A DNA stretch of 64,000 nt from IMG/VR virus record IMGVR_UViG_3300015371_000016, positions 1 to 64,000 of that record; one strand, given 5' to 3'. Source of the stretch: a virus. The first letter of the stretch is position 1; each line of letters begins with the position of its first letter. The position numbers were made by a program, and so were the translations under genes. The notes beneath the pieces are model-generated. The model did not search any database. It was not told the origin of the DNA and saw only the letters and a list, made by a program, of their open reading frames with translations. Positions 1 through 64,000 of this stretch are shown here, in pieces.

Positions 1-246
1 GGGGGGTGGCGGCGTGGGCGGTGGCGGCGGAGCCAATGGCACTGTAACCACACATCCAGCCTGCGGCGAAATGTTCGGTGCGATCAGATATGTGCCGATC
101 GCATCACCCGGCATCGCCGTGCGTGTGCCGTCCGTGGTCAATGTCGTTCCGGGAGCACTCGGAACATCGACGAAAGAGACGATCAGATCACCGACAGAAT
201 CGCCGTAGTCATCGGTCCCGATGGTGATCTGGGTCGTACCACTCAT
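1..246 (-). CDS. Tail-fibre-like structural protein, N-terminal part (partial)
   Basis: The frame opens with ATG at 244-246, overlapping the stop of the upstream gene as ATGA, and runs off the window edge with no stop. The visible 82 residues hold a small N-terminal domain (MSGTTQITIGTDDYGDS...) and end in a proline-rich stretch (APPPPPPTPPPP). The same kind of proline linker joins domains in the other large tail proteins of this window. I infer the start of a further modular tail-fibre protein. Function unknown; the remainder is outside the window. Confidence 0.6.
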   Translation of the reverse strand, partial: MSGTTQITIGTDDYGDSVGDLIVSFVDVPSAPGTTLTTDGTRTAMPGDAIGTYLIAPNISPQAGCVVTVPLAPPPPPTPPPP

Positions 247-533
247 GCGAGAGACACCGCCAATGTCTGAGAGGCACCCGGCGCAATCACGACACCCGTC
301 TGGCACGGCCAATTGATCGTATAGACACCGACCGTATTAGGGATGACAGCGATCTGCTTGCCGGTGGTAGCGGTGCCGGTCGCTGCCGCATCAAAGATCG
401 CACCAGCGGTGCCGGCCGAGATCACCGAGACGGCCACCACCCACGCACCCGTCGTGCGCAACGCTGTGGCGGCGGTGATGCCGAGGACGGCCGACCCCGC
501 ACCGGGAACGCCCATGGAAGGAAGAGCTGGCAT
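243..533 (-). CDS. Small structural protein, paralogue of 21214-21519
   Basis: A 96-residue Ala/Thr/Val-rich, all-beta-looking protein. Its C-terminus (VGVYTINWPCQTGVVIAPG..., ending LAVSLA) matches the C-terminus of the product of 21214-21519 (VGVYTIECPFATGV..., also ending LAVSLA), so the two are paralogues. One copy is by the sheath gene and this one is at the distal tail end. The stop overlaps the next start (ATGA). Probably a small virion-surface or tail-associated protein; no enzymatic motif is visible. Confidence 0.65.
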   Translation of the reverse strand: MPALPSMGVPGAGSAVLGITAATALRTTGAWVVAVSVISAGTAGAIFDAAATGTATTGKQIAVIPNTVGVYTINWPCQTGVVIAPGASQTLAVSLA

Positions 534-541
534 GAGGTCTC

Positions 542-994
542 CTAGAACGGGACGTATTTGCCCGGAATTGTCTTAGCGTCGTCCTGTGTCGGGTAGCCAT
601 GCTGATCCAAGATCGCTTGACCGAACGGATCGACCACCGCTTGCGGGATCACTGTGGTGCTGATCACCGCGCCGCTCTTGAACTGGATGCTGATATCATA
701 CATCGGCGTGTCGGTCGGCCGCTTCACCACGCCCAAGGTCATGAAGAACGGTGCATACCTTTTCTGTGTCAGCAACACGTAGTAGTCCGGGAATATCTGC
801 TGCACGATCGCTTGGTGCGCGGGAATGCCCCAGTCGCCGAAGAACGGGCTCTCGCCCCAGTTCAACTTAAGCGTCTGGATCAGCGCGGTGAGATAGACGC
901 TGTCCGGGTTGTCGTTGATATCGGCCTCGACCGTCACCCACCACCTAGCACCAGAGGCCGGGTCCTTGACGCGGCCATATGTCCGTATATGCAC
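542..994 (-). CDS. Conserved-looking tail/baseplate protein, function unknown
   Basis: 150 residues starting at GTG, with GAGGAG seven bases upstream of the start and just after the stop of the 1006-2781 gene. It contains an aromatic-rich centre (NWGESPFFGDWGIP, IFPDYYVLLTQKRY). This composition is reminiscent of small baseplate or fibre-attachment proteins, but I cannot assign a family. Its place between a fibre/lectin gene and a small surface protein suggests a role at the distal tail. Confidence 0.6.
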   Translation of the reverse strand: MHIRTYGRVKDPASGARWWVTVEADINDNPDSVYLTALIQTLKLNWGESPFFGDWGIPAHQAIVQQIFPDYYVLLTQKRYAPFFMTLGVVKRPTDTPMYDISIQFKSGAVISTTVIPQAVVDPFGQAILDQHGYPTQDDAKTIPGKYVPF

Positions 995-1005
995 CGGTCA
1001 GCTCC

Positions 1006-2781
1006 TCATGGCGGAAGCGCTACGCCTCGCCGGATATTCTGGCTGTCGTCGCGCTGCCAGACAGATGCAGTGTAGATGACCATCGGATTATTGTTGCTTG
1101 TGCCTACCATGATGTGCCGATGGTGGAAATCAAGCACACACCATGGCGGGTCACCGGGATCCTCAGCTTTATTGCCGCTAGTCCATCCTGTCGGCCAAGT
1201 GATTGTGGGACCTACTTGCACGTCGTTTAGGTAGACTCTTGTAAAGCCTGCTGCCGTCGAAGTGTGCGGCACCCAAAGCCAACCATATTTTTGGCGGTTC
1301 TGAATAGGGACGTTGGATGTGTTTATTGTGGTGTCGATACCTCGGGCGCCAGTAGTATAATCCCACGCATTGCCGCCTGTGTTCTGTGGATACCAGTCGC
1401 TCCAATGGATGATGCCGGCGCCATTATAATTCCGGCTTCCAAGACACTCGACGAAATCTACCTCAGCATGCTGATTGTACGGCAGAGTGTTCGGGAAGTC
1501 GTTGAATCCTCCCTCTATCGCGTCAGACCACCACGCTGGCCAACCATCTGCATCTTGTGTGATGTTGTTCGGATTGGCGATTGACATCTCGATCTCAAAA
1601 TACCCTCCACCACCAAATCCGGTCCCACGTAAATTACCGTTGCCGTCACGTTCCGTGGTGTCCATGTGAGAGTTGAAGTGCCAACTGCCAGAGCCCGGTC
1701 CGGGATCAGTCACGGTGCCATCGGGATTTTGGAAGATACGTTGGCCGGGTATAACGAACCAATTCGTTCCTAAGGTCACGTTAGGACCAAGCGTGCGCCT
1801 ACTGTAGCCGGCCTGCTGCGCTTGCAGCGGAGCGCTGGTCGGTCCTCCTCCTTGTGAAAGGGTCGCTATGCTGAAGACCGGCGTGGTCGGACCTGTGCCG
1901 GCGATGTTGCTCACCGACATGCGGAAATTATACATCGAACCGGCCGTCAGACCCGAGTGCAGAATGGACGACAGCGGATTCGCCGTGACCGGCCCGGTCC
2001 AGGTTACCCCAGCCGGAGGAGGTGTCGGCGGAGGTGGTGTGGGAGGTGGCGTTGGCGGTGGAGGAGGAGGTGGCGGCGGCGTGCCGGCCGGCGGGAACGA
2101 AGTATCGACGGTGCAGCGATAGAGATGCGCTCTCGCCGGAAGATTGGCAGGATTAGCAAGCGAACCCAGTGGCCCGTATTGAGTCTGGCAAGCCGTTTTG
2201 TGATAAAACGGACCTGATCCTTGAAATTCTCCTCCAGGATTGCCAAAAGTGGAAACCACTTGCCGATCACGGAAGTACCTGACCTGCGACGAAGTCCACT
2301 CCACTCCAAGAAGGTGTCTGGCAGTGGCGTCATATCCCTGATTGCTGGTGATCTCGACCGATGGGCCGGAAGTGCATGCCTGAAGGGTGTGCTGCACATT
2401 AGAATTGTCGGTCCAAATATAGAATAGAAACGCCTGCCACTCACGCGGTGGAGGCGTCAGGATTTGCACTTCCCAGATCAGGCCCGGTACACGATCGACC
2501 GCTACGTCGAATTCCCAGTAGCCGTATTGCTGAGTGAAGTGGCCACCTGAATTAACCGTATCGATCAGGGTCGAAAGAAACTGCCGTCCCGTGTTACCAT
2601 CGTCGGCACCCGCAGGCTTGTTGATCAGCGCGAAGTCAAGATGACCGGCAGAATAGTTTAGAATCTGACCGAGGTAAGGCTGCTGAATAGTCCACCACGC
2701 ACTGCCGCCGTCGTCATAGCTCTCCGCGTTCCACTTGGAAGAGTCGAAGAAAGCAAAGTCGTCGCTAAACGTCTGCACCAT
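1006..2781 (-). CDS. Modular tail protein with two GH16/concanavalin-like domains
   Basis: 591 residues. Residues 1-225 form a first lectin/GH16-like sandwich without an intact catalytic motif. A proline linker (about 232-256) follows, then half an FN3-like domain (about 258-310), then a second GH16-like domain (about 320-591). That domain carries E440-x-D442-x-x-E445, matching the ExDxxE catalytic signature of GH16 glucanases. The last 270 residues are clearly paralogous to the C-terminus of the 16591-18135 product. The likely role is binding or cleaving a host surface glycan at adsorption; substrate unknown. The FN3 half here may be the missing partner of the truncated FN3 at the end of the preceding gene. 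Confidence 0.75.
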   Translation of the reverse strand: MVQTFSDDFAFFDSSKWNAESYDDGGSAWWTIQQPYLGQILNYSAGHLDFALINKPAGADDGNTGRQFLSTLIDTVNSGGHFTQQYGYWEFDVAVDRVPGLIWEVQILTPPPREWQAFLFYIWTDNSNVQHTLQACTSGPSVEITSNQGYDATARHLLGVEWTSSQVRYFRDRQVVSTFGNPGGEFQGSGPFYHKTACQTQYGPLGSLANPANLPARAHLYRCTVDTSFPPAGTPPPPPPPPPTPPPTPPPPTPPPAGVTWTGPVTANPLSSILHSGLTAGSMYNFRMSVSNIAGTGPTTPVFSIATLSQGGGPTSAPLQAQQAGYSRRTLGPNVTLGTNWFVIPGQRIFQNPDGTVTDPGPGSGSWHFNSHMDTTERDGNGNLRGTGFGGGGYFEIEMSIANPNNITQDADGWPAWWSDAIEGGFNDFPNTLPYNQHAEVDFVECLGSRNYNGAGIIHWSDWYPQNTGGNAWDYTTGARGIDTTINTSNVPIQNRQKYGWLWVPHTSTAAGFTRVYLNDVQVGPTITWPTGWTSGNKAEDPGDPPWCVLDFHHRHIMVGTSNNNPMVIYTASVWQRDDSQNIRRGVALPP

Positions 2782-2807
2782 CGTGCCGACTCTCCCTCAC
2801 GATGATC

Positions 2808-5800
2808 CTAAAGCGGCCCAGTTGGCGTGAAGCTGTACCACTGACCACTGTCGTTGACATGCCAGATTACGGCGCCGATGCGCATTATCTGGAGCGCGTT
2901 GTGGCCGTTGGCGTAAGCGTTATTAACCATAACCGCATTGGGTTGTCCGCCACCTGACGGCACGATGGTCCACACGTTGTTCGAGGCATCCGTCACCGAT
3001 CCGCTGCTCAGCGTGCAATAGCGGATGATCGGACCCGCGCTGTAGTTCGAGGCGGTTTGTAGCTTGAACTCAGGAAAGTAGGAACCGTTGTTCAGTCCGC
3101 CGCCTGTGGTCGGTGGAGACGTGGCGATCGTAATCGAGCTTGTGGTCTGCGCCGGCGAGCTTAGATTTCCCGGCGCTCCCGGAACTAGCGGAACACCACC
3201 GCCCGTGCTGGTCAGTATCACCACCGTCTCAGATGGCACCGAGACCGATGTCAGGCTGGCTTGTGTGCCAATCTGCGGCGTCGGGTTCTGCGGTGCTCCC
3301 GGAGAATTCTTGCCGATCTCCCAGCGTGAAATCGTGCCGCTAAGCGTGGCACCGGAGACCGCAATATTAACCGTGCGCGATGTGGTCGTGTCGTAGTTCA
3401 CGAGCATGATCGCGAATGAGGTCTGGTTAGGCTTGACCGCGACGATCGCCATATTCGCTAGCGTCGTGCTGGATGTATATTCCGGTCCATACACCGACTG
3501 CCCAGCCTTGCCGAGCACGTAGCCATGCGCGCTGACTGAGGTATTGTTGCCCTTGATGGCACCGATGACGCCCATGGCGTTGATGTTCTCTAGCCCGCCC
3601 ATCTCCATGCCGGCAGCGCTTTTGAACAGGCCGATCAGATACGCTCCGGCATAGACGCCACCCATGTAATAGCCGGTTTCGTTGGCAAACTCGCTCATGT
3701 TCCAGTCGAGAACCGCGAACGGCGCATTCGCCAGCGGAGTGCCTGACAGCGCATTGCGCTGAGTAACTGAGTCTCCGCTATTGTAGCCCTTCGGCCCGTA
3801 AGCTGTAGTCAGGCTGTCCTGGATAGGCACACCAACCGGTCCGCTTTGCGGATTGACCGGAAAGGACATCCAGCAGATACCGACGTTCGGTGCGCGAGTA
3901 GAGCCTACGGCATTCGCGAAAGAGGTGTTCGCACCGACAGCCGGATGCCACTGAGCCGGACCCCAGATGCGATAGTTCGCGTTGACGCCTTTTAGGGCGT
4001 CGAAGATAGTATTGAAGTAACTATTAACCGTCGCCTGCGACGCACCCTCGCCATTACCGAGGCCGCCGTCGTCCATCCATAGCGTGCCGACGTTCCAATC
4101 CATGAACATCGAGCCGTAGCCGTTCGCATTCAGATAGTTCGCAAGAGCCACTGCCCGGCTGGCCCATTGATTGGCGGTGCCGCCACTGATGCTATGCGCC
4201 ACGCCCATTACGCCACGCACATCACCTTGACAGAACTGGCTGATGAATGGGACGAGATTGTTAAAATCCGTGAAATCGCCGGCCGCGACTTTTCGATCAA
4301 GCTCCCAGTCGGAATTTATGTTGATCATCGCCGGCTTGAGCTGCGCATTCGCGGTGCTGCGGAATGTCGCGTTCGAGAAATCCCCGCCGAAGATCGAACT
4401 ACGGAACCCGAATAGTGCCTTTTGCATCGTCTTGCCCGTGGGCGAGCCGAAGTTGACCGTGGCGTTATTATTCGTGCCGGTCGGGATGACGTTGTAGCTA
4501 TTCGAGGTCGCGCTTACGGTGGTCTGCGTCGAATCACGCACAGAGGTCGTCAGCGTCACGGTAGTGGTAGGCGCCGAGACCGCTGGATGTGTGAAAGACC
4601 ATGTCGTGAGGGTGACCGATGCGCCGGCAGGCAGCGCTACATAGTTTCCAGCGTTATCTCGCCATTGCAGCGTCGGGATCGTGGTGCGATTGCTGATCGT
4701 GCCGGAAACAGTGTAAGGCACCGCGTCGGTCTGCTGTCCGACATTATTGAACGTCAGTGCATATACACCGCCCGCCGCGACCGTCGTGACTTGCTGGATC
4801 GCACTGAGTGGACTGTTGCCCGTCGTGTTCGACACGTAGGCGGAGAAGTCATACTGAGTCCCGGCATTGAGACCGGTCGCGTTGATCCCAGGAGAGATCA
4901 GCGGCGAGGACGTTGCGACAGGTCCCACCCAAGAAACGGCGCCGTTGGCGATGGTTCCGGTGGTCGTGAAGCTATACCATTGCCCGCTATCGTTGACGTG
5001 CCACGCGACAGCACCTATCCGCAACACCATCGTCGCGTGATGGCCGTTGGCATAAACCCCGTTCACCAGAACGGCATTCGGCTGGCCGCCGCCGGTTGCA
5101 GCTATCGTCCATACATTGCCGAACGCGTCAGTCACCGAGCCAACCAGCGGTGTGCAATAGGCCGCCGCATCGACGCCGGTAGACGCCCAGGTCGTGGTGC
5201 CTGTCTGTCGCCGCTGTACCTGGATAGTGCCAGCGTCCAGCGTGCCGCCTGTCGTAGGAAGCGTGAGAGCCACCGGGACGCTTGTCGTGGTCGGCGTGCC
5301 GAGTGCGATCGATGGCGCGTCAGGGACCGTCGTGCCCGGCGTGCCGCCCGTGCTGCTGCCGACATTGACCAGCGAGCCGAACGCCGAGACGTAGGGAATA
5401 TACCACGCGGCGCACACACCCGTGGTACCGCTGGCAGGATTGGTGAAGCTCACCGTGATCGGCGCACCGTTCGACATCGGCAGCGTGTTGATCGAAATGC
5501 ACGTGAGCTGCTGACCGCCGCTGATCCGGGCGTCAGGGTGCGGCGTCCATGCCTGCCCAACAGGATCGGCGATAGCGATGTTGCTGGCGCCAGGATCGAA
5601 AGCATGCACCAGGATCACGCCAGAGGACTGCGGCGGGAATGGATAGACGCGGTAATAGTCGATGTCCGCGAAAGCGGGCAGGGTCGCTGGCACAGGCGTG
5701 CCGTCGCCGACGAGAGCCGCGCTGGAGGTCTGGAAATACGCGAAGGACGGACGGAGCTGAAAGTCACCACCGGGAGTGGCGATCGAACCGACCGGGCGGC

Positions 5801-6584
5801 CATCGATATAAGCCGTGATGTGGTCAGGCTGCCAGTTCACTCCATAGACGTGAAACTGGTTTATATCGAGCGAGGTCGTCGAGTAGATCGTGGTAAGTGA
5901 CGGATTTGTCAGCAAACCGCCAGGGATGGAGAATCGAACGTTCTCCACGCCGTTTGCATCGATCCAGATGTCGAGATCGATTTCGACCGTGTTCGACGGC
6001 GCAAGCGGAAAGTCCTCGATGTCCCAGCGCAGCAGGAAGCCGCGCACAGCGGGCATCCTGATTCGCATCTCGTGATAGCCGAACAGCCGTGAGCCACCTG
6101 CCGCGAGCTGGTTATTAAGTGAGGCGCCCATCGTGGTCTGGGAGATACCGATGCCTGTAGGCGTCGTCATCAGACCGAGCGATTGAACGCCATTGACCGG
6201 CGCAGGATAGAGCGCGGCTGCCTGTGCGTTCACGACAGGATTGGCCCACCACGTCGGGCCATCAGCCCAGCCGTTAGTATTGCTGCCGACGTTCTGGCCG
6301 AAGCTCCACTTGTCACCAGATTGCCACGTCTGATGGGTGCGCCACGGAGAGACCGTGAATTCGTCCGCGAACCAGATGTTGGCCAGACCGTTCCCAGGCA
6401 CTGCCTGATTGATCGCGATGGTCGCGTTGGTCGGTATCGGTCCGCCTGCCACAGGCGCGCTGGACGCGCCGAGGAAGATCGGAATCGGCTTGACCGGATG
6501 AACGCCAGCAAAGTCGCTTTTCGCTGCGGCGGTTCCAGCGATGCGACCACCCATGCGGGCGATGACATTGAGCGAGCCGCGCAT
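2808..6584 (-). CDS. Large modular tail protein: GH16-like, FN3 and GH39-like TIM-barrel domains
   Basis: 1258 residues; ATG directly follows the TAG of the upstream gene. Order: N-terminal repeat-like segment (1-65); GH16-like sandwich (about 68-320) with a degraded motif E201-I-D203-L-D205; FN3 (about 420-600) interrupted by an inserted module (about 477-540) ending GQWYSF; beta domain (600-700); GH39/clan-A-like TIM barrel (about 708-1130); and a second FN3 plus module that stops at the module's end. The barrel is paralogous to the 18150-19493 product. Probably a tail fibre with depolymerase or glycan-binding activity. Catalytic residues of the barrel cannot be fixed by eye. Confidence 0.75.
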   Translation of the reverse strand: MRGSLNVIARMGGRIAGTAAAKSDFAGVHPVKPIPIFLGASSAPVAGGPIPTNATIAINQAVPGNGLANIWFADEFTVSPWRTHQTWQSGDKWSFGQNVGSNTNGWADGPTWWANPVVNAQAAALYPAPVNGVQSLGLMTTPTGIGISQTTMGASLNNQLAAGGSRLFGYHEMRIRMPAVRGFLLRWDIEDFPLAPSNTVEIDLDIWIDANGVENVRFSIPGGLLTNPSLTTIYSTTSLDINQFHVYGVNWQPDHITAYIDGRPVGSIATPGGDFQLRPSFAYFQTSSAALVGDGTPVPATLPAFADIDYYRVYPFPPQSSGVILVHAFDPGASNIAIADPVGQAWTPHPDARISGGQQLTCISINTLPMSNGAPITVSFTNPASGTTGVCAAWYIPYVSAFGSLVNVGSSTGGTPGTTVPDAPSIALGTPTTTSVPVALTLPTTGGTLDAGTIQVQRRQTGTTTWASTGVDAAAYCTPLVGSVTDAFGNVWTIAATGGGQPNAVLVNGVYANGHHATMVLRIGAVAWHVNDSGQWYSFTTTGTIANGAVSWVGPVATSSPLISPGINATGLNAGTQYDFSAYVSNTTGNSPLSAIQQVTTVAAGGVYALTFNNVGQQTDAVPYTVSGTISNRTTIPTLQWRDNAGNYVALPAGASVTLTTWSFTHPAVSAPTTTVTLTTSVRDSTQTTVSATSNSYNVIPTGTNNNATVNFGSPTGKTMQKALFGFRSSIFGGDFSNATFRSTANAQLKPAMININSDWELDRKVAAGDFTDFNNLVPFISQFCQGDVRGVMGVAHSISGGTANQWASRAVALANYLNANGYGSMFMDWNVGTLWMDDGGLGNGEGASQATVNSYFNTIFDALKGVNANYRIWGPAQWHPAVGANTSFANAVGSTRAPNVGICWMSFPVNPQSGPVGVPIQDSLTTAYGPKGYNSGDSVTQRNALSGTPLANAPFAVLDWNMSEFANETGYYMGGVYAGAYLIGLFKSAAGMEMGGLENINAMGVIGAIKGNNTSVSAHGYVLGKAGQSVYGPEYTSSTTLANMAIVAVKPNQTSFAIMLVNYDTTTSRTVNIAVSGATLSGTISRWEIGKNSPGAPQNPTPQIGTQASLTSVSVPSETVVILTSTGGGVPLVPGAPGNLSSPAQTTSSITIATSPPTTGGGLNNGSYFPEFKLQTASNYSAGPIIRYCTLSSGSVTDASNNVWTIVPSGGGQPNAVMVNNAYANGHNALQIMRIGAVIWHVNDSGQWYSFTPTGPL

Positions 6585-7571
6585 CTATCCTGCTGTCCCT
6601 GGGAAGACGCCGCCCATCGGCGCGCGCACGTTGAGCCGTCCCGTGAAGCCTGCCGTAACGCTGAGCCGACCGGAAATCGGATATTCGAAGGACCCGTTTG
6701 CACGGCGTATGATGATCTCGCCGGACATGCCTGCCTGTGCCGCCATAGTGGCGGATAGATGCAGATCGGCCCGATCGACAAAGATCGCACCAGAGAAACC
6801 TGCCTGAACACTCAGCCTTGCCACGATCGACGCCCGCAGCGTCGCTCTAGCGCGTATTGTCACTGTGGTATTGAGTCTAGCGAACAGCGCTAGATCGCTG
6901 ATAATCGGCGGTAGTGACGGATCGACTACAGCGGAGAACTGGAACGGCAGCGGTAGGACACCATCAGCGATGGCATATTGCAGCACGGTGCCGATATCGC
7001 CCTGCGTTACCGCGATGTTGAATGTTGTCCCGGTCGCGGTGATCGACACATCATAAGTGTTATCATTGAACTCGATCGCACCGTTCGGGCCGTTCATAAA
7101 GCGATGGATTCTCTGCTTGAGCCAGCGCGTGGAGAATTGGAACCCGTCCCCTTTGTAAAGGTGCCAAGTTAGGATGCGCTTGTAGATGTCATCGGTCACA
7201 TTGATATAGGTGACCGGATTGATATTCGCCGGGTGCAATCGGCCGCCGGCATATTCTAGCGTGTTGTATGGGAACGTCGCATAAGGACCGACGCCAGCAC
7301 CACTAGGACCAGCGCGCTGCAAAGAAAGCACCGGGCGGCGGATACCATAGAGACCAGCGCCGACCCAGTCGAGCAGCGCTCCCGATAGCATCGACCAGAT
7401 CGGCAGATTCAGATGATTAAAATCATCCTGAAACTTTTGCGCTAGATAGTTCTGTGCGGCGACGAACGTCTGGAGATCGTCATCATCCTCATATTGCTTA
7501 TACAAATACGCCGGCAGCAGCCGTTGCAGCGTAACCGGACCGCTGGGCGGGAATGACGCCGTGCCGCTCAT
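6585..7571 (-). CDS. Baseplate/tail protein, DUF2612-like
   Basis: 328 residues, directly after the baseplate J gene (one-base overlap with its stop). The N-terminus (LLPAYLYKQYEDDDDLQ) and central WLKQRIHRFM / YDVSITATG region fit the DUF2612-type protein that follows the J-like wedge protein in several myophages and links baseplate to fibres. The last 100 residues are a series of short repeats of the type ARLSVQAGFSGAI, SATMAAQAGMSGEI, GRLSVTAGFTGRL, an echo of which begins the next gene product. I infer that this tail end is the fibre-docking surface. Confidence 0.75.
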   Translation of the reverse strand: MSGTASFPPSGPVTLQRLLPAYLYKQYEDDDDLQTFVAAQNYLAQKFQDDFNHLNLPIWSMLSGALLDWVGAGLYGIRRPVLSLQRAGPSGAGVGPYATFPYNTLEYAGGRLHPANINPVTYINVTDDIYKRILTWHLYKGDGFQFSTRWLKQRIHRFMNGPNGAIEFNDNTYDVSITATGTTFNIAVTQGDIGTVLQYAIADGVLPLPFQFSAVVDPSLPPIISDLALFARLNTTVTIRARATLRASIVARLSVQAGFSGAIFVDRADLHLSATMAAQAGMSGEIIIRRANGSFEYPISGRLSVTAGFTGRLNVRAPMGGVFPGTAG

Positions 7572-9046
7572 TACGGGCCGGTTACCGTGACTAGCGATGT
7601 GTCGGTGGCGAAGTAGCTTTCTGGATCACCCGCGACCAAGCCGGTGCCTGCGGTGGGTGTTGCCGTCACACCATCGATTGTGTAAGCCCAGTCCATCACA
7701 CTGATCACGTGGATGTCCACCAAAGGTGCGACCGCGCGAAGGACAGTCTCCTCTAGCGCGAATTGATTGATCGGCGCGCCTACTGGGATCGAATTGATGA
7801 AATTCACAATCGCGGTCTGTGCCTGCTGCGAGATTGCCGGCGATGAGGCGAGTGTGCTGGATGCATTCCATGTGAGCGTCACGCCGACGATTTCTTTCGG
7901 CGGATCGACCCAAGGGATCGTATACACGTCTGGGTAGTCATTGATAGAGACCGAACGATTGCGAAGATTAGGTGCCACCACACCTCCTCCGCTGTAGACA
8001 CCGAACGCTGTCGAGTTGACGCCGATCGAAAACTGAAACTTGTCAATGACGGTGACAGTGTAGCTACCACTATTGAGCTGAGTCATTCCCTGAACGCCGC
8101 TGAACGTCACCACCTGACCGTTGGCATAGCCGTGCTTGAGCACAGTCGTCACCACGCCCGGATTAGCGCGCGTCGCGTTGGCCATCGCCATCGTACTACC
8201 AACCAGCGAGGACAGGATTGGTGTGCCGAGGTAGATCGCATTCGCTACCGCGAATTGATCCGGCGTGGAGCCTCCGGCGATGATCTTCCACAAGCCACCG
8301 CCGACTGCTTGAATGCCCACCTGTTGCGGAATGACACCCGGAACAGCCTTCAACAGCGTCTTTAGAAAGTCAGCGGTGCCCTGCGACGTGACCCGCTCTG
8401 CCTCTAGCACACGCAGACGATAAGCCTGCTCGCTCTCCGCCGTGGTGCCACCCGTGCCTGGGTTGGGATTGGTCACGGTCAGCGTGACCACGCCCGGCAC
8501 GGAGGTCTGAATGCCGGTCACCGTGCCTGATGGCACAGCCCAAGCACCTGACACCGTCGCCACCGCATCCACGGTCGGCGAGAAGCCGCTTGTGCCGATC
8601 GCGACAGTCTCTTTGACCGCATAGCTATGCGATCCGTCGCTGACCAGGAAGCCCTTCTGAACCAAGAAACTCGGCGGTCCGTGAAAGATCACGCCGACAG
8701 TGACGTTGACCTCGGAACCAATCGGGATGCCGAGCACCTGTCCTAGCTGGCGCAGCACGAATGCATTAGCGCCTAGCGGTGTCAGCGAATTGATCAGTTC
8801 GACTTTCGCCTGATCGCAAATCACCAGCGCCGCAGTGCACGTGCTGGAGATGTCTTCGATCAGTGAGCCTGGAAGATTTGCGGTGTAGCCGGGAACCGGC
8901 GTCAGGACTTGTTGGTTATTTCGATCCGTGCCGAACGTCACCAGATTTATAAGCTGGGCACGTAAGTCGATCGGCGACTGCGGTAGTAGACCTGACGCAG
9001 TCATAACGATAGGGAAGTAGAGCGCGTCCTCTGGCGAATCGGGCAT
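7571..9046 (-). CDS. Baseplate J-like wedge protein with an inserted FCCH-like domain
   Basis: 491 residues; organisation as in the gpJ/gp47 wedge family (N-terminal LINLVTFGTDRNNQ..., C-terminal QQAQTAIVNFINSIPVGAPINQF). Around residues 290-355 there is an inserted beta module (KHGYANGQVVTFSGVQGMTQ, then NSGSYTVTVIDKFQFSIGVN) of the kind often annotated as ubiquitin-activating E1 FCCH-like in phage proteins. The same module type occurs in the sheath and the decoration protein. The product is a structural component of the baseplate wedge. Confidence 0.85.
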   Translation of the reverse strand: MPDSPEDALYFPIVMTASGLLPQSPIDLRAQLINLVTFGTDRNNQQVLTPVPGYTANLPGSLIEDISSTCTAALVICDQAKVELINSLTPLGANAFVLRQLGQVLGIPIGSEVNVTVGVIFHGPPSFLVQKGFLVSDGSHSYAVKETVAIGTSGFSPTVDAVATVSGAWAVPSGTVTGIQTSVPGVVTLTVTNPNPGTGGTTAESEQAYRLRVLEAERVTSQGTADFLKTLLKAVPGVIPQQVGIQAVGGGLWKIIAGGSTPDQFAVANAIYLGTPILSSLVGSTMAMANATRANPGVVTTVLKHGYANGQVVTFSGVQGMTQLNSGSYTVTVIDKFQFSIGVNSTAFGVYSGGGVVAPNLRNRSVSINDYPDVYTIPWVDPPKEIVGVTLTWNASSTLASSPAISQQAQTAIVNFINSIPVGAPINQFALEETVLRAVAPLVDIHVISVMDWAYTIDGVTATPTAGTGLVAGDPESYFATDTSLVTVTGP

Positions 9047-9069
9047 CGCTCACTCCATGACCCATCGTG

Positions 9070-9297
9070 TCACCTAACCACCCGACCGCGCATCATGCGA
9101 TGGGTGGCCCTTTGGATTCCCGCCGCGTCACCGCGCTTGCAGGCGTCAAGATATCCGTGCTGCGGACAGTCGCTGCGCGACTTGCCGGCCTGACGCATCG
9201 CGGCGGCCACCGCTTGGCTCTGCGGATGGCCTGAATGCATCATTTCGCGTATGTTTGCGCTGATCGTCGCCTTGGACGATCCCTCTTTTAACGGCAT
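9070..9297 (-). CDS. Small conserved phage protein ([16 protein letters not shown] type)
   Basis: 75 residues. The opening [19 protein letters not shown] and the [14 protein letters not shown] stretch are typical of a small protein found in many phages, usually in structural clusters, with no known function. A short basic tail follows, unlike the usual family end, and may be an extension. It lies between the spike and baseplate J genes. Confidence 0.7.
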
Positions 9298-9308
9298 GGA
9301 ATTGACCC

Positions 9309-9962
9309 TTAGGAACCAGGAACCGGCGGGCCACTGACAGCAGTTCCCGCCTGGACTCCGGTGTGCGTGTGCGAGATAGCATGTGTCGGCGTGGCGCCCC
9401 AGGTCACATCGCCTTTGACCACAAGATTGCCAGCGTTATCGAGTGTGATGTTCTGCGCGGTGATGGTTAGCGGATTGCTACCGAGATCGATGACAATACC
9501 GTTTGGCGTCAGCGTCACCGTGCAAGTCGAATCCTTGTCGCGCAACACCACACCGTTAGGACCATAGATCGTCACCGCGTCTTTATCGACATCGCTCCAG
9601 TCTTTATTGCCGCACGGCATGAAAACGAGGGTCGAAAGGTTCGGCTGGCCTGACAGATCAGCGGTCCCCGTTCCAAGCCCGGACATCTGTCCGAGATAGG
9701 CGTCCGCGCTGATCGCGAATCCTTTGTCGCCTTCCTGGATCGGATAGCGGACATATTCAGGACCGAATAGCGGCATCTTTGCTTGCGGCAAGGTGATCGG
9801 ATCGGACTTGATCTCGAACTTTACCGTGACGATCGCTCCCTCGACCTTGACCACAGAGCAAGGCAGGCATTTTCCAAGCTGCTGCACGCGGTTTTCTGAC
9901 GAACGCACCATCGCCGAATTGAGCGACAGCAGCATCGGCAACTTTTGAGCATTGCTAGGCAT
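9309..9962 (-). CDS. Baseplate spike protein (gpV / gp138-like)
   Basis: 217 residues from the ATG that overlaps the TGA of the hub gene (TGATG); a longer upstream reading is less likely. It has an OB-fold-like N-terminal part, a beta-helical middle ([22 protein letters not shown], with [20 protein letters not shown]), and a C-terminal [13 protein letters not shown] motif. The HxH pattern is known at the metal-binding apex of P2 gpV-type spikes. The product should form the trimeric membrane-piercing tip under the tail tube. Confidence 0.85.
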
Positions 9963-11035
9963 CAGCCGGCACCCGTGGCGAATTGCGTGAGGCCGAGCGT
10001 CGTGTTCCACGCCATCGCGTCTGGTTGCCGATAATTTCCCCAGTGATGAATCCGCATGACTTGGAACTTGCCACCAGAGGCAATGCCAACGCTGTTTTTG
10101 TCCACCGGCGCGACTAGTCCGGGTAATGCGCCAGCTTGCGTCTGCACTGCTGCACCCTGCGGAAATTTCACGACACTAAGGACGTTAAGATCGCCACGCA
10201 TCACTAGCTTACACGTGAGCTGCGTCGGTGCGATCCATGTAACCTGCCCGATTAGATCACGAAAGGCGATTTCCTTCTCCACTGCTTCCGAACTGACTTC
10301 CTTCGCCTCGGCCACCAGTAGGTCTTGCCCGGCCACGTAAATATATACACCAGGATCGTCATCGCCGCGGCGCCTGCGCGTCATGGCCTGGACACTCTGC
10401 GCAAGCTGCACGAGCGTCGTGTAGAACCCTGGCATCCAGTCGGTATCGCTTACACGATCATCGCTGATGGTGATCTTACGCTTTAACTCGGACATTGGAC
10501 TGTTTTTGAATGTTTCTTCCAACGCCTCCGAGAGCTTCTGGCCCTTCTGCCAGTTCAGCACAAAGTTGCTCGGCTCGGCCGGCGAACCGACGCCACCAGG
10601 ACCGATCACCAAGTCCAGCGTCATATCAGTGCCGATCCAGTTACCGAAAGCTTGCTGTATCGATGCATCGATCACCAAGCCGCGCTGCGCGTCATTAGCG
10701 AGCGGCAGACCCTTCGTCATGCCGAGGCTGATCTTGAGCTTGTTCGCACCGTTCTTGCCTGGGTTCAAATCCTTTTTGAAGATGTCGGCGAGTGCTAAGC
10801 CGTAGATACGGACATACGAACTAGCGTCGCCCAGATGCATGGCCATCTGTTCGATGTCCAGCTCAATATTCAGTGCTGCCGGGTTGGTGGTGCCATCCGG
10901 GAACAGCGACGTGATAACCCCTACTTCTAGTGCCGCGCTGGGCGATAACGGTAGCGCTGAGGCCGAGCCCTTGAATGAAGCGAACTCGATCGGCGATCCG
11001 TCCGGTCGCTGGAATTCTAATCGGTAGTAGCGCAA
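9962..11035 (-). CDS. Baseplate hub protein
   Basis: 357 residues from a TTG start four bases after the stop of the small membrane-protein gene. The order plug, hub, spike, small protein, J-like wedge matches the canonical baseplate cluster of simple myophages. The protein is beta-rich with no enzymatic motif and ends FQVMRIHHWGNYRQPDAMAWNTTLG, a region like the end of gp44/gpD-type hub proteins. It should link tube and spike. Confidence 0.75.
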   Translation of the reverse strand: MRYYRLEFQRPDGSPIEFASFKGSASALPLSPSAALEVGVITSLFPDGTTNPAALNIELDIEQMAMHLGDASSYVRIYGLALADIFKKDLNPGKNGANKLKISLGMTKGLPLANDAQRGLVIDASIQQAFGNWIGTDMTLDLVIGPGGVGSPAEPSNFVLNWQKGQKLSEALEETFKNSPMSELKRKITISDDRVSDTDWMPGFYTTLVQLAQSVQAMTRRRRGDDDPGVYIYVAGQDLLVAEAKEVSSEAVEKEIAFRDLIGQVTWIAPTQLTCKLVMRGDLNVLSVVKFPQGAAVQTQAGALPGLVAPVDKNSVGIASGGKFQVMRIHHWGNYRQPDAMAWNTTLGLTQFATGAG

Positions 11036-11039
11036 GGAA

Positions 11040-11207
11040 CTACCAGTACCGATATCCGGCTAATGGTCCGAGCAGACCGAACAGCAAAAGCACCAGGACC
11101 ACCAGCAAGATAATGCCAAGCGGATTGACTGCGACATGCCCGGTTTGCCAACCCCAGCCTCCGCCACAGAGTAACAGGATGATCAGGACGATTAGGAGGA
11201 TAGTCAT
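11040..11207 (-). CDS. Small two-helix membrane protein (DUF3309-like)
   Basis: 55 residues, easily missed because of its size. It opens MTILLIVLIILLLCGGGWGW and has a second hydrophobic segment (IILLVVLVLLLFGLLGPLA). Two transmembrane helices around a glycine-rich turn resemble the DUF3309 family. Its ATG overlaps the stop of the plug gene (ATGA), which argues for real translation. The role is unknown; a membrane protein inside the baseplate cluster is unexpected. Confidence 0.7.
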   Translation of the reverse strand: MTILLIVLIILLLCGGGWGWQTGHVAVNPLGIILLVVLVLLLFGLLGPLAGYRYW

Positions 11208-11476
11208 GGTGACACCTCAAAGACGCGACCGTTATCACGGAACACAAGCGTCGAGGCAGCGAAGTATGCCTCGGTCAAGTTGATGTCGCCGCTATCGGGC
11301 GAGGAAATTAGCGGTATCGTAAAGACCGGCTCATCGTTGCCTGTCTTACACTCCAAAAACCAGCGCTGCCCGAACACATTGAACCAAGCACGCATCTTAT
11401 ACGTGCCGCCATCTAGGTTAACCTGAAAGGTGAAAGCGCGTCCTTCCGGTGGATCAAAGTGAACGAACGTCGTCAC
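11204..11476 (-). CDS. Baseplate plug-like protein (DUF6983 type)
   Basis: 90 residues with the pattern FTFQVNLDGGTYKMRAWFNVF, then QRWFLECK and IPLISSPD. This fits the small baseplate plug family known from cyanophage Pam3-like simple baseplates (DUF6983). It overlaps both neighbours by four bases. It probably closes the tail tube or binds the hub. Confidence 0.65.
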   Translation of the reverse strand: MTTFVHFDPPEGRAFTFQVNLDGGTYKMRAWFNVFGQRWFLECKTGNDEPVFTIPLISSPDSGDINLTEAYFAASTLVFRDNGRVFEVSP

Positions 11477-12207
11477 GGACCAGCACCACCCGAGATGATC
11501 GCACCGACGCTGTCTGTTGGTGGCGCAGGACCAGCATTGATGTTGCCCGGCGTCGATTGCCCAAGCACGGCCTGCGGCCCAGACCAGTTTGAGTCAGTGA
11601 CCTCTCCGCCGTTGACTAACCGGCCCATCTTGCCGTTGACCGCTTGCTCCTGCGCTTGGCTGAGATCGACTAAGGGTTGCATGAAGTCGAGCTGCCAAGT
11701 ATGGCCCGATTGCACGCTCTCGCCGCCGGAAATGTCGGTCATGCGCGTCATCACACAGTCAGTGTAGAAGTAGCTCGGCGTCAGGATCGAATAGAGTCCG
11801 CCTTGGGCATTGTGATCGTCCAGTGTGGACTTTAGCAGCATCATCGTGGCGATCTTGGCCGGATAGCCCAGACGATTGCGCACCGGGCAGATCATCCGCA
11901 TCGATACTGTCAGCGGCTGACGAATGATGGCGTTCGCGGCCACGTCCTGATTGGCGAATGGGTAGGTCGCTACCTGATTGTCCACCAGCGTTGAGCCGGG
12001 CATCGGCACGAAGTGCGCAAAGAAGTCGTCGAGGTCGGGCAGCCCACGCTCGGTGATAAATGCCAGAGGCAGATTGATGCCCTCAGTGAGGAACACCATC
12101 GGCAGAACGCTGCCGAGCTTCTGGCCGATGATAGTCGAATTGCCAGTGAGATATATCGGGCTGATCTCGTAAGCGATGCGGAAAGCGACACCAACCGGCG
12201 TGGGCAT
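11473..12207 (-). CDS. Baseplate protein, possibly Dit-like
   Basis: 244 residues between tape measure and plug genes, the position of the gp43/Dit-like ring protein in related clusters. The core (NSTIIGQKLGSVLPMVFLTEG and the cysteine-containing SMRMICPVRNRLGYPAKIATM) is followed by a Gly/Pro-rich flexible tail (ending IISGGAGP). No catalytic motif is visible. Assignment is mainly from gene order. Confidence 0.55.
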   Translation of the reverse strand: MPTPVGVAFRIAYEISPIYLTGNSTIIGQKLGSVLPMVFLTEGINLPLAFITERGLPDLDDFFAHFVPMPGSTLVDNQVATYPFANQDVAANAIIRQPLTVSMRMICPVRNRLGYPAKIATMMLLKSTLDDHNAQGGLYSILTPSYFYTDCVMTRMTDISGGESVQSGHTWQLDFMQPLVDLSQAQEQAVNGKMGRLVNGGEVTDSNWSGPQAVLGQSTPGNINAGPAPPTDSVGAIISGGAGP

Positions 12208-14378
12208 CAGATAGCTCCACCAGCCAGCCGTGACGTGACTACGAAGTCAGCGCCCATCACCGGGCTGATGCTCACTTGCGTCTGCTGTTTACCCGGTGGA
12301 TGAAACTCTCTGCCGCCCGGTAGCGCACGCTCGACGCGGCCGAGATACTCCTGTCCCTCTGGGCGCAAGTGATCTCGATACTGTCGGCCATACTTCCTGA
12401 CGGCGTCCATCACCGCGCCCTCGCCGGTATTATAGGCAGTGGTCGCTTGGCCCAGGTCGCCTCGGAACATACCCATCAGATCGCGCATATATTCAGCGGC
12501 AGCAGCTATTGATTGCTGAGGATTGCGACGGTCGCGTAGTCCATAGCGTCGCGCCGTGCCCTGCGTGAACTGCATCAGTCCCGTGGCACCTGTCGGCGAT
12601 ACCGCGTTAGGATCGCCGCTGCTCTCCGCCTGCGCCATCTTCTGCAACCAGCCAGATGGTAGGCCGGCATATTCGTTCGCTGCCTCGAATAACTCCTGAT
12701 GCTGATCGATCACGCTATTGTCGTTACTGAACCTGCCGCCGGGCCGGAAGGATGCCATCTGCAAGTAGGGCTGGCGCTCATTATCTTGTTGCGGCGCCTT
12801 CTCTAGTTCTTTTCCTTTGCCTTCGAATCGACCGAAGCCGACGATATCGACCGGTAGCGGGCGCAACGCAAAGACACCGATGCCCTCGCCGCCTTGAGTG
12901 AAGGCGCTCGGCTGGAACAGCGGTCGCGGTGCCCTCCGTCTGAATAGCGGCTCATTCGGATCGATCTGCGGCTCCTGGCCCGGCGTGGACGGAACGAATC
13001 CCTTACCTGGAACGAAGCCTAATCCCTCGCTCGGCTTGGCATCTTCCTTCGACCCGCCGAAGCCCATCATATCGAGAAAGTCTTGCAAGCTCTTGCCGGG
13101 AATAAACTTCCCTTTTCGGGAAGTCGGATCAGGTGCGCCTGATAGGAAAGCTGCACCGAGACCTGCGCCGAGAAATGGATGGCCCATCATTAGGCCAGCT
13201 ATTCCACCCGTTATACCTCCGCCGACCGGTCCGATGGTTTCCTGCGCATCGGCGGCAGGCTTCGCTTCGTCACCCGTTGGGATTAAATGGAGAAAGCGCA
13301 TGGCAGAGACGATCTTGCTCGCCATCGCCTCGACATTATCGATAAATGTCCTGACGGCGGTCTGGAATGACTCGCTGCCGACCGCATCAGAAAACTGCTT
13401 GATATAACCTGCGAGCTTATCGATCGTCCCGGGCGCCGTCAGCTTATCGACGATGGTGTTTGCAAGCGTCGAGAAAGCTTGCACCAGCTTGTCCATGGCC
13501 TCGACGAACTTTGGATCACCGAACCGCTCTGTTAGTGTCCGCTCAATCGCCCGCCCTGCTCTATCAAGCCGAGTGACGAATTCCTGAAGCGCTCCTTCTC
13601 CTTGCTCCGCCGGTCGGAACTGCTGCTGCATCTGACCGAACAGCCCGGTCATCCGCTGCATCTCTTGAGGCGACGCCCGCTGTAGACGCTGGATCACATC
13701 CTGAGGCAGGCCAGGAAAGCGTGCCTCCATCAGTTCAGTCAGGCGCGGCGCCGCTGCCGGATTGGCAGTGATCTCCTGTATTTGCCTCTGAATGAGCGGC
13801 AGAACCTGGGATAGCGCTGATGCGGTATCCTCGTTCTGCATAAGCGGCCGGCCGCGCAACTGACCTAGTATCGACCATGCTGGATTGCGCGAGTCGTTTT
13901 GCACGCCACGCATCCAGCTCATCAGTTGGTTCGGATCACCGAACCGACCGAAAGCCGTCTGTGCTGCGAACATGCCGGAGCTTGTGGTGCCCAGGCCCGC
14001 AGCTTGCTGCCTAGCGGCTGCCGCGTTGCGAGCTAGAGCATTGAAGCCTAGGCCGCCGAAGGCCGTAGCGAGGCCGGTGAGCGCTGCCCCGGCCTTGGTG
14101 ATGGAGGTCGCAATCGAGAGGAACCGCGAGGCTATCTCCCGGACGTTCCGGACGACCTCCCGAGAGTCCTGCCGCATCAGCGCCCAGGCGCGCGTCAGGC
14201 GCTCCGCGTGTGGCGCCGCGCGTTCCTCTGCCGTCTGACCGCCCCGGCCGCCCAGCAGCCCTCCAGCGCCGACGGTGGGCATGGTCCGCGCGAGCTGCTG
14301 CGCCCGCTGTAGTTTGGCCACGTAGCGATCGACCGCAGCATCGTTTACCTGGACATCGATGATCGGCCGAAGCGCCAT
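12207..14378 (-). CDS. Tail tape measure protein with C-terminal transglycosylase domain
   Basis: 723 residues, the longest helical gene of the tail cluster, with AGGAGG just before the ATG. The first 380 residues are mainly helical and the middle is Pro/Gly-rich. About 565-665 is a lytic transglycosylase (SLT) domain: AQAESSGDPNAVSPTGATG with the candidate catalytic Glu near 585, then GLMQFTQGTARRYG and AYNTGEGAV. It sets tail length and can locally open peptidoglycan during DNA injection. Rather short for a tape measure, implying a short tail. Confidence 0.9.
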   Translation of the reverse strand: MALRPIIDVQVNDAAVDRYVAKLQRAQQLARTMPTVGAGGLLGGRGGQTAEERAAPHAERLTRAWALMRQDSREVVRNVREIASRFLSIATSITKAGAALTGLATAFGGLGFNALARNAAAARQQAAGLGTTSSGMFAAQTAFGRFGDPNQLMSWMRGVQNDSRNPAWSILGQLRGRPLMQNEDTASALSQVLPLIQRQIQEITANPAAAPRLTELMEARFPGLPQDVIQRLQRASPQEMQRMTGLFGQMQQQFRPAEQGEGALQEFVTRLDRAGRAIERTLTERFGDPKFVEAMDKLVQAFSTLANTIVDKLTAPGTIDKLAGYIKQFSDAVGSESFQTAVRTFIDNVEAMASKIVSAMRFLHLIPTGDEAKPAADAQETIGPVGGGITGGIAGLMMGHPFLGAGLGAAFLSGAPDPTSRKGKFIPGKSLQDFLDMMGFGGSKEDAKPSEGLGFVPGKGFVPSTPGQEPQIDPNEPLFRRRAPRPLFQPSAFTQGGEGIGVFALRPLPVDIVGFGRFEGKGKELEKAPQQDNERQPYLQMASFRPGGRFSNDNSVIDQHQELFEAANEYAGLPSGWLQKMAQAESSGDPNAVSPTGATGLMQFTQGTARRYGLRDRRNPQQSIAAAAEYMRDLMGMFRGDLGQATTAYNTGEGAVMDAVRKYGRQYRDHLRPEGQEYLGRVERALPGGREFHPPGKQQTQVSISPVMGADFVVTSRLAGGAI

Positions 14379-14379
14379 C

Positions 14380-15098
14380 TCAGCCTCCTACCCGCGACGC
14401 TCGGATTAGATGGCGCTGGCGGAACTCTACTGCGGAATGGAAGGGAAATTCGCCATCGGCGCGTTCAGTGACACACTCGGCGAACCCGTCGTTGGACGCC
14501 CAGTCCAGGATTCCTGCGAGGAGTGAGCCGGGTGCGTCTCGCCAGTACTGGCGGTCGCGGTCGAGGTCGGCAAACCAGCGGCGAACTCCGATAAGTTCCG
14601 CGACGATGTCAAAGCACCCCACAGCGCACCAACGCCGTCGATCAGCTCCCGTCTCTCGCTCCGTCGATTCAGCCGCCAAGCGAGCGTAAAAAAAACCAGG
14701 GCGCCCTCCACCTCGTCCGCATCGTCCTGGTCGAGCAGCCCGTCCTTTTTCGCGTCCTCGTAAGGGATCATCTGCCAACCGGTGGAATGGCCGTTGCTAC
14801 CAGCTCCAGGCGCCACCACGTTGGCCAGCCGGCGTATCTCCGGCATAAGCCCGCGCTCGACACCCATCGGGCCATCCCAGACGCGGAGCTGTTCAGATAC
14901 CGACTTCAGCGCCTTAGCAGCGATCCGTGCACCGAGGACATGCAGTCCCTCGCTGTAGATTTGTGTGAATGCTTTCGAGAGCGGCAGCCAATAGCGATCG
15001 AACGCCTCACGCGAGATCGGCGCGGCATGCACGTGCAACGTTGTGCCGTCGCTGCGGTCAATCTGCATGACAAGATAAAGGGTCTCGTCGATGTGCAT
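14380..15098 (-). CDS. Tail assembly chaperone, -1 frameshift fusion product (GT-like)
   Basis: Reading from 15098, the ribosome can slip back one base on T-TTT-TTT (14694-14688) and enter a frame that stays open for 102 more codons. That frame stops at 14380, one base before the tape-measure start. The predicted fusion is 239 residues (137 + 102). The second-frame segment (GVRRWFADLDRDRQYW, then VEFRQRHLIRASRVGG) looks like a genuine protein and contains the tape-measure Shine-Dalgarno. This mirrors lambda gpG/gpGT logic. Expression of both forms is inferred. Confidence 0.7.
14427..15098 (-). CDS. Tail assembly chaperone, unshifted product (G-like)
   Basis: 223 residues read in one frame from the ATG at 15098. 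Residues 1-137 are shared with the frameshift product. The unshifted end (FFTLAWRLNRRSERR, LSEFAAGLPTSTATASTG) is also protein-like, unlike the usual case where the zero frame stops soon after the slip site. It acts immediately upstream of the tape measure, which it would keep soluble during assembly. Confidence 0.75.
   Translation of the reverse strand: MHIDETLYLVMQIDRSDGTTLHVHAAPISREAFDRYWLPLSKAFTQIYSEGLHVLGARIAAKALKSVSEQLRVWDGPMGVERGLMPEIRRLANVVAPGAGSNGHSTGWQMIPYEDAKKDGLLDQDDADEVEGALVFFTLAWRLNRRSERRELIDGVGALWGALTSSRNLSEFAAGLPTSTATASTGETHPAHSSQESWTGRPTTGSPSVSLNAPMANFPSIPQ
14688..14695 (-). other. Programmed -1 frameshift site (run of eight T on the minus strand)
   Basis: On the coding strand the zero-frame codons are CTG GTT TTT TTT ACG, giving the perfect slippery heptamer T TTT TTT. 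After -1 slippage reading continues TAC GCT CGC. The site lies in the tail chaperone gene, the classical place for such a signal. Confidence 0.75.
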
Positions 15099-15112
15099 GT
15101 TGCTCCTAGTGC

Positions 15113-15337
15113 CTAGCCCTGGACCACGTCCCTGGTGGCAGTGCTGAAGCGGTCCGTCTGATCAACATTCCTCTCCACCGTCTCTACCGCTTTCCAGTGC
15201 CCTGCGGCCCAGGAAAACCTGATCACGCCGGCCGGTGCATCGCGAAACACCAGCACACCGTGTTCGATCGCCAGGAATTCCGCCTCGACAAGCTGCGTAT
15301 ACGGCGCGCCATCAAAGCTCACTTGCCAGCGTGTCAT
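15113..15337 (-). CDS. Small tail-cluster protein, unknown
   Basis: 74 residues, beta-like (MTRWQVSFDGAPYTQLVEAE, GVIRFSWAAGHWKAVE). It lies between the tail chaperone and a cysteine-rich small gene with only short gaps, so it belongs to the late operon. No family recognised. Confidence 0.6.
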   Translation of the reverse strand: MTRWQVSFDGAPYTQLVEAEFLAIEHGVLVFRDAPAGVIRFSWAAGHWKAVETVERNVDQTDRFSTATRDVVQG

Positions 15338-15338
15338 T

Positions 15339-15521
15339 TCATGCCGCCTTCTGCTTCATCGCCTGCGCAAAGTGTTCGTCGCAACAACCGCACTTTGATC
15401 CGTCATCCGTGCGCACATACCACCAGCCTTGATCCATCGACCTCACGCGACCCGATGGATCGACCATGGCGATCGATTCCTTGTCGCAGTCGTCTCCGTC
15501 ACACCGCATGACTAGCGTCAT
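15339..15521 (-). CDS. Small cysteine-rich protein, possible zinc binder
   Basis: 60 residues with CDGDDC near the start and CGCC near residue 45-48, enough for a small zinc site. The start ATG overlaps the stop of the upstream gene (TGATG). Function unknown. Confidence 0.6.
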   Translation of the reverse strand: MTLVMRCDGDDCDKESIAMVDPSGRVRSMDQGWWYVRTDDGSKCGCCDEHFAQAMKQKAA

Positions 15522-15691
15522 CAGTCGCGTTCCGACAGGATAAGCGCAATGTATTCGTCCGGTGCGACCGGCCCTTCATGGATTACAGGCTTCGGCGGAC
15601 GCGTCGGCAACTCGGGCGGTGCGTCAAGCAGCGGGAACCAAGGCCCGGAGAGCGAAAAGAACCGCCATCGGTAACCATCCCAGACCCACAT
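15521..15691 (-). CDS. Small tryptophan-rich protein
   Basis: A 56-residue gene starting MWVWDGYRWRFFSLSGPWF and ending YIALILSERD. It is coupled to the next gene by a TGATG overlap and preceded by an AGG-type ribosome site. Unusual composition (five Trp, several Pro). No family recognised; kept because of the junction and codon pattern. Confidence 0.55.
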   Translation of the reverse strand: MWVWDGYRWRFFSLSGPWFPLLDAPPELPTRPPKPVIHEGPVAPDEYIALILSERD

Positions 15692-15698
15692 TGACGCC

Positions 15699-15869
15699 TC
15701 ACTGATCCATTAGCGAGAACGGCCAGACACCCAGAAGCATGGACCATAACACGATCACTGGCGCCGCGTGAAATCCGCAGAGCACGAGCAAGCACCAGCT
15801 CATGTGGAAAACGACGCGGCTGTAGAACACCCAACTCGGCGCGGTGTTATCGTATCGCCAATCTTTCAT
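15699..15869 (-). CDS. Small membrane protein
   Basis: 56 residues starting MKDWRYDNTAPSWVFYSRVV, then a hydrophobic stretch (MSWCLLVLCGFHAAPVIVLW) and a short end PFSLMDQ. One or two membrane passes are likely. It is the first gene after the terminator at 15871-15922, so it needs read-through or its own promoter. Function unknown; holin-like roles cannot be excluded. Confidence 0.6.
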   Translation of the reverse strand: MKDWRYDNTAPSWVFYSRVVFHMSWCLLVLCGFHAAPVIVLWSMLLGVWPFSLMDQ

Positions 15870-15870
15870 T

Positions 15871-15922
15871 AAAAAAGTCTCCCAGCCCCGTCCCAGGGAG
15901 GGGCAGCGTTGAGGCTGGGAGA
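15871..15922 (-). terminator. Rho-independent terminator after the tail tube gene
   Basis: On the minus strand a 10-bp perfect stem (TCTCCCAGCC, 15922-15913, with GGCTGGGAGA, 15887-15878) is followed by a T6 run (15876-15871). It lies 84 bases after the tube stop. It would lower expression of the chaperone, tape-measure and baseplate genes relative to tube and sheath, a usual need in tail assembly. Confidence 0.8.
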
Positions 15923-16005
15923 AGGATCTGAGGAAACGTCAAAAAGACGCAATGCCCCGACATCAGCTCGGGACCACACTATCAGCGCATCCGCGCCGAC
16001 CTCAC

Positions 16006-16452
16006 CTAGTCCCACATATTTGCGTTCACGAGGAAATAGCCCCTTATCCGCACCGAGAAGTCCGCGTCGTCGCCCGCGAAGCTCATCTCGTTTACGCCTT
16101 GGATGGCGCAATTGACGATCTGGAACGGATCGATTCCAGTGCCGGTCTGCACGTCCGGTCGCACCGTGCCGTCACCGATCAACGCGTTAGCTTCCATCTG
16201 CCGCTTGTATTGCGAACCCAGCGTCTGTGTGCGAATCAGATGGATCGTGCACGTGATCATCATGTACGGCTCTGGACTGGTGACTGCGCCCGTCATCGTA
16301 TTGATGAATGTCGTGCTGTCGCCGTCGAGCGCGAGAGCTATCCCACGCCTCGATAAGTAGCCGGCCGTCACGTTCAGTGACGCGTTGCTCGGCCAGACGA
16401 TCGAAGCCTTCAGTCGGTTGAGGCTTCCTTGGTTGATCAGTGGGTTTGGAAT
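16006..16452 (-). CDS. Tail tube protein, apparent ATT start
   Basis: 148 residues. The core (VTAGYLSRRGIALALDGDST, TMTGAVTSPEPYMMITCTIH, MEANALIGDGTVRPDV) is a typical small myophage tail tube protein. The conserved N-terminal part (IPNPLINQGSLNRLKASIVW) lies upstream of the first standard start (GTG at 16371). In that stretch no ATG, GTG or TTG occurs before the in-frame TAG at 16464. A perfect AGGAGG sits five bases before ATT (16452-16450), so ATT is the best start. Separated from the sheath gene by two large carbohydrate-active genes, which is unusual. Confidence 0.8.
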   Translation of the reverse strand: MPNPLINQGSLNRLKASIVWPSNASLNVTAGYLSRRGIALALDGDSTTFINTMTGAVTSPEPYMMITCTIHLIRTQTLGSQYKRQMEANALIGDGTVRPDVQTGTGIDPFQIVNCAIQGVNEMSFAGDDADFSVRIRGYFLVNANMWD

Positions 16453-16594
16453 GGTCGCCTCCTATTTCCGGTGGCCTCATCGTGGGTGTCGGCAGTCCGC
16501 CCACCGAGATCGTCTTACAGCGCCGGCACTGCCAAATGCCGCCTTGGATGTGCACCCAGTCACATAGCCGGAAATGGCACAGCCAACCCATCAT
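16187..16594 (-). CDS. Small zinc-ribbon-like ORF overlapping the tube gene
   Basis: The ATG at 16594 overlaps the stop of the upstream gene (ATGA), supporting translation. The first 45 codons encode WLCHFRLCDW then IWQCRRCKTIS, four cysteines in zinc-ribbon spacing. The frame does not stop before the tube gene but continues antisense-free in another phase of the tube to 16187, a 264-base overlap. Either the overlap is real or the small gene lost its stop. The C-terminal 90 residues have the look of an out-of-phase reading. Confidence 0.4.
   Translation of the reverse strand: MMGWLCHFRLCDWVHIQGGIWQCRRCKTISVGGLPTPTMRPPEIGGDHSKPTDQPRKPQPTEGFDRLAEQRVTERDGRLLIEAWDSSRARRRQHDIHQYDDGRSHQSRAVHDDHVHDPSDSHTDAGFAIQAADGS
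16450..16463 (-). promoter_or_regulatory. AGGAGG ribosome-binding site that selects an ATT start
   Basis: Minus strand reads AGGAGG (16463-16458), five-base spacer CGACC, ATT. Geometry is ideal. The same hexamer and spacer length precede ATA at 25058. Confidence 0.7.
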
Positions 16595-18135
16595 GTCGGC
16601 AGAGAGACGCCAACACGAAGGTTCTTGCTGTCGTCCTTCTGCCAGACCGTGACAGTGTAGATCGTCATGGGATTCTCATTGCACGTGCCGATCATCAAGT
16701 GCATGTGCTGACGATCGATGATCGACCACGGTGGATCGCCTGGGTCTTGCGCTTTGTTGCCAGAGACATATGGCGTCCATGTGTAAGTCTGTCCGACTTG
16801 TTGGCGATCGTAGTAATTTTTGATGTAGCCCTGCGAATTGGCGGTCGCGGGCACCCAGAGCCAACCGTACTTGTGTCGGACGCCAAAGTTATTGTTGCTA
16901 GGCAATCTGACAGTGGAGTCCTGGCCGATCACGCCACTATTGAATCGCCAATTAGGATTCTCTGCATCTGACCAGTGGATGATCCCGGCAGAGTATTCGC
17001 GATTGTTGGCCGCCATAAATTCAGCCGCATCGAACTCGATGTGCTGCACCGATGGCCCAGGAGAAACACTGTAGTCGCTGAAGCCACCCTCGACAGCGTC
17101 GCACCACCATGCCGGCCAGCCAGATTGCGGAGGCTCACGATACCCGACGAGCGGGTTTTCGATCAGCATGTCGATCTCGAAGTATCCGCCACCGCCGAAG
17201 CCCACGCCACGGAAGGTCGAATTATGGTTGGTCGCGGTATCGATGTGGCTGTTGTAATGCCAAGAGCCGCCACCGGGTCCGGGATCAGTCACCGATCCAT
17301 CACTGTTCTGTCGCACGCGCTGGCCAGGAATGACGAACCAGTTCTGTCCCAGGGTCACGGCAGGACCATGAGTGCGCCTAGTATAGCCCACAGCCGCCGC
17401 GTAGGAGGGCGGAGCGTCACCAGTGCTCGGCGGTGGCGGAGCTGGAGGCGAAGGAGGCGATGGAGGAGGAGTCGGTGGAACGGTGCCGGTCTGTGCACTG
17501 CTTACGTTGAGTTGCGAAGTCTTGTCGCTTTCACCAGAGGAATTTGTGACGGTCATCGTCACGTTATATTGCGTGTTCGCCTTTAGTTGCGTGATCACCG
17601 GCTGCGGCTGGCCGGGCGCGGAGCGCCACGCGACATTGCCGGTTAATCTGCCGGTCGGCCTGAAACTGTACCACTGATTAGTTTTGTTGACGTGAAAAAC
17701 TTGGCCGTCACAAAGCAAGACGCTGGTCGCATTATAGCCGTCGCCATACGAGCCGTTGACCATTACCGCATCGGGCTGCGGGCCGCCGCTCGGAACGATA
17801 GTCCATACATTCCCAAAGGCGTCGGTCACATTGCCTTTCGCGGGTGAACAGTAAGGCACTGTAGGGCCGATTGACCAGGAACTTGCACTGGCTTCTTTGA
17901 ATTGGACGCGATACTCGCCGAAATCAAGCGCACCACCGCTACTCGGAGGACCGGCAGCAATAGTGATGGTCGAGGAGGTCTGCGCTGGTGAGCTAAGATT
18001 AGTCGGTGCACCTGGACGATTGCCGCCAGATGGAGGTGGAGGTGGCGGCGGTGCGGCAGAGGAGGTCAGTGTGCCTCTAAGCACCGTGCCATCGCTCAGC
18101 GTGACAACCGCCTGTCCTGTCAGCGTCCCTGACAT
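16591..18135 (-). CDS. Modular FN3/GH16-like virion protein
   Basis: 514 residues. An N-terminal short motif (VVTLSDGTVLRGTL) like that of the neighbouring 18150-19493 product is followed by a proline linker, FN3 (about 42-210) with an inserted module (about 97-158, ending NQWYSF), a second proline linker (218-238) and a GH16-like domain (about 245-514). The last has E367-x-D369-x-x-E372, the GH16 signature. The last domain is paralogous to 1006-2781. Likely glycan-binding or depolymerising, displayed on the virion. Insertion between sheath and tube genes suggests acquisition by recombination within the phage. Confidence 0.75.
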   Translation of the reverse strand: MSGTLTGQAVVTLSDGTVLRGTLTSSAAPPPPPPPSGGNRPGAPTNLSSPAQTSSTITIAAGPPSSGGALDFGEYRVQFKEASASSWSIGPTVPYCSPAKGNVTDAFGNVWTIVPSGGPQPDAVMVNGSYGDGYNATSVLLCDGQVFHVNKTNQWYSFRPTGRLTGNVAWRSAPGQPQPVITQLKANTQYNVTMTVTNSSGESDKTSQLNVSSAQTGTVPPTPPPSPPSPPAPPPPSTGDAPPSYAAAVGYTRRTHGPAVTLGQNWFVIPGQRVRQNSDGSVTDPGPGGGSWHYNSHIDTATNHNSTFRGVGFGGGGYFEIDMLIENPLVGYREPPQSGWPAWWCDAVEGGFSDYSVSPGPSVQHIEFDAAEFMAANNREYSAGIIHWSDAENPNWRFNSGVIGQDSTVRLPSNNNFGVRHKYGWLWVPATANSQGYIKNYYDRQQVGQTYTWTPYVSGNKAQDPGDPPWSIIDRQHMHLMIGTCNENPMTIYTVTVWQKDDSKNLRVGVSLPT

Positions 18136-18149
18136 ACACTAATCCCTTC

Positions 18150-19493
18150 CTAAGCGAGCGCCCCGGTGAGCAACACGACAGTCTCCGATGGCACCGAAAT
18201 TGAGTTGATGTCTGCTTGCGTGCCGCTCTGCGGCGTGGGCGTGGTGCCGCCCTGCTTGCCGATCTCCCACCGAGCCACTTGCCCGGTAGGCTTCTTTCCG
18301 CCCCAGTCGGGAACGACCGTCCGTGCGTTCGACGTATCGTAATTGATCAGCACCATCGCGAAGCGCGATGACTCCGGCTGTGTAGTCCATACCACCAATC
18401 TCGGCAGCGTGGTCGAGCATGCGACCTCTGGGCCGGAGAATTCCCGTCCAAGCTTGCCGAGGATGTAGCCTGAGCAGGAAACCCGGGTCAGGTCGTTATT
18501 AAGCTGGCTATTACCGATCGCACCTTCGGTTTGATAGCGCACGATGTTCTGCATCGCGCACGCATCCACGCCGGTCGTGCTGCGCCACAGCCCGAACAGG
18601 TAGCAGAGCACATATATGCCGCCTGAATACTGCCCGGCTTGATTGACCGTTGTGAGCGCGCCGTTAACCGTCGCCTCGCCCATATTGTAATCGAATGTGC
18701 CTAGCGGGATATGCGCGAGCGTCGAGCCTGAAAGCGCGCTACGCTGCACGAGCGCGTCTGGATTCTGCACGCCCTTCGGCCCGTAGGCGTTGGCGAGATC
18801 GGTGACGTTACCCTGACCGTTGCCCGTGCAGTCATACGAGACCCAGTCCACTCCACCGCAACGCGAGCCGACGCTATTGGCGAAGGTGGCATCGGCGAAC
18901 TGCCCAGGGTCCCATTGCGCCGGCCCCCACACACGGTAGATCGGATTCACCGCATGCAGCGCGTCAGCGACGGCGGTGAAGTATTCGATCACTGTGCTCT
19001 GTGGCCAGCCGGACTCGCGGTCCCATAGCGTGCCGACGTGGAAGTCGAGGATGTTGCTGTGACCGTTCTGGTTCAGCCATCGCGCAAAATTTGCAGCCTG
19101 ACCAGCACGTGTTCCTGCGCCGCCCGTGGGCTTGTGGCAAACACCCATCACCACGCGCACATCTGGTTGGCAGAAGGATTTATAGTTCCCGAGCAGCGCG
19201 TTGATCGTGCCCATGTCGCCGGCTGCATACTTCCAGTCCAATTGCCAATCAGCATTGAACGCGAGGAGCGCCGGCTTCAGGTAAGTGTTGGCGGTATTGC
19301 GGAACGTCTGATTGCTGAAGAACTCGCCGCCATAGGTCGAGCAGCTAAATCCGAATAGAGACTTATTGACCGTCTTGCCGGTGGGTAGTGCGAAGTTTAT
19401 CGTCGTATTGCTCTGCGACGGTTTAGGATCGGCGGCCAGTTCTCCGCTAAGCGTCTGCCCGTTGCTTAGAGTGACGGAGAAAATATTTGGCAT
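18150..19493 (-). CDS. GH39-like TIM-barrel virion protein
   Basis: 447 residues. The N-terminal motif (FSVTLSNGQTLSGEL) probably anchors it like its neighbour. The rest is a TIM-barrel glycosidase-like domain (LFGFSCSTYGGEFF, DFHVGTLWDRESGWP, YRVWGPAQWDP, GTFDYNMGEA) paralogous to residues 708-1130 of the 2808-6584 product. Candidate acidic residues exist but I cannot name the acid/base and nucleophile. Role inferred as binding or degradation of a surface polysaccharide. Confidence 0.7.
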   Translation of the reverse strand: MPNIFSVTLSNGQTLSGELAADPKPSQSNTTINFALPTGKTVNKSLFGFSCSTYGGEFFSNQTFRNTANTYLKPALLAFNADWQLDWKYAAGDMGTINALLGNYKSFCQPDVRVVMGVCHKPTGGAGTRAGQAANFARWLNQNGHSNILDFHVGTLWDRESGWPQSTVIEYFTAVADALHAVNPIYRVWGPAQWDPGQFADATFANSVGSRCGGVDWVSYDCTGNGQGNVTDLANAYGPKGVQNPDALVQRSALSGSTLAHIPLGTFDYNMGEATVNGALTTVNQAGQYSGGIYVLCYLFGLWRSTTGVDACAMQNIVRYQTEGAIGNSQLNNDLTRVSCSGYILGKLGREFSGPEVACSTTLPRLVVWTTQPESSRFAMVLINYDTSNARTVVPDWGGKKPTGQVARWEIGKQGGTTPTPQSGTQADINSISVPSETVVLLTGALA

Positions 19494-19515
19494 ATCTGAT
19501 CCTTGAGAGGAACAT

Positions 19516-19809
19516 ATGAGCGAGGCCGCACCGCCGACCGTCAGGCAGGTCTACTTCCATTTGAATGCAAAGCATGAGAAGGCGGTCGAGAGCCGACTTA
19601 AAGAAAGATGGCCGGATGTCCAAATTGGATGGACTTATAGTTTGCCCATCTACTTCCTCGTGACGTTCGAAGAGCAGATAGAGCCGTTTGCTCTCCGCGA
19701 CTTCATTGCTGAAATTGCACCAGAAGTTAATTCAGAGATGGGAGCCGTTATCCGTATCGGGAATGGGTTCGTTCAACTTGCCCCTAATCCGGCCACGAGA
19801 CGGCATTAG
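19516..19809 (+). CDS. Plus-strand moron-like gene inside the late operon
   Basis: 97 residues (MSEAAPPTVRQVYFHLNAKH..., VTFEEQIEPFALRDFIAEIA). It is oriented against all neighbours. A good GAGAGG site precedes ATG, and the stop overlaps the sheath stop by four bases. The 22-base gap to the divergent 18150-19493 gene holds ribosome sites for both directions, so its promoter must lie inside that gene or upstream. Function unknown; typical of morons expressed independently of late transcription. Confidence 0.65.
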   Translation: MSEAAPPTVRQVYFHLNAKHEKAVESRLKERWPDVQIGWTYSLPIYFLVTFEEQIEPFALRDFIAEIAPEVNSEMGAVIRIGNGFVQLAPNPATRRH

Positions 19810-21188
19810 AACGTGAGGAAGTCGCTCACGATCAGCGCTAGTCCGATCTGGGTAAAGCCGCGCTGCGGAATGTAGACGATCGTCAGGCCTCGATAGATAC
19901 CATCCTTGAAGTCCGAAGGATTGGCGCTGGCGTAATCCACGAACGGCACGGCATTTACCACAGCCTGCGCGGTGAACTGGTTTTCGTCCAGCGCTTGCAC
20001 GAAGTCGTTGGTGTTCAACTGTGTGGAGGTCACAGTGCCGACCGCCAGATTATAGGAGACCTCGTTGCTCATAAGCTGCGTCAGCCGCGCTTGCAGCCGG
20101 TTGATACCGTGCTGATCGTAGGACAGCGGATTCACCCGGTTATTCGATCCGTTGATCACTTCGTTCGCCAGAACCATGTGACCGTTGATCTGTGTGTAAT
20201 CGACCGAATACCAGTAGGAGAAGTCCCGGCCGTCCTCATTGGTGCCGTACACGATCATTGTGTTGCTGAGACCACCCTCGGCTCCAGTGGATACCCAGTT
20301 GCAATGCCCGTCTTTGAGTGCCTGCAATAGAGCGCCGTTGCCGATCGTCGGATATGCCGTCACTCCGAACAGGTACTTAAAGTTCAGAGGCGCCATCCGA
20401 TTGATCGGCCCAGGTCGATACGAGAGCGACTGATAGAACGCGGCGGCTAAGGAGAACTCCGCAGCCGGACGGGACGGCGCCTCGACCATCGAGATGACGC
20501 ACTTCATAGTGTCAGTGTAGCTCGTGTAATTGCTGGTCGTGGTCGTGACCCAGAAATACGTGAGCGAAGTCGGCGCTTCATAGGACGCGAGAAGAGTGAG
20601 GAAACTTGCGACCGCATCCCATGAGCGAGGCACAAGGAAGGAATATACTGTGGCCGGATTGCTGAGCAGCCACGATGTCAGCGTGGTCACACCATCGGCC
20701 GCACCGCCTGGGCCAAGCTCCAACACATAGACGCTTTGCATTGTGCCTTGAGCAAAATACGTCGTGGCCATCGATAGCACTTCGGCTACCGAGACCATCG
20801 TATAGGTGCCCGGCACCGTCTCAGTTCCCGGATTTACGGCGACCTGATAGGTGAATGTGCTTGCGCCCGTCACTGTCGCGGTGAATGTACCGTTGTAGCC
20901 GCTGGGCGCTGCTCCGGCGATCGTAACATGCACCGTGGATGCGTTAGTAAGACCGTGCGGCGCTGCCGTGGTTGCGGTCACCGTGCCCGTCGCCCACGTT
21001 AATGTCGAGATCGCTTTAGAAAGCGATCCCGGCTGTATGGCCGCTAGGTCGGCGACGCCAGTGAGCAGCGTCAGCGTGCCCGTCGCAGTATTGGTGCCGC
21101 CCTGCGAGATGAACGCACCGGTCTGTTGGAGCAGCGACGGAGTCGGCGCCTGTACCAGGCTTACAGAGACCTCGACAATTTGAACCAT
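19806..21188 (-). CDS. Tail sheath protein (DUF3383-like) with an inserted FCCH-like domain
   Basis: 460 residues. The sheath pattern is PTPSLLQQTGAFISQGGTNT at the start, FVQALDENQFTAQAVVNAVP and YRGLTIVYIPQRGFTQIG at the end. Residues about 58-128 are an inserted beta module (APHGLTNASTVHVTIAG, GYNGTFTATVTGASTFTYQV) related to those in the J-like and decoration proteins. The sheath surrounds the tube and contracts during injection; the insert would project outward. Confidence 0.85.
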   Translation of the reverse strand: MVQIVEVSVSLVQAPTPSLLQQTGAFISQGGTNTATGTLTLLTGVADLAAIQPGSLSKAISTLTWATGTVTATTAAPHGLTNASTVHVTIAGAAPSGYNGTFTATVTGASTFTYQVAVNPGTETVPGTYTMVSVAEVLSMATTYFAQGTMQSVYVLELGPGGAADGVTTLTSWLLSNPATVYSFLVPRSWDAVASFLTLLASYEAPTSLTYFWVTTTTSNYTSYTDTMKCVISMVEAPSRPAAEFSLAAAFYQSLSYRPGPINRMAPLNFKYLFGVTAYPTIGNGALLQALKDGHCNWVSTGAEGGLSNTMIVYGTNEDGRDFSYWYSVDYTQINGHMVLANEVINGSNNRVNPLSYDQHGINRLQARLTQLMSNEVSYNLAVGTVTSTQLNTNDFVQALDENQFTAQAVVNAVPFVDYASANPSDFKDGIYRGLTIVYIPQRGFTQIGLALIVSDFLTF

Positions 21189-21213
21189 GGAAGCAGCTCC
21201 GTCGCGTGAGGGA

Positions 21214-21519
21214 CTACGCCAGCGAAACCGCGAGCGTCATGCCGGCACCAGGGAATACCGTGACGCCGGTGGCAAACGGGCATTCGATCGTGTAGACGCC
21301 GACAGTGGCGGGAATGGTGAAGACCAGTTTTGCTGCCGCCGTGTTCGCTACTGCGGCGCAATCATAGAGTCCACCGGCTGCGGTGCTAGCAGCATTAACG
21401 AACACGCGCGATACTTTGGCTGGCGTCGTCTTCAGTGCGGTTCCGGCTGTGGCGGTGATGTTCGCGACGTAACCGGTCGCGTGCATAACCTCGCGGATGA
21501 GCTGTGCTCCCTGCGGCAT
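21214..21519 (-). CDS. Small structural protein, paralogue of 243-533
   Basis: 101 residues (MPQGAQLIREVMHATGYVAN..., TIPATVGVYTIECPFATGV..., ending LAVSLA). The shared C-terminal half links it to the gene at 243-533. It sits upstream of the sheath gene. Probably a small accessory virion protein. Confidence 0.65.
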   Translation of the reverse strand: MPQGAQLIREVMHATGYVANITATAGTALKTTPAKVSRVFVNAASTAAGGLYDCAAVANTAAAKLVFTIPATVGVYTIECPFATGVTVFPGAGMTLAVSLA

Positions 21520-21539
21520 GGGTCGAACTCCTGTTAGAT

Positions 21540-22541
21540 TTACGAGATGGCGGCGCTAAACCCTGCCACCGCTGCGAAGCGCCCTGCGGTGCGCATAGAA
21601 CCTTCCGGCATAATCTGGACTGTCGCTTCGAGGATTAACTGCCTCGCGATGTCGTTGATCCTGGTCTGGACATAGGACACATCCAATTCGATCGTCTTAC
21701 GCTGAGCGATCACCATGCCTTCTGACCACGGCATCTTTTCGTCACGGATCGTCGGCATGCTCATAAGACCGAAGGCATTATAATCGTCCGAGTATTGCAG
21801 GATCAGGTCGAGCAGATCGGCTGCAATCTCATTATTGCAGCCGTAGAGCGTGATCCGCACATGCTCGCGCGTGAGCTGGTAGTGGCTGTACTTCTGCGAA
21901 AGCCACGGGATGTCCTGCAACGCCTCGGCCGGTTCGATGTGCACCGCACCATAGGGCGGCTCCTGATTGTCCGGCACCAAGTAGGACGGATAGAGCGTGA
22001 TCTGTGGATTGCGGTTCTTCGGCCAAGTAACCCAGACCGGCAGGTAACTCACCAGCTTGAGCCACGCCGGCAGGCTGCCTGAGACGATCACCTTCGACGG
22101 ATCGAGCTGCGAGCTATCGTCCACAAGCTGCGTCGCCATCGATGGATTGATGCCATCGCCCTGGTAGTGCCACACGCCGGCTTGCGGATAGAACCAGCCA
22201 TAGCGGCCGAACGCATAGCGCTGATCACCAATTTCGCCGATCACCAGAGTCTGGCTGTCCTGCGCGTTCAGGTCTTGAACCTGCTCCTGTGTGGTGAAGA
22301 TCACCGTGTTGCGCGCGCGGGTCTCACTCTCCTCTTGCACCCGCGTTGCGGCATAGTGGATCGACCCTGGCTGTTCAAAGCCTCCGGTGCGTATCCAGAA
22401 CACGTAGCCGTCTAAGGGAAGAACGATCTTTTGGTAGATCGTGAAGCAGACCGTCGTTGCCTGCGAGATATCGGCTATGCCAGCAGCAAGCGCGTCATGC
22501 AATGGTCCGCCGGCTGCCGACAATTCCTCAAGTGTCGGCAT
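21540..22541 (-). CDS. Neck/tail-completion-type protein, unknown
   Basis: 333 residues in the connector-to-sheath interval, where tail terminator and neck proteins are encoded. The central part (PAWLKLVSYLPVWVTWPKNR, YGAVHIEPAEALQDIPWLSQ) has no motif I recognise. The C-terminal AGRFAAVAGFSAAIS resembles the short repeat in the 6585-7571 product. Function inferred from position only. Confidence 0.6.
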   Translation of the reverse strand: MPTLEELSAAGGPLHDALAAGIADISQATTVCFTIYQKIVLPLDGYVFWIRTGGFEQPGSIHYAATRVQEESETRARNTVIFTTQEQVQDLNAQDSQTLVIGEIGDQRYAFGRYGWFYPQAGVWHYQGDGINPSMATQLVDDSSQLDPSKVIVSGSLPAWLKLVSYLPVWVTWPKNRNPQITLYPSYLVPDNQEPPYGAVHIEPAEALQDIPWLSQKYSHYQLTREHVRITLYGCNNEIAADLLDLILQYSDDYNAFGLMSMPTIRDEKMPWSEGMVIAQRKTIELDVSYVQTRINDIARQLILEATVQIMPEGSMRTAGRFAAVAGFSAAIS

Positions 22542-22761
22542 CTAGCTCGCTCACGATCGGCCACATGGTTGCCTCGCCGTAGAGGTCTGGCTTGCGCCGG
22601 ATGTAAACCTTGCTCTGGTAGAGGATTAGATCGTATGCGATCCCGTCGTCCGGGATATGCACAGTCGTGGCGATCTGTCCTGAGCGGATTAGTCGGATGG
22701 TCCGCGTTCGCCTTCTAGGCTGAGGCTTTCGTGGCGCCTCGAATGCAGCCATTCCAGACAT
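22528..22761 (-). CDS. Small head-tail region protein
   Basis: 77 residues with a basic N-terminus (PRKPQPRRRTRTIRLIR) and a beta-like rest (YDLILYQSKVYIRRKPDLYG). It overlaps both neighbours and is probably a neck component. No family recognised. Confidence 0.55.
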   Translation of the reverse strand: MSGMAAFEAPRKPQPRRRTRTIRLIRSGQIATTVHIPDDGIAYDLILYQSKVYIRRKPDLYGEATMWPIVSELDADT

Positions 22762-22859
22762 TGCAAGGTTCCACCCCTCTCACGGCGTATGTGGTCAAGC
22801 ATCACCCACACCACTGCGCCAAAGAAAATCAGGATCATCGCTTGGATCAGTAGAAACAC
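22689..22859 (-). CDS. Small single-pass membrane protein
   Basis: 56 residues from a GTG directly after the stop of 22861-23328 (TGACGTG). It begins MFLLIQAMILIFFGAVVWVM, one clear membrane helix, then a charged tail. The 73-base overlap with the next gene is long, but the hydrophobic pattern is unlikely by chance. Function unknown. Confidence 0.5.
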   Translation of the reverse strand: MFLLIQAMILIFFGAVVWVMLDHIRRERGGTLQCLEWLHSRRHESLSLEGERGPSD

Positions 22860-22860
22860 G

Positions 22861-23328
22861 TCAGTCCACCCAGGCACGGAAGCTGCTCGAAAGCAGCCCG
22901 GTGTCGAAGAAGCTGGCCCGAGGCTGGCCGGGCTGCACGTTGCTCTGGCGCCCGCCACGACGCCGATATGGGCGCTTCCACGAGTGCCGCACGCCGTCCA
23001 GCGCAGCTTGTGTCGGCACGCCGGGTATCCGTCCGTCATAGAGCTGCTTGTCGATCGCGTCGCGGAAGGCTTCCTCGATCTTGCCGGTCGCCGAGGCGAA
23101 CGCGTTGGCGCGCAGCCGATCGATATCCGCTCGCGGTCGCATGACCATCGTCTCGACCGTGCCCATCAGGGCATTGGTCACTTCGTCCTGAATTTGCTGG
23201 CCGTGCATATCGGCGAACACACTGAATAGGCCGTATTTGCCCTCCAGTATGTCGCCGATCTCGCCGGTCGTCTTGGCGCCAGCTTGACCGTAGTGCTGGT
23301 CCAGGACGCCCAGATGCAACGTGAGCAC
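22861..23328 (-). CDS. Head-tail joining region protein
   Basis: 155 residues from GTG (MLTLHLGVLDQHYGQAGAK...). The helical middle (IDRLRANAFASATGKIEEAF) and C-terminal RASFFDTGLLSSSFRAWVD fit small neck proteins of the HK97 gp10/head-closure type by position and length, but no motif is decisive. Confidence 0.55.
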   Translation of the reverse strand: MLTLHLGVLDQHYGQAGAKTTGEIGDILEGKYGLFSVFADMHGQQIQDEVTNALMGTVETMVMRPRADIDRLRANAFASATGKIEEAFRDAIDKQLYDGRIPGVPTQAALDGVRHSWKRPYRRRGGRQSNVQPGQPRASFFDTGLLSSSFRAWVD

Positions 23329-23333
23329 GGGAT

Positions 23334-23495
23334 TCAGTCCTCCGGAGCCGTCTCGTCGCTGCTAGGCGCCGGTTGCTGCTCGGCAGCATTGGGCGTGAAG
23401 GACTCCGTCGCGACGCTGCCTCGCGGAAAGGCGTGCGTCTTTCGATAGTGGACGACTTCCGGCGACATGCCCTCGTAAGGAGACTGAGCGACCAT
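23334..23495 (-). CDS. Small hydrophilic protein
   Basis: 53 residues (MVAQSPYEGMSPEVVHYRKT...), ending in an acidic/Pro tail. The start overlaps the upstream stop (TGATG). Retained because it fills the gap exactly between two coupled genes. Unknown function. Confidence 0.5.
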   Translation of the reverse strand: MVAQSPYEGMSPEVVHYRKTHAFPRGSVATESFTPNAAEQQPAPSSDETAPED

Positions 23496-24040
23496 CAGGC
23501 TGCCGGCGGCTCTGCTGGCGGTTCGGCCGGCGGCTGGGATGGCGTGTTCGCTGCCACGGCGTCGGCCATGGCATGGGTATCTGCGTCGATGGTGGTGGCT
23601 AGGGCATCGAGAGCAGCAAGCTGTTCGGGCGTCGCGCCCCGAGCCATCGCCTCCTGCACTGCGGTCCTGATCAGCTCAGGCACTCCCGCAATAAAGGCGA
23701 CAACCGCGTCCTTTTCGTTGGTCAGCGCTTCGACCTTGGACTTCAGGTTTTCGTAGGCCGCAGAAACCGTCTCAGACATGGTTATGATCTCCTGTTGTAT
23801 GTTGTCGAACCGTTGATCCACATACTCAAAGTAAGGCTTGAGCGCAGCGAGGATCGCCGCTGCGTTCTCCTCTGCCGTCGGTGGCGTTACTCCGATCCGG
23901 CGAATTAACTGGTGCAGTGTCTTATGCACTTCTTCCTGCGCTGCATAGAGTTGCCGCGCAATGTGATCTAACAGACCGATCACATCAGCGATCGTTGTTA
24001 CCCTTGATCTAGGCTGTGGTTCCCATGGCGCCTGCGCCAT
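23495..24040 (-). CDS. Coiled-coil protein of the head-tail region, possible dual start
   Basis: 181 residues with an Ala/Pro C-terminal tail (PPAEPPAEPPAA). The start overlaps the stop of 24040-24528 (TAATG). An internal ATG (MSETVSAAYENLKSKVEALT) follows a strong CAGGAG site, so a shorter helical product may also be made. Helical, charged and without catalytic residues. Possibly a scaffold or minor tail component. Confidence 0.6.
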   Translation of the reverse strand: MAQAPWEPQPRSRVTTIADVIGLLDHIARQLYAAQEEVHKTLHQLIRRIGVTPPTAEENAAAILAALKPYFEYVDQRFDNIQQEIITMSETVSAAYENLKSKVEALTNEKDAVVAFIAGVPELIRTAVQEAMARGATPEQLAALDALATTIDADTHAMADAVAANTPSQPPAEPPAEPPAA

Positions 24041-24528
24041 TAGAATGCCCTCCGCCCGGTGGTCAGACCCCAGATGTTGCCGCCGTAGTTCTGTGCGTAA
24101 TCGAGATACGCCCGACCATACGGCGTCTTCATCATCTGCAAATCAGTCAGCGTCATGCTCTTGGCTGCCGCGATGATCTCCAGCGTTTGCGACGTTCCCT
24201 GGTCCGACGATGATACCACAAGCCCAGCGGAGAAAGAGTGAAGTCCTAGTGACGACCGCAAGTCGCGGAAGAAGCACTGTCCTGCCGCGTCATTCGCTAG
24301 ATTAAGCAGTCGGTCGGCGCCGTAATTATAGACCGCCATGGTATATACCGAGCGTCCACAATCAGCCCAGATCAGCGCGTCGTTGACGGTGGCTCTCGCC
24401 ATGTCGAACGTCGCTTGCACCCAGAGCGAATCGTCCGGCAGATACTCTGGGCCTATACCCACGCCTTCGCGCAGGAAGGCAAGATAGCCTTCGATCGTCG
24501 GCCCGTTGGTTATCTGCGTGAAGCTCAT
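24040..24528 (-). CDS. Head completion/connector protein (DUF4054-like)
   Basis: 162 residues; DDSLWVQATFDMARATVNDA followed by YTMAVYNYGADRLLNLANDA and DLQMMKTPYGRAYLDYAQNY. Helical layout and position after the capsid gene fit the DUF4054/gp15-like connector adaptor. It should bind the portal and help close the head. Confidence 0.65.
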   Translation of the reverse strand: MSFTQITNGPTIEGYLAFLREGVGIGPEYLPDDSLWVQATFDMARATVNDALIWADCGRSVYTMAVYNYGADRLLNLANDAAGQCFFRDLRSSLGLHSFSAGLVVSSSDQGTSQTLEIIAAAKSMTLTDLQMMKTPYGRAYLDYAQNYGGNIWGLTTGRRAF

Positions 24529-25058
24529 CCCGTCCTGCTGCGCAGCTCTCTCGGCACTAGGCGATCGATCTTGATGCCCTCACCGAATTTCGGGTTGTCG
24601 CTGTCCTCAAGCGTCTCGACGGAGACCGAGCGAAGCTCAGCGGAACCGCGTATGGCTCCGTTGTGCTGCGCTTCCATTAGGTTCTGTTCCACAGCCAAGC
24701 TGAAGGCCGCCGCACCCTCTTGGCGCTGCTGCAAGGCTAGATCGAACAGAGCACCTTGATTGTGGTCCACGCCATAGTGCAGCTTGTCGAGAGGCACGGG
24801 CTCGTCGAACGAATAGACCAGTCGGGCGAAGCCCTTGAATCTGATCAGATCGCTAGCCTCGACGATACCGTATTGACGGTGCTGCTCTACTATGCGGTCC
24901 AGAACGATAAGCGGCGCTTCGCCATAGATTTGCTGCTGCGCGCCGCCCGCGATGATCTGCGTCCGCTCTGGACCAAAGGAAAAATCTTCTTCGGCAGGCA
25001 CCCGATACTTGAACTGATGTTCCTGCCGAGAAAGATTCGCGACGTAAAGCTTAGCTAT
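24525..25058 (-). CDS. Capsid-proximal structural protein, apparent ATA start
   Basis: 177 residues if translation starts at ATA (25058-25056), five bases after a perfect AGGAGG. The first GTG (25001) would cut off AKLYVANLSRQEHQFKYR. That segment matches the MAKLYVAN-type beginning of a known family of small head proteins. The TAG of the capsid gene is part of the Shine-Dalgarno. Contains YGEAPLIVLDRIVEQHRQYG, typical of that family. Role in the capsid or neck inferred from position. Confidence 0.7.
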   Translation of the reverse strand: MAKLYVANLSRQEHQFKYRVPAEEDFSFGPERTQIIAGGAQQQIYGEAPLIVLDRIVEQHRQYGIVEASDLIRFKGFARLVYSFDEPVPLDKLHYGVDHNQGALFDLALQQRQEGAAAFSLAVEQNLMEAQHNGAIRGSAELRSVSVETLEDSDNPKFGEGIKIDRLVPRELRSRTG

Positions 25059-25069
25059 GGCTGCCTCCT
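25056..25069 (-). promoter_or_regulatory. AGGAGG ribosome-binding site that selects an ATA start
   Basis: Minus strand AGGAGG, spacer CAGCC, then ATA GCT AAG. The geometry is the same as at the ATT start of the tube gene. No ATG, GTG or TTG occurs between the capsid stop and the GTG at 25001 in this frame. Confidence 0.65.
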
Positions 25070-26090
25070 ATTGATACTGCATCGAGATCACGGTCAGCGC
25101 CTCGGGACGGATCAGCCAGCCCGGCGTCGCGCGCCACTCTGACAGCACGTCGATCGCTCCGCCGGCGAGCGGTGTCGGAATCTCTCTCGGAGCCGCCATG
25201 TCGAGATACTGCAACGAGCAAGCGTCCAGCCCCGGAGAGAGCTGAGCAAACTCATTGGTATTGAACGGACGACCGACAGGCTTCTGCACCTCGGGCATGA
25301 TCAGCAGAATCGCGTCGGTGCCGCCGGCACCCTTGCCGATCAGCGTGTCGTCATAGGCCCAGGCGATCTGGTCGCCGTTGTCGGTCTCGACGATATCGAT
25401 CACGCCCTTGGTGGTCGCGGAGCCTGCACCAGGACGCTGGAACGCCGTGAGCTGCACGATGTTTTGCGTCGCCATGCCACCCAAGATGCGTGCCGGACCT
25501 AGCACCACGAAGCGGTTCGGCATACCGAACTGCATCGTCCGTGCCTTCAGCGCGGCGATCTGCGTCAGGAAGAAAATGGCGAGCTGGCCATTGTCGTAAG
25601 TGACGAAGGTGGTGTTGCCGCCACCATCAGCCGGCAGCGATACGGTAGTGGCACCCGGAGCATTAAGCAGGCCCTCGTTGTTGCCCGGATTCATGCCGTA
25701 GAGCAGCATGTTCCGTAGCAACTGGAAGTGCCCCTGTCGCATACCGAGGCGCTGCACCTCGACGATCGAGGCACCCCACTCGGCGGTGGCCGCAGTGTCG
25801 TGATGATCATATTCAGCGCGCACCCTGTTAAGGTATGTCGGCACTGAGATGGTGTTCATCGCCACGTTGACGTTCGGGAGCTGATTATAGGCGCTCTGTC
25901 CCGACGCCACTCTCGTGCGAATGTCGAACCTCTTAATGTAGACATAAAGGTCCTCGTTGCCGATGCGCACTCGCGGATCACCGCCCGCGAGCGTTTCGAA
26001 TGCACCGGATGCTTGATTGTATGGGAGCAGGATATCCGGCTCGATAAAGCTGGGATGCACCTGCGTCCAAGAGGGCGAGATAGTTGCCAT
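25068..26090 (-). CDS. Major capsid protein (DUF2184-like)
   Basis: 340 residues. Segments such as TRVASGQSAYNQLPNVNVAM, EYDHHDTAATAEWGASIVEV and FNTNEFAQLSPGLDACSLQY fit the DUF2184 major capsid family (HK97 fold). It lies between decoration and connector genes, in the standard head order. Probably the most abundant virion protein. Confidence 0.85.
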   Translation of the reverse strand: MATISPSWTQVHPSFIEPDILLPYNQASGAFETLAGGDPRVRIGNEDLYVYIKRFDIRTRVASGQSAYNQLPNVNVAMNTISVPTYLNRVRAEYDHHDTAATAEWGASIVEVQRLGMRQGHFQLLRNMLLYGMNPGNNEGLLNAPGATTVSLPADGGGNTTFVTYDNGQLAIFFLTQIAALKARTMQFGMPNRFVVLGPARILGGMATQNIVQLTAFQRPGAGSATTKGVIDIVETDNGDQIAWAYDDTLIGKGAGGTDAILLIMPEVQKPVGRPFNTNEFAQLSPGLDACSLQYLDMAAPREIPTPLAGGAIDVLSEWRATPGWLIRPEALTVISMQYQ

Positions 26091-26141
26091 CGGACTTTAC
26101 CTTCTAACTATGTGAGAGGCGCATCACCCGCGCCCGGGTTT

Positions 26142-27035
26142 TTAGATCAGAATGACAGCGGTGCTGCCGGTGTTGTCCCAGCGGGCAACGTTGTTCACCG
26201 CGTCGTAGACGATCACCTTCGAATTGCCGATGTTCAGCCCGAGAATCTTGCAGGCCAAAGCACCGCCGCCGTAGTTCAGCAAGATGGTGCCGGCGATCGT
26301 GCCCCAGGTGCCCTGGTTGGTCGGCAGGTTGAAAGTAAACACCGTCGAGGAAACCACACTGGCGATCCTCTGCGCGGTATTCAGCAAGCCAACCGGAGCA
26401 GTGCCGGAGTTGGTTGCCCCGGAAATCACCACAGTGTCGCCGGCCGTCAGTGTCCAGCCGGAAATCGCACCTGAGAGCGTCGCAGTAGCCACGCCGCTCG
26501 CTACCGTGATGCCGGTGATGCTCGCGGTGCCGGCGGATGCCTGATACGGCTGAAGCACCTGAGCAGTCGTGTCCCAGGAGACCTGTGCGTTCTCGACGCC
26601 GCCCTCTAGCGAGGCTAGGGCAGGGTCGGCTTTGACCACGACACGCGCACCGCTGCCGAGCCTATGGAAGTGCACCGACATCAGATTGCCCGCAGTCGGC
26701 GCAATATCGCCGCCCGGCGCGACCATCATGTTGTGCGCTTGATTGTAGACGCTGAAGCCCTGAATGAGCGCGGTCGTGGTCGCACGTCCCACGATCGGCC
26801 CAAGATTGTCCTGCGGCAAGGCGGTCTGTATCGGCGGATATCCAAGATTGAGGTACAGACCTACGCCGCCCCACATCGGCAGCGTCTCGGCAGCCGCGAG
26901 CACACCACCAGACAACGAGAAGCGCGTCGCAGGATCGTCGAGCGCCACACCTTGAATGTAGCCCTCGCTCTGAACAGAGAAGGTCCCTGCGGCGGTGGTG
27001 ACCGCCATAGGGTTGAACGAGATGTTAGCGGCCAT
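26142..27035 (-). CDS. Capsid decoration-type protein with an FCCH-like domain
   Basis: 297 residues. The N-terminal part (NISFNPMAVTTAAGTFSVQS, DPATRFSLSGGV, MWGGVG) is a known type of head-associated protein encoded next to DUF2184 capsids. Residues about 172-255 form an inserted module (TLTAGDTVVISGATNS, GLLNTAQRIASVVSSTVFTF) like those in sheath and J-like protein. Likely exposed on the capsid, with the module giving a binding surface. Confidence 0.65.
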   Translation of the reverse strand: MAANISFNPMAVTTAAGTFSVQSEGYIQGVALDDPATRFSLSGGVLAAAETLPMWGGVGLYLNLGYPPIQTALPQDNLGPIVGRATTTALIQGFSVYNQAHNMMVAPGGDIAPTAGNLMSVHFHRLGSGARVVVKADPALASLEGGVENAQVSWDTTAQVLQPYQASAGTASITGITVASGVATATLSGAISGWTLTAGDTVVISGATNSGTAPVGLLNTAQRIASVVSSTVFTFNLPTNQGTWGTIAGTILLNYGGGALACKILGLNIGNSKVIVYDAVNNVARWDNTGSTAVILI

Positions 27036-27048
27036 TTACGGCGCTCCC

Positions 27049-28059
27049 TTAGTACAGGTTAGGATTGGTGTTGATGCGACGGACGCGCGCCGAAGGCATG
27101 CGGAACGGTGCCAAAGCGCCGTTGACCGCACCGACCGGGCCGACGAATTCGCTGATGACACGACCGGTGCGATCAGTCCTGCGGATTTCCCGCAGCATGC
27201 CGCCCTCTGCCGGATCGACCCGATACGCAGCAGACGCGGTGTCTGCCCTGATCTCGGGAGCGATAATCTTCGAGATCACGTCAGGAGGCATCTGCGAGAG
27301 ATCGGTGTCCTTCCACTTCGGCGAATACTTCTGGAAGGCGCGGGACATGCGGCGGTCATAAGTATTGATCCGCTCGCCATCCATGGGACGGATCGGCGTG
27401 GTGCCGTGCATTTGGGCCACACGAGCCCACTCCTGCTGACGCTCGGCGAGATCGTTCATCTCATCGTCGGTCATAGGACGTGGGCGCTTTACTTCACGCT
27501 GCAAGCGAGCGATCTGCTCGCGCATCGCCTGCATCTCGCGGGCGGTGGCGTCAGCACGCGCATCACTGCGCTCTGCATCCTTTTTCTCGTCCTTGTCCTC
27601 TTCGTCCGCGTCACCGCGCCAAGAGGCTCGATTCTTGGAATTCACGTTGTCGGACTCCCAGTCCTTACGATCCTTGCGACGATCATCATCGGCCGCCATA
27701 GGTGCTGGATCACCCGCTTCGTCGTCGCGCTTCTCTTCTTTGTCGTCCTCGTCCTTATCCTTGTCCTCATCCTCGGACTCGTCGGACTTCGCCTCTTTCT
27801 TATCGTCATCGTCGTCTTCGTCTTCAGCCTCGTCCGCCTTAGACGCGTCGGCCTTGCGCTTGCCACCGAACAGCGTGTCGCGCGCGGCATCCTTAGCCGC
27901 CTTATCGTCGGCACGATCGGCATCCGCCTTAGTGTCAGCGCTGTCTTTGCGGCTCATGATGTAATCGGCCAACTTCTCAAACTTAGTCATGAGGCCGCCG
28001 AGGCCGACTTCTAGTGCAGCGATCTTTTCATCACTGGTTGGCGCCTGGTTGTCAGCCAT
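27049..28059 (-). CDS. Highly charged head scaffold-like protein
   Basis: 336 residues from the ATG with AAGGAG upstream. Residues about 60-190 are almost entirely Asp/Glu/Lys/Arg/Ala, predicted disordered or coiled. The C-terminal part (PIRPMDGERINTYDRRMSRA, PKWKDTDLSQMPPDVISKII) looks folded and ends NTNPNLY. Position directly upstream of decoration and capsid genes suggests an internal scaffold or capsid-associated protein; this is inference. Confidence 0.6.
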   Translation of the reverse strand: MADNQAPTSDEKIAALEVGLGGLMTKFEKLADYIMSRKDSADTKADADRADDKAAKDAARDTLFGGKRKADASKADEAEDEDDDDDKKEAKSDESEDEDKDKDEDDKEEKRDDEAGDPAPMAADDDRRKDRKDWESDNVNSKNRASWRGDADEEDKDEKKDAERSDARADATAREMQAMREQIARLQREVKRPRPMTDDEMNDLAERQQEWARVAQMHGTTPIRPMDGERINTYDRRMSRAFQKYSPKWKDTDLSQMPPDVISKIIAPEIRADTASAAYRVDPAEGGMLREIRRTDRTGRVISEFVGPVGAVNGALAPFRMPSARVRRINTNPNLY

Positions 28060-28168
28060 GGCATCTCTCCTTCGCCGGCAACCCGGCCATGAACCTCGCG
28101 CATTAGGCAAGCGCACGGCGGGCGAGGATCGCGCCGTGTTCAGAGGAAAGGGATTAGAAGTGCCGAGA

Positions 28169-28594
28169 CTACGTCGGCGGCTCCTTAAAATACGGGTGGA
28201 CTTGCATGATGTGCCCCTGCAAATCGATCCGCATGTCTTGCACTATGCGCGCCAGATTCGAAGTGCTGATGTCCATCGTCGCCAGTTTCTGATTGATCAG
28301 CGCTAGCGCCTCGCGGCCATTATCGCGCGCGCGTTCCATGTCTGACATTCGCTGCGCAAGATTCGTGAGCACCTCAGACTGCTGCGCGTTGGTCGCCATA
28401 CCGGCCGTAATCGCTTCGTTTGCCCGAATCGTCATCGCGCTCATCTGCGCTTCCATCCGGGTCATTCTTTCGGCGTCCCTATCGACGACGCCAGAGATGT
28501 GGCCAAAGCCGATCAACAAGCCGGCGGAAGTAAGCAGCGCCGTAAGGGCATACTTCGCCCACTCGGGAAGCCGTCGAATTGCTTCATCGACCAC
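28169..28594 (-). CDS. Membrane-anchored coiled-coil protein
   Basis: 141 residues: a short cytoplasmic start, one membrane helix (YALTALLTSAGLLIGFGHIS) and a long helical tail. The start is four bases from the stop of the protease gene. Could be a holin or spanin-like protein or a head-associated membrane protein. The 109 bases to the next gene hold no other gene. Confidence 0.55.
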   Translation of the reverse strand: MVDEAIRRLPEWAKYALTALLTSAGLLIGFGHISGVVDRDAERMTRMEAQMSAMTIRANEAITAGMATNAQQSEVLTNLAQRMSDMERARDNGREALALINQKLATMDISTSNLARIVQDMRIDLQGHIMQVHPYFKEPPT

Positions 28595-28598
28595 CGCA

Positions 28599-29945
28599 TC
28601 AGGCCAAGCGGTCGAGCATGTCGCTCAATGCGACGTAGATTGAGGAAAGGCGATCGATCTGATCCACCCGCACGTCAGGCAACAACTCGGCATTCGCCAT
28701 GATAGGTTCTCCCTTAGCGATGCCCGTCGGCTCGCCTGATTTATCCCACACACCCAAACTACAGATAGCGAGATGATCGAGCAGCGACGGCTTGCCCTCG
28801 ATGAGCAGCGTCTTTCCGCCCTCAAGCTTCCGACTTTCGTTTACCTCAGGATCACGGAACATCACGTCGGGACTGGTCGATAGCGGATAGTCCAGCATAA
28901 GCTGCGCCGCGCCTTGGTCATAGATACGCGCCACGGCCCACACTTCATCCTCGACAATATAGGGCAGCATCAGCGCGCCGATAATGCGATTCTCGAATTC
29001 TTGCTGGTTCAGCACGTCGTCAGGCGGATGCTGCCAGATAACAGGCAATCCGTTGCAGCGGGCTAAGAAGTCTGGATTGAGGTACAGACCAGGATCGCGC
29101 CAGACGTGTTCATTCAGCTCGGGCCGATAGCTCGCGCCTGTTCCTGTGACACGAAGCGCGAAGAGCCATAGGTTCTCATACTGCTGAGGCGACGACAGGC
29201 GGCCCTCGGCGATGGCGCGCGCGATGTCCAGCTCGTCCATCCGGACCCGCTCTAGGACCAACCTGACGCCCGGGTGCATAGGTTCCGGCGGCTGGTCCAT
29301 CGGCGCCCATTCGAAGTCCTCTAGCTCGTCGCTGAGCGTCGGTTCGAATGGTTCCGCGACCCGCGCCTGGAACGTGCTGTAATCGGTCCCAGTCAGGCGA
29401 TCCCGCATCAGCATCGACATCTTGCCGTGCGTTACTGCGCCAATTTCCTCGCCTACTTCTCGGAGGGCGGCGGTCTCGGCACTCTCTCCGGCCTCGATGA
29501 TGCCTCCTGGGAACTCCCAGGTGCCACGCTCTCTGTGCTTGACGAATAGCGCTTGATCTCCTCCGTCACTCTTGCAGAAGAACATGACGCCGGCCGCGCG
29601 ACTCTGAGGATCGCCTGTGACAGGCGCCAGCGTCGCCACTTGCTCATCGGCCCGACCCTCCCTTTCGAAGAGCTTGCACCAATCCTCTGCTTTAATAACT
29701 CCTTCGACTAATGCGCAGCCGTCCGGCTCGATGAAGTGCTTGCAGATACCACAATGGCTCTGCGGCATGCCCTCACCGTAGTCCACAGCCTCTTTGGTCT
29801 GCTTCTCCGCATCATGCCGCTCAGCGGCGAATTCAGATGCCTCGCGCTCGTGCTCTACCTGTGAGATCGACGGCGGGACGTCGCTGGGAACGAAGACCCA
29901 CGTGAAGCCCTGATTGACGCCTCCAGTTGGGACTTGGACATACAT
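28599..29945 (-). CDS. Fusion of Nudix hydrolase and DUF2213-like prohead protease
   Basis: 448 residues from ATG at 29945. About 65-90 carry four cysteines (HCGICK, GCALVEG, DWCKLF). About 120-245 is a Nudix domain with a full Nudix box at 147-171 (GGIIEAGESAET, then REVGEEIGAV). About 260-448 matches the DUF2213 prohead protease type (RVTGTGASYRPELNEHVWRD, NGLPVIWQHPP, SPDVMFRDPEVN, LDHLAICSLGVW). The protease half should mature the capsid. The Nudix half could hydrolyse a nucleotide or cap-like substrate; the reason for the fusion is unknown. Confidence 0.8.
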   Translation of the reverse strand: MYVQVPTGGVNQGFTWVFVPSDVPPSISQVEHEREASEFAAERHDAEKQTKEAVDYGEGMPQSHCGICKHFIEPDGCALVEGVIKAEDWCKLFEREGRADEQVATLAPVTGDPQSRAAGVMFFCKSDGGDQALFVKHRERGTWEFPGGIIEAGESAETAALREVGEEIGAVTHGKMSMLMRDRLTGTDYSTFQARVAEPFEPTLSDELEDFEWAPMDQPPEPMHPGVRLVLERVRMDELDIARAIAEGRLSSPQQYENLWLFALRVTGTGASYRPELNEHVWRDPGLYLNPDFLARCNGLPVIWQHPPDDVLNQQEFENRIIGALMLPYIVEDEVWAVARIYDQGAAQLMLDYPLSTSPDVMFRDPEVNESRKLEGGKTLLIEGKPSLLDHLAICSLGVWDKSGEPTGIAKGEPIMANAELLPDVRVDQIDRLSSIYVALSDMLDRLA

Positions 29946-29977
29946 GCTGTATTGTTCCTGTCCGGGAGGGTCAAGGC

Positions 29978-30277
29978 ATGTCACTGTCAAACATAGCCCG
30001 CGAGCCACGCCGCGAACTGACTGAAAGCGGTGTCGGTATCGCCCTAGCCGTCTTCATTCTAGCGACGTGGTTCGGCCTCGCTTGGTGGCTAGCGTCGTTC
30101 TCTTCCGTCGCTGGCGCGTTTCCAGTTTCGTTGGTTCTGATCTTACTAGGTGCGCTAATCCTATTTCTCTTTCTTGTCTTGACGCACGGTATCGGCGAGA
30201 AAGTCTGCGACGCGCTAGAGCGGCGCGGCTATCATCTGCGGCCTAAGCGCGCGCCGGTCCAGGTGACCTACCTGTGA
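29978..30277 (+). CDS. Plus-strand membrane protein, moron or holin-like
   Basis: 99 residues from the ATG behind GGGAGG. Two membrane segments (GIALAVFILATWFGLAWWLA and PVSLVLILLGALILFLFLVL) are followed by a basic cytoplasmic end (RRGYHLRPKRAP). Encoded against the late operon between the protease gene and small lysis-like genes. Antisense to the start of the protease gene only outside the coding part. Role unknown. Confidence 0.65.
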   Translation: MSLSNIAREPRRELTESGVGIALAVFILATWFGLAWWLASFSSVAGAFPVSLVLILLGALILFLFLVLTHGIGEKVCDALERRGYHLRPKRAPVQVTYL

Positions 30278-30305
30278 GATCGACGGCGCACGGGACATCA
30301 CTCGA

Positions 30306-30440
30306 TCATCTTCGCCACGGCTTATGGCTTAGGCGGCTCGGACCATCATAGCCGCTGCATTTGTAACCGAAGCGCCAGATCAAGGGTCCCAAGCTGATTG
30401 CGACAAAGCAGCCGACAAGTATGCCCAATAAGTCAGGCAT
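30306..30440 (-). CDS. Small single-pass membrane protein
   Basis: 44 residues: MPDLLGILVGCFVAISLGPL, then WRFGYKC and a basic tail. The start overlaps the end of 30433-30606 by eight bases. In a neighbourhood with a muralytic enzyme and a lipoprotein-like gene, a holin or regulator of lysis is possible. Confidence 0.55.
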   Translation of the reverse strand: MPDLLGILVGCFVAISLGPLIWRFGYKCSGYDGPSRLSHKPWRR

Positions 30441-30606
30441 CGAGTCCTCCGACGCGCTTGACCCATACATCGCGGCTGTAACGTAGCTCCGGGTCCTCAG
30501 CGAGCATGCGTGCTAGCTTGAACATGACAGACACCAACGTCGTGTTGGCAAAGCTCTCGACTAGAACACGCTTTCCGTCGTCGGATAATTCGGCAACGAA
30601 GTCCAT
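30433..30606 (-). CDS. Small helical protein
   Basis: 57 residues (MDFVAELSDDGKRVLVESFA..., ending RVGGLDA). A G-rich ribosome site precedes the ATG. Fills the interval between lipoprotein-like and membrane-protein genes. Unknown function. Confidence 0.5.
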   Translation of the reverse strand: MDFVAELSDDGKRVLVESFANTTLVSVMFKLARMLAEDPELRYSRDVWVKRVGGLDA

Positions 30607-30621
30607 GGTGCCTGCCCCCGC

Positions 30622-30873
30622 CTATTGTCTGCTGCCGACGCTGAAGAACCTTATTGTTGTCGTTCCTTCTGCACAGACCGTCATTCCCCAACCGCCACGC
30701 ATGAAAAGATACGGATCGGTCTCCACGGTGATTTGGCCGGATTTCGCCACCCAGCCACCACGTTCTTGCCAGCCATCCTCCAGGCGATAGTTGAATACGT
30801 AACGGCAACTCGGCTGCGCTGCATCCGCTGCGCAGGAAGCGATCAAAATTATGGGTATAATGAGATGTTTCAC
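30622..30873 (-). CDS. Secreted or lipoprotein-like small protein
   Basis: 83 residues from GTG overlapping the upstream stop (GTGA). The signal sequence MKHLIIPIILIASCAADAAQ contains a lipobox-like IASC and also a possible signal-peptidase I site after ADAA. The mature part has two cysteines. Next to a muralytic enzyme gene it could be a spanin-type lipoprotein, but the mature domain is larger than usual for Rz1. Confidence 0.55.
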   Translation of the reverse strand: MKHLIIPIILIASCAADAAQPSCRYVFNYRLEDGWQERGGWVAKSGQITVETDPYLFMRGGWGMTVCAEGTTTIRFFSVGSRQ

Positions 30874-31376
30874 GCTGTCGCGTAATATAGGGCCTGACCG
30901 GACGGGAACCGAACAGGCGACAGAATGATTTCCATCGCTGTTTGGTAGCAGTGCGGCCAGCGGGTTTCGTCGGGCTTCCCTGGCCGCCAGCAGCGAAGAT
31001 AGTAGTCCCAGGCACCAGCCTGATCGCCGACGAACGGCAGAGGTGCTGGATCGCTCCACAATAACAGCCGGGCGAACGCTGTCGCTACTGGGTCGTGGTA
31101 CTGGATTGCCGCATGCGCCTCTGCCACTGGAATGTCGTTGGCCGCTAGCACCGCGCGCGACCAGTCAGGCACCGCTTCCAGCACGCCATCCACGCCTATC
31201 TTCTCGAACTGATAGTAGCTCAGCGCCGGGCCGCCGTGTTGCGCCCTAGCGTCCCAGTTACTCTCCTGGCCCGGTATCGCCATGAGCATGACCCTGGCCT
31301 CGTTGGTGTCCATGTACTTGGGAAGCAAATCGAGGCCGGGCACTACGCATCGGATTAGAAACTGACGCGGATTCAC
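30870..31376 (-). CDS. Lysozyme/transglycosylase-like protein, candidate endolysin
   Basis: 168 residues from GTG. The stretch VMLMAIPGQESNWDARAQHG, followed by GPALSYYQFEKIG, matches a phage family of SLT-like muralytic enzymes in which the Glu of QES is catalytic. No signal peptide is visible, so it would need a holin. Small membrane and lipoprotein genes follow, making this the most likely lysis cassette. Confidence 0.65.
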   Translation of the reverse strand: MNPRQFLIRCVVPGLDLLPKYMDTNEARVMLMAIPGQESNWDARAQHGGPALSYYQFEKIGVDGVLEAVPDWSRAVLAANDIPVAEAHAAIQYHDPVATAFARLLLWSDPAPLPFVGDQAGAWDYYLRCWRPGKPDETRWPHCYQTAMEIILSPVRFPSGQALYYATA

Positions 31377-31513
31377 ATCTGAGCCTTCAGCTCATCCAAA
31401 GCAGCAGCAACGCGCTCAATGCTTATATCGAGTGCACTGGCGATTGCACCAAGGCTCATCGCTGTTCCGTGTTGGCGTATATACTGCTGAACCAGCTCAG
31501 CGTCGCGGCTCAA
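31373..31513 (-). CDS. Small winged-helix-like protein
   Basis: 46 residues from a TTG that overlaps the upstream stop (TTGA); its own stop overlaps the endolysin GTG. The sequence SLGAIASALDISIERVAAAL is a helix-turn-helix-like segment. Could be a regulator of late or lysis genes. Below the usual size cut-off for gene callers. Confidence 0.5.
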   Translation of the reverse strand: MSRDAELVQQYIRQHGTAMSLGAIASALDISIERVAAALDELKAQM

Positions 31514-31902
31514 CGATGTCTCACAGGATTCGCGCGATCCGGCTCAGTTTCTGGCTTCTCCGCTGGCTTCTCCGCCGGCTTCTCTTCCTCTTGCTTCGGA
31601 ACTCGTGGAGCGCCTGGGTTGTTCGGATCGATCGGCTCGACCTCAGAAGGCGGAGCGGCTGGTTCGTCTTCTTGCGGCTTCTTAGCCATAATCATCTCCC
31701 TTGGTCTTAACGGTTCATAGTGCCAGTAATCCCAGCGCATTGCACTCACTAGCGAGGTGCGATCGCTGCCCTCTATCGTAGGAACGAGGTATGTGTGCCC
31801 TTCCACCAACGGCGAGATTAACTGGTCCGCTCGTGGATAATCGCGCCCATCGTCAGGCGGACGGCTGATTTTCTTAGGCTCTTTCTGCTTGCGCCGCAGC
31901 AT
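31510..31902 (-). CDS. Basic then acidic small protein, possibly two genes
   Basis: 130 residues from an ATG inside the methyltransferase end. A first part (SPLVEGHTYLVPTIEGSDRT) is followed by an ATG (MAKKPQEDEPAAPPSEVEPI) that has its own AGGGAG site. The second part is a disordered Lys/Glu/Pro repeat tail (EKPAEKPAEKPETEP). Either one protein or two coupled products. Function unknown. Confidence 0.5.
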   Translation of the reverse strand: MLRRKQKEPKKISRPPDDGRDYPRADQLISPLVEGHTYLVPTIEGSDRTSLVSAMRWDYWHYEPLRPREMIMAKKPQEDEPAAPPSEVEPIDPNNPGAPRVPKQEEEKPAEKPAEKPETEPDRANPVRHR

Positions 31903-32743
31903 GCACGACATCCCTAGACGATGGCCCATACATATACGGCAGAGGCCCTAGCATAATGTGTCCGGTCTGCGTCGCGTAGCGCACCGCCTGGATGTCGGGA
32001 TGCGCAGCGAGCCATTCATTGATCGCGCTGTTGACCGTGCAATAGGCGATTACGTCGTCCACCAGGATGTATTTCGCTCGGCCGAAGCAGAGCGCGATGT
32101 CCTTCAGCGCGCCTTCGTGGCTGTGATTGCCGTCAATGTGCGCGAGATCGTACGTCCGTGACAAATGCGTCAAAGTGCCGCTATCGCACCGTGCAAGCCT
32201 CAGCTCGTGCTCCGGATACTCCTCGTGCAGCATCCCGTTCGCGTAGGTGATGTCGCCGATATCGATGCCGTGGTAGATCGTGCCGGCAGCACATCCTCGC
32301 AGCATCGCCCAGGCTGAGTAGCCGGCACGGACGCCGATTTCAAAGATGCTCTTCGGTCGCAATGCAGAGCATAGCTCGGTGTAGAGGCTGTAACTCGGCG
32401 GGAAAAGTTCGGTGCGCTGATACTCGTCGAGAAAGAAGTCGCCTTGAGCGAAAATGCGTTGCGGTAGCGTGCCGTTGCCTTCCCACTCCACCCACGGCAC
32501 CGCATTGAGCGCGTCCTGCGGCCCGATCGTGCGGATGAATACTATCTGCCGTTCGTCGCTGTCCCAGATTTCCAGGTCCATGATCGGATCGCCGTCCGTG
32601 ATCAGCTCACGAACCTCGAATCCAACATTGGACTCTTTGTGCGGAATACGATCGGACGGGCAAAGATAGACCGTGCAATCCTTGCCATTGCCGAGGCGCT
32701 GTCCTTGTCGTGCGATCTCGGCGAGGATTTCAGCGTCGGTCAC
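31874..32743 (-). CDS. Class I SAM-dependent methyltransferase-like protein
   Basis: 289 residues from a GTG overlapping the MuF-like stop (GTGA). About 140-250 is a Rossmann-like methyltransferase: KSIFEIGVRAGYSAWAM is motif I, HGIDIGD follows, then YDLAHIDGNHSHEGALKDI. The pattern is that of the Methyltransf_24 type acting on small molecules or glycans. It sits in the head operon, where it may modify a virion or host component. Substrate unknown. Confidence 0.65.
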   Translation of the reverse strand: MTDAEILAEIARQGQRLGNGKDCTVYLCPSDRIPHKESNVGFEVRELITDGDPIMDLEIWDSDERQIVFIRTIGPQDALNAVPWVEWEGNGTLPQRIFAQGDFFLDEYQRTELFPPSYSLYTELCSALRPKSIFEIGVRAGYSAWAMLRGCAAGTIYHGIDIGDITYANGMLHEEYPEHELRLARCDSGTLTHLSRTYDLAHIDGNHSHEGALKDIALCFGRAKYILVDDVIAYCTVNSAINEWLAAHPDIQAVRYATQTGHIMLGPLPYMYGPSSRDVVHAAAQAERA

Positions 32744-34509
32744 GCAGGCAGTTTCTCCCGTGCGGTATCGAGCGCCTGCCTTCCACGTGCTGTCAACATG
32801 TCGTCGGGCAGATCGCGTAGGTGGTAGATGTAAACGTAATAGCAGCGGCAGTTGTGCGTTACGACTCCCTGGGCTACATACCAATTATTGATAGTTTGGA
32901 GATTGTAGACGTGCCCAGACCAAGGCCGGTTATTGATGTGGACCACATTGCTGCGCTTCGTAGCGAAGGGAAGGCTGTCTATGAAATTGCTGACGCCATT
33001 CACGTAAAGCCGACGACCCTCTGGGAGTGGCACAGGAATAGATGGATCGATCTCGGGCCAAAGTTGCCCCCTAGCCCGCGTATTTGTCTCGACCAACGCG
33101 CTATCCGCGCCGCCCATGACAGCGGTGAAAGTGTGCTCTCGATAGCCAATAGGTTTGGCGTATCGCGTTTGACGATCAAACGTCATATTCAGAAGGCCGG
33201 CGGACAACCTCGTACCCAGACTGAGGCAAATATCCTCATCGCTAGAAATAAGACGCCCGACCAACATAGTGCTGACGCCAAGGCTGCTCATCAAGCTAGA
33301 CGAGGCAAAAAGGCTTCGCGCACCGAATTGCTGCGTAGAGCAAGAAGTCAGTCCAAGATAATCGGGTACGGAGAGGCCGAACTTGTTACCGCTCTTACTG
33401 CTAAGAACCTGCGCCCCGACGTACAACGGCCTGTAGGTCCATACAATATCGATATCGCTATCGGTACCATCGCCGTGGAATTGCTGGCGCTGCCCACGCC
33501 GTGTCTCAGAGAACCCAAATTTCACGAGCGAGCTATATATTTGCTCAATGCTGGGTATTGCATCGTTATCGTCAGATTCCGTCCCGGCGACCTCTCCGGT
33601 AGCCTCGATGACGTGATCGCCATTATTCAAAGACTGAATAGGACGCCACCCGCACGGCGTAAGAATTGGATGATTTGGTGTCGCGCGGAGCGTTTTACCC
33701 GTGTCCGTAATCAGCTCGGTCAATTGACCGCTGTACCAGCGCCGATACGCTACTTCCACACCATCAGCGAATGGAAGCCTGGTATCTCCCGGTAAGCAGA
33801 ATATTTCTTCGCCCGGCTGAGTGATCTTGTCCGAGAAGCCCGCGTCTCCGGCCCGCATGAAGCCGCGTGTGTGCGCCCAGCTATTCCGGATCGCATACAC
33901 CTGCTGGTCGCGCTCCTTGTGGTCCTCGCGATAATCGTAGCCGGACTGGCGCCAGTGTGAGCGCCAGCGTGCGGCAATCGCTCCCGCGTCCTCTGCTAGG
34001 ATCGCCGAGACCGAAGCATTCAGCTTGTGACCCTGATCGATGATCACCCGTCGCTCGACGAACGGCAGCGAGGTCAGACCCTTGCGTATCTCCCGCTTCT
34101 GCTCTCTGCGGTCGAGCTGGTCGGTGCCGCCAATCGGGACACTGGTGGCCCAGCCCTGAAAGCGCCTCAGCGTGTCGTTGATCGCCTGCTCACGGTTCAG
34201 TTTGATCAGATCGGCTGACGCCTGGATGCGTCGGTTTAGTTCCGCCCGCAGCTTCGGCGCTATCCGCTGTACCGTAAAGCGATCTACACCTGGATGGCGG
34301 CGCAGCACCGTTCCTTCATCGATCAATCGCGTGTAGGTCGAGCCTAGCACCTTGCGCAGCTCTTCGGCCAATGAACGCTCTGACACCATGTCAGTAATGG
34401 CCGCCTCGCGGATCAGATCGATCCAATACTGCAAACGCTCTTCGGACTCATAGCCGTGCTCAGCGATATCGTTCAGCGCGTCAGTGACAACCTGGAAGAA
34501 CGTGGCCAT
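32740..34509 (-). CDS. Head morphogenesis protein (SPP1 gp7/MuF-like) interrupted by an intein
   Basis: 589 residues precursor. The N-extein (1-237) and C-extein (554-589, CRCYYVYIYHLRDLP) together form a minor head protein of the SPP1 gp7/MuF type, whose CRC motif is normally continuous. An intein occupies 238-553, so splicing should give a 273-residue mature protein. A TAGGA site precedes the ATG. The gene follows a repeat block, with portal and terminase further upstream, as expected for MuF. Function: head assembly at the portal. Confidence 0.85.
   Translation of the reverse strand: MATFFQVVTDALNDIAEHGYESEERLQYWIDLIREAAITDMVSERSLAEELRKVLGSTYTRLIDEGTVLRRHPGVDRFTVQRIAPKLRAELNRRIQASADLIKLNREQAINDTLRRFQGWATSVPIGGTDQLDRREQKREIRKGLTSLPFVERRVIIDQGHKLNASVSAILAEDAGAIAARWRSHWRQSGYDYREDHKERDQQVYAIRNSWAHTRGFMRAGDAGFSDKITQPGEEIFCLPGDTRLPFADGVEVAYRRWYSGQLTELITDTGKTLRATPNHPILTPCGWRPIQSLNNGDHVIEATGEVAGTESDDNDAIPSIEQIYSSLVKFGFSETRRGQRQQFHGDGTDSDIDIVWTYRPLYVGAQVLSSKSGNKFGLSVPDYLGLTSCSTQQFGARSLFASSSLMSSLGVSTMLVGRLISSDEDICLSLGTRLSAGLLNMTFDRQTRYAKPIGYREHTFTAVMGGADSALVETNTRARGQLWPEIDPSIPVPLPEGRRLYVNGVSNFIDSLPFATKRSNVVHINNRPWSGHVYNLQTINNWYVAQGVVTHNCRCYYVYIYHLRDLPDDMLTARGRQALDTAREKLPA
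32821..33795 (+). CDS. Vsr-like homing endonuclease ORF antisense to the intein
   Basis: 324 codons open on the plus strand, from 30 bases before the intein's 3' boundary to three bases inside its 5' boundary (the TAA is 33793-33795). The product has two helix-turn-helix-like segments (VYEIADAIHVKPTTLWEWHR; VLSIANRFGVSRLTIKRHIQ). A restriction-fold segment follows, with GPYNIDIAIGTIAVELL and AIYLLNAGYCIVIVRF, like Vsr/EDxHD-type homing endonucleases. No ribosome site was identified. If real, it is the mobility enzyme of the intein encoded on the opposite strand. Confidence 0.6.
   Translation: MVDVNVIAAAVVRYDSLGYIPIIDSLEIVDVPRPRPVIDVDHIAALRSEGKAVYEIADAIHVKPTTLWEWHRNRWIDLGPKLPPSPRICLDQRAIRAAHDSGESVLSIANRFGVSRLTIKRHIQKAGGQPRTQTEANILIARNKTPDQHSADAKAAHQARRGKKASRTELLRRARSQSKIIGYGEAELVTALTAKNLRPDVQRPVGPYNIDIAIGTIAVELLALPTPCLREPKFHERAIYLLNAGYCIVIVRFRPGDLSGSLDDVIAIIQRLNRTPPARRKNWMIWCRAERFTRVRNQLGQLTAVPAPIRYFHTISEWKPGISR
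32851..33798 (-). other. Intein in the MuF-like protein
   Basis: Residues 238-553 (316 aa). The N-terminal splice junction is C238 (CLPGDTRLPFADG). Block B is TPNHPILT at 277-284, with the usual Thr-x-x-His. The C-terminal end is WYVAQGVVTHN followed by Cys of the extein. No LAGLIDADG or HNH motif is visible in the sense reading. The middle (FHGDGTDSDIDIVW) resembles, from memory, inteins in other MuF-type proteins. Insertion is directly before the conserved CRC of the host protein. Confidence 0.85.
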
Positions 34510-34526
34510 TCGTTCCTACTGACGTT

Positions 34527-34745
34527 GCGTTGCGTTGCGTTGCGTTGCGCAGCGGTGCGTGGCGGTGCGTGGCGCTGTGGAGAGGCGCGTTGCGGAGCGG
34601 AGCGATGCGGAGCGAAGTGGTGCGGTGCGGTGCGTTGCGTGGCGGTGCGCAGCGATGCAGCGCGGCGAGGTGCGGTGCGCGGCCGGGCGGAGCGTGGCGT
34701 GGCGTGGAGAAGCGCGGCGAGGCGTAGCGGTGCGTGGCGGCGCGA
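34527..34745. repeat. Degenerate 5-bp repeat block 1 (G[C/A]GNN)
   Basis: About 44 pentamers in one register: GCGTT GCGTT GCGTT GCGCA, then GCGGT GCGTG and so on, with G-C/A-G fixed and two variable bases. Lies between the MuF start and the upstream ORFan. All frames are open by composition but none looks like a gene. Confidence 0.85.
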
Positions 34746-34750
34746 AGACA

Positions 34751-35266
34751 TTACTTCCTGACATGAGAACGTCGTGGCGACAGACTGATCATCCATTCGA
34801 CTGCATTGAACGCGGGCAGATCGTTGGACGATCCGCGTGATACCTTCTCGATAGCTCGTACACCGCGCCTCGAAAGCGTCCATAGCGCCGCTTCGCGCAC
34901 GATCGAGTCCGTAGAAAACCGTGCCTGCTCGTCGAGATTTAAAGCGTCTAGCTCCACTACCTCTGCCTGCTTCCGGCCGGCGCCAAGTCGGTTATTGGCT
35001 CCCTTAAGATACCAAGAATGCTGTCGCTCGGCGATCTCTGGATCGGTCAGCCGACGCAGTCCGATCCTCGGACGGATGCAATCCCAAACTTGCAAATGTT
35101 CTCTCTCAAGTATGCGGCGCGCGGAAATCAGAAAGCCAGTAGAGGAAGTCACAGGTACGCCAGCTATCGACGATAGGTCTTCGTAAGTGAAGACTGATCC
35201 TTTCTCGTTCTGGGCCAGATATCGAACTAGGGCTGATGTAACCCCCGAACGCTCGAACTTGATCAC
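34751..35266 (-). CDS. HTH-like ORFan between repeat blocks
   Basis: 171 residues from GTG with AAGGA six bases upstream (a TTG two codons earlier is possible). The N-terminal part (LVRYLAQNEKGSVFTYEDLS, then SIAGVPVTSSTGFLISARRI) looks like a winged helix. The C-terminal WTLSRRGVRAIEKVSRG is basic. It is flanked on both sides by GMGNN repeat blocks, as if inserted as a unit. Function unknown, possibly DNA-binding. Confidence 0.6.
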   Translation of the reverse strand: MIKFERSGVTSALVRYLAQNEKGSVFTYEDLSSIAGVPVTSSTGFLISARRILEREHLQVWDCIRPRIGLRRLTDPEIAERQHSWYLKGANNRLGAGRKQAEVVELDALNLDEQARFSTDSIVREAALWTLSRRGVRAIEKVSRGSSNDLPAFNAVEWMISLSPRRSHVRK

Positions 35267-35280
35267 GATCAATCCTTATA

Positions 35281-35544
35281 TTGCGTTGCGTTGCGTGGCG
35301 GCGAGATGCGAGGCGTAGCGCGGCGTTGCGAGGAGGCGATCTGCGTTGCGTTGCGTTGAGGCGAGGTGCGAGGCGGTGCGGAGCGTCGCGTTGCGGTGCG
35401 CAGCGGCGAGCGGCGCTGAGGGGTGGCGCGTGGCGATGCGTAGCGTTGCGTGGCGACGAGCTGCGCGGCGGCGAGTTGCGAAGCGTAGCGTGGCGTCGAG
35501 CTGCGAAGCGGTGCGTCGCGAAGCGCTGCGGGGCGTGGCGCCGA
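35281..35544. repeat. Degenerate 5-bp repeat block 2 (G[C/A]GNN)
   Basis: About 53 consecutive pentamers keep the register without a slip; for example GCGTT GCGTT GCGTG GCGGC, then GAGAT GCGAG. It lies between two ORFans. GC-rich and lacking long inverted repeats. Confidence 0.85.
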
Positions 35545-35546
35545 TA

Positions 35547-36134
35547 TCAGACTTTTAACTCCTGCCACTCGAACTTGGTTACACGGAAGCGCCCATTGCT
35601 GCCGGCATTAGCGGGCCGTCCACGACCGAGGCCGACGATCATCCCGCCTGATCTGAGAGTATGCTCGAAGACCTCGGCAGTAATAATGTCATCGACAACC
35701 GTGAACTCAGCGACGCCGTGCCATTTATCGAATACCGGAAAGCGGCGCTTGACGCGCTTTCCTGATCCACGCACGCCGTCAGAATTGGCGTTGATCATAA
35801 CCATCTTGGCGTCGTCTGGCTTGAGCGGCTTGCCGTTCGCGATCGGCATATTCCCGTTGCAGATTACGCCGGAGGTAAAGAAGCTCTTATATGTCGCTCC
35901 GCGCCGGCCGGGCACCTTGTCGCCCAGCTTCTGCGCTGCGAGATCGATGCATTGCTTCAGTCCCATCTGTGGAACACAGACTTGCCCTTCCGCTGTCGTG
36001 GTGCACTTTTCCCGCCACGTCCGCGCGTCATAGTCATCGTGAGACTCGCGATCTAGCCACGGCGCTTCGTGCAGCGCGGATTGGCTATAGGGTGAGCCAG
36101 GAATCGATTCCAGATATGCTTTGCATGTCTTCAT
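35547..36134 (-). CDS. Conserved phage protein of unknown function
   Basis: 195 residues. KAYLESIPGSPYSQSALHEA, SHDDYDARTWREKCTTTAEG and GSGKRVKRRFPVFDKWHGVA match, from memory, a protein family seen in many phages, often close to recombination genes. The N-terminus is acidic/aromatic and the C-terminus basic (NGRFRVTKFEWQELKV). Here it is isolated between repeat blocks in the head operon, so it may be a cargo gene. No catalytic motif visible. Confidence 0.65.
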   Translation of the reverse strand: MKTCKAYLESIPGSPYSQSALHEAPWLDRESHDDYDARTWREKCTTTAEGQVCVPQMGLKQCIDLAAQKLGDKVPGRRGATYKSFFTSGVICNGNMPIANGKPLKPDDAKMVMINANSDGVRGSGKRVKRRFPVFDKWHGVAEFTVVDDIITAEVFEHTLRSGGMIVGLGRGRPANAGSNGRFRVTKFEWQELKV

Positions 36135-36174
36135 CCTAGATTATTCCTTGTTGCGTGCGTTTTTGTGACGGGAT

Positions 36175-36290
36175 GCGGTGCGGTGCGACCGAGTCGCGGT
36201 GCGGTGCGTTGCGTCGCGTTGCGATGCGAGGCGTCGAGGTGCGGAGCGATGCGTGGCGTTGCGGTGCGACGAGATGCGATGCGACGCGTC
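36175..36290. repeat. Degenerate 5-bp repeat block 3 (G[C/A]GNN)
   Basis: About 23 pentamers (GCGGT GCGGT GCGAC ... GCGAT GCGAC GCGTC) with one single-base register slip near 36190. It lies upstream of the 35547-36134 gene. Confidence 0.8.
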
Positions 36291-36313
36291 GATATCCCTC
36301 AGAGACCGGCCCG

Positions 36314-36424
36314 TCACGGCTGGTGCACGTTCCAGCGGCGCCCATAGCGCCACCGATCCCAAAGGAATTGGTAATATCTATCGTGCTCTCCAGGCACCGT
36401 GACGGCGGCGCTTTCGCCGGGCAT
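36314..36424 (-). CDS. Possible 36-residue peptide between repeat blocks
   Basis: ATG at 36424 opens MPGESAAVTVPGEHDRYYQF and ends WRYGRRWNVHQP, rather protein-like for a random frame. No clear ribosome site. It could be a small cargo gene or the remnant of a larger gene. Otherwise 36291-36469 holds no recognisable feature. Confidence 0.3.
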   Translation of the reverse strand: MPGESAAVTVPGEHDRYYQFLWDRWRYGRRWNVHQP

Positions 36425-36469
36425 GAAGGCACAACTTTATATGCGGGTCAAGCGGTTCCTTCTGTTATG

Positions 36470-36534
36470 GCGAAGCGTTGCGTTGCGTTGCGTGGAGTCG
36501 CGCGGTGATGCGTCGCGTGGCGGCGTAGTGACGC
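36470..36534. repeat. Degenerate 5-bp repeat block 4 (G[C/A]GNN)
   Basis: About 13 pentamers (GCGAA GCGTT GCGTT GCGTT GCGTG ...), ending 12 bases from the stop of the portal gene. Shortest of the four blocks. Confidence 0.75.
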
Positions 36535-36546
36535 ACCCTAGCAGAT

Positions 36547-38037
36547 TTATCTCGAACTAGCCAATTTGAAGCTAGGTGGCTTAAGCCCAGCCGCCATTCC
36601 GTTGGCGCCCTGGCCGCCCTGGTCCATAAGCAAGCTCTTCTGTTGCGCATCCTGCATATCCTGCGCATGCGCGGCAAGGGCCTCGGTATCCAGAGAAAGC
36701 GTGCCCTGGAAGATCAGCTCAGCTTTATTGACCTCGCTTTGCAGCCACTCGGTCAGCCGAGCCTTATTCTCGGGATCTAAGCTGCCATCGTTCAGTAGCT
36801 GGTAAAGCGCCAGCGCCGCCTTCATCTTTGTATCCTCAACCTTCACCTTCTCGCTGTCGGGCTCTTGGATCAGCGAAGGCCACTCGGCCGTGAAGTTATT
36901 CTGCCATGTCTGCAACGCTGAGGCGTAGCGGACGTTGCCATATTCCTGCGGATACTCCTGCTGGATGCCTCGATAGAATTCTTCGTTCCAGGCACGGTGT
37001 TGGACGATGTTGGTCAGCCACTCATAGACCGGGTCCATGCTCTCGCGGAAGCCGTCCACAAAGCGAGCAATCACCTTGGCATCCTCGGTGCCCTCGCCGA
37101 AGCCCTCGACCATCGTTTCGTTCTCTAGCAGGATCGCCGGCAGAGCCGCACCGGTCGCTAGATTCTTGAGAATATTATTCCTCGCGAATGTGCCGGCGCC
37201 GTCGATATTCGTTAGATTGAGCGAAGAGATATCTTCGTCCACGCCGATCGACAACACGTTGTCCGTGCGGCCCTCTTGCAGCATCGATCGCTTGCGAGCG
37301 AATATGTTGATCATCCCTCTATTAGCGATACCACCGGGTGCCTGCATCTTTGCGATCAGCAGTCCCGCTTTCCGGGCGATCATGTCGTCGGTGATCATGC
37401 AGTGCAGGTAGCTCTTGAGCGGATAAAGCACCCGCTGAAAAACCGATCTTCCCGTGAATCCGAACGCGCTGCCGGTATACGATATATACAGCGGCTCCTC
37501 GTTCATCACCACACACGTGCGGCTGGGATGGTAGGTCTCACCCTGCGTCGTTACCTGCATCGCCTTTTGGAACAGTGGCGAATTCGGGTCCTGGTCGAGC
37601 ATTAGGCTGCCGGCGGTATTCAGCGGATCGAGCACGTTCAGGAATATGCTGTCCGTCGCTAGAGTCCCTACTTCCAACGGTGCCGTCGCTGGCTTGCCCT
37701 CGATGCCTAGCACCACCGAAGAAAGGCCGTAGATGCGCGACTGCTTGATGACGTTCGCGATGACCTTGTCGGCCTTCATCGCACGCCACTGTTTCTGGAA
37801 TGCCTCGGCTACTCGCTCGGGCGCGCCTGAGACGGTGATCTCTCGGTCCTGGCTCTGTGCGAGCTGGATCGGCGCTTCGACCATCTTGGCGCCGATCGGA
37901 TGATACAGATAGATCAGCTTGCAGAGCTGGTAGCTCACGTCGCTGCCGGGCAGGATATCGTCAGCGGTCAGTATCTGCATCAGCGCCGGCCCGACATTGG
38001 AGCCGACGACCGAGATCGATGCTCCGCTACCGCTCAT
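36547..38037 (-). CDS. Portal protein (DUF1073-like)
   Basis: 496 residues from the ATG after the terminase stop (TGACATG) with AAGGGG upstream; an in-frame start 21 bases earlier is possible. Segments such as ADDILPGSDVSYQLCKLIYL, GLSSVVLGIEGKPATAPLEV, LIAKMQAPGGIANRG and FVDGFRESMDPVYEWLTNIV fit DUF1073-type portals. Forms the DNA-entry ring and connects to terminase, MuF-like protein and connectors. Confidence 0.85.
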   Translation of the reverse strand: MSGSGASISVVGSNVGPALMQILTADDILPGSDVSYQLCKLIYLYHPIGAKMVEAPIQLAQSQDREITVSGAPERVAEAFQKQWRAMKADKVIANVIKQSRIYGLSSVVLGIEGKPATAPLEVGTLATDSIFLNVLDPLNTAGSLMLDQDPNSPLFQKAMQVTTQGETYHPSRTCVVMNEEPLYISYTGSAFGFTGRSVFQRVLYPLKSYLHCMITDDMIARKAGLLIAKMQAPGGIANRGMINIFARKRSMLQEGRTDNVLSIGVDEDISSLNLTNIDGAGTFARNNILKNLATGAALPAILLENETMVEGFGEGTEDAKVIARFVDGFRESMDPVYEWLTNIVQHRAWNEEFYRGIQQEYPQEYGNVRYASALQTWQNNFTAEWPSLIQEPDSEKVKVEDTKMKAALALYQLLNDGSLDPENKARLTEWLQSEVNKAELIFQGTLSLDTEALAAHAQDMQDAQQKSLLMDQGGQGANGMAAGLKPPSFKLASSR

Positions 38038-38038
38038 G

Positions 38039-39376
38039 TCAGAACCCCTTAGCGTCACCCAGCGCGCAGGCTATGCCGTAGCAAAAAGCGTCGAGCAGAT
38101 CGTCTTCGCGATTGTCGATCCCTACTCTGTAACCGACCACTTGGCCGAGAAGATGGTTCCGGCTGGTCTCATTATATATGAGTGTGCGATCATAGGCCGG
38201 GCCGGATATCTTGACCTCGCCACGGTGCACGTAGCCGCTCACTGAGACCGCCCTGGCGTCCTTCCCTAGTGCCACAAGCTGGCTGTCGATCGGATCGGCC
38301 GGCAGACCTCGGCGCCTTGCTTGCTGGAGCAGGATCGTGCCTGAGCCCTTGTCCTCGATGTAAGCGCCCGTCGCACCGAAGCGCGCGTGGCACTGTCTCG
38401 CCAGCTCTTCCATGCGCTGGTAGACACCCGGCAGCCAGACTTCGAGCAGCGAGCCTTCCACCTTAATAATATCGTAGTCCAGGATTATCAGCGGCGTGCC
38501 GACATGCTGGCTGCGAGCCCAGTAGATCACCGCTGTGCCGTCGTGCTGGCTTCTGTCCTTCAGCGCGGTATCGATCGTGCAGAAGACCAGATCACAGAAG
38601 GACGGGTAATCGACCGGCCTGTCGTTATCGAGCAGCGCAGGCAGCGGAAAGAACGCTGCTCCGCTAAAGTCCACGAACTCAGCGAGGTACTCTTGCTGAT
38701 AGACCAGCGGATGCGTCTCCGCCTCGATCTGCCGAAGCTCCTCTCTGGGCATGTAGGGATTAGCGCTGGTAGGCGCGTGATACTCGACGAAGCCCATGTC
38801 CGCGTTATTGCAGAGCTGCCAAAGGAAATTGTCTGGATCGATCCCGTTGGTGTTCGACAGCGCGATACAAGAACCGCGATAGTCCACTAGGGTCGGCCGT
38901 ATCGCCTTCCGCCAAATGTCCCTCATGTTCGACTTGGCGAAGGCCGCTTCGTCGATGACGACCTGATGGTAGCGTCGTGACCGGCCCGCCCGCTCATTCT
39001 CTAGCGACCAGAAATCTATGCGGCCGCCCGCATTGGTCCTGATCAGTCCGTCGTTCCTCGATGCCCTGGTGACACAGGGAGCCAACATTGTCGCCAGCTC
39101 AGAATATGCCTCGGCGATGAACTTATACTCCGGCGCGAACCATCCGACGAATTTACCGCGCAAGGCTGCGTCGGCCGCTATCGTCTGTCCTAATAGGGTC
39201 TTGCCCCACCGCCTGCCGCATCGGACGACCTTGAACCTCCCTGGCATTTGGAAGGCACGAATCTGATCTTCGTGAAGGACGGGCAAATATACTTCCCGAG
39301 TGGAACCGTCCGAGCTGCTGCCGCCTCTGTTGTATGGTAGCTCAACTCGGAAGACTTGCTCCGTTTCCTCGGTCAT
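38039..39376 (-). CDS. Terminase large subunit
   Basis: 445 residues from the ATG at 39376. Walker A CGRRWGKTLL at about 53-62, Walker B QVVIDEA in the middle of the ATPase half, coupling-type SNTNG, then a nuclease half starting near VFCTIDTALKD with further acidic residues at the end (NREDDLLDAF). Packages DNA into proheads. A longer start at 39454 would overlap the small subunit more and has no better ribosome site. Confidence 0.9.
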   Translation of the reverse strand: MTEETEQVFRVELPYNRGGSSSDGSTREVYLPVLHEDQIRAFQMPGRFKVVRCGRRWGKTLLGQTIAADAALRGKFVGWFAPEYKFIAEAYSELATMLAPCVTRASRNDGLIRTNAGGRIDFWSLENERAGRSRRYHQVVIDEAAFAKSNMRDIWRKAIRPTLVDYRGSCIALSNTNGIDPDNFLWQLCNNADMGFVEYHAPTSANPYMPREELRQIEAETHPLVYQQEYLAEFVDFSGAAFFPLPALLDNDRPVDYPSFCDLVFCTIDTALKDRSQHDGTAVIYWARSQHVGTPLIILDYDIIKVEGSLLEVWLPGVYQRMEELARQCHARFGATGAYIEDKGSGTILLQQARRRGLPADPIDSQLVALGKDARAVSVSGYVHRGEVKISGPAYDRTLIYNETSRNHLLGQVVGYRVGIDNREDDLLDAFCYGIACALGDAKGF

Positions 39377-39812
39377 GTCCGTTGCTCTGCTCTTCTTCCT
39401 CTTCGTCGGCACCGATCTGCGGCTGGTGATAGACCGTAGCCGGCAGACCGCCATGGATCACGATCGTCGTGGTTCCGGGCTGGCTCGATCCTAACGGTAG
39501 GCTAGGATCGTCGGACACTGGCTGCACCTTCCATTCCGGCCCACCGAACAGACACATCCAGTATTTAATCGCATTTACGTTGCCGGATATACCTGCCCGG
39601 ATCAAGGCAGCGATCAGCGTCGCTTTGACGGTCTCCCTTCCGCCGTTCAAGTCCTCTCGGAAGTATTTATAGAGCGTCTTCACCGTGATGCCGCCAGACG
39701 ATCTGCGCACCACATTAGCGATCACGCCATGGCTTATTCCGTGCGACGATAGCGTCTGCACCAAAAATCGTTCTTCTGGTGTGGGCTCGAAAGTAACTCC
39801 GCGACGGGCCAT
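39342..39812 (-). CDS. Terminase small subunit
   Basis: 156 residues with AAGGA before the ATG. The N-terminal helix-turn-helix region (PEERFLVQTLSSHGISHGVI, then NVVRRSSGGITVKTLYKYF) is of the type that recognises packaging DNA. The C-terminal part is Glu-rich (DEEEEEQ). It overlaps the large-subunit start by 35 bases, in the usual order. Confidence 0.8.
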   Translation of the reverse strand: MARRGVTFEPTPEERFLVQTLSSHGISHGVIANVVRRSSGGITVKTLYKYFREDLNGGRETVKATLIAALIRAGISGNVNAIKYWMCLFGGPEWKVQPVSDDPSLPLGSSQPGTTTIVIHGGLPATVYHQPQIGADEEEEEQSNGHDRGNGASLPS

Positions 39813-39843
39813 GCGCTATTCCTTATTCATGCAAGAGTCTGAA

Positions 39844-40197
39844 TTATCGCGCACGATCAAAGCGCGGGACGAAGAGGAACGTGTGTCCCTTACAAGGCCG
39901 GAAGCGGATTACTCGCGGATTAGCCAATACGAACCCATAAGGTCCAGTGAACCAGGGTGACGGGTGCCCGGTGACGCAATCGACAAGTTCGACCGAGCCG
40001 ATAATACCGCCTCGCTGATCAGGACAATCTTTCTCCCACAACTTCCATGTGGCCGGATCCACGTCTCGGTGCCACGCTTGGCCCGCGTGTATCCACACCC
40101 GACCACGGAAGGCGGTCTGCCACGTCCGATTCTCGACGGTCTTTATCCCGCTGATGATTAGCCCTGCATAGGGCTGTCTGATCGATATCGCCTTCAC
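39844..40197 (-). CDS. ASCH-domain protein
   Basis: 117 residues from GTG. MKAISIRQPYAGLIISGIKT, VENRTW and RGRVWIHAG are the typical ASCH pattern (RNA- or modified-nucleotide-binding fold). An upstream ATG (40231) with a good GGAG site opens a different frame (MSDWPWQEYIPSEG) that runs into this gene to 40019, perhaps for coupling. Encoded between a possible DNA-modification enzyme and terminase. Role unknown. Confidence 0.75.
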   Translation of the reverse strand: MKAISIRQPYAGLIISGIKTVENRTWQTAFRGRVWIHAGQAWHRDVDPATWKLWEKDCPDQRGGIIGSVELVDCVTGHPSPWFTGPYGFVLANPRVIRFRPCKGHTFLFVPRFDRAR

Positions 40198-40241
40198 TTG
40201 GGATATATTCCTGCCACGGCCAGTCGGACATAGCCGGTCTC

Positions 40242-41354
40242 CTATTTAATCAGCGCCTTGGCGACATCGCGGTCTTCCATGATCGGTCCGCAATAGGAGA
40301 AGATGGCGGAAGGTCTGCCGCCAAACGCGCCGCGTGGCACCGCTTCGGCCATGGACGGTTCGAGATTCTTCTTGGTCATTCCGGGCTTCTGTTCGAGCCG
40401 CCAGCGTGGTGATTTATCGAAGGCCCGCGTGATCGCCGGATGACTGCTGGGCGTCCGGTATCTGTAGCCGCAAGCACGAAAGGCGGAGGCCACGGTGTCT
40501 GTCAGGGCGAAGGCCAGACCGAGGCCCTGGAAGTCGGGTAGGGTGACCATGCGGGAGCCACGATACAGATCGTCGGCCTTCTGGTGCGGCTGGTGCAGCA
40601 CAGCGAGGAACGACGCCGGCCGACCATTTGCACAGAGAACGAAGCATTTGGCGGCCTGATGCAGCGACGAGTTCAGATAGTGAAAGCGAGCGAAGGTGTG
40701 CCATACTTGATGGGCAACACGATTGACTGTGCACGGGATGTCAGGTCTTCGTTGAACCGACCTCCAGCGGAAGGTCATGGTGGCCGGCTCCAATACCCAG
40801 TCCGGCTGCAACCAGTCTTCCAGATCGTAGTGACAGGTGGCGGCTACGAATTTCTTGCCCTGCCGCCTGATATATTTCTGCACCGCGTGCGCGCCGATCT
40901 GTGCGACCTGACGATCGACCACCGAAGTGAATTCGTCGCAGACAATATTGTCGTCCGATTGCAGCAGTCGCCGACCGAGGTCAACGCGGAAGCGCTCACC
41001 GTTTGACAGCACACCGTAGGGCCTCAGCCACGCTGGAATTGTATTGAAGCCGACCGCTTGGCAAATGCCGGTTATATCTTCGATGGAATATTCGCTAGGG
41101 AAGTCATCGATCACCGAAGCAGCATGCCATTCGAACTGGCGCGGTGCGCCGAAGCAGCGATTGAGTATCGTGCTCTTGCCTGATCCCGAAGGCCCGACGA
41201 TCAGTCCGATATTCCAGTCCCTGTCCTCGATGGGTAGGTTTCCGTGCCATTCGATGTGTGCTCGTTCGCTAGGCGGCACATCGAACATCGAGGAGACCTG
41301 AGCGACCCGGATGCTGTCGCTTATCGGCGTGTCAACGGCGATATCTATTTCCAT
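40242..41354 (-). CDS. ABC-type ATPase fused to GNAT acetyltransferase
   Basis: 370 residues. About 45-200 is an ABC-type ATPase without membrane domain: Walker A GPSGSGKST, signature-like SNGERFRVDLGRRLL, Walker B NIVCDEFTS, switch His in AATCHYD. About 225-365 is GNAT-like, with SRMVTLPDFQGLGLAFALTD carrying the QxxGxA acyl-CoA loop. This fusion occurs in phages near terminase and ParB-like genes. Phage Mu Mom is a GNAT-related DNA modifier, so base modification is a reasonable hypothesis. Confidence 0.75.
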   Translation of the reverse strand: MEIDIAVDTPISDSIRVAQVSSMFDVPPSERAHIEWHGNLPIEDRDWNIGLIVGPSGSGKSTILNRCFGAPRQFEWHAASVIDDFPSEYSIEDITGICQAVGFNTIPAWLRPYGVLSNGERFRVDLGRRLLQSDDNIVCDEFTSVVDRQVAQIGAHAVQKYIRRQGKKFVAATCHYDLEDWLQPDWVLEPATMTFRWRSVQRRPDIPCTVNRVAHQVWHTFARFHYLNSSLHQAAKCFVLCANGRPASFLAVLHQPHQKADDLYRGSRMVTLPDFQGLGLAFALTDTVASAFRACGYRYRTPSSHPAITRAFDKSPRWRLEQKPGMTKKNLEPSMAEAVPRGAFGGRPSAIFSYCGPIMEDRDVAKALIK

Positions 41355-41359
41355 GGCGT

Positions 41360-41947
41360 TCAGAGAATTAACGGTCGGGCCGGTAATTTACGATCTCGCA
41401 TCTCTTGCAGCAATTGCGCTTGATGGACTTCACCCTCACATTCGATGATCACCTGATATTTCAATCCGCTAGTGAGCTTCGACTCTGCTTGCTGTGTCGT
41501 GCCGAGCAGACCTTCGAGCTGCACATCGGAAAAGCCCGTCAGTCCTAGATCGAAGCCATCGAGCGATAGATCACGGACTTCGAGCTGAAGAAGCTCCCGA
41601 TCCCAGGCGGCGTCCTCGGCGATGCGATTGTCCGCCAGGGCATATGCGCGCTGCTCTGTTTTGGTCAGATGGGAAAGGTCCACGGTGGGCGCCATCGAGG
41701 CATCAGCGTTATTAGCGATCGGCTCCTTGTCCTCTGCCATGGCGACGGCGGCAGCATATCGAGCATGGCCCGCGATGATTTTGCGTCCGCTTCCGATCAG
41801 AATGGGATTCGTCCATCCGTAGCGCGCAAGCGACGCCCTGATCTTCTTTATCTGTTCGCTACCGTGGCGACGTGCATTGCGCTTGTCTGGCACGAGGTCG
41901 CGCAACGGCAGGGATTGTATATGCAGATGATCGATCATTCGCACCAT
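41360..41947 (-). CDS. ParB/Srx-like domain protein
   Basis: 195 residues from ATG at 41947 (ATG at 41938 also possible). The ParB-like core is SLPLRDLVPDKRNARRHGSE, then ASLARYGWTNPILIGSGRKI, IAGHARYAAA and TKTEQRAYALADNRI. In phages this fold can be a nuclease, a serine kinase or a DNA-binding module. It heads the leftward operon and faces two palindromes 18 and 48 bases upstream of its start. It may act with the ABC-GNAT gene or bind the palindromes. Confidence 0.75.
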   Translation of the reverse strand: MVRMIDHLHIQSLPLRDLVPDKRNARRHGSEQIKKIRASLARYGWTNPILIGSGRKIIAGHARYAAAVAMAEDKEPIANNADASMAPTVDLSHLTKTEQRAYALADNRIAEDAAWDRELLQLEVRDLSLDGFDLGLTGFSDVQLEGLLGTTQQAESKLTSGLKYQVIIECEGEVHQAQLLQEMRDRKLPARPLIL

Positions 41948-41964
41948 ATTTCGCTGGGCAATCG

Positions 41965-42008
41965 TTTGGCTAGCCAAAGGCAGCGTGCGGCTCGTTCGGC
42001 TAGCCGAA
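41965..42008. promoter_or_regulatory. Two 14-bp perfect palindromes, centres 30 bp apart
   Basis: TTTGGCTAGCCAAA at 41965-41978 and TTCGGCTAGCCGAA at 41995-42008. They share GGCTAGCC and sit on the same face of the helix. Located between the divergent leftward operon and the rightward early cassette, they look like a paired operator or a parS-like ParB site. Confidence 0.75.
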
Positions 42009-42052
42009 GACACGCTTGGGAACTCATTGATTTTGTTCGCTATTTATTCGGA

Positions 42053-42080
42053 TTGACACTCCTAGCCCGTGTCCTACGCT
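42053..42080 (+). promoter_or_regulatory. Candidate sigma70 promoter for the early cassette
   Basis: Perfect -35 TTGACA at 42053-42058, 16-base spacer, weak -10 TACGCT at 42075-42080. Orientation is toward the plus-strand cassette. A second TTGACA at 42095-42100 has no good -10. Confidence 0.45.
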
Positions 42081-42509
42081 TTTATTTACGTTCTTTGACA
42101 GATGCATCCGAACAGCGCAGCGCTTCGATCGATCGATCGCGGCCCGTGTGCGGGAAACGTCTCGATGACGAATCCGCATAGCAACACGTCTCAATGACGA
42201 CGCTAATACACGATACCGTTGCGCAATCTATGCTGTTCGATTCTGTCCGCTCTTTCGCTGTCGGTGTATACGCTTCTGTTTACCACATCACTGTGAGGGT
42301 CTGCCGTTTCGGGGCCGCCCGGATGGGCCACATGATGTCCGAACAGAGGGTATATACGATCAGGGCGCATCGCGCGCTATGCAGATCAGCACGATACACA
42401 ATTGAATCAGCAGCCCTACTCTACCCCAGCGCATAAGCACGGGATGGGTAGGACTTGGTGTGTTCCTCCTCTGGAAAGCGCGTGTAGCCCATTAGGGCGG
42501 GATTGCGCG
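42081..42509. other. Non-coding leader region of the early cassette
   Basis: No gene supported. An 80-codon frame at 42194-42436 lacks a ribosome site and a protein-like pattern. The region is the presumed 5' leader between the promoter area and the first twister ribozyme; it could hide further regulatory RNA. Confidence 0.4.
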
Positions 42510-42510
42510 C

Positions 42511-42583
42511 TTGTAATGCAGCAGGACCGGTCCCAAGCCCGGCGCCGCAGGGTTTCCCCCCCAAGCGGAATGCAGAGGGAAAC
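42511..42583 (+). ncRNA. Twister ribozyme 1
   Basis: Contains TAATGCAGC, then P4 with CCGG-TCCCAAGC-CCGG, an extra stem CCGC/GCGG (with an inner GGG/CCC) and AATGCAGAGGG. P2 is TGCA with TGCA. The L4 CCC can pair with the GGG of GAGGG, and GC of CAGC with GC of AAGC. P1 is weak here (only T-T with A-A). Expected cleavage lies between T42514 and A42515. Confidence 0.75.
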
Positions 42584-42594
42584 GAACCAAACTT

Positions 42595-42627
42595 GCGGCG
42601 GGCGCTCCGGCGTCCGTCGCTCTTTTT
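42595..42627 (+). terminator. Intrinsic terminator or attenuator before the first cassette gene
   Basis: 11-bp stem with two G-T pairs (GCGGCGGGCGC, 42595-42605; GCGTCCGTCGC, 42610-42620), TCCG loop, then TCTTTTT. It stands between twister 1 and the first gene's ribosome site, so it may stop read-through from upstream or attenuate the cassette. Confidence 0.7.
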
Positions 42628-42658
42628 CCTGAAGAGACCCACAGAGGAGCACCGCTTT

Positions 42659-42925
42659 ATGAAGGGAATAATTCCGTATGCCCACGACAATATCCGCGGG
42701 AGTCGCGACCAGCCATGCGGGTTCGTCTATCTAGCGGAAAACGGTCACGGCATCGGACGCATCGGCTACGCTTACACGTCGTCTCTAGAGATTTTCAACT
42801 GCAAGGAAACTCCCAACGGAGTCAATATCGACGTGCTCCATCGTGTCCGTAGATATATCAAGCAGCAGTTTCCGCATTTGCCGAGAGAGCGTGACTTTAT
42901 GACGCAGTTACGGGATCAACCCTGA
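42659..42925 (+). CDS. Early cassette gene 1, unknown
   Basis: 88 residues (MKGIIPYAHDNIRGSRDQPC...). The start follows the cassette leader ACAGAGGAGCACC (42641-42653). A compact alpha/beta protein with a basic C-terminus (HRVRRYIKQQFPHLPRERDF). No family recognised. Its transcript end is marked by the hammerhead at 42956. Confidence 0.65.
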   Translation: MKGIIPYAHDNIRGSRDQPCGFVYLAENGHGIGRIGYAYTSSLEIFNCKETPNGVNIDVLHRVRRYIKQQFPHLPRERDFMTQLRDQP

Positions 42926-42955
42926 CGACACCAGCGCGCTGTGACAGCGGCGCGC

Positions 42956-43005
42956 GCGGTCTGCGGATACTCTCCGCACTGAAGAGGCCACGAGGCCGAA
43001 ACCGC
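42956..43005 (+). ncRNA. Type III hammerhead ribozyme
   Basis: Stem III GCGGT/ACCGC closes the molecule. Cleavage triplet GTC (42959-42961), stem I hairpin TGCGGA-TACTC-TCCGCA, core CTGAAGA (42979-42985), stem II GGCC-ACGA-GGCC, core GAAA (42998-43001). Every element of the hammerhead consensus is present in the right order. A GC-rich hairpin precedes it. Expected cleavage after C42961. Confidence 0.85.
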
Positions 43006-43029
43006 ACAGTGCATACAGAGGAACACCAA

Positions 43030-43293
43030 ATGTCGAAGATCATGGACCTACCGCAGGCAGTCAAGCGCGGATATCTACTGGCATGCCGGCCTCAAGGAGT
43101 CACACGAGCGCAGCTTACCAGTGAACTCGACAGCCAAATCGGCTGGAAGCGATATCTTGAGCGTATGGCAAAGTCAGACGCGCGCAGGCTTCTCAAGCCA
43201 AAGAAAAGCGACGACGGCTCCGTTCTATACCGTGTTGTTGGTCACAAAGCCGCAGCAAGCAGGGTCGGAGTAATGCGAAAGGTGGCTCGATAA
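43030..43293 (+). CDS. Early cassette gene 2, winged-helix-like
   Basis: 87 residues behind leader ACAGAGGAACACC (43015-43027). The segment GVTRAQLTSELDSQIGWKRY, then LERMAKSDARRLL, is shared with the C-terminus of the next product (KLNELRANIGWKSYLARIGK), so they are paralogous domains. Similar small domains (DUF3489-like) bind DNA. Possibly a host-directed or regulatory DNA-binding protein. Confidence 0.65.
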   Translation: MSKIMDLPQAVKRGYLLACRPQGVTRAQLTSELDSQIGWKRYLERMAKSDARRLLKPKKSDDGSVLYRVVGHKAAASRVGVMRKVAR

Positions 43294-43323
43294 TCTTGGA
43301 ATACAAAAAGGGAAACGGGCACT

Positions 43324-43839
43324 ATGTCCTCGTCGCACTTTAGAAGCATGAACCAGCTTCGGTCAATGAATTGGGATAGCAAAGAGGCCGCAATCAAGGA
43401 ACTTAAGCGCAATGGCTTTGCTCCTCACGGAGAAGACTACACCATTGCCGAAGTTTCGGACGGTCATTACCAGATCGTTGATCGTGCTAATTCGTCAGAC
43501 GGCCACCAACAAGCAGCACGTAAAGAGCCGACAAAGAAAGCGGCCCCTTCTTCAAAGAAGGAAGTCGCGAAGAAGGAAGTCGCGAAGAAGGAAGCTCCGA
43601 AGAAGCAAGCGGAGCCTTCTTCTAAGAAGGGACCAGCTCCTCGCCAAATGTCCGCGTGGACCAAGCAAGCGCTGGAGATGGCAAAGAGCCCAAACGGAGC
43701 TAAGCGTGCTAAGCTTAACGAGCTTCGTGCCAATATCGGCTGGAAATCCTATCTAGCTCGCATTGGCAAAAAAGATGGTCTCGTGATGGTCGTCACTAAA
43801 GACGACGAAGGATTAGTCTACGCTCTAGTAAAGCGGTGA
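43324..43839 (+). CDS. Early cassette gene 3, lysine-rich linker plus winged-helix-like domain
   Basis: 171 residues. About 1-60 is a small N-terminal domain. About 65-110 is a Lys/Glu/Ala repeat (KKEVAKKEVAKKEAPKKQ) like histone H1-type tails. About 112-171 is the same domain as in gene 2. Weaker leader (AAGGGAAACGGGCACT) than the others. Probably a DNA-binding or nucleoid-associated-type protein. Confidence 0.65.
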   Translation: MSSSHFRSMNQLRSMNWDSKEAAIKELKRNGFAPHGEDYTIAEVSDGHYQIVDRANSSDGHQQAARKEPTKKAAPSSKKEVAKKEVAKKEAPKKQAEPSSKKGPAPRQMSAWTKQALEMAKSPNGAKRAKLNELRANIGWKSYLARIGKKDGLVMVVTKDDEGLVYALVKR

Positions 43840-43840
43840 T

Positions 43841-43915
43841 TTTTGTCGAAACACACGAGCGCCGAAGCGTTCGTGTGTCGCTGGGAGATGCCCTACCCAG
43901 CCTGAAGAGACAGGG
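43841..43915 (+). ncRNA. Type II hammerhead ribozyme
   Basis: Read in type II order: stem II strand TGTC (43844-43847), GAAA, an 11-bp stem III with CGAA loop (43852-43877), triplet GTC (43877-43879), stem I GCTGGG/CCCAGC (43880-43901), CTGAAGA (43902-43908), stem II strand GACA. It begins two bases after the stop of gene 3. Expected cleavage after C43879. Confidence 0.85.
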
Positions 43916-43934
43916 CACTACAGAGGAACACCAC

Positions 43935-44228
43935 ATGACAAAGACAAACCCCAATAGACACCGAGCGGCCTTGTCCTATATCGAGGCGGTTAACGACCAG
44001 TTGCTCGATCTAGTGGCGCCGATCGAATGCTTGAGTAGCTTCGAAGCCGTGTCACCAGACGAGCTGGAGGCGCTGAAGAAGTGCACCAGCGATCTTCTAT
44101 CGGTCGTGACCATCCTTCGCTCTGTCCAGAGCTATCACGAGCGCAAGCAACGCGCCTCCTCGATAGTCGTCACCACTTCGTCGCAGGATATAGCGCGGGA
44201 GCGGCGAACGCGAGCCGGAGGAAGATGA
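43935..44228 (+). CDS. Early cassette gene 4, helical protein
   Basis: 97 residues behind ACAGAGGAACACC (43920-43932). Mostly helical (YIEAVNDQLLDLVAPIECLS, DELEALKKCTSDLLSVVTIL) with a basic end. Coupled to the next gene by ATGA. Unknown function. Confidence 0.65.
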   Translation: MTKTNPNRHRAALSYIEAVNDQLLDLVAPIECLSSFEAVSPDELEALKKCTSDLLSVVTILRSVQSYHERKQRASSIVVTTSSQDIARERRTRAGGR

Positions 44229-44401
44229 TCCCGTATTTGCTTGTATTCTGGTTCCTCTTGCCTGTGTCACAGGCAGGAGACCCGCCTGTAAGCGAAACAA
44301 TGATCATCGAGATGTCGTCTAAGGAGCAGTGCGAACGTGCACAACGAGAACTGAACAAGCGTGAAGACTGTGTGGCGGTATGCCACAAGGTCCGCTCGTG
44401 A
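44225..44401 (+). CDS. Small secreted protein
   Basis: 58 residues: signal peptide MIPYLLVFWFLLPVSQAG, then a short mature part with three cysteines (QCERAQ, DCVAVC). ATGA coupling upstream and GTGA downstream. Could act in the periplasm, for example on superinfection or envelope stress; unknown. Confidence 0.6.
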   Translation: MIPYLLVFWFLLPVSQAGDPPVSETMIIEMSSKEQCERAQRELNKREDCVAVCHKVRS

Positions 44402-44703
44402 GATGGTTCACTCTGTGCAGCGTAATGGCGTGGACGATCAGCCTGACCTTCCAGCCCATTAAGCTAATCGCTGCACAGCTCGCGGCGCTGTCTGTTATGT
44501 TTATTGTTGGAACGAGACCGATCATGGGACCGGCGCACGAATTCCGCCGCGCCCTCAGAGAGGGAGTTAATGATGTCTCACGTATGCTCCTCAGAGCACG
44601 AACCGCGGTGGCTGATCGATGCTCGTGGAATAGAGTGCTGTCTGGTGTGCGATCTCTGCGAAGCGGAGAAGCGAAGGCAATACCGCCCGGAGATATTCAC
44701 TGA
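44398..44703 (+). CDS. Membrane protein
   Basis: 101 residues from GTG (GTGA coupling). A hydrophobic N-terminal part (WFTLCSVMAWTISLTFQPIK, LIAAQLAALSVMFIVG) gives two short membrane segments. The last 40 residues overlap the next gene in another frame and may be meaningless or truncated in reality. Confidence 0.45.
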   Translation: MRWFTLCSVMAWTISLTFQPIKLIAAQLAALSVMFIVGTRPIMGPAHEFRRALREGVNDVSRMLLRARTAVADRCSWNRVLSGVRSLRSGEAKAIPPGDIH

Positions 44704-44734
44704 TCCTGACTATGATCACTATGAAGAACTCTAG
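44570..44734 (+). CDS. Small zinc-ribbon-like protein
   Basis: 54 residues from a double ATG with AGAGGGAG upstream. ECCLVCDLCEAEKRRQYRPE holds a CxxC pair, and SHVCSSEHEPRWLIDARGI precedes it. Such small phage proteins are common and probably bind zinc. Followed by the hairpin and twister 2. Confidence 0.65.
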   Translation: MMSHVCSSEHEPRWLIDARGIECCLVCDLCEAEKRRQYRPEIFTDPDYDHYEEL

Positions 44735-44744
44735 CGATTCAGGA

Positions 44745-44764
44745 AGCGGGGCTTCGGCCCCGCT
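44745..44764 (+). other. UUCG-capped hairpin before twister 2
   Basis: 8-bp perfect stem AGCGGGGC/GCCCCGCT with a TTCG loop and no T run, ending one base before P1 of the twister. After ribozyme cleavage this would be the 3' end cap of the upstream mRNA. Confidence 0.7.
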
Positions 44765-44765
44765 G

Positions 44766-44827
44766 GCTTAATGCAGGAGTGCCGGTCGCAACCCCGGCCA
44801 CCGCATCGTGCGGGATGCAGAGCGAGC
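44766..44827 (+). ncRNA. Twister ribozyme 2 (covariant copy)
   Basis: P1 GCT/AGC, cleavage step T44769-A44770, P2 TGCA/TGCA, P4 GCCGG/CCGGC, extra stem CCGCA/TGCGG. The L4 reads TCGCAACC and the 3' core GAGCG. Compared with the consensus, CCC-GGG has become CGC-GCG and the second pseudoknot GC-GC has become GG-CC. Both pseudoknots keep pairing. Confidence 0.85.
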
Positions 44828-44841
44828 ACAGAGGAGCACCA

Positions 44842-45321
44842 ATGGCTAGAGCAATCGTGATCGATGCCGAGAAGCGCGAGCTGCGCTATATCGAGATACC
44901 AGACGGGTCCAATAGCCTTCCTATACTGCGCGACATTGTCGATGGATGGATCAGCGTCGCATATACGTGGAACGACAAGGATGTACTTTATGTGGATGAC
45001 GAAGGACTAATGAAAGGCCGAGAGCATTACTTCCGACTTTTCGATCGCACTGATGGCCAACCACTCGCGGGCAATGGCGTTATCCTCGGTGAGGAAGTGA
45101 TCGACGAAGAAGGCGACTTCGTGAATTACCTCGACACGCGACTGACCATCGAATTCCTTTCTAGTCGCGTTCAATTCTTGACTAAGCAACAAGCAATCGC
45201 GTGGTTCAAAGGCAACGCTTCAGAGCCGATGATCACGGTCACCACGATTGATGCTGACAAGATCAAAACCGAAGTCATCGCCCGATATGCGATTTTGATT
45301 CCCGAAGATGACGATGATTGA
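44842..45321 (+). CDS. DUF3846-like protein
   Basis: 159 residues behind ACAGAGGAGCACC (44828-44840). MARAIVIDAEKRELRYIEIP, then LPILRDIVDGWISVAYTW and LYVDDEGLMKG, is the DUF3846 pattern common in phage early regions. The C-terminal half (after about 95) is an extra helical domain ending PEDDDD. Function of the family unknown. Confidence 0.7.
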   Translation: MARAIVIDAEKRELRYIEIPDGSNSLPILRDIVDGWISVAYTWNDKDVLYVDDEGLMKGREHYFRLFDRTDGQPLAGNGVILGEEVIDEEGDFVNYLDTRLTIEFLSSRVQFLTKQQAIAWFKGNASEPMITVTTIDADKIKTEVIARYAILIPEDDDD

Positions 45322-45328
45322 GAATCTA

Positions 45329-45350
45329 CCGCGCCGCTTCGGTGGTGCGG
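45329..45350 (+). other. UUCG-capped hairpin before twister 3
   Basis: 9-bp stem CCGCGCCGC/GTGGTGCGG (two G-T pairs) with a TTCG loop, seven bases after the stop codon of the DUF3846-like gene and directly before the twister. Confidence 0.65.
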
Positions 45351-45404
45351 ACTTAATGCAGCCAACGGCGGTTCCAAGCCCGCGTGTAATGCAGAGGAAG
45401 CCCC
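45349..45404 (+). ncRNA. Twister ribozyme 3
   Basis: Cleavage step T45354-A45355, P2 TGCA/TGCA, P4 GCGG-TTCCAAGC-CCGC, 3' core GAGGA. The L4 triplet is TCC and the 3' triplet is GGA, a compensatory change of the CCC-GGG pseudoknot. P1 is partly shared with the preceding hairpin (CT/AG plus GG/CC). Confidence 0.8.
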
Positions 45405-45422
45405 TTACAGAGGAAACACCAC

Positions 45423-45659
45423 ATGAAGGAAGACTTACTGCAAGCTTCCGCTCGTAGAAAAGCGGCGGCCATGGAGCTGTTCAACAGTCCACGTGGTCGA
45501 TATCTACTAGGACAGGCCCTAGCGCTTGCCGTCAAAAGCATGCGCTCCGAACGCTATCCGGAGACCTCGAACATCGCGGACATGGAGCTGCTCGGCAACG
45601 AGATATTCGCGTTCGGCTATCGCCTAGAACTAGTGAAAGGGACACGCGCAACATGCTGA
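45423..45659 (+). CDS. Early cassette gene, small helical protein
   Basis: 78 residues behind ACAGAGGAAACACC. Helical (RKAAAMELFNSPRGRYLLGQ, ALALAVKSMRSE). Overlaps the next gene by seven bases. Unknown. Confidence 0.6.
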   Translation: MKEDLLQASARRKAAAMELFNSPRGRYLLGQALALAVKSMRSERYPETSNIADMELLGNEIFAFGYRLELVKGTRATC

Positions 45660-46075
45660 TCATGTACCACTCGATGGATATCACTGATCTCGCACTAGCT
45701 GCTGCCCTTACCGGCGGCCCTAATCCTAATAGGGCCTATCTCGCCTACGATCTATTCCTCAAAGGCTACTACGAAGCGGTCGCCGGCACTAACGCTGAGC
45801 CGAACTTTATCGGTCAACTGAAGCTGCTTAAGATCACACAAAACAAGCGAGGCAAGTCCTGGTCTCGCTATCGTCACAAGAGCCTTCTGGTCAACGATCC
45901 GGTGCGCGCTGTGCTCGGCATACGAGAATCACAAACAGGCGACGTGATCGAGGAACAGAACAGTCGGGGCGTCATCAAGATGCGCTGGGTAGTCGATCTG
46001 ATCAAAGCACCCGAAGACGATCCTGTTTCGTGGATGGTCGGCTTCACGCCGATGCCCGGAGACTATTCCCACTGA
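45653..46075 (+). CDS. Early cassette gene, unknown
   Basis: 140 residues (MLIMYHSMDITDLALAAALT..., RAYLAYDLFLKGYYEAVAGT, then a basic middle TQNKRGKSWSRYRHKSLLVN). No family recognised. Ends just before the hairpin and twister 4. Confidence 0.6.
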   Translation: MLIMYHSMDITDLALAAALTGGPNPNRAYLAYDLFLKGYYEAVAGTNAEPNFIGQLKLLKITQNKRGKSWSRYRHKSLLVNDPVRAVLGIRESQTGDVIEEQNSRGVIKMRWVVDLIKAPEDDPVSWMVGFTPMPGDYSH

Positions 46076-46081
46076 TTGAAG

Positions 46082-46104
46082 TCGGCGGGATTCCTTCTCG
46101 CCGA
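46082..46104 (+). other. Hairpin before twister 4
   Basis: 9-bp stem TCGGCGGGA/TCTCGCCGA with loop TTCCT, six bases after a stop codon and directly upstream of the ribozyme. Confidence 0.65.
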
Positions 46105-46160
46105 TTTAATGCGGCCACCCATAGGGTGTCGGTCCCAAGCCCGGACAAACGCAGAGGGTC
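46104..46160 (+). ncRNA. Twister ribozyme 4
   Basis: Cleavage step T46107-A46108, P2 TGCG with CGCA (compensatory change from TGCA/TGCA), an extra hairpin CACCC-ATA-GGGTG, P4 TCGG-TCCCAAGC-CCGGA, 3' core GAGGG. Both pseudoknots match the consensus. P1 is not obvious. Confidence 0.8.
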
Positions 46161-46184
46161 CTTCCATACAGAGGAAACATCACT

Positions 46185-46520
46185 ATGCCGAGACGACCTA
46201 GAAAGAAGGAGGCGGCTAACGGCGCTTCTAAAAACGGGGAAACCAGATGGCAAGGCCATGATCCGGTTTTCTTCCATCGACAGCAAGTCAAAGTCGGCGT
46301 GCGCTTTGTGAATTTCGGCCGAATGGATCACGGCTCGATTTGGGAAGTAATTCAGATTTACACCCACGTCGTGCTGGCGAGCGGCAACATACGTCGCTCG
46401 CAGGTCGAACAAGTGGAGCGACTGTCGGATGACGTTCTGATACGCAGGCAAGGCCGCAATGATCCGCGTCGCTGCAAATTTTCGACGCTCTCTTACTCAG
46501 CTATCTGGAGGATATCGTGA
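46185..46520 (+). CDS. Early cassette gene, unknown
   Basis: 111 residues behind ACAGAGGAAACATCACT. Basic N-terminus (MPRRPRKKEAANGASKNGET), beta-like middle (KVGVRFVNFGRMDHGSIWEV). Coupled to the next gene by an overlap. Unknown. Confidence 0.6.
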   Translation: MPRRPRKKEAANGASKNGETRWQGHDPVFFHRQQVKVGVRFVNFGRMDHGSIWEVIQIYTHVVLASGNIRRSQVEQVERLSDDVLIRRQGRNDPRRCKFSTLSYSAIWRIS

Positions 46521-46972
46521 GCCGTTCACGCGAGACTTTCGACGTATGGTGCGCCGTGCGAGTCGAAGCTGATGCCGGCACTAGACTTGAGATCGTCAGG
46601 AACGAAAAAGGAGATTGGGTTTGCCTCGGCGCAGCCCCGGTCAATAAGACCCTCGCTCTTCCGGCTCCAAATGCCAAGTCTCAAGGCGCCGAGTTGACCA
46701 AGAAACTCCTAGGTGAGCGCAGCAAACGCTACAAACCCGGGAATCATCCACTAGATGAAGCAATCTTGGCTGCTATATCAAAGCCGATCGATGCCCAGCA
46801 TATTCGTGAAGCTTTGGGAATAGCCCCAGAAAATCCGCTAGCTAAATGTTTGACTCGCAGAGTCGCCAAACTAAAGAGCGAAAAGCTTATAAGGGTTTTC
46901 CCTCCTGACAGCCATGTTATGTGGCCTCGATACGTTCGAGCGTCCAACACCAACCTAAAAGTGGTAGCCTGA
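46517..46972 (+). CDS. Early cassette gene, winged-helix-like C-terminus
   Basis: 151 residues from GTG. About 85-140 (LDEAILAAISKPIDAQHIRE, KCLTRRVAKLKSEKLIRVF) looks like a winged helix. Possibly a transcription regulator of the phage or host; unknown family. Confidence 0.6.
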   Translation: MSRSRETFDVWCAVRVEADAGTRLEIVRNEKGDWVCLGAAPVNKTLALPAPNAKSQGAELTKKLLGERSKRYKPGNHPLDEAILAAISKPIDAQHIREALGIAPENPLAKCLTRRVAKLKSEKLIRVFPPDSHVMWPRYVRASNTNLKVVA

Positions 46973-46975
46973 CTA

Positions 46976-47021
46976 GACGGAAGCGGCTCGCTGTGGCGCG
47001 CCGTTTTCGCCCCGTCAGGGG
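46976..47021 (+). other. GC-rich structured leader
   Basis: GACGG (46976-46980) can pair with CCGTC (47012-47016), and CCCC-GTCA-GGGG forms a competing hairpin at 47010-47021. No known ribozyme core found. Lies where other genes of the cassette carry a hairpin plus ribozyme. Confidence 0.4.
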
Positions 47022-47041
47022 AAACAGAGGAGCACCAATCT

Positions 47042-47356
47042 ATGAAAACAGCGATTTTGGCTGCTGTCGCTATAGCTATGACCTCACTGCCGGCGCTGGC
47101 AAGGTATGATGGCCACCTAAGAACTAACTGCCGAGACCCTGCTGTTCTGGAAACGGTTCGTCTCGGTATCGCTAGGCGAGTGAGTCCTGTGTTCCTGCAA
47201 GCGTCCTGGCAGAATGTATTTACATTCCCGAACCCAGGCGGCTGGGACGGCCTAGAATGCTACGGCACACTGAATGCCGGCTCCACCTTTAGAGTCGTTT
47301 ACTTCGGCAACGTGGAGATCGGCGGCCAAGAATACATTTCCTGGAGGGCTCGCTGA
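47042..47356 (+). CDS. Small secreted protein
   Basis: 104 residues behind ACAGAGGAGCACC. Signal peptide (MKTAILAAVAIAMTSLPALA), then a mature domain with two cysteines (TNCRDPAV, LECYGTL). Periplasmic or extracellular; function unknown. Confidence 0.65.
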   Translation: MKTAILAAVAIAMTSLPALARYDGHLRTNCRDPAVLETVRLGIARRVSPVFLQASWQNVFTFPNPGGWDGLECYGTLNAGSTFRVVYFGNVEIGGQEYISWRAR

Positions 47357-47367
47357 TCTGACCTGGA

Positions 47368-47401
47368 CGCAGGCTGCTCACTCGCGGGTGCGCAGTCTGC
47401 G
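47368..47401 (+). other. 10-bp hairpin after the secreted-protein gene
   Basis: CGCAGGCTGC pairs with GCAGTCTGCG (one G-T) around a 14-base loop, no T run. Equivalent in place to the hairpins before the twisters, but no recognisable ribozyme follows in the 30 bases before the leader. Confidence 0.5.
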
Positions 47402-47445
47402 CCTCGGCCAGAATAGTCTGACTGAGGAATACAGAGGAACACCAA

Positions 47446-48378
47446 ATGACTGCACGAAACTGGATCGGCGGCAGGAATGGCAACCAAGCCTCTTCTGCTG
47501 CCAACTGGTCTCCTACTGGCGCACCGCTATCGGGCGACACGCTGACGATCGATCACGGCACGATGCAAGTCACTGGCAGCGCGCTCGGAAACGACGATCT
47601 GCACGTGACGGGCAATGCGACGGTCAGTTTTCACCAGAGCTACGGCGATCATCTGATCATCGGCGTGCCTGGACCGACCAAGCTGAACGCGACGGTCAAC
47701 CTATCGAATTCTGCCGTCGCGATCAATCAAGGCTGGGATAATCTGAAGATCAATGCCGCCGGCACCAACTGGCTCGCTCTGTCTAGCTATCCCGGCTACA
47801 GAGCGACCAACGGATCGGTGACGATCAAGAATTCAGGAACCCTAGTCGGGAGCGTCGGCGGCCTAGGCACGAGCGTGCGGATCGATGGCGGGACGTTCTA
47901 CAATCAGGACTCCCATGTCGGTCTGGACGGCGGATCGTTCGTGATCAACTCCAAAGTCGCGGGAGACGGCTCCTGGACTCTGGGCACGTATCACGCACCG
48001 TATGCCAAGCTCGAATTCATGCAATCGGTCAGCTCAGAGCAGACGATAAACCTGGAAAGCGGTGTGGGATACGGGCTCCTACAGATCGACCAGCCATCTA
48101 CCTTCCGGGCCAAAATCGGGTGGGCGAGTGAGCAAGCGATCGTCGATCTGAATAAGCTCGCCGCCGATAGCTACAAATATGATGCCTCGGCCGGTGCGCT
48201 CGACTTCTTCAGCGGCAACCGGATGATCTATCAGCTCCACGTCGAGAAAACGTCGCCCTACGTCGGAACTTACGCGGTCGCCAAAGGAACCTCGACCGGC
48301 GGTGCCGGCGTGGAACTCTATTCCAAGGACTTCGCGTGGAAGCTTCCGCACGGCGCTGATCTGCCAGTGCACACCTAA
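47446..48378 (+). CDS. Beta-solenoid-like adhesin-type protein
   Basis: 310 residues behind ACAGAGGAACACC. Starts MTARNWIGGRNGNQASSAAN, followed by GDTLTIDHGTMQVTGS and repeating Gly/Asn/Thr strands, as in beta-helix or autotransporter-like surface proteins. No signal peptide. It is the largest gene of the early cassette and seems out of place, since such proteins are usually virion or surface parts. Role unknown. Confidence 0.6.
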   Translation: MTARNWIGGRNGNQASSAANWSPTGAPLSGDTLTIDHGTMQVTGSALGNDDLHVTGNATVSFHQSYGDHLIIGVPGPTKLNATVNLSNSAVAINQGWDNLKINAAGTNWLALSSYPGYRATNGSVTIKNSGTLVGSVGGLGTSVRIDGGTFYNQDSHVGLDGGSFVINSKVAGDGSWTLGTYHAPYAKLEFMQSVSSEQTINLESGVGYGLLQIDQPSTFRAKIGWASEQAIVDLNKLAADSYKYDASAGALDFFSGNRMIYQLHVEKTSPYVGTYAVAKGTSTGGAGVELYSKDFAWKLPHGADLPVHT

Positions 48379-48383
48379 CACTA

Positions 48384-48410
48384 CCCGCACCGTGTCGGGG
48401 TCGGTGCGGG
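48384..48410 (+). other. Hairpin before twister 5
   Basis: 9-bp perfect stem CCCGCACCG/CGGTGCGGG with a nine-base loop, directly adjacent to the twister P1. Confidence 0.7.
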
Positions 48411-48468
48411 GCTTAATGCAGCAGAGCTGGTCCCAAGCCCAGCGCCCTACAGGGAATGCAGAGGGAGC
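48411..48468 (+). ncRNA. Twister ribozyme 5 (best consensus copy)
   Basis: P1 GCT/AGC, cleavage step T48414-A48415, P2 TGCA/TGCA, P4 GCTGG-TCCCAAGC-CCAGC, extra stem CCC-TACA-GGG, 3' core GAGGG. All conserved twister elements are present, with both pseudoknots pairing. Confidence 0.9.
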
Positions 48469-48487
48469 AACAGAGGAACATCATCAC

Positions 48488-48682
48488 ATGACTAGCTATG
48501 AGATCATGCGGGCAGCGCTCGCGCTGCTCATGCACGTCACCAATCCGAACAATCCACACTGTCTCGACGATCTGCATAAATGGCAGGACTTTCTGCGCAG
48601 CAAATACGCTGAGCAGTGTGAGATGGATCGCAATTGCTCATTATGGCTGGAGCACGGCGATCTAATGTGCCGACCACTATAA
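48488..48682 (+). CDS. Early cassette gene, small protein
   Basis: 64 residues behind ACAGAGGAACATCATCAC. Helical with four cysteines (HCLDDLHKWQDFLRSKYAEQ, CEMDRNCSLW). Unknown. Confidence 0.55.
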   Translation: MTSYEIMRAALALLMHVTNPNNPHCLDDLHKWQDFLRSKYAEQCEMDRNCSLWLEHGDLMCRPL

Positions 48683-48692
48683 AGGAACAGAA

Positions 48693-48932
48693 ATGGATAT
48701 TCTCAGCACATTCGGTCTCGTCGTGACATTCGCGACTTTAGCATACTCCATTTTTCAGATGATCCAAATCAGGAAACAGCGCCGTCAAGCTGAGGCGTTA
48801 AACCGTCTTCTGATGATACTGGCCGCCCAGTCATTCATGAACCAGCCCCTGCCGATATGGATCGCGTGGTCGCTAATGACTGGCCTTCGTTTTCATCTGG
48901 AAATCGAGAAGAAGGAGGCTGAGAACTCTTGA
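48693..48932 (+). CDS. Small membrane protein
   Basis: 79 residues. One N-terminal membrane helix (MDILSTFGLVVTFATLAYSI), a basic coiled part (IRKQRRQAEALNRLL) and a second hydrophobic patch (PLPIWIAWSLMTGL). AAAGGAA lies upstream. Unknown. Confidence 0.6.
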   Translation: MDILSTFGLVVTFATLAYSIFQMIQIRKQRRQAEALNRLLMILAAQSFMNQPLPIWIAWSLMTGLRFHLEIEKKEAENS

Positions 48933-48934
48933 CT

Positions 48935-49076
48935 AAGGGAGCGCGCTTAGCGTGGCTCTCTTAGCCTGGAGTTCACCCAGGTAACCCCTGACCAGCGGGC
49001 CGACCTACCGGCCAACGACACATGGTTACGCGGTCTCGGTTGTGGACACTGGTCGGGCCGAGACCAATTTCCTGCA
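48935..49076 (+). ncRNA. Candidate structured RNA with interlocking stems
   Basis: A 10-bp hairpin (CTAAGGGAGC/GCTCTCTTAG) is followed by several complementary pairs in crossing order: GTAACC/GGTTAC, GACCAG/CTGGTC and GGTCTCGG/CCGAGACC, with CCTGG/CCAGG and GGCC/GGCC hairpins. Crossing helices imply pseudoknots. It occupies the same place as the ribozymes before other cassette genes, but I recognise no class. Confidence 0.5.
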
Positions 49077-49091
49077 AGCAGAGGACACACA

Positions 49092-49463
49092 ATGCCATTC
49101 GATTCAATGAAAAGCGACCTACAGATCGAGCGCGACGAGAAGGCTCTTGCGATGCTCAACTGGATTTATGCCAGCATGGCCGCGCACCGATACACGTGGT
49201 GCCAAGGCTCAATGGGCGTGGGCGGTATACACTGCATTATGGGCTGGGCGAGAAGATACGACGGCGTATTTGGTGCCGAACTTTTGGCTGAGTATTTGGG
49301 ACCGCTTTGTCCAAATATCGCAGACGAAGGACTCACTATTATTGTTCGTCAAAATTTGCTTGCCCATCGTGTAATAAAAATGAACGACGCCAGATCGACC
49401 ACAAAAGACACGATGCTTTTATTGCTATCTCAAGCAATCACGAACATCAGGCTGGGTAAATAA
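49092..49463 (+). CDS. Last early cassette gene, unknown
   Basis: 123 residues behind a GCAGAGGACACACA leader. Helical (ALAMLNWIYASMAAHRYTWC) with a Gly-rich turn (GSMGVGGIHCIMGWARRY). The intrinsic terminator at 49508 ends the unit. Unknown. Confidence 0.6.
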   Translation: MPFDSMKSDLQIERDEKALAMLNWIYASMAAHRYTWCQGSMGVGGIHCIMGWARRYDGVFGAELLAEYLGPLCPNIADEGLTIIVRQNLLAHRVIKMNDARSTTKDTMLLLLSQAITNIRLGK

Positions 49464-49507
49464 AGCGGTTGCTACTGAAGGGACACACCAAGAGCTGATT
49501 CAGATCA

Positions 49508-49537
49508 GGGCGGTACTTTCGGGTGCCGCCCTTTTTT
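49508..49537 (+). terminator. Intrinsic terminator of the early cassette
   Basis: 9-bp stem GGGCGGTAC/GTGCCGCCC (one G-T pair) followed by T6. Strong classical terminator. Confidence 0.9.
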
Positions 49538-49911
49538 ATCCTGCTCGATTCGCAAGCGCCTTCACATTGGCGAAGCCAAGAGAGCTTACTGTCGCAATTA
49601 GGCTACAGTGCACTGTTACCGCACCATTTCACGTGGCCGCTGTCAAGCGGTTTCACGGGTCCGAGAGACCGAATTTCACGGAAACGCGCGTGGCGCCGCA
49701 CGTTTTGGATATAATCTGTGCACAGTATCGCTGCACAAACGAACGGGACCGCCCAGTGACCAGCAAGCGGTCCCGCCCACCAACCTACAGAGGAACGCAC
49801 CAATGCCACGCTCACGCCCAGCGATCTCGCGGTAAAGCTCTGGCAGTTCCGTGTTCAATGTAGCGTTTCGCGGGTTTCTTGTCACCACGCTTTCTAATGT
49901 AGACGTTCCCT
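49538..49911. other. Intergenic region with a -10 box and a leader without a gene
   Basis: No substantial gene. A perfect TATAAT is at 49710-49715 (plus strand, no good -35). A hairpin GGGACCGC/GCGGTCCC is at 49746-49774, followed by the cassette leader ACAGAGGAACGCACC. That leads only to a ten-codon frame (49803-49835, MPRSRPAISR). It looks like a promoter plus leader whose gene has been lost, or a leader peptide. Confidence 0.5.
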
Positions 49912-50682
49912 CTATGCTGCCTTTGTTGGTATGTCGGCGCGACGTTCGTCGATCTCTGTCGAGAAGTGCTCCGCTAATAAATCAAGCGCGCCCATCAGCC
50001 GCTCGGTCTCCGTCCGCAGTAGACGTTGACGTTCCCGGCACCACTCCTCCAGCGTTCGGTTCCAGATGACTATGCACAATATAAGCCAGCGCGTCTCGGT
50101 GGAAAAGCGCTTCATGGCGCGTATGAAGTCCCGTCCCGCTCGCTCTGACCTCTGTGCAGCGCTGGTAGGACCCAACCGAGGAAGATGCACTGAGGCGCCA
50201 ATGGGCAGGATGTTATCGCGTGAGCAGAGCCCGCCGGCCGCGATGTCAGACAACCAGCGCAGATAGTCTGCTGCCCGGATGTGCTCCTCGGTGACCGAGG
50301 ACGACGGGTCCTTCGCCATGATCCGCAGCGGGTCGAAAGTGTGCCACCCGGTGATCTCCCTTACCCTTCGGGCGTTGGGCCGGAGGTCGTCTGGGTCTCG
50401 CCAGGAAGCGCGCATGGCCTTTCCGTGCGTCTGCTGGGCTCGTGGCGGGCCGGAGGGATCGGTGGCCATCATACGGCTGGCAGCGTGCACGACGGCGTCC
50501 TGAGCGATCCTAGACCGGTGCACGCGGGTCACTTCGAGGCGGAGGGTAGCTCCCGAGATGTCAGGCTTCGGGAGAGGCTCGGCTGAGTGGATCAGCCACA
50601 TCATCCCGCCGTGTCGCTCCTCGACCGCGTCGCCTGGACTGGGCAATGGTCCCACCCATGGAACCCTGACCACGCGGCTCAT
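49912..50682 (-). CDS. Unknown protein, possibly DUF6456-like regulator
   Basis: 256 residues. The C-terminal 130 residues (EEHIRAADYLRWLSDIAAGG, AQRSERAGRDFIRAMKRFST, RLMGALDLLAEHFSTEIDE) are helical and arranged somewhat like DUF6456-type putative HTH regulators of alphaproteobacteria. This match is weak. It is the last gene of the leftward replication operon. Confidence 0.55.
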   Translation of the reverse strand: MSRVVRVPWVGPLPSPGDAVEERHGGMMWLIHSAEPLPKPDISGATLRLEVTRVHRSRIAQDAVVHAASRMMATDPSGPPRAQQTHGKAMRASWRDPDDLRPNARRVREITGWHTFDPLRIMAKDPSSSVTEEHIRAADYLRWLSDIAAGGLCSRDNILPIGASVHLPRLGPTSAAQRSERAGRDFIRAMKRFSTETRWLILCIVIWNRTLEEWCRERQRLLRTETERLMGALDLLAEHFSTEIDERRADIPTKAA

Positions 50683-50710
50683 GCTGCTTCGTCCAACGTC
50701 TCGCGTGTAT

Positions 50711-50968
50711 TCATGCTCTTGCTGTCTCCCTGATCTTTGCTAGCGCATCCTCGCTTGCCTTGAGGCCATCCTTGGCTCGCCTAAGCACGTCCACGCTTTC
50801 CTTGAGGTAATTCACCGTCGCTTCTAACAGCTCGATCCGACGATCGGCCTCGCTGCGCGAAAGCTTCTTCGCATCCACCCATTTCGGATACACCCGCTTG
50901 CGTAGCACGATCTCGCGCTCTAGCTCGCCGACCATGTCATCGACGGTGATCGCAAATAAATCGGTCAT
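50711..50968 (-). CDS. Small coiled-coil phage protein
   Basis: 85 residues; VYPKWVDAKKLSRSEADRRI, then ELLEATVNYLKESV, fits a small helical family common in phage replication regions. The start overlaps the helicase stop by four bases. Function unknown. Confidence 0.65.
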   Translation of the reverse strand: MTDLFAITVDDMVGELEREIVLRKRVYPKWVDAKKLSRSEADRRIELLEATVNYLKESVDVLRRAKDGLKASEDALAKIRETARA

Positions 50969-52728
50969 GTTTCATTCCACGGCTTTGATGGCGGCGGCAG
51001 GTCGTCGATCATTGGATCAAGATACCGACCGGTTGTCGCGTCGAAACCGAGACGCACGATAGCTCCACGCTGAGCGAACCGCCTGAATCTCGACTTCCAA
51101 GCAATTAGCCGCGAAATGGTTTCCTTTTCAGGTCGCCAGATTGTCAGTCCTAAATCACACTTATTGGCCCAGTGCGCCGATCCCGATATCTCATATCCGG
51201 CGGGTGGGTCTCGTTCTTCACCGTTTCTTTTCGGTTGCGGTTTGGCCGGATGCACCGCTATCCAGACATTACAGCCGTGGCGCAGAGCAAACGCTTTGAA
51301 GCGACGCAAACAACGCGCGACATATTCGGTCTCGGCCAAGTCACCGTAATGGTGTTCAACTTCGTTCCATGGATCGAGCAATAGATCGGTCGTACCGTCG
51401 CGTAGCAATAGCATTGTCGCCTGTTCGATCAGCCAATCCACCGTGGGCGACGTGCTTTCGGAATCCGACACCAGCATGCTGATCCGACCGTTAAGGAAAT
51501 CACCGGCTTCTCGCTTGTCTTCTTCCGACATTTCGTGAAACGGCTTACCGCGATAGACGGCAGCGCAGTCCTCGGCGAAATCTTCCCAGGGCTGGTGTTC
51601 CGGCGAGAATATTGCCCAGCGTCGATCATGGTTGCGCGCGGTGTGCACCGCGACAAAGCGTGTCCACGAGGACTTGCCGTGCTGCGGAAAACCGGTCAGC
51701 ACGATCAGACGCCCTTCGGTCGGTAGCTTAATTTCCCTGTCGGTGCCTATCGTGCCTGCGCCCATAGTCGCATAGCGAGGACGATCCTTAAGAAGCACGT
51801 CCGAATTAATTTTGCGCACGCCCTCGATCGGATAGGGCTCGGCGCTATCGATTGCTTGCTGAAGATATTCGAAGCCCTTGCGTAGGGCGTCGCAGGCATC
51901 CTTGCAGCCCTCCGGCCACGTCACTATCGACACGCGATGTCGGCCAAGCCGGCGGGCAAGTTCCTCGCGTAAGGCCAGCCCAGGCTTGTCCATATCGCCC
52001 GCAAGTACGAAATTCTTAACCCTCGTCAATTCCTCGGCGTGGGTTTCTAGTGCGGCAAAGCGAAGATCACTGGGATTAGCTTTGACGGTCGCAGGAGCGC
52101 CATCCCGCAGAGATACCGTCGCGGGATATCCGCATTCGTGCATCGCCATCACGTCCGGTTCGCCCTCGACGAAATAAACCGTTTCCGCCTTGGCAATCGC
52201 GTCGATATTGAACAGCGTCGGAGTCCCGTTATTTTCCTGACTCTGCGGCTGCTTCTCGGGATACGGACGATATTTTCGGGCCACGTCCTCGCCGCGAAAG
52301 CGATACGGGAACACGATCGCTGGCCGTTGCCCTAGACCAGGGAAAGTGCGGTTCATAGCGTAGACACCGAATCGATCGACCGTGACCTTGCCAATGTGCC
52401 GCTCAGCAAAGAATTCGTAAAGCCAGTCAGGCTGATTGGTCGTGTCCCAGTAGGTATGCTCAGGCAAAACCTTTTCCTTCGACGCCGAGGATCGTGTCCT
52501 CGGGAAATCGCTATTTGCGCGGATACTGTCTTTCCAGCCACACGTACCGCGATGACAAATCCATACCGCGCCCTGTCCGTCCTCGTCGAGCTTGACCGAA
52601 AGCGACTTCTCCCGGTGAGACCCGCCACCACAGCGCGGGCAAATTATTTGCTCGCTCCACGCTCCCAGCAATAGGCGGCGAACCCTGATGCCGTGGTCTA
52701 GGAGCTGACCGAGAATATCGCCGTTCAC
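50965..52728 (-). CDS. Primase-helicase (T7 gp4-like)
   Basis: 587 residues. Zinc ribbon at about 30-63 (CPRCGGG, then CHRGTCGW). TOPRIM-type primase at about 180-260 with YFVEGEPDVMAMHECG and LAGDMDKPG. DnaB-like helicase at about 335-587 with Walker A TGFPQHGKSS and LLLDPWNE. Primes and unwinds at the fork. The start overlaps the stop of the initiator-like gene. The best-defined replication gene in the window. Confidence 0.9.
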   Translation of the reverse strand: MNGDILGQLLDHGIRVRRLLLGAWSEQIICPRCGGGSHREKSLSVKLDEDGQGAVWICHRGTCGWKDSIRANSDFPRTRSSASKEKVLPEHTYWDTTNQPDWLYEFFAERHIGKVTVDRFGVYAMNRTFPGLGQRPAIVFPYRFRGEDVARKYRPYPEKQPQSQENNGTPTLFNIDAIAKAETVYFVEGEPDVMAMHECGYPATVSLRDGAPATVKANPSDLRFAALETHAEELTRVKNFVLAGDMDKPGLALREELARRLGRHRVSIVTWPEGCKDACDALRKGFEYLQQAIDSAEPYPIEGVRKINSDVLLKDRPRYATMGAGTIGTDREIKLPTEGRLIVLTGFPQHGKSSWTRFVAVHTARNHDRRWAIFSPEHQPWEDFAEDCAAVYRGKPFHEMSEEDKREAGDFLNGRISMLVSDSESTSPTVDWLIEQATMLLLRDGTTDLLLDPWNEVEHHYGDLAETEYVARCLRRFKAFALRHGCNVWIAVHPAKPQPKRNGEERDPPAGYEISGSAHWANKCDLGLTIWRPEKETISRLIAWKSRFRRFAQRGAIVRLGFDATTGRYLDPMIDDLPPPSKPWNET

Positions 52729-53519
52729 AGCGCGACCCTCTGTCCCACATCCGCGAATAAATCGTGGCCGTTCGGCTTTCGTGGCAGCCGCTCGCTGGCC
52801 GTGATCAGCCAGATCCTAAATCGGGAATCCCAACGAATGCATTTTGCTCCCTTGGCCTCCGCCCAGCTTCGCATTTTATCCACTTCGAGATTGAAGCCGC
52901 GTTCGTCGAAGCCGAGCGATTTGGCCAGGGCGATGTGCTTGACAGTGGGAACCCAATCGTCAGGCAATTCCGTCTCGCGTGCGCGTGCGCGTGCGCGCGC
53001 GGAGTCCGAACGAAGTGAGGACTCTCTCTCTTGGGAGTCCTTGGGGGATTCTTTCTTAGGGGGATTCTCTGCAAAGTTTGCAGGTTCGAATTGCAGTGTT
53101 TTGCAGGTAAAGTTTGCAGAATTTGCAGGTTCAGACGAGGTTGCTGTCTGCAAATCTTGCATATCATGCTGCGAATCTTGCACCTTTGCTGCCTGCAAAT
53201 CTTGCATATCACGCTGCAAATCTTGCACCGTTTGATCTGCGGATTTTTCAGTCTTGGGAGGGTCTGCCGGTCGCAGAATGTGGTAGTGGTGCACCTGTCG
53301 CTTACGCGCTTCGATACGAATTAGTTTGGCTTCGGCTAGTCTGTGTACCGCACTATGGACAGTTCGCTGGCACAATTCCGTCTCGACGGAAATGGTCGAT
53401 ATAGACGGCCAACAGATCATAGAGCCGTTCGCCTTGTCGGCGAGGTAAATCAGGACGACGCGCTCTGAGGCTGAAAGGCCACGTTGACGCAATGCCCAAA
53501 CGACGTGAGGACAGCTCAT
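52725..53519 (-). CDS. O-like replication initiator with internal iterons
   Basis: 264 residues. About 1-80 is a winged-helix HTH (RQRGLSASERVVLIYLADKA, WPSISTISVETELCQRTVHS). The middle carries Gln/Asp-rich repeats (VQDLQRDMQDLQ, VQDSQHDMQDLQ) encoded by the iterons at 53070-53227. An Arg/Ala run (ARARARARE) and a C-terminal domain (WDSRFRIWLITASERLP) follow. Gene order initiator then helicase, and repeats inside the gene, recall lambda O with its origin. Confidence 0.75.
   Translation of the reverse strand: MSCPHVVWALRQRGLSASERVVLIYLADKANGSMICWPSISTISVETELCQRTVHSAVHRLAEAKLIRIEARKRQVHHYHILRPADPPKTEKSADQTVQDLQRDMQDLQAAKVQDSQHDMQDLQTATSSEPANSANFTCKTLQFEPANFAENPPKKESPKDSQERESSLRSDSARARARARETELPDDWVPTVKHIALAKSLGFDERGFNLEVDKMRSWAEAKGAKCIRWDSRFRIWLITASERLPRKPNGHDLFADVGQRVAL
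53070..53227. repeat. Iteron-like repeats, candidate replication origin
   Basis: TGCAAATCTTGCA at 53149, 53194 and 53215, with variant TGCGAATCTTGCA at 53170, and the palindrome TGCAAAGTTTGCA at 53070. Start-to-start distances are 21, 24 and 21 bases, about two helical turns. They lie inside the O-like gene. Confidence 0.65.
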
Positions 53520-53707
53520 GCCCGGCCTCCCTTGAGGGAGATCATTTGTCGCATCGCCGAGGCGGTGGCCTCTATTTCCTCGATCAGAAGATCAGCGGGA
53601 ATGGCTCCTGCTTCGATCGCCGCGCCGAGCGTCCAGAGCATGATGTGCCGGGCATGATCGAAGTCGTCGGCGATATTTTCAGAATTACGTGAATAATTCG
53701 AGAACAT
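53516..53707 (-). CDS. Small regulatory-type protein
   Basis: 63 residues from the ATG with GGGAG upstream. MFSNYSRNSENIADDFDHAR and a helical rest. First gene of the initiator-helicase subunit and coupled to the initiator by overlap. Unknown; possibly a regulator. Confidence 0.55.
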   Translation of the reverse strand: MFSNYSRNSENIADDFDHARHIMLWTLGAAIEAGAIPADLLIEEIEATASAMRQMISLKGGRA

Positions 53708-53783
53708 GACATTTCTCCCATTGCGTTTCGGCCCGGAAGCTGCCATGTCTCACGTGCTATTGCGAGAACATGGCAATCACTTA

Positions 53784-53820
53784 GAGGGTCGTCCGTTACC
53801 AAGGCGGCCCTCTCTTCTTT
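53784..53820 (+). terminator. Weak plus-strand terminator-like hairpin
   Basis: 8-bp stem GAGGGTCG/CGGCCCTC followed by TCTTCTTT. No plus-strand gene obviously precedes it, so it may be an attenuator for an unseen transcript. The rest of 53708-53846 holds nothing recognisable. Confidence 0.35.
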
Positions 53821-53846
53821 TCAGAGAAAACACATACTATGACAGC

Positions 53847-54038
53847 TCACGAGGCTGTGCAAACAACAAGACATTTCAAGCACGTGTTGTGATCTGATGA
53901 TCCGCCGCTTAAAGGAAGCGTTTCCGGTCCCATAGGGCGGTAAGGATTAGTGCCCGGGCAAACCGAGACGACTCCAGCTCTGCCGCAACTTGAGCAGCGG
54001 CGGGCAGCGAAGGCAGTAGCGAACTGATCCAGCGTCAT
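53847..54038 (-). CDS. Small zinc-ribbon protein
   Basis: 63 residues; CSSCGR near residue 15 and CLKCLVVC near 53 form a zinc ribbon. The ATG overlaps the HNH gene stop (ATGA). Possible nucleic-acid-binding accessory factor. Confidence 0.6.
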   Translation of the reverse strand: MTLDQFATAFAARRCSSCGRAGVVSVCPGTNPYRPMGPETLPLSGGSSDHNTCLKCLVVCTAS

Positions 54039-54304
54039 GGCATATCCCTGTCGATCTGAGCTAGTTCCTTGGCGATCTCAACGAGACTGATCCGGTAGCG
54101 CTTCTCGAACCTCTGCCAGCCGATCTTGTGTCCCTCCATGTGGTGCATGTGGCACATGGGCACGATCCACTTGTCGGATGGTTTCATGCCCATGCCAGAG
54201 TTGGCTGCCGTGCGGACATGGTGACGCTCAGGCTCCCGCCAGCAGGCTGGAACGCAGCATCCCAGGCTGAGGATTATCTCCTGGCGGACAGCTTCAGAGG
54301 TCAT
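54035..54304 (-). CDS. HNH-type nuclease
   Basis: 89 residues from the ATG that overlaps the upstream stop (ATGA). CCVPACWREPERHHVRTAAN, then KWIVPMCHMHHMEGHKIGWQ, shows the metal-binding cysteines and histidines of small phage HNH nucleases (DUF968-like). It lies with PD-(D/E)XK-like and RuvC-like genes, so a role in recombination or DNA processing is likely. Confidence 0.75.
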   Translation of the reverse strand: MTSEAVRQEIILSLGCCVPACWREPERHHVRTAANSGMGMKPSDKWIVPMCHMHHMEGHKIGWQRFEKRYRISLVEIAKELAQIDRDMP

Positions 54305-54783
54305 CGGCCGGGAAGCGCGGTATTCAATAGAACGCCCTCCTCTAGGACTTCGACCAGGACCATAGATCGCAGTGCATAAAGTCGTTCGACGTAATCTCGC
54401 TCGCTTAGTAGTTCGGCGTCGGTGAAATACTTCTGGGCACGATCGTTCATCGTATAGACGCGGAAGGCCCAGATATCTGGCCAATAGTAAGCGACAAGAA
54501 AAGGCAATGACGCTCTGTTGGCCAATTCAGTAATGGCGACCATTGATCTTTCATGGCGCCTCAGTGCGATTGCCTTGAAATGCTTGTAATCTATTAGCGC
54601 GACCGGCTTGGCATGATTGTATTCAATCATCAGAAAGTCCACATCGACAGCAGGGCAATTGAATCCCCACTGCCGATGCCGCGCGCTAAGCTCTTGATCG
54701 CGCCACTCCGTCCGCTCCAATCGAACATCATTCACGAAGCGTGCCGCCTTCCAGATATGCCTCGGATGATCAGTCCGGGGCAT
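54301..54783 (-). CDS. PD-(D/E)XK nuclease-like protein
   Basis: 160 residues. VDVDFLMIEYNHAKPVALID followed by YKHFKAIALRRHERSM resembles the D...(D/E)xK core of restriction-fold nucleases (here D-Y-K). A TATAAT lies so close that the mRNA would be nearly leaderless. Substrate unknown. Confidence 0.6.
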   Translation of the reverse strand: MPRTDHPRHIWKAARFVNDVRLERTEWRDQELSARHRQWGFNCPAVDVDFLMIEYNHAKPVALIDYKHFKAIALRRHERSMVAITELANRASLPFLVAYYWPDIWAFRVYTMNDRAQKYFTDAELLSERDYVERLYALRSMVLVEVLEEGVLLNTALPGR

Positions 54784-54791
54784 ATCGCATT

Positions 54792-54818
54792 ATTATAGCA
54801 AATTGCGCTTTCTGCAAA
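54792..54818 (-). promoter_or_regulatory. Candidate promoter giving a nearly leaderless mRNA
   Basis: Minus strand TTTGCA (54818-54813), 15-base spacer, TATAAT (54797-54792). A start site about seven bases downstream falls within two or three bases of the ATG of 54301-54783. Confidence 0.4.
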
Positions 54819-54821
54819 TTA

Positions 54822-55376
54822 CTAGTCCGCCGCGTCCCTTACCCAGAGCGATCCGGGAGCATGACGTAATCGCGCCCGGTGCCACATCCAGATTAGCACC
54901 GCGTCCGCCGCGTTGTGGTCAATGACGTTCAGTTTCAATATCTTACGGCAGAACATCACCACCTCACGCGGCTTGTCCTTAGATCGCAGCCGCGTCATAC
55001 CCATGATCTCCTTGCGGACAGTGTGACAATCGATCGAGCTTCTACCGATCGGATGAATTTTTCCGTTCGGCAGATCGACACCGCGCCACGTCTCCTCGAT
55101 AACGATCCCACGAAGCGCGAACGCTTGGGACGCGGCAAAGTAATTATTCATTGCCGGCAGATTGAGCGTGCTCTCCTGGACCACGTGATCCGGTAGATTT
55201 GCCTTCAGGAACGCGACCAGCTCGTTGCGGAAGCTCGCATATCGCGCTCCCTCAGATTCCTTGTTCAGCCTCCATGTGCCGAAGTAGGGCGGCTCGTTGC
55301 CGTGAGGATTGCCGTAGCACCAGCCTGTGTCGCCGGCTGGGTCCAGGGCAAGCGTGCCGCCCACTGGCATGCGCAT
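54822..55376 (-). CDS. RuvC-like Holliday junction resolvase
   Basis: 184 residues. D12 in TLALDPAGD, E68 in HVVQES, and D153 and D158 in VIDHNAADAV form the four-acid RuvC set. Cleaves branched DNA before packaging or during recombination. Directly follows the GapR-like gene. Confidence 0.85.
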   Translation of the reverse strand: MRMPVGGTLALDPAGDTGWCYGNPHGNEPPYFGTWRLNKESEGARYASFRNELVAFLKANLPDHVVQESTLNLPAMNNYFAASQAFALRGIVIEETWRGVDLPNGKIHPIGRSSIDCHTVRKEIMGMTRLRSKDKPREVVMFCRKILKLNVIDHNAADAVLIWMWHRARLRHAPGSLWVRDAAD

Positions 55377-56066
55377 CTAGTAGACCGCTACCCCGTCCTC
55401 AGCCACCACCGGGCCATTGCGTCGGCCACGCTTGATTCCTTTGTCTGCCCGAGGCTTGCGTGGCTTCCCGGACATCTTGCGCTTCCGCTTAGCCGGCGCG
55501 GTCATCTGAGGCTCTTCGTCGTCCTCTTCGTAAGGCAGTAGAGCTGGAGCAGAAGGATTGACTGTCGTAGGCGCTCGCTCCGGCCTCCGCCGCGAGCTAT
55601 CCGCCGCCCTGGTGTTGGGACCCAGTCCACGGCCGAGAGCATGCTGTCCTTCGCGCCATCCAGAATGCCACTCAGCATACCGCTCAGTGCCCGGCTCATG
55701 TGGGCAATCTTCGGTCGGCACACCCGCGCGGCCAGCCTCGTATCCCGCTTGCTGTGCGTCCCAAAGCTGGTCCTCCTCAGTGCCAGCTTCGACCTCGAAT
55801 GTGAAGATCGCATCGGCCGTCACTGGGATATTGCGCAAGCGCATATAGAAGAGAAGATCACGCTCGTCCGTGATCACAGTCGTTGAGTCCTGCTTAGTCG
55901 CGGCGATTGCCCGACGCATCTGCGCTACATTCTCGCCCGCCGCCTTGGCCTGCTTGTACAGATTGCGCAGCACGCCGTTCTCTTCGTCGGCTCGACGCTG
56001 CTGAATCTGAATACGCTGCATCCATCCCGTTGCTTCCCGTGCCCTGGTCTGATTTGTTCCACTCAT
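55377..56066 (-). CDS. GapR/DUF2312-like plus RMF-like fusion protein
   Basis: 229 residues from the ATG with AGGAC upstream. About 10-55 (IQIQQRRADEENGVLRNLYK, QAKAAGENVAQMRRAIAAT) resembles the DUF2312/GapR DNA-binding coiled coil. About 100-140 (GYEAGRAGVPTEDCPHEPGT, YAEWHSGWREGQHALG) is like the ribosome modulation factor-type phage module. The C-terminus is strongly basic (KRKRKMSGKPRKPRADKG). Probably binds DNA or RNA. Confidence 0.65.
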   Translation of the reverse strand: MSGTNQTRAREATGWMQRIQIQQRRADEENGVLRNLYKQAKAAGENVAQMRRAIAATKQDSTTVITDERDLLFYMRLRNIPVTADAIFTFEVEAGTEEDQLWDAQQAGYEAGRAGVPTEDCPHEPGTERYAEWHSGWREGQHALGRGLGPNTRAADSSRRRPERAPTTVNPSAPALLPYEEDDEEPQMTAPAKRKRKMSGKPRKPRADKGIKRGRRNGPVVAEDGVAVY

Positions 56067-56286
56067 GTTTTGTCCTATCATTCGTTAGCCGATCCAGTGC
56101 TCCCTTGGAGAGCTTAATCCCACGTCTCGCGGCAGACTGAAGCACCAAGGATCGCCAATAAATCGGTATTCTGTTTCTATTGCTCCAAGCAACGACCGTC
56201 CAGTAGGAAATACCTAAATCACGAGCAAGCGCCGCCACGCTGGGCCACCTGCGCAACACATGACCTATCGTCGATTGTCTGGGCAT
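55894..56286 (-). CDS. Cro-like HTH regulator, C-terminus overlapping the GapR-like gene
   Basis: Open for 130 codons. The first 60 residues (VAALARDLGISYWTVVAWSN, RNRIPIYWRSLVLQSAARRG) are a Cro-type HTH. The last 55 overlap the next gene in another phase and look like an out-of-frame reading, so the gene may have lost its stop or really overlap by 173 bases. It sits at the divergent junction, the usual place for a switch repressor. Confidence 0.6.
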   Translation of the reverse strand: MPRQSTIGHVLRRWPSVAALARDLGISYWTVVAWSNRNRIPIYWRSLVLQSAARRGIKLSKGALDRLTNDRTKHEWNKSDQGTGSNGMDAAYSDSAASSRRRERRAAQSVQAGQGGGRECSADASGNRRD

Positions 56287-56332
56287 ATAATTATCGCTAT
56301 TGCGACTCGCGCGAATCGCGCGTAAATAATTT
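56287..56332. promoter_or_regulatory. Divergent promoter/operator region
   Basis: AT-rich ends (TAATTAT, AAATAATTTA) flank a symmetrical core CGCGCGAATCGCGCG. Between the Cro-like gene (minus) and the recombination operon (plus). A repressor-binding site is likely. Confidence 0.5.
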
Positions 56333-56704
56333 ATGCGCTTTCGCGGTAATCAACAACGAGATGTCTGGCCTCCTAGGGCAGGGCATTTCCGTCTCCGTCT
56401 GTGCCGCCGCGGTTGGTCCGTGCCGGCTAAGATTCAGTATTCTCCCATAGAGGGATGGCGGGCAATCGTCGATGAAAGAGAGTTCCCGTGGCATGACGAT
56501 CCCGCTTACGCCGAGAGCGTGCCGCGCGTCTGGCACTACGGTCTGATCGTCGATAAATCGGTTTACGATTGGTGCCTCGACGTAAAGCGCTGGGCAGAGA
56601 AGGAGATCGCCGAGAGGCGACTGGACTACCATCCTACATTGTCGCCGGAGGAGCCGATTAAGCGCATGAGGCTACCACCCTTCCTACCACAGAGGAGCAC
56701 ATAA
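56333..56704 (+). CDS. Unknown phage protein
   Basis: 123 residues. SVPAKIQYSPIEGWRAIVDE, REFPWHDDPAYAESVPRVWH and SVYDWCLDVKRWAEKEI form a compact domain seen in early phage operons. The true start may be a little downstream. First gene of the rightward recombination operon. Unknown function. Confidence 0.55.
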   Translation: MRFRGNQQRDVWPPRAGHFRLRLCRRGWSVPAKIQYSPIEGWRAIVDEREFPWHDDPAYAESVPRVWHYGLIVDKSVYDWCLDVKRWAEKEIAERRLDYHPTLSPEEPIKRMRLPPFLPQRST

Positions 56705-57438
56705 TGAGCGAAAATATTCCGAAGCCACCTCGTCCGCTCACCCCTGAAGAAATCCGCGCATGGCTGGATTATCAGGCAGAAGAACTGGTGAAGCGCAGCG
56801 ACGACCTCGTCGAGGCCCTGCGCGAGATGGCGCGGGCGCATCCCATGATTGCAGATGGTGACGATGAAACAGCCGGCAGATTTATCGATAATCTCGGGAT
56901 GGCTAAGGCACTGGTGAAATCAGCCGAAGCGCTGCATACCCGCGAGAAAGCTCCATACCTACAGGGCGGCAAAACCGTCGATGCCTGGAAGGCTAATTTC
57001 CTCGGTATTCTTGCACGCGCTATGGACCCTGTCAGCAAGATCGTCTTCAACTACTCTGCCCGCAAGGACGCAATCGAGCGCAGGCAACGCGAAGAGGAAG
57101 CGCGTCGTTCCGAAGAGGCCGCCGCCCAGGCGGTCAAGAATGACGCATTCAGCGAGGAGGCGGATATTGCCTTAATGAATGCGGCGCGCGCCAAGCGGGA
57201 TACCATGGCCAAGCCTGCGGAAAGATCGCAGACTAGAGGCGTTTACGGCACACTGGCATCAATCAGACAGACATGGACCTGGGAAGTCACCGACATCGAA
57301 AGCGTGCCGCGCAAGTATCTCACGATCGATTCTGCTAAGATACGCGAGGCCATGAAGACGCGCGACAAGCTCGGCAAACCAGTGGCCATGATACCGGGCA
57401 TTTCCTGGGTAACGGAACGTAGTTTAGGAGTTCGCTAA
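56704..57438 (+). CDS. Helical accessory protein of the RecT operon
   Basis: 244 residues; the start uses the same leader (ACAGAGGAGCACATA) as the early cassette. Strongly helical with a charged coil (ERRQREEEARRSEEAAAQAV). The pattern resembles proteins found next to recombinase genes in phages. Coupled to the next gene (stop overlaps start). Confidence 0.65.
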   Translation: MSENIPKPPRPLTPEEIRAWLDYQAEELVKRSDDLVEALREMARAHPMIADGDDETAGRFIDNLGMAKALVKSAEALHTREKAPYLQGGKTVDAWKANFLGILARAMDPVSKIVFNYSARKDAIERRQREEEARRSEEAAAQAVKNDAFSEEADIALMNAARAKRDTMAKPAERSQTRGVYGTLASIRQTWTWEVTDIESVPRKYLTIDSAKIREAMKTRDKLGKPVAMIPGISWVTERSLGVR

Positions 57439-58076
57439 TGTCACAAAACATCATTCCATTTCGCGAGCAGAGCCAGACCATTCGTTACGATGAGATGTGC
57501 CGGGCGATCGCGGCGGCTTACTCGATAGATGAAGTCCGCGAAATGAAGAATCAAGCGACAGCGATCCAGCAGTATCAACGTATGGCGCATAACACGGAAG
57601 CTGAGCGGCAGGCTTGTGAAATCAGATTGCGGGCAGAGAGGCGGCTGGGCGAATTACTGCGGGAGATGGAGAAGGCAAAAGGAAGCGCCCAGCCTGGAGT
57701 GGGGCGCGCTGGAATGCCCTCACAGGCGGATAGGGCATTAGGCGAAACGACTTTAGCGGGCTTGGGCATTAGCTACAACGAGTCATCTCGCGCTCAGCGT
57801 CTCGCTGATGTGCCGGAGTGTTTGTTTGAACAGGAACTACGTACCGGCTCCATGCCATCCGCATCCGGTATCATTGCTGCAAGTCGCGAAAAGCCAAAGA
57901 ATGTGGTGGATGACGGCGCGCTGTGGCTGTGGGGAAGATTGCAGGATTTTCAGCGTGAGCATCATCTTCTAGATCGTGATCCTAATACTGTCGTCGATGG
58001 AATGCTACCGCACATGCAAGAGACGGTTCGTGAATTGGCTCCAAAGATCGCCGAATGGCTAGGGAGAATAAAATGA
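57438..58076 (+). CDS. Conserved phage protein of the recombination operon
   Basis: 212 residues; IRYDEMCRAIAAAYSIDEVR, NTEAERQACEIRLRAERRLG and KNVVDDGALWLWGRLQDFQR are features of a family common in phages of Proteobacteria, with no known function. ATGA coupling to the next gene. Confidence 0.7.
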   Translation: MSQNIIPFREQSQTIRYDEMCRAIAAAYSIDEVREMKNQATAIQQYQRMAHNTEAERQACEIRLRAERRLGELLREMEKAKGSAQPGVGRAGMPSQADRALGETTLAGLGISYNESSRAQRLADVPECLFEQELRTGSMPSASGIIAASREKPKNVVDDGALWLWGRLQDFQREHHLLDRDPNTVVDGMLPHMQETVRELAPKIAEWLGRIK

Positions 58077-58507
58077 AGAACTACGAACAGCACATCGATA
58101 TCGTGATCGAGGTGTCGAAAAAGACGATCGATCTGAGTCCAGCATGGGTCGCCACCGAGGTCATGGTTCGCCTTGGATTTGGACCAAACAGCCCAAAAGC
58201 GTTATCTGATGCGGATGTATACGAACTGGCACATGGCCAATTGCGGCAGATCGTGCGAGGCCGCTTACGCAAGCATGATCCAATAGAAGCCGCCAACGAA
58301 GATGACGATTTATTCCCAGAGACATTGCAAGAACGCTATCCGCGTGTACCGCTTGAAAACGCCGAGCCGATCTATGCATTACGTGATCACTTGACTAATG
58401 CTGATGTTAATTACAACGTCAAGCGAATGCGCAGGGTATCAAATGCCCTAGCAAAGCACGCCGATGCTTTAGAGGTGTGGCATCGATCTCGCGGTGATGT
58501 CGCATAA
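58073..58507 (+). CDS. Unknown protein of the recombination operon
   Basis: 144 residues from the coupled ATG (ATGA). WVATEVMVRLGFGPNSPKAL, then VYELAHGQLRQIVRGRLRKH and NVKRMRRVSNALAKHADALE. Helical, no motif. Immediately upstream of RecT. Confidence 0.6.
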   Translation: MKNYEQHIDIVIEVSKKTIDLSPAWVATEVMVRLGFGPNSPKALSDADVYELAHGQLRQIVRGRLRKHDPIEAANEDDDLFPETLQERYPRVPLENAEPIYALRDHLTNADVNYNVKRMRRVSNALAKHADALEVWHRSRGDVA

Positions 58508-58535
58508 AGAAACCCAACGTCACATAGGAACAGCA

Positions 58536-60059
58536 ATGAGCGACAACGTTTCACAGCTTCCGACCCAGTCTTCGACGAAGCTGCTCCGCGACTGCAAGAC
58601 ACTCGGTGAGGCTTTTCAAACCAAGGAGCTGAAAGAGCGCATCGCCGGCACGCTTCCCAAGCACATGAACCCGGACACCATGTTGCACGCTTTCATTAAC
58701 GCTGCCGGACGCACGCCAGAGCTACGGGAATGTCCCGTCAAGCAAGTGCTCGGCGCGTTCGTGCAACTGTCCTATCTCGGCCTCCCTCCCGGCACTATGC
58801 AGGGTCTCGCGCACATGATCCCGTTTGCGCGATACAAGGGATACGGCGACAATCGGCGCATCGATCACTACGATCTACAGATCGTTATCGGGTATCCCGG
58901 CTACATCGAACTAGCGCATCGGTCCGGCTTCGTTACCGGCTTCTCCGCTGCCTGTGTGCTGCCGGATGACGATTTCGATTTTATGAAGGGCAGCGGGCAG
59001 TTCATCCGTCACAAGCAAAACATGGGAGCTTGGCGAGCTGACGTGGACCCGATCGCATGCTGGGCGCGAGCTGAGTTCACGACCGGCCATGAAGAGTTCG
59101 AGGTAATGTCGTGGAATGAAGTGCTGTCGATCCGCGACATGAGCGCCGGATATCGAGCCGCTATGGCCGCTTACAATCATGCCAAGGATAAGGGCTGGCG
59201 CATTCCGCCGGCCTACAGCGAGGCGCCCTGGATCAAGCATGCTCGCAGGATGGGCGTGAAGACGGCGATCATCCGCCTCGCTCACCTGCTACCGAAGTGT
59301 CCAGAACTACGTCAGGGCGCTGAGATCGAAAGCGCGCAAGAGGGCGGCAAGGCGATGGACTTCAGTCCGATCATTGACGGCGACGTGCTTCCCGAGGAAG
59401 GCCCGATCATTATCGATATCCCGGAGGACGAAGACCATACTTCTCCTGTCGAGCCACTCGTGCAACCAAAGACACGGCAGAGGCGCGCGCGTAAGGCAGA
59501 GGTCGAACCCCAAGTAGAGGCCGAACCTGAGCAAGTAGCTCCAAGTCCCATCGAAGAAGAGGATGCGCCGGTCGATACCGGCTTCGATTACTACTTAGTG
59601 GACGAGTTTGGCGAAATCCTCGGCGGCGCTAAGTATGGCGATCCTGCTGCGTTCATCGAGGACTTCCTTGAATACAGCCGTGGCCTCGACGATGGTCTGG
59701 TTAATCAATTCCAGGATGCTAACACCAAAGCATTGCATGCGGCTATGCGCGACCCAGAGGCCGCGAAGCTCATGCGCGGCGATACGAAAACTCCCGCTGA
59801 AGAGCCAGAGCCAGCGCAGACAGTCAGTGCCGAGCCGCCGAAGCCAGGAACGCCAGAGCACGACGAGATGGTCGCCGATGGCTTTATCTCTGATCTGAAC
59901 AGTCTGAGTATCGATGCGGATGGCAGGAGGGCTTTTAATAACTGGGTCAGTGATCCGCGAGTGCGCCAGACTATGGGAGGATGGCGCAAGACTAATAAGG
60001 CGATGTTCGATCGCGTCGATCTCCTAGCGAAGAAGAAGAACGAGCAGCTTCCGAGATGA
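58536..60059 (+). CDS. recT: RecT-family single-strand annealing recombinase with C-terminal extension
   Basis: 507 residues from the ATG with AGGAACAG upstream. About 1-290 is RecT: MLHAFINAAGRTPELREC, FVQLSYLGLPPGTMQGLAHM, HYDLQIVIGYPGYIELAHRS, YSEAPWIKHARRMGVKTAII. About 300-507 is an acidic linker plus an extra helical domain (DPAAFIEDFLEYSRGLDDGL, FNNWVSDPRVRQTMGGWRKT) not present in standard RecT. No RecE/exonuclease gene adjoins it. Anneals ssDNA for phage recombination. Confidence 0.85.
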   Translation: MSDNVSQLPTQSSTKLLRDCKTLGEAFQTKELKERIAGTLPKHMNPDTMLHAFINAAGRTPELRECPVKQVLGAFVQLSYLGLPPGTMQGLAHMIPFARYKGYGDNRRIDHYDLQIVIGYPGYIELAHRSGFVTGFSAACVLPDDDFDFMKGSGQFIRHKQNMGAWRADVDPIACWARAEFTTGHEEFEVMSWNEVLSIRDMSAGYRAAMAAYNHAKDKGWRIPPAYSEAPWIKHARRMGVKTAIIRLAHLLPKCPELRQGAEIESAQEGGKAMDFSPIIDGDVLPEEGPIIIDIPEDEDHTSPVEPLVQPKTRQRRARKAEVEPQVEAEPEQVAPSPIEEEDAPVDTGFDYYLVDEFGEILGGAKYGDPAAFIEDFLEYSRGLDDGLVNQFQDANTKALHAAMRDPEAAKLMRGDTKTPAEEPEPAQTVSAEPPKPGTPEHDEMVADGFISDLNSLSIDADGRRAFNNWVSDPRVRQTMGGWRKTNKAMFDRVDLLAKKKNEQLPR

Positions 60060-60192
60060 AGGTCCTAGCCACCGCAATTGTTTAGCGCGCTTATCCCGGT
60101 CGTAGCCATGCTGATTTGCGCGGCGCATGGCCGGGACAAAGCGACCGGATCGCGCCGGTCGAAGCGTAACTTTCACCCCGGTGGAGGATCTC

Positions 60193-60381
60193 GTGGCACA
60201 GCAGGGTAGAGGAGGTATGGGCTCGCATAAACACGGAACCTCTGGTCATGCACCACGCTCTCCGGCCTATAAACAGCAGAGGACCCGTGAAGCCAATCGT
60301 CTCGCTGAAGAAGAAAAGGCCAAGAAGCCAAAAGCGAAGACCTATGCTTCGGTCAAAGACGCAATGAAAGACAGGCACTAA
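60193..60381 (+). CDS. Small basic protein
   Basis: 62 residues from GTG behind GGTGGAGG. Basic and Gly/His-rich (GMGSHKHGTSGHAPRSPAYK), then EEEKAKKPKAKTYASVKDAM. Unknown. The 132 bases before it hold no gene. Confidence 0.5.
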   Translation: MAQQGRGGMGSHKHGTSGHAPRSPAYKQQRTREANRLAEEEKAKKPKAKTYASVKDAMKDRH

Positions 60382-60395
60382 CCCCGGAGCGGAAC

Positions 60396-60632
60396 ATGGC
60401 AATCGAGATCAAGGGCGGATGGCTGGATGGGCACATGATCCGCCGCGCACGGAAAGTGGTCTCGTGCAATGACTTCCGACATTGTCAGACGACGATCAAG
60501 GTTGGCGATCATTATGCGGAAAGCGAGTGCGACCCATATTACGCGGGAGGCTTCGGCATGACGAAGCTATGCATGAACTGCGCGGGCGAAGAGGCTAAAG
60601 CATCCCTGCGCGCTGCGCTCGAAATAGCCTAA
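60396..60632 (+). CDS. Small cysteine-containing protein
   Basis: 78 residues behind CCCCGGAGCGGAAC. Cysteines VSCNDFRHC and LCMNCAG suggest a metal site. The leader is nearly identical to that of the next gene. Confidence 0.6.
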   Translation: MAIEIKGGWLDGHMIRRARKVVSCNDFRHCQTTIKVGDHYAESECDPYYAGGFGMTKLCMNCAGEEAKASLRAALEIA

Positions 60633-60652
60633 ATACTACCCCGGAGCGGAAT

Positions 60653-60907
60653 ATGGATTATTTGATGGACTGGATCGTTTGCGGTCGCAAGATAGGCAAG
60701 GCGACCGGGTGGAGTGTGGCAGACACATTCACCATGCACCTATACGGCCTTCAGCCAGCGCCGGAATACACTGGCCCAGTTGCTGAGTGCGTGACGATCT
60801 GCTTTGAGCGTGGCGTGATCGAGGTCTTAGACGAAGATGGGAACGTCACCCAGTCGTCCGATCTTATCGAGTCCATCCGCGCTTGTCAGGTGGCTCGGAT
60901 GGAGTAG
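60653..60907 (+). CDS. Small acidic protein
   Basis: 84 residues behind CCCCGGAGCGGAAT. MDYLMDWIVCGRKIGKATGW, then ECVTICFERGVIEVLDEDGN. Unknown. Confidence 0.55.
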   Translation: MDYLMDWIVCGRKIGKATGWSVADTFTMHLYGLQPAPEYTGPVAECVTICFERGVIEVLDEDGNVTQSSDLIESIRACQVARME

Positions 60908-60964
60908 CAACCCAACCCCGATTGCGTAACCGGCGCCTCGCGGATCAGGGGCAGGAGAGTGCAA

Positions 60965-61507
60965 ATGGTCAACCATTCGACCACCATGACGACGAGTAAT
61001 CTCCTGACTCATCTATACCAAGCGATGGATCATAACCTTGCGCGGCTCGTAGCTACGCAAGTCGAAATTGCTCGCTTAAATGATGTGCGGATCAATTCCT
61101 ACACGCCGGTGCTGACTACCGCAAATGCCTGGCTGGCTACCCTCGAAGCGCGTATTCGCGCATCGATCCGACCCGACGACCTCGAAGAGTCCACGGAGTG
61201 GCTGAACCGTTATGCGGCCGACGCGGCTATCAGTTTCTTTCGCAACGTAGCCGACCTGTTGCCAACGGAGCCGCATATTGCCGCGACGCGGTCGGGCGAT
61301 CTTGTGGCGGAGTTCGAGACATCAGCCAGCAGCATGACGACTGTCGTTTCGGGTGCCGAGACAATCCTTTTTGGCGTCCGGAGTGCGGACCAGTCCCCGA
61401 TACACGCCGTCATCCGGCGCGGCAGCAATCGACTGAGGGATGAAGTGAAAACCTTCGCACGGGAGCTACGCTCGGAGTCACATGGCAATATGGATGCCTC
61501 CCGATAA
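60965..61507 (+). CDS. Helical unknown protein
   Basis: 180 residues from the ATG with CAGGAG upstream. Helical with little charge pattern (LYQAMDHNLARLVATQVEIA, WLNRYAADAAISFFRNVADL). Unknown. Confidence 0.55.
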   Translation: MVNHSTTMTTSNLLTHLYQAMDHNLARLVATQVEIARLNDVRINSYTPVLTTANAWLATLEARIRASIRPDDLEESTEWLNRYAADAAISFFRNVADLLPTEPHIAATRSGDLVAEFETSASSMTTVVSGAETILFGVRSADQSPIHAVIRRGSNRLRDEVKTFARELRSESHGNMDASR

Positions 61508-61514
61508 AGTCGGA

Positions 61515-61607
61515 ATGAACGAGCGATGCCGACGTGGTGCACCTTCCGCGACGCGGCGCGCGCCCGTGGAAAGACTGAAACCTTGCCTCGGCAAGCGACC
61601 GGATTGA
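61515..61607 (+). CDS. Possible 30-residue basic peptide
   Basis: MNERCRRGAPSATRRAPVER and a short end; its stop overlaps the next ATG as TGATG. May serve only for translational coupling. Confidence 0.3.
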   Translation: MNERCRRGAPSATRRAPVERLKPCLGKRPD

Positions 61608-62002
61608 TGAACAAGCCTCCACCCGAGTATGTCGGGCATGAGTTTCATTGGATACAATTCTGTGACGACAAGCCTATTGTGTGGGAATGGAACCGACTGC
61701 ACGAGTTCTGGATAGGAACGCCTTGGCATTATAAGTCCGCACCCGGCAAGCCAAATGCAGGCTGGTTTTACCTTGGCCCAGCCCTACCTCCCCAAAGCGG
61801 AGGTGAGCGAGTGGGAAACATGTCTCAGACCACCGAACAGCCAGAAGTAGTGCCAATTACCCATGAAGTGATGGAGTTATGGGAGAAGGCGGCTATAAAG
61901 TCTTTTCCTCATGTCGTCGGAGGTCAAATCAACTGGCCGATGATGGTGTGCTCTCTCATTGCTGAAATCAGAGCGGCCGGCAGGTTTTCGGATGCCGAGT
62001 GA
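61607..62002 (+). CDS. Unknown protein
   Basis: 131 residues from the coupled ATG. Two parts: an aromatic-rich first half (HEFHWIQFCDDKPIVWEWNR) and a helical second half after an internal ATG (MSQTTEQPEVVPITHEVMEL). Overlaps the next gene. Unknown. Confidence 0.55.
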   Translation: MNKPPPEYVGHEFHWIQFCDDKPIVWEWNRLHEFWIGTPWHYKSAPGKPNAGWFYLGPALPPQSGGERVGNMSQTTEQPEVVPITHEVMELWEKAAIKSFPHVVGGQINWPMMVCSLIAEIRAAGRFSDAE

Positions 62003-62219
62003 AGATCAGCGCGCGCGTTCCGAGATCATGGTGCCCGGTCCAGCAGCGGACGCCATATTTCGAGCCGGCTATGAGGCTGGGAAGGCTGATGCCATTGACC
62101 GCTGCATGATTGAGCGGCGAGCGCTTGCTAAGGAGCACAATGCCGCTATTGGCTTGTGCGTCGTTGCTATTCGCGCTCTGGACGTGCGCCACGCTTTGCA
62201 GAAGTGGATATCAGCATGA
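61992..62219 (+). CDS. Small helical protein
   Basis: 75 residues (MPSEDQRARSEIMVPGPAAD, EAGKADAIDRCMIERRALAK). Overlaps both neighbours (ATGA at the end). Unknown. Confidence 0.5.
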   Translation: MPSEDQRARSEIMVPGPAADAIFRAGYEAGKADAIDRCMIERRALAKEHNAAIGLCVVAIRALDVRHALQKWISA

Positions 62220-62443
62220 GCAATAATCCAACCACGGCTGGATATCGTCCGGCCGAGGAGCTTGCGGCTGATATGCTTCGGCATCCCGAGAAGTATCGTG
62301 GGCTGCTGCGGCCTCATGGATCGGAAGATAACCGGGCAGCGATACTTCGAGCCGCCATATGGCGCGCGATGATGGAGATTGAGAACGACAGCGCGAACGC
62401 CGCTTTCGAAACCCTACAGCACGCTTGGGAGAACAGCCGATGA
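62216..62443 (+). CDS. Small helical protein
   Basis: 75 residues (MSNNPTTAGYRPAEELAADM, LRPHGSEDNRAAILRAAIWR). ATGA coupling on both sides. A 13-codon frame then bridges to the methyltransferase start. Unknown. Confidence 0.5.
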   Translation: MSNNPTTAGYRPAEELAADMLRHPEKYRGLLRPHGSEDNRAAILRAAIWRAMMEIENDSANAAFETLQHAWENSR

Positions 62444-62467
62444 GCAACCAGACGACCGTGAGCGCCG

Positions 62468-63145
62468 ATGCCTCACATTGAGACGTTCGGCGCGGCCACG
62501 CTGATCTTGGGCGACTGCCGGGAGATTATCCCAACGCTTAGCGGTATCTCATGCGTGCTGACAGACCCGCCATTCGGGATCGATTACAGGTCAGGCTATC
62601 GGACTGATACACTCTGGACCGAGGATGCAATTCGCGGTGACGAAGACGTGGCAATGCGGAATGCCGCTCTGTCGCTGTTCCCGGCAGAGATGCCCAAGCT
62701 GGTATTTGGCTCACGTAAGGCGCCGTTACCGCACGGCACTAAGATGACGCTGACCTGGGAAAAGGGGTCGGCGCTCGGCATGGGCGATCTGAGCCTGCCA
62801 TGGAAGCCGAGCACCGAGGAAATCTATGTGATCGGACGGGGCTTTGCAGGAAAGCGCGACTGCGGCTCGACGCTCTACCATCCACCAGTTCAGAGCATGG
62901 CAAAGAACGGACGGCGGCATCCGAACGAGAAGCCGGTGGGACTGCTTGCCATGCTCTTGCGGAAGCTGCCCGCAGGAAACGTCTGCGATCCATTCATGGG
63001 CAGCGCTAGTTGTGGAGAGGCCGCTGTAAAGATGGGCAGGAGATTTGTCGGGATCGAGGTTGATCCAGGCTACTACAGCATCGCCTGCGAACGAATGCAC
63101 GCCCTCACGCTGCAGGGCGACCTATGGGAGTGTAAATCGGCATGA
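62468..63145 (+). CDS. N6-adenine or N4-cytosine DNA methyltransferase
   Basis: 225 residues. DPPFGIDY is the catalytic DPP[YFW] motif near residue 37, and PNEKPVGLLAMLL, DPFMGSASCGEAA and GIEVDPGYY are the SAM-binding part. The motif order (catalytic first) is that of the beta class. No restriction enzyme is adjacent, so it probably protects phage DNA or sets a regulatory mark. Short for the family, so the target domain is minimal. Confidence 0.85.
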   Translation: MPHIETFGAATLILGDCREIIPTLSGISCVLTDPPFGIDYRSGYRTDTLWTEDAIRGDEDVAMRNAALSLFPAEMPKLVFGSRKAPLPHGTKMTLTWEKGSALGMGDLSLPWKPSTEEIYVIGRGFAGKRDCGSTLYHPPVQSMAKNGRRHPNEKPVGLLAMLLRKLPAGNVCDPFMGSASCGEAAVKMGRRFVGIEVDPGYYSIACERMHALTLQGDLWECKSA

Positions 63146-63339
63146 GCAAAGACCAGACGACCGCAATCGAACCAGTAGAGAGCCTGACGCTATACGGGTT
63201 GCAGATTGGCTTTGAGCCAAAAGTGGGAGCGCTTGTTGAGCTTTCTGGCGATACGACTTGGCTCTCGTGGGACGAGACAGTGGAGTTGGCTGAGTGGCTG
63301 GCAGCGCGGGTGCGGGAGTGCAAATCAGATGAGCGATAA
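63142..63339 (+). CDS. Small unknown protein
   Basis: 65 residues (MSKDQTTAIEPVESLTLYGL, then TWLSWDETVELAEWLAARVR). ATGA coupling to the methyltransferase. Unknown. Confidence 0.55.
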   Translation: MSKDQTTAIEPVESLTLYGLQIGFEPKVGALVELSGDTTWLSWDETVELAEWLAARVRECKSDER

Positions 63340-63766
63340 AGCAACCACGACTGGTTGCTGGGAATATTCCGGCCGGCCTTGTCCGATACCGCAACATTGC
63401 GGAGAGACTAACCGATGTCTCGTCCATGAATTGAGGCTCGTTGGTTGGAAAGTGCTGGAACCATGGACGGAGCTAAAGTCTGGTGAGCATCGGCAGATCG
63501 GGCCTCACGCTGCCGCATTCCGACCGTCAATCGATCCACAGCCGTGGAATGAACAGCAGAGGCTAGAGAACGAGCCGGACACCGTCAGATGGTATTTCGG
63601 CCCAATATACTGCGGTCAATTTCGAGATCACCGATCTCGGAGCGGGCTACCGTGCGACACGGCGTGCAAAGACCCGATGTGGTGCATTCAGCGAAAGCTA
63701 TGCAAGCAGCAGAATGAGGAAGATCATAAATGGCTGATTCCGATACCACCGACTGGCGGTCCATAG
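63329..63766 (+). CDS. Cysteine-rich unknown protein
   Basis: 145 residues from the ATG overlapping the previous gene. Many cysteines (GCWEY, PCPIPQHCGETNRC, PCDTACKDPMWC, KLCKQQ), so metal binding or disulfides are likely. Unknown. Confidence 0.55.
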   Translation: MSDKATTTGCWEYSGRPCPIPQHCGETNRCLVHELRLVGWKVLEPWTELKSGEHRQIGPHAAAFRPSIDPQPWNEQQRLENEPDTVRWYFGPIYCGQFRDHRSRSGLPCDTACKDPMWCIQRKLCKQQNEEDHKWLIPIPPTGGP

Positions 63767-64000
63767 ACACCCTAGGAGGCGAGGCTGTTTTCGATGTGCT
63801 CGCAAAATACTGGGAGCCAGAGATGGACAAGTTCCTTTATCAAAGGTTCTGCGGCTGTGTGCAAAACGATGGCGTCATTCTGTGGTCACATCCATTCTGG
63901 AAACTTCACGAAGCGCCAAAGTCAGACTATGTGAACCTGATCGAGCACGGGTTTAAGCCGGTCTACTGGATGCCATTCCCGGAGATGCCGCCTCATGAGT
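63730..64000 (+). CDS. Unknown protein, 3' end outside the window
   Basis: 90 codons visible from ATG at 63730, overlapping the previous gene by 37 bases. AVFDVLAKYWEPEMDKFLYQ, then GHGFKPVYWMPFPE-like end (HGFKPVYWMPFPEMPPHE). The WMPFPEMP motif suggests the C-terminal part of small phage proteins that end in a WMPLPE box. Unknown. Confidence 0.55.
   Translation, partial: MADSDTTDWRSIDTLGGEAVFDVLAKYWEPEMDKFLYQRFCGCVQNDGVILWSHPFWKLHEAPKSDYVNLIEHGFKPVYWMPFPEMPPHE

Follow-up and report, generated by a model that had tools for sequence, protein, structure and literature searches.

The window, a stretch of 64,000 bases that is part of a 77,127-base virus record, carries on its minus strand a head gene interrupted by an intein and, on the plus strand of the intein itself, a gene for a nuclease-like protein. 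In the usual description of a homing intein, the endonuclease is a domain within the intein's own reading frame. The present element is very probably a homing intein with a separate endonuclease gene on its opposite strand, so that its two activities would belong to separate proteins encoded on either strand of the same roughly 880 bp, a segment under selection in both frames. The original prediction was that the centre of the intein is the antisense translation of its mobility gene. This held in that the nuclease-like protein is real and both frames are selected; that the antisense protein is also the mobility enzyme is probable from its fold, its position and its patchy insertion.

An intein and an antisense gene in one codon register

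The host gene (34509-32740, minus strand) encodes a 589-aa precursor of a MuF/head-morphogenesis protein and matched PHROG 324 (head morphogenesis, E=1.1e-19) and PHROG 15127 (head protein, E=1.2e-48). The PHROG 15127 profile itself matches the intein sequence, and unrelated proteins with this intein therefore receive the label 'head protein'. The intein (32851-33798, minus strand) lies where it had been predicted and comprises 316 residues, from Cys1 (codon 33796-33798) to Asn316 at the end of a terminal THN, followed by Cys+1. Blocks A, B, F and G, the N-terminal nucleophile, the C-terminal Asn and the +1 Cys were all present, and the splice residues C1, T40, H43 and N316 showed no variation across 23 homologues. 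Pfam Intein_splicing matched at 1.4e-8, with 35.1 bits, slightly under the curated cut-off of 35.8 bits. Block F (H296-V-Y-N-L-Q-T in GHVYNLQT) occupies 32893-32913 and block B (TPNHPIL), which overlaps the C-terminal tail of the nuclease in a segment constrained in both frames, occupies 33661-33681, both on the minus strand. The AF2 model of the intein, with pLDDT of about 83-97 for residues 1-70 and 86-97 for residues 271-316, adopts a HINT fold and matched the Mtu RecA mini-intein (2in0) with Z=13.2 and 1.5 Å over 107 residues.

Some rDNA group I introns carry homing-endonuclease genes in antisense orientation (PMC9548176), and the insert might be considered a group I or II intron that carries such a gene and is removed from RNA. 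This is extremely improbable, since the insert is open in frame and has the canonical intein blocks, the terminal Cys and Asn, Cys+1 and the HINT fold. Furthermore, Rfam gave no match at E<=1 in the window stretch, and none in two Acinetobacter phage loci (L029 and L037); among five relatives no intron family reached the gathering score, the sole match being DUF3800-IX RNA, away from the intein. The introns share with the present element a mobility gene opposite the host-gene strand. However, the gene of the L2066 intron is inserted in a peripheral region of the intron (P9), so that its opposite strand encodes no protein (PMC9548176), whereas in the present element both strands encode protein for about 880 bp.

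The plus strand of the intein is open for 324 codons (32821-33795), and direct reading agreed with the prediction that this frame stops three bases inside the 5′ boundary of the intein: the stop codon (33793-33795) lies directly inside the C1 codon, one codon into the intein. The two frames share a codon register, each codon on one strand being the reverse complement of a codon on the other. As predicted, the intein motif FHGDGTDSDIDIVW (intein residues 107-120; 33439-33480, minus strand) was found in both frames to be the exact antisense reading of PYNIDIAIGTIAVE in the nuclease core (nuclease residues 177-190).

The most likely true start of the nuclease is GTG at 32911, because homologues have a common start that faces the block-F His. 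This defines a homing-endonuclease-like gene of 294 codons (32911-33795, plus strand) ending in TAA, a delimitation based on its conserved ends, selection and the AF2 model. The GTG at 32821, taken as the start in the original prediction, was rejected as 30 codons too far upstream, since the start in homologues faces the block-F His and the sequence upstream of it follows the intein's own blocks F-G. The antisense gene consequently covers nearly all of the intein and not, as first proposed, its entire length, about 7% being left uncovered. Start and stop positions are conserved among homologues, with the stop 1-31 codons inside C1 in loci with a placeable C1; in nested loci with both ends placeable the gene starts at block F and does not extend beyond the intein. 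The nuclease frame was unannotated in the nested phage records inspected. An annotated phage gene on the nuclease's strand, 'sam' gp43, is in a different frame and hence is not the nuclease. A promoter scan found no sigma-70-like promoter near the nuclease gene.

Block F appears to double as the translation start region of the nuclease. The block-F His codon of the window is CAC, whose reverse complement provides the GTG start; in homologues the nuclease ATG is the complement of a block-F His codon CAT, and the antisense string LEVINM common to them is the reverse complement of block F HVYNLQ. A Shine-Dalgarno-like GGAG (32898-32901, plus strand) precedes the GTG by 9 nt and faces the Leu/Gln codons of block F. 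Homologues have GGAG(G) opposite the Asn-Leu-Gln codons, and 37/45 family loci carry a Shine-Dalgarno-like sequence. His was found at the block-F start position in 37 of 45 family loci, compared to 2 of 14 unrelated chromosomal inteins. In the 24 loci with Leu in block F, the Leu codon was CTC, which gives GAG on the nuclease strand, in 18 cases versus 4.5 expected from the exteins of the same genes (P=4e-9). Judged from this codon usage, synonymous Leu choice in block F favours the nuclease Shine-Dalgarno. In one subfamily (L013, L018-L020) block F lacks the His, reading PVYTV or PVFTV, and the ATG of the nuclease is several codons downstream, the start signal having been relocated.

Predicted structures of the two proteins

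The original prediction assigned HTH motifs and a Vsr/EDxHD-like core to the antisense protein, and profile and structure comparisons bore this out. The first HTH unit (residues 10-42; 32938-33036, plus strand) matched Pfam HTH_23 (E=1e-6), and the second (residues 58-98; 33082-33204, plus strand) matched HTH_38 (E=2.4e-10) and, structurally, the HTH of gamma-delta and Tn3 resolvases (Z about 6-7). The catalytic domain (residues 150-250; 33358-33660, plus strand) contains E155, Q172, GPYNIDI (with D181), E190 and R207, which are invariant or nearly so among 31 members; of the acidic active-site residues, all of them present in the window protein, D181 and E190 are invariant and E155 occurs in at least 90% of members. 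In the AF2 model (pLDDT 83), both HTH units have three helices and are accompanied by the catalytic domain, whose best matches were I-Bth0305I (3r3p, Z=10.0, obtained with VIA), 3hrl (Z=9.6) and Vsr (1cw0, Z=9.5). Foldseek E-values were modest (0.008-0.01), and a sequence profile match to 3hrl (E=2.4e-6) agreed with the structure matches.

Pfam REase_MTES_1575 (PF18741) was matched by 24 of the 31 family members and PHROG 3339, 'homing endonuclease', by six. The window nuclease alone gave no match to REase_MTES_1575 at E 0.01, which counts against the homing-nuclease reading. A Trp-His after E190 is present in a subset of members and absent in many others, including the window nuclease. Since the His is missing, the full EDxHD signature is incomplete and we classify the enzyme as Vsr/EDxHD-like rather than EDxHD. 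The predicted catalytic fold is thus shared with I-Bth0305I/EDxHD (Vsr-like) enzymes and REase_MTES_1575 nucleases. EDxHD enzymes also have a nuclease domain tethered to DNA-binding units (PMC3943268), as does the window nuclease. Unlike those enzymes, the present one is antisense in an intein and has two N-terminal HTH units, and its window member lacks the Trp-His.

The middle of the intein is modelled less uniformly. AF2 placed the segment FHGDGTDSDIDIVW in strands with moderate confidence and predicted residues 132-266 to be disordered, so that in the model much of the intein opposite the HTH half of the nuclease is disordered.

Selection on both frames

Single codon-pair differences were classed by their effect, with the first letter for the intein frame and the second for the nuclease frame (S, synonymous; N, non-synonymous). 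Counted over nine locus pairs and in the order of intein codon positions 1, 2 and 3, there were 528/416/1052 differences in the exteins, where the third position was fastest, and 622/254/416 in the overlap core, where the order was reversed and the fastest position was the third (wobble) position of the nuclease. The reversal was seen again between the window and locus L045 (120/59/94). Rates in the overlap core per 100 opportunities were 5.20 for NS, 1.73 for SN and 0.78 for NN. The NS/NN ratio of 6.7 (P=2e-69) places the nuclease frame under purifying selection, and the SN/NN ratio of 2.2 (P=5e-8), compared to 1.2 (P=0.24) in an extein mirror control, indicates that the intein frame is constrained too, although more weakly than the nuclease frame. 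Over 11 pairs, the intein stretch facing the catalytic core, which is folded in the AF2 model, had an SN/NN of 3.1, compared to 1.9 for the stretch facing the HTH half, predicted to be disordered, and 1.05 for the extein mirror control. Both frames were constrained in the block-B tail (NS/NN 3.9, SN/NN 8.8), and blocks A and F-G evolved like coding sequence of the intein frame. The Pfam matches and the modelled catalytic domain indicate that the antisense frame encodes a real protein, and the substitution patterns place it under purifying selection.

Openness of the antisense frame is insufficient evidence by itself, because some unrelated GC-rich chromosomal inteins also have antisense-open runs of 352-501 codons. 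Same-register antisense frames are often open in GC-rich coding DNA, and the antisense ORF could in that case be a by-product of codon bias. We give this explanation next to no chance. The antisense proteins show matches to HTH and nuclease families and are homologous between phages that differ in base composition, their start and Shine-Dalgarno are conserved, and substitutions follow the antisense frame, contradicting chance openness. In addition, the codons TTA, CTA and TCA, which would stop the intein frame, were absent from the nuclease genes against approximately 331 expected with extein codon usage as a proxy (log10 P about -170), whereas a free-standing nuclease homologue exists in Acinetobacter phages and uses 12 such codons.

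Conversely, it might be that only the nuclease gene matters and that the frame through the middle of the intein is incidental, or that the intein no longer splices. The excess of NS/NN far above SN/NN in the overlap core and the predicted disorder of intein residues 132-266 point in this direction. We nonetheless regard it as very unlikely: the splicing blocks and terminal residues are invariant, blocks A and F-G are maintained as intein coding sequence, SN/NN exceeds the mirror control, and no intein-frame stop occurred in 52 loci despite hundreds of stop-making codons expected. Moreover, an insert that did not splice would disrupt a head-morphogenesis protein.

Spread, mobility and relation to known elements

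A tblastn search with the plus-strand protein identified 124 phage records, with matches mostly within genes annotated as head proteins or hypothetical proteins. They included Aaphi23, S1249, Edwardsiella phage MSW-3 and phages of Klebsiella, Vibrio, Pseudomonas, Gordonia, Mycobacterium and Salmonella; IMG/VR supplied further loci, and a search of gammaproteobacterial genomes with the nuclease gave few matches. Both frames were open in 52/52 non-redundant nested loci, from phages of Pseudomonadota and Actinomycetota and from uncultivated viruses, with the intein frame free of stops across the nuclease gene. A single-sequence search with the intein as query returned six loci, each with a nuclease on the opposite strand, and the same held for two phages chosen from among the intein hits. 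None of the homologous inteins seen had a broken antisense frame, and nuclease profiles did match, so that neither outcome named beforehand as refuting the original prediction was obtained. In loci L012 and L014 the nested intein sits in a PHROG 19005 host protein, to which no function is assigned, instead of a MuF protein.

Comparison with intein-free homologues indicated clean insertion. Among jerseyviruses, the N-extein of the head gene was present in 286 records and the intein in 70. Salmonella phage BPS11Q3 carries the intein, whereas ST1 and PBSE191, about 97% identical to it on the N-extein side, lack it and have a continuous protein (..AHPN|CRST..) at the empty site. Likewise, Shewanella phage QDWS has an intein-free homologue of the window's type of head gene, joined as ..EEPFC RCYGVY...

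These observations fit a homing cycle in which the nuclease would be translated from a plus-strand transcript and would cut a head gene lacking the intein, at the insertion site or close to it, whereupon repair would copy the intein into the cut gene. Because the nuclease gene is confined to the intein it travels with it, and because the intein would excise itself from the head protein the host gene would keep working. As the two proteins come from opposite strands they could be made separately, unlike in a canonical intein with an endonuclease domain.

In the Acinetobacter phages IME285 and BUCT629 (L029 and L037) we found an AT-rich, free-standing nuclease homologue downstream of an intact, intein-free head gene, with which it is convergent and overlaps by 7 bases. 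With the head gene intact and the nuclease free-standing downstream, this case was rejected as an interrupted gene. The existence of this homologue, together with two HTH units that could act in regulation, would be compatible with a real nuclease whose main role is not homing, for instance the exclusion of competing phages or HTH-mediated regulation, the intein serving as a safe harbour. Such a role is unlikely in view of the confinement of the gene to the intein in nested loci with both ends placeable, the patchy presence and absence with clean junctions, and a nearest fold that is that of a homing endonuclease.

The homing reading shares with canonical homing inteins (in-frame LAGLIDADG or HNH domain) the HINT blocks A, B, F and G before a host Cys, the patchy presence and an endonuclease coded inside the intein; it differs in that the endonuclease is a separate opposite-strand polypeptide and the middle of the intein its antisense shadow. 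The ShiLan element, an out-of-frame HNH endonuclease in a phage methylase, similarly hides its endonuclease in another frame of an insert open in the host frame and has a GTG start, but there the gene is on the same strand, the enzyme is HNH and there is no splicing domain (PMC11855218). Ambigrammatic narnaviruses likewise have a long reverse-complement ORF covering a known gene; that ORF is reported to be without known function (PMC6884476), whereas the present case has two recognisable folds and a DNA phage insertion.

We see about an even chance that these loci represent a widespread, undescribed class of bidirectionally coded homing elements, on opposite strands in the same register, with block F shaped both as a splicing motif and as a ribosome-binding site and start codon, and with opposed transcription that might limit nuclease expression to periods without late head operon activity. 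If opposed transcripts do interfere, a mobile element could by this simple means keep its own nuclease in check. The element is in any case a natural example of double coding over a long antisense overlap, with an identifiable fold for each of the two proteins. It bears on the origin of overlapping genes, with a spacer predicted to be largely disordered opposite the DNA-binding half and a folded, more constrained part opposite the catalytic core, and it suggests that an entire class of endonuclease genes escapes annotation. The hosts are very different, and the cultured Salmonella, Klebsiella, Pseudomonas, Gordonia and Mycobacterium phages allow easy experiments.

A 2025 preprint by Gosselin, Arsenault and Gogarten, a survey of actinobacteriophage inteins (bioRxiv 10.1101/2025.01.02.630785), mentions 'non-canonical architecture' in its title. 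The Gordonia and Mycobacterium members of the family could be in that survey, and part of the finding of an intein with an antisense endonuclease may already be described there; no such description was found in the literature searched, in which PMC11855218, PMC9548176 and PMC3943268 come closest. PMC11855218 cites the preprint for overlapping reading frames in actinobacteriophages.

Elsewhere in the window, three imperfect GC-rich repeat blocks (34516-34764, 35269-35568 and 36141-36432) lie between minus-strand genes. They have a step of about 5 bases with GCGGT/TGCGN units (TRF periods 5-40, score up to 139), and contain long runs open in several frames on both strands. A 45-base tandem repeat with 2.1 copies and 91% matches is located at 53141-53234.

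Follow-up and report, generated by a model that had tools for sequence, protein, structure and literature searches.

The question posed by this locus is why two small genes, lying between the portal and MuF-like head genes of a virus, should be set off from each other and from both neighbors by long tracts of a degenerate five-base-pair repeat. The tracts lie within positions 1 to 64,000 of IMG/VR virus record IMGVR_UViG_3300015371_000016 (that whole 64,000-nucleotide stretch is referred to here as ‘the window’), and the initial annotation suggested that they might serve as a recombination target for gene insertion, act as an array of protein sites, or be a product of polymerase slippage. The analysis described below indicates that the region is, very probably, a VIPR (Viral Interference Programmable Repeat) locus, composed of a vipr gene, a vap-like gene and four vrRNA arrays; the repeats are explained by the two presumed ‘cargo’ genes, which encode a RAMP-type Vipr and a vap-like protein. 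As described in the main text of PMC13142463 (2026), a VIPR comprises phage vipr and vap genes, a RAMP protein and vrRNAs of 9-16 YNNGG repeats, in which the NN dinucleotides pair with double-stranded DNA with a 1-nt skip (at codon position 3 in the case of SUSP1), and represses competing phages and satellites. Seven VIPR types, with GGY/NN ‘or a related consensus’, are described in that text, where VIPR is presented as a split-code, RNA-guided system, possibly predating CRISPR.

The in-register character of the blocks, as originally claimed, is real. Four blocks of 44, 52, 20 and 11 units, of the form G[C/A/T]G-NN on the plus strand, gave run scores of 35.2, 47.6, 20 and 8.8, respectively, whereas 300 dinucleotide-preserving shuffles of each block scored 6 or less; the best pentamer run elsewhere in the window or on its other strand scored 3, and exact 6-unit runs were absent elsewhere in the 77,127-bp virus record. 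The longest block, which had been given as about 53 units at 35281-35544, does hold its register, but extends over 52 units at 35283-35542. Likewise, only the NN positions are free, as had been stated, although the triplet has C, and sometimes A or T, in its middle: in a tally of 5,200 units drawn from all related loci, G occupies phase 1 in 97% and phase 3 in 96%, phase 2 is C in 88%, A in 6% and T in 5%, and phases 4-5 are mixed. The blocks are not uniform, in that several open at their left end (plus strand) with perfect GCGTT units, and three such units recur at 35343-35357, inside array 2, where they may represent the boundary between two vrRNAs. A short out-of-register stretch at approximately 36172-36190 precedes array 3 on the plus strand.

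The genes of the region lie on the minus strand, so that a transcript would read CGC-NN; on that strand the triplet is CGC (88%), with CTC and CAC also found, and none of these corresponds to GGY. In the mRNA sense, the order of elements is portal, 11-unit array, 20-unit array, vipr, 52-unit array, vap-like gene, 44-unit array and MuF (Table 1), such that arrays occupy every gap of the cassette and border both extra genes, as the initial annotation had noted. Perfect CGCAA makes up 66% of the last units over all arrays, that is, at the end adjoining the next gene in the mRNA sense, and we infer that perfect CGCAA units mark vrRNA boundaries within long tracts. The median array length is 14 units over all relatives (approximately 300 distinct arrays were collected), versus 44 and 52 for the longest arrays of the window, and internal CGCAA runs suggest concatenation within those long tracts. 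No recognisable 3' tail or ribozyme was found in the spacers between the window arrays, where hammerhead and other known RNAs gave no Rfam match. The CGC-NN pattern is free of stop codons in all three sense frames, and ORF finders run through the blocks; a coding origin was rejected, the NN positions showing no conservation. The view that the blocks are neither dedicated coding sequence nor an ordinary microsatellite stands.

Table 1. Elements of the cassette and the head genes at its borders, in window coordinates.
Feature	Position	Strand	Description	Basis
vrRNA array 1 (putative)	34527-34746	-	44 units, CGC-NN on gene strand, between vap and MuF	
vrRNA array 2 (putative)	35283-35542	-	52 units, between vipr and vap	
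vrRNA array 3 (putative)	36191-36290	-	20 units, upstream of vipr	
vrRNA array 4 (putative)	36470-36524	-	11 units, between portal and array 3	
vipr gene	35547-36134	-	RAMP-type VIPR-family protein, 195 aa	phrog_4652, profile match, AlphaFold2 model
vap-like accessory gene	34751-35272	-	Winged-helix-like, 173 aa by longest ORF	Family, model, hhalign
Portal gene	36547-38058	-	Cassette border, outside VIPR	phrog_146; 48% identical to QDWS portal
MuF-like head gene	32740-34509	-	Other cassette border, outside VIPR	phrog_15127, phrog_324

The identity of the gene between arrays 2 and 3 was established by profile and structural comparisons. The profile of the window Vipr family matches one PDB chain, 36pp (‘SUSP1 Vipr protein’, E 2.2e-11), which is encoded at 28474-29061 of the SUSP1 record, and an hhalign comparison of the family with SUSP1 Vipr returned a probability of 97; the window protein taken alone, as a single sequence, fails to reach SUSP1 Vipr. 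All 40 relatives aligned with the window Vipr fall within phrog_4652, as do SUSP1 Vipr and the proteins of LESphi2 and DSL-LC04. The AlphaFold2 model of the protein (pLDDT 95.7) finds its best PDB matches in the CRISPR RAMPs Cas7 (type VII) and Csm3 (E 2e-7, TM ~0.5), and the RAMP homologue of ~20 kDa by which a VIPR is recognised is thus represented by this gene product. When GGY and CGC labels were mapped onto a tree of 52 Viprs, two changes were needed, versus 10.2 in shuffles; two long-branch rows (the second ORF of L028, and L077) are poorly placed. The CGC Viprs in this tree had been reached by way of their arrays, and the GGY ones through resemblance to known Viprs, a sampling by which intermediate types may be missed. 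The fixed triplet would appear to follow the Vipr lineage, with the CGC Viprs forming a separate lineage in that tree. A phrog_4652 scan of 385 genomes from the class of the L138 genome returned five with a Vipr (L431-L434 and L436); four of these loci have GGC/NN-like arrays, although the best phase of one of the four gives GCC, and a second protein with a GTC-like array is present in one genome.

The second gene, whose likelier start is a GTG at approximately 35266 with AAGGA upstream, belongs to a family of 63 array-adjacent proteins, and its model is winged-helix-like, with weak fold matches. Similarity to SUSP1 vap1 is weak (hhalign probability 59, E 9e-5), and phrog_5926, the vap1 family, is matched by 3 of 45 members of the vap-like family; in adjoining vipr in the same order and in its winged-helix-like character, the gene corresponds to the vap of a VIPR, at that weak level of vap1 similarity.

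The cassette appears to have been inserted between two of the window phage's head genes. Shewanella phage QDWS, which has related head genes, carries portal next to MuF with no cassette; the records or stretches with the closest cassettes (some of the records being fragments) have no similarity to the window portal, terminase or MuF. The MuF-like gene itself contains a putative intein, beginning CLPGDT and ending VVTHNC, with an Intein_splicing score of 35.1 bits, just below the cut-off of 35.8. Elsewhere in the window (53141-53234), a separate 45-bp tandem repeat of 2.1 copies, which contains CTGCAAATCTTGCATATCA and adjoins an HTH gene, could be an iteron-like site.

Tandem intergenic pentanucleotide arrays with a fixed triplet and hypervariable NN are also characteristic of VIPRs, and were found here. 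NN runs in common do not exceed 3 units between the window and five phages with a Vipr 67-80% identical to its own, nor 5 units among those phages themselves, while the triplet is kept; on the evidence of sequence comparison, this pattern is one of guide-like turnover. The approximately 300 arrays were decoded, at skips of 0-4, against some 3.4 Mb of DNA, most of it from related phages, the counts leaving out window-array matches to loci fetched with those arrays' own patterns. A skip of 1 alone gave unbiased matches of at least 10 units outside homologous arrays (L047 to L030, and L079 to L057), and no run of that length came from skips of 0, 2 and 4, or from eight sets of guides in which the NN order had been shuffled. 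Skip-3 matches between relatives were set aside as homologous arrays rather than targets, and a 9-unit match from L048 to L016 as being at noise level.

In the first of these cases, the L047 array matches the L030 helicase gene over 11 units in a row, and at 13 of 14 dinucleotides, with the skipped base falling at codon position 3. The guide sits inside L047's own helicase-like gene, to which the L030 target gene is 88% identical, and L047's own copy is mismatched, agreeing at 9 of 20 compared units versus 14 of 20 in L030. This CGC-NN array, in frame and stop-free within the coding sequence, lies at 2223-2301 of L047 (IMGVR_UViG_3300046517_002064), the L030 gene being at 3041-4549 on the minus strand; when decoded, the L047 copy leads to a site in the L030 gene that lies just upstream of the corresponding array-like stretch there. 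In the second case, the L079 array matches L057 over 10 units in a row, with the guide present twice in tandem in one array. The L079 record (L248, reverse strand 10225-10422) has a 40-unit array with two tandem 13-unit guide blocks, both of which match one site in the L057 record. Because there are one clear and one probable decoded case, respectively, the 1-nt-skip rule for CGC arrays may be considered supported, and not proved. For the window arrays themselves, five IMG/VR pattern scans gave no convincing target. The best candidate, a recT gene in IMGVR_UViG_3300005340_000027 (9 units in a row, or 12 of 14 counting terminal TT units, the skipped base here being at codon position 1, and the phage showing no detected similarity over the stretch compared), is not claimed, the scan having returned 13 stretches.

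The search for the motif in other genomes and metagenomes that had been recommended located arrays both in IMG/VR and in bacterial GTDB contigs. The exact pattern GCGTTGCG(NNGCG)x6 occurs in 95 stretches of IMG/VR, and the same gene pair, accompanied by such arrays in the same strand arrangement, is found in approximately 100 uncultured phage contigs and some bacterial contigs; because the same kind of array recurs in about 100 independent contigs, an assembly artefact, against which the initial annotation had cautioned, is excluded. A scan of GTDB genomes returned mostly pure GCGTT-type microsatellites, together with true variable-NN arrays in contigs of Roseomonas, Rhodospirillales, Ancalomicrobiaceae, Nitrospirota, Phycisphaeraceae and Acidobacteriota; such arrays were also found in Paracoccus litorisediminis NBRC 112902 (L189). 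The GCGTT-type pentamer microsatellites with little NN variation, seen in Neisseria, Capnocytophaga and Pasteurellaceae (L110, L112, L123, L132, L186 and others), are possibly phase-variation tracts. Several arrays in series are common in phages, the spacer between them being conserved in any one phage and often appearing able to form a hairpin. The inter-array spacers of L012 (approximately 2001-2043, 2671-2715 and 3426-3470, minus strand) have the look of mini-ORFs with conserved copies, being laid out as AAGGAT, ATG, six codons (for example, ACT TTT GCG ACA GGC CCA) and TGA.

The blocks belong with the two extra genes, as was first supposed. When array-adjacent proteins were clustered, the two large families (64 and 63 members) were those of the two window genes, and every other cluster had at most 5 members; some of the small clusters look, on reading their sequences, like exonuclease, RecT, SNF2-like helicase and HNH proteins. 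Searches with tblastn identified 101 places of the vipr family and 81 of the vap family, at 90 and 79 of which, respectively, nearby arrays occur only as CGC on the gene strand (169 of the 171 places with arrays); the remainder comprise two mixed places, eleven without arrays nearby, and none with only the opposite orientation. Those loci had been found through the array, and a separate search was therefore made by protein alone, in which all five close relatives had gene-strand arrays flanking vipr, including one absent from the pattern set. Among named isolate phages, none of the CGC type was found, and two distant protein hits carry GGY/NN.

A VIPR locus in which the functional RNA is instead antisense (GCG-NN), and is produced from promoters opposing the genes, may also be considered: the arrays read equally well on both strands, target decoding is blind to strand, and a double-stranded target spelled by NN would be unchanged. 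That arrangement is nonetheless judged improbable, as GGY/NN lies on the strand of the genes in published and checked VIPRs, one substitution separates CGC from GGY and two separate GCG from it, the strand relation of arrays to genes is nearly fixed, and no promoter-like signal rises above chance; sense transcription is what we infer for the CGC clade. A different precedent is provided by the Bacillus trp leader, in which the protein TRAP wraps (G/U)AG-NN repeats, its sites consisting of a triplet plus 2-nt spacing in RNA. The arrays described here share that spacing and end just before Shine-Dalgarno sites, as though they were regulatory sites in mRNA leaders, wrapped in a TRAP-like manner to control translation of the flanking genes without guiding. 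The NN positions would then be free spacer, yet there is evidence that they carry information, in a guide-like match in a relative; moreover, many arrays lie in series or within a gene rather than before one, and their partner is a RAMP homologous to Vipr, with no TRAP-like protein. A TRAP-like identity was dropped after the Vipr match, and is considered very unlikely.

The chance that the repeat acts purely as DNA, either as a recombination hot spot for cassette insertion or as a product of polymerase slippage, is slimmer still. The cassette does appear to move, because it is found in phages with unrelated head genes, and one array contains two copies of a 13-unit block; against this, the arrays maintain a strict strand relation to the genes, and provide no long homology because close relatives share no NN series. 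Slippage yields identical units, as in the pure GCGTT microsatellites of other bacteria (Pasteurellaceae, Capnocytophaga and others), which look different from the arrays seen here, and a microsatellite identity was rejected. Neither of these earlier proposals thus finds support: the NN positions would serve as a guide carried in RNA, for which the adjoining gene supplies a partner of the RAMP type. For the same reasons, the suggestion of an array of protein sites would be correct at the level of RNA and not of DNA; a site built on half helical turns of DNA is likewise unsupported, the period of five being that of the pentanucleotide unit of vrRNAs.

The VIPR reading of the locus is best appreciated by comparison with SUSP1 (PMC13142463; PDB 36pp; KT454805.2, 27600-29250), with which it shares: (i) vipr followed by vap, in the same order and on the same strand; (ii) gene-strand pentamer arrays around those genes (GGY/NN in SUSP1) with a fixed triplet and hypervariable NN; (iii) Vipr/RAMP homology; and (iv) reading with a 1-nt skip, supported here in a relative. 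It differs from SUSP1, as described in the published main text, in its triplet (CGC versus GGY), and also in having arrays between vipr and vap, no recognised invariant structured 3' tail in the window, and a Vipr of an apparently separate lineage; its spacer-less tracts reach 52 units, versus 9-16 units in that same main text. Pseudomonas phage LESphi2 and phage DSL-LC04 likewise encode a phrog_4652 protein and have upstream arrays on the strand of its gene, but with GGC/GGT triplets, arrays grouped upstream of vipr, and vipr and vap directly adjacent. The predicted fold of the window Vipr resembles the RAMPs of Class 1 CRISPR systems (Cas7 of type VII, and Csm3); unlike those, it is a small single-domain protein with a non-contiguous guide, and the locus lacks genes for adaptation as well as any other cas genes. 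Between portal and MuF there are pentamer arrays, vipr and vap and nothing else, the repeat-spacer array and several cas genes that identify Class 1 CRISPR-Cas being absent.

The transcription and function of the window locus, to judge from homology, would proceed as follows. The arrays would be transcribed with the genes as an RNA of CGC-NN pentamers, and then cut into vrRNAs, along which Vipr monomers would line up, gripping the CGC triplets and displaying the NN pairs. These pairs, taken in succession, would base-pair with double-stranded DNA with one target base skipped per unit (NNx NNx ...), and the bound complex would keep genes of competing phages or prophages from being transcribed, probably with the assistance of the winged-helix Vap.

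It is tentatively proposed, as a possibility still open to considerable doubt, that CGC/NN represents an undescribed VIPR type, with a separate Vipr lineage reading a CGC scaffold, long concatenated tracts, and guides also inside genes, where they can sit because CGC-NN contains no stop codon in any gene-strand frame. If so, triplet recognition would co-evolve with the Vipr protein. The locus and its approximately 100 related contigs would widen the range of VIPR to take in many phages that are uncultured, along with some bacteria (Alphaproteobacteria, Nitrospirota and Planctomycetota), and the CGC loci, with a different fixed triplet that appears to follow the Vipr lineage, add some independent support from natural sequences for the 1-nt-skip rule. 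VIPR arrays would thereby allow the targeting relations among phages to be read, and would account for conserved non-coding repeats of a kind left blank by annotation.

Follow-up and report, generated by a model that had tools for sequence, protein, structure and literature searches.

The co-directional gene cassette at about 42.4-49.5 kb of the window, the 64,000-nucleotide stretch of viral DNA analysed here, carries an RNA element in each of its internal gaps of 69 nt or more (nine in all), and comparison with related phages shows one ribozyme class standing in for another at orthologous junctions, an observation that is new in this analysis. The nine gaps hold four twisters, two hammerheads and three copies of an unrecognised motif; junctions within the cassette at which genes overlap or lie no more than 30 nt apart hold no element. 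The cassette is closed by an intrinsic terminator (49507..49538, + strand). We consider it probable that the cassette is transcribed into a single RNA that self-cleaving elements cut apart at the long junctions, and that selection acts on the cut and the ends that it leaves, not on the class of the cutter. The elements and their structures, the hairpins ahead of the predicted cuts and the class exchange at orthologous junctions were computed here; we infer that the cassette is expressed early and transcribed as one RNA.

An earlier note on this DNA had proposed seven self-cleaving elements. All seven were recovered where it had placed them, on the coding (+) strand, with clear significance for the type III hammerhead and four of the twisters (E values of 6e-6 to 2e-12). 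They had been described as all lying between genes, which holds for the six in internal gaps; the remaining one, a twister, precedes the first gene. The note had overlooked a further kind of element, present in the gaps at 46968, 47358 and 48923. The cassette itself is a fast-changing set of small genes without known function. Megablast of 40.2-50 kb against annotated phages gave no match, and a search for relatives of the 310-aa protein g47446 found none. Pattern scans based on the SD, including 116 genome contigs, returned mostly chance hits, and one of them yielded L133 and L132.

Covariance-model searches placed five twister type P1 elements on the + strand of the window, with E values of 2e-12 to 0.0025 per genome. 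The leader twister (42510..42583; E 5.7e-6; predicted cut 42514/42515) has T1 CCC/GGG and T2 C-G. The others lie at 44765..44828 (E 0.0025, the weakest, with a diverged core; predicted cut 44769/44770), 45350..45402 (E 2.6e-9; predicted cut 45354/45355; T1 UCC/GGA), 46103..46162 (E 2.3e-12; predicted cut 46107/46108; T1 CCC/GGG) and 48410..48469 (E 1.5e-8; predicted cut 48414/48415). All five contain the core UAA-NGCNGC / GGUCCCAAGCCC / GCNGAGGG together with P2 and P4, and where the cores vary they stay complementary. When the T1 register is set such that T1' comprises the third base of GAG and the next two, the tertiary contacts T1 and T2 can pair in all five, through compensatory changes in the twisters at 44766 and 45354. 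Both contacts are swapped at 44766, where T1 reads CGC/GCG for CCC/GGG and T2 reads G-C for C-G, and these compensatory swaps support the weak element. Among nine twisters whose T1 is non-canonical, eight retain three T1 pairs, a G-U being included in one case, and the ninth, L007, has one mismatch.

The window copies share with RF03160 (twister type P1) the UAA cleavage motif, P2, P4, the internal loops, T1 and T2, but differ from it in a P1 that is weak in two copies and in a stable hairpin before the cut in all. Three of the four inner P1 pairs are present in three copies, two at 42511 and one at 46104; because P1 is weak in these last two, they may cut slowly. In the Rfam covariance-model check proposed in the earlier note, the five twisters and the type III hammerhead were matched by E value, but none reached its gathering score (67.2 bits for twister type P1), which is a curator's cut-off and not a structural feature, and RF02276 missed the type II hammerhead. 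Since only 4 of 30 phage records with an exact twister core pass the gathering score, while 30/30 match at E<=0.001, this cut-off is too strict here. A survey of terL relatives detected no twister beyond the window's own record, and the arrangement is therefore not essential in the wider phage group. The second twister-positive record, L019, is not a terL relative and has two identical twister copies.

The type III hammerhead (42954..43007, +; predicted cut 42961/42962) was detected with the Hammerhead_3 model at E 1.9e-9, and has the core with stems I and II closed and stem III open. The type II hammerhead (43844..43916, +; predicted cut 43879/43880) has the core GAAA / UH / CUGANGA, with stems I and III closed and stem II open, and a loop I pseudoknot, GCCCU/AGGGC. 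A search with RF02276 left it undetected at E<=0.01. A hammerhead descriptor run over both strands of the 64 kb, however, returned two sites and no others, a type II at 43848 and a type III at 42956, and gave no hits in 10 dinucleotide shuffles. In the orthologue at L133:2521 the stems differ and yet remain paired. The descriptor, with its lack of hits in shuffles, this re-pairing and the loop pseudoknot support the type II element. The core CUGANGA/GAAA/UH, the three stems and the type II loop I pseudoknot are as in RF02276/RF00008 (hammerhead types II/III); the differences are the failure of RF02276 at 43848 and a U4C core in two relatives.

The related phages carry ribozymes and the unrecognised motif as well, and the slot always runs from the stop codon to the SD. 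Orthology of the junctions, which rests on homology of the neighbouring genes, allowed their occupants to be compared. The leader slot holds a twister in the window, an HDV-like candidate in L042, a type III hammerhead in L133 and, identified by eye, a U4C type III hammerhead in L383. Below the g43324 homologue there is a type II hammerhead in the window and L133 and the unrecognised RNA in L383; the unrecognised RNA likewise stands in L042 for the type II hammerhead above g43935, and in L383 for the twister above g44842. Above g46185 the twister is retained in L133 (at about 843), with T1 changed from CCC/GGG to GGC/GCC. The HDV-like candidate scores below threshold (19.2 bits, E 4.1), and a nested double pseudoknot with a CNRA-type J4/2 can be fitted to its sequence. 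On this fit it would share with HDV-like ribozymes (e.g. RF02682) a 7-bp P1, P2, P3, P4 and a GGCUAA joining segment, all within the leader slot, but it differs in that sub-threshold score, and the window itself has no such element. Since an HDV descriptor run over the cassette gave as many hits in shuffles, the assignment in L042 depends on overall fit.

It could be argued that the ribozymes play no role in expression and are passive leftovers or selfish sequences that move, for example, with exchanging gene modules. The rapid change of the small cassette genes, the twin copies in L019 and weak-looking cores (the twister at 44766 and the U4C hammerheads of L042 and L383) would agree with such an origin. 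We consider it highly improbable, since tertiary contacts and stems change compensatorily at orthologous sites, placement between stop codon and SD is strict, and one class is replaced by another at the same junction. These three features argue instead for selection on cutting. The earlier note's interpretation is partly supported: ribozymes of unrelated classes divide one co-directional cassette.

Stable hairpins precede the predicted cuts. On the + strand they lie at 42476..42512 (its end 2 nt short of the leader twister's cut), 42930..42960 (immediately ahead of where the type III hammerhead is cut), 44745..44764, 45329..45350 and 48384..48410 (5' of the twister cuts at 44769/44770, 45354/45355 and 48414/48415, respectively) and 46079..46107 (ending at the cut at 46107/46108); in the type II hammerhead its own stem III serves as the pre-cut hairpin. 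The leader hairpin is nearly identical in L042, where it lies ahead of the HDV-like candidate. Among the classes whose cleavage site is at the 5' end of the ribozyme, 8/9 family sites have a stem with 7 pairs or more within 4 nt, against 18.6% of random places (p 1e-5), and other phage twisters have a stem of at least 6 pairs in 27/33 cases against 34% (p 2e-8), both statistics having been calculated after the pattern was noticed. We considered these hairpins as terminators and rejected this, as no T run follows them. At 46104 the pairing of the preceding hairpin extends as far as the cleavage site itself, which could inhibit cutting.

We propose that one cassette transcript would be cut in infected cells at its long junctions by the self-cleaving RNAs. 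By the known chemistry, such cleavage leaves a 2',3'-cyclic phosphate on the upstream piece, and a stable hairpin at a distance of 0-5 nt would close the new 3' end of that piece. The downstream gene would gain a 5'-OH leader consisting mostly of folded ribozyme, just ahead of the SD. The mRNA ends would in this way be fixed with neither RNase E nor a terminator, and the messages of adjacent genes would become independent in their stability. The expectation of single-gene mRNAs was inexact, as the predicted cuts would give pieces of 1-4 genes. By its exchangeability with the ribozymes, the unrecognised RNA may do the same job in the other three long gaps.

These three gaps share one pseudoknotted RNA without known class, at 46968..47021 (A CCUGAC/GUCAGG, hairpin B, C CCCC/GGGG), 47358..47427 (A CUGACC/GGCCAG with an A.C mismatch, hairpin B, C CCUC/GAGG) and 48923..48981 (A GAACUC/GAGUUC, hairpin B, C CCUGG/CCAGG), all on the + strand. 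There are 18 copies in five related phages, three in the window and 15 in four relatives, and their pairs covary; L383 has it at eight junctions. Rfam covariance models, including those of ribozyme families, matched none of the sites. A search of 289 alphaproteobacterial genomes under strict filters, run without a positive control, found no copy. A resemblance to permuted pistol or hammerhead was considered and dropped, since matching core nucleotides are lacking.

For these three sites we give even chances to a structure that does not cleave, be it a translational coupling switch at the stop codon, a nuclease-blocking pseudoknot or a protein-binding site. The 5' strand of the motif overlaps the stop codon of the upstream gene or lies directly next to it, so that a terminating ribosome would open the fold; its conserved unpaired bases are few (NGA, CC), and no Rfam class matches it. 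Against this, it stands in for the type II hammerhead and the twister at orthologous junctions in an identical stop-to-SD slot, and L043 and L383 place it at most junctions that are held by ribozymes in relatives. These exchanges make it a candidate ribozyme. That it is a new self-cleaving class, interchangeable with hammerhead, twister and HDV-like RNAs in dividing the operon, is a serious possibility to which we assign somewhat less than an even chance.

The earlier note knew of no described phage operon organised in this way, which was wrong: Perreault et al. 2011 (PMC3088659) proposed that clustered prophage hammerheads process operons into shorter mRNAs, and one triple hammerhead array was cut in vivo. 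There, as here, individual genes or short gene blocks of phage operons are bordered by more than one self-cleaving RNA. Those arrays, however, are of one class (types I-III), whereas twisters, hammerhead types and the unrecognised motif are combined here, and only here are there class replacement at orthologous junctions and, in a relative, an HDV-like candidate. Twister and hammerhead ribozymes are also reported to occur in common clusters and in the neighbourhood of Mu-like phage genes, the reason for phage-ribozyme associations being unknown (PMC10085705). As in the ribozyme-associated-gene motif strategy described there, the new RNA was found by its occupation of twister and hammerhead places, but unlike those motifs it matches no Rfam family. 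What is new here is the class exchange, the pre-cut hairpin (a tendency common to other phage twisters) and the unrecognised covarying RNA. That classes are exchanged at orthologous junctions, always in the stop-to-SD slot and in most cases behind a closing hairpin, indicates selection on the cut and its ends; the phage, it seems, divides one long message with whichever RNA cutter is available. By the same logic the unannotated motif is a strong candidate for a new ribozyme class. The orthologous junctions are a ready set of test constructs, and may offer natural designs for gene insulation in synthetic operons.

The leader also contains a segment, GGTGTGTTCCTCCTCTG (42457..42473, +), that is the reverse complement of the extended SD shared by the cassette genes. 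The segment is present in L042, L133 and L383 too, and in each of the four phages it is the best-pairing site for the cassette extended SD, which is restricted to the cassette genes and one orphan site just beyond. Together with the retention of a leader ribozyme slot of changing class in the four phages, this complementarity would suit a scheme in which cleavage by the known classes chiefly frees a leader RNA and sets mRNA 5' ends, by removing a triphosphate or a sequestering leader, with division of the cassette secondary. We regard this as unlikely: most of the ribozymes are located well inside the cassette, a long way from the leader, and the reverse search from the leader seed found many equally good targets elsewhere. 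As that search did not single out the cassette SDs, we treat the anti-SD idea as a lead only. Between the leader twister and the first gene, a terminator-like stem-loop followed by a T run (42595..42625, +) is a possible attenuator.

The cassette comprises seventeen small co-directional genes (42.66 to 49.46 kb), almost all without a known family, which adjoin the replication genes and are bordered by a divergent ParB-like gene on one side and an intrinsic terminator (49507-49538) on the other. Nine of its internal gaps are 69 nt or longer, and every one of these contains an element, namely a twister in four, a hammerhead in two and a new pseudoknotted motif in the remaining three; none was found at cassette junctions that overlap or span 30 nt or less. 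The single-gene mRNAs proposed in the earlier note are not what this layout predicts, as the seven recognised cuts would give pieces with one to four genes.

That note had counted five twisters and two hammerheads, to be abandoned if no Rfam model matched above threshold. The full IMG/VR virus record has 77,127 bases, of which the window is bases 1-64000. An Rfam search at gathering thresholds gave no ribozyme match in the window, but a covariance search ranked by E-value gave twister-P1 matches at 46103, 45350, 48410 and 42510, a weak twister match at 44765 and a Hammerhead_3 match at 42954. The gathering cut-off is too strict as a refuting criterion here, since 4 of 30 phage records with an exact twister core reach it, yet all 30 match at E ≤ 0.001. 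The seventh element, the type II hammerhead at 43848, was missed by RF02276. A hammerhead descriptor run on both strands of the window matches only 43848 and 42956, with no match in ten dinucleotide-preserving shuffles. In the orthologue of 43848 in the related phage L133 (position 2521), stems I and III are altered yet still paired, and the two share a pseudoknot between loop I and the 3' flank. The twister at 44766 scores only 21 bits; its T1 tertiary contact, with L4 loop CGC opposite the partner GCG, is a matched departure from the consensus (register: T1' starts at the third base of GAG and takes in the two bases after it), and in T2 a C-G pair is replaced by G-C. T1 of the twister at 45354 (UCC/GGA) is likewise compensatory, and twisters of other phages carry CAC/GUG, UCC/GGA and GGC/GCC. 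Taken with the E-value matches, the matched contacts at 44766 and the descriptor and orthologue for 43848 uphold the count of five and two.

The new motif begins with a strand of 5-7 nt (A) on or next to the upstream stop codon, followed by a short joint mostly ending in GA and by a hairpin (B). CCY comes next, then the strand with which A pairs and, lastly, the pairing partner of CCY; this last pairing (C) makes the fold a pseudoknot. A descriptor of this fold matches exactly three places in the window (46968, 47358 and 48923) and none in ten shuffles; it was built from these same three sites, so independent tests matter. A covariance model trained on the first seven copies found three further copies in the related phage L043 (E 1e-7 to 2e-4) and eight in L383, two of them weak (E about 0.01), the Shine-Dalgarno-type site (SD) contained in the model raising the scores. 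All are on the coding strand, downstream of a stop codon and ahead of an SD. Strand A pairs better with its own partner than with those of other copies (5.8 against 4.5 ± 0.23; 0 of 5000 permutations). Pairing C is stronger than that with shuffled downstream sequence; the automatic parse is unreliable for the two weak L383 copies. Stem A shows three to four pair types at the majority of positions. No Rfam family matched the new-motif sites. Beyond the third copy, in the same gap, about 100 nt (48982-49090) hold more strong complementary segments (GTAACC/GGTTAC, CCTGACCAG/CTGGTCGGG and GGTCTCGG/CCGAGACC). These cannot all nest, and we therefore read the region as another putative pseudoknotted RNA.

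Related phages were reached via TerL homologues (L042 and L043), a pattern combining a hammerhead core with an SD (L133) or the new-motif pattern (L382/L383), and cassette genes were matched by BLASTP. At orthologous places the predicted ribozyme class differs. The leader has a twister in the window, a type III hammerhead in L133, a U4C type III hammerhead (by eye) in L383 and an HDV-like element in L042; the last (P1, P2, P3, P4 and a GGCUAA segment) is no more than a candidate, at 19 bits (E 4.1), and the hairpin ahead of it is almost identical to the window's leader hairpin. Hammerhead-like elements with CCGAUGA cores (U4C) occur at expected places in L042 (~340, minus strand) and the L382/L383 leader; a U4C core is still active in a viroid, and lowers activity but can function in vivo (PMC3088659). 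Below the g43324 homologue, the window and L133 have a type II hammerhead and L383 the new motif; above g43324 L042 has a type II hammerhead, L133 and L383 the new motif. Above g43935 a type II hammerhead in the window corresponds to the new motif in L042, and above g44842 a twister to the new motif in L383. Above g46185 both the window and L133 have a twister, the T1 change between them being compensatory. Because the new motif replaces type II hammerhead and twister at orthologous junctions, an economical though tentative guess is that it too may cleave itself; a non-cleaving element serving coupling or protection is at least as likely.

The cut lies at the ribozyme's own 5' end in twisters, type III hammerheads and HDV-like ribozymes, and follows stem III in type II hammerheads. 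Among the elements of the window and its relatives, those of the 5'-end-cutting classes have a separate stable hairpin ahead of them, while type II provides stem III itself. At 8 of 9 family sites of the 5'-end-cutting classes, a stem with 7 or more pairs lies no more than 4 nt from the cut, compared with 18.6% of random places (p 1e-5). For twisters of unrelated phages, with the threshold set at 6 pairs, the figure is 27 of 33 against 34% (p 2e-8); by a cruder energy criterion the excess is smaller (22 of 33 against 11.5 in shuffles). An intrinsic-terminator reading is ruled out because no T run follows these hairpins; in our reading, they would close off the upstream piece at its 3' end.

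Directly 5' of the first ribozyme, the leader contains a conserved GGTGTGT(T)CCTCCTCTG (window 42457-42473; minus strand of L042 at 5325, L133 at 3606 and L383 at 8684), often preceded by a covarying stem and complementary to the extended SD common to the cassette genes. This SD, ACAGAGGARCACC with close variants, has ten plus-strand sites between 42642 and 49788 and none elsewhere in the 64 kb; nine are at cassette genes and one is an orphan at 49788, past the terminator. A similar orphan lies near 5430 (minus strand) in L043. In all four phages the leader complement is the best-pairing sense site for the extended SD; the reverse search, from the leader complement, did not single out the cassette SDs. 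The ribozyme may release a regulatory leader RNA. A terminator-like stem-loop with a T run (42595-42625), possibly an attenuator, separates the leader twister from the first gene and has by eye no counterpart in L042 or L133.

The earlier note knew of no described phage operon of this kind, but clustered hammerheads flank genes in prophages, with processing into single-gene or operon-length mRNAs suggested and in vivo cleavage of a triple array demonstrated (Perreault et al., PMC3088659). PMC10085705 notes that twisters and hammerheads also cluster with one another and in the neighbourhood of Mu-like phage genes, the reason for which is not known. Other phage or prophage records carry one to three twisters along with as many as six type II hammerheads; in those of L032, L025, L036, L021, L027 and L031, twister is accompanied by two to six of the latter, and L132 has two type II hammerheads. 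On these grounds the window's array is a rich example of an arrangement already known. The literature searched, mostly open access and without the original twister papers, gave no earlier account of class replacement, the pre-cut hairpin or the new motif. The unrelated phage L019 has two identical twister copies (5775 and 6904) in different junctions and another repeated intergenic block (5331 and 6258), which would fit copying of junction modules within the genome.
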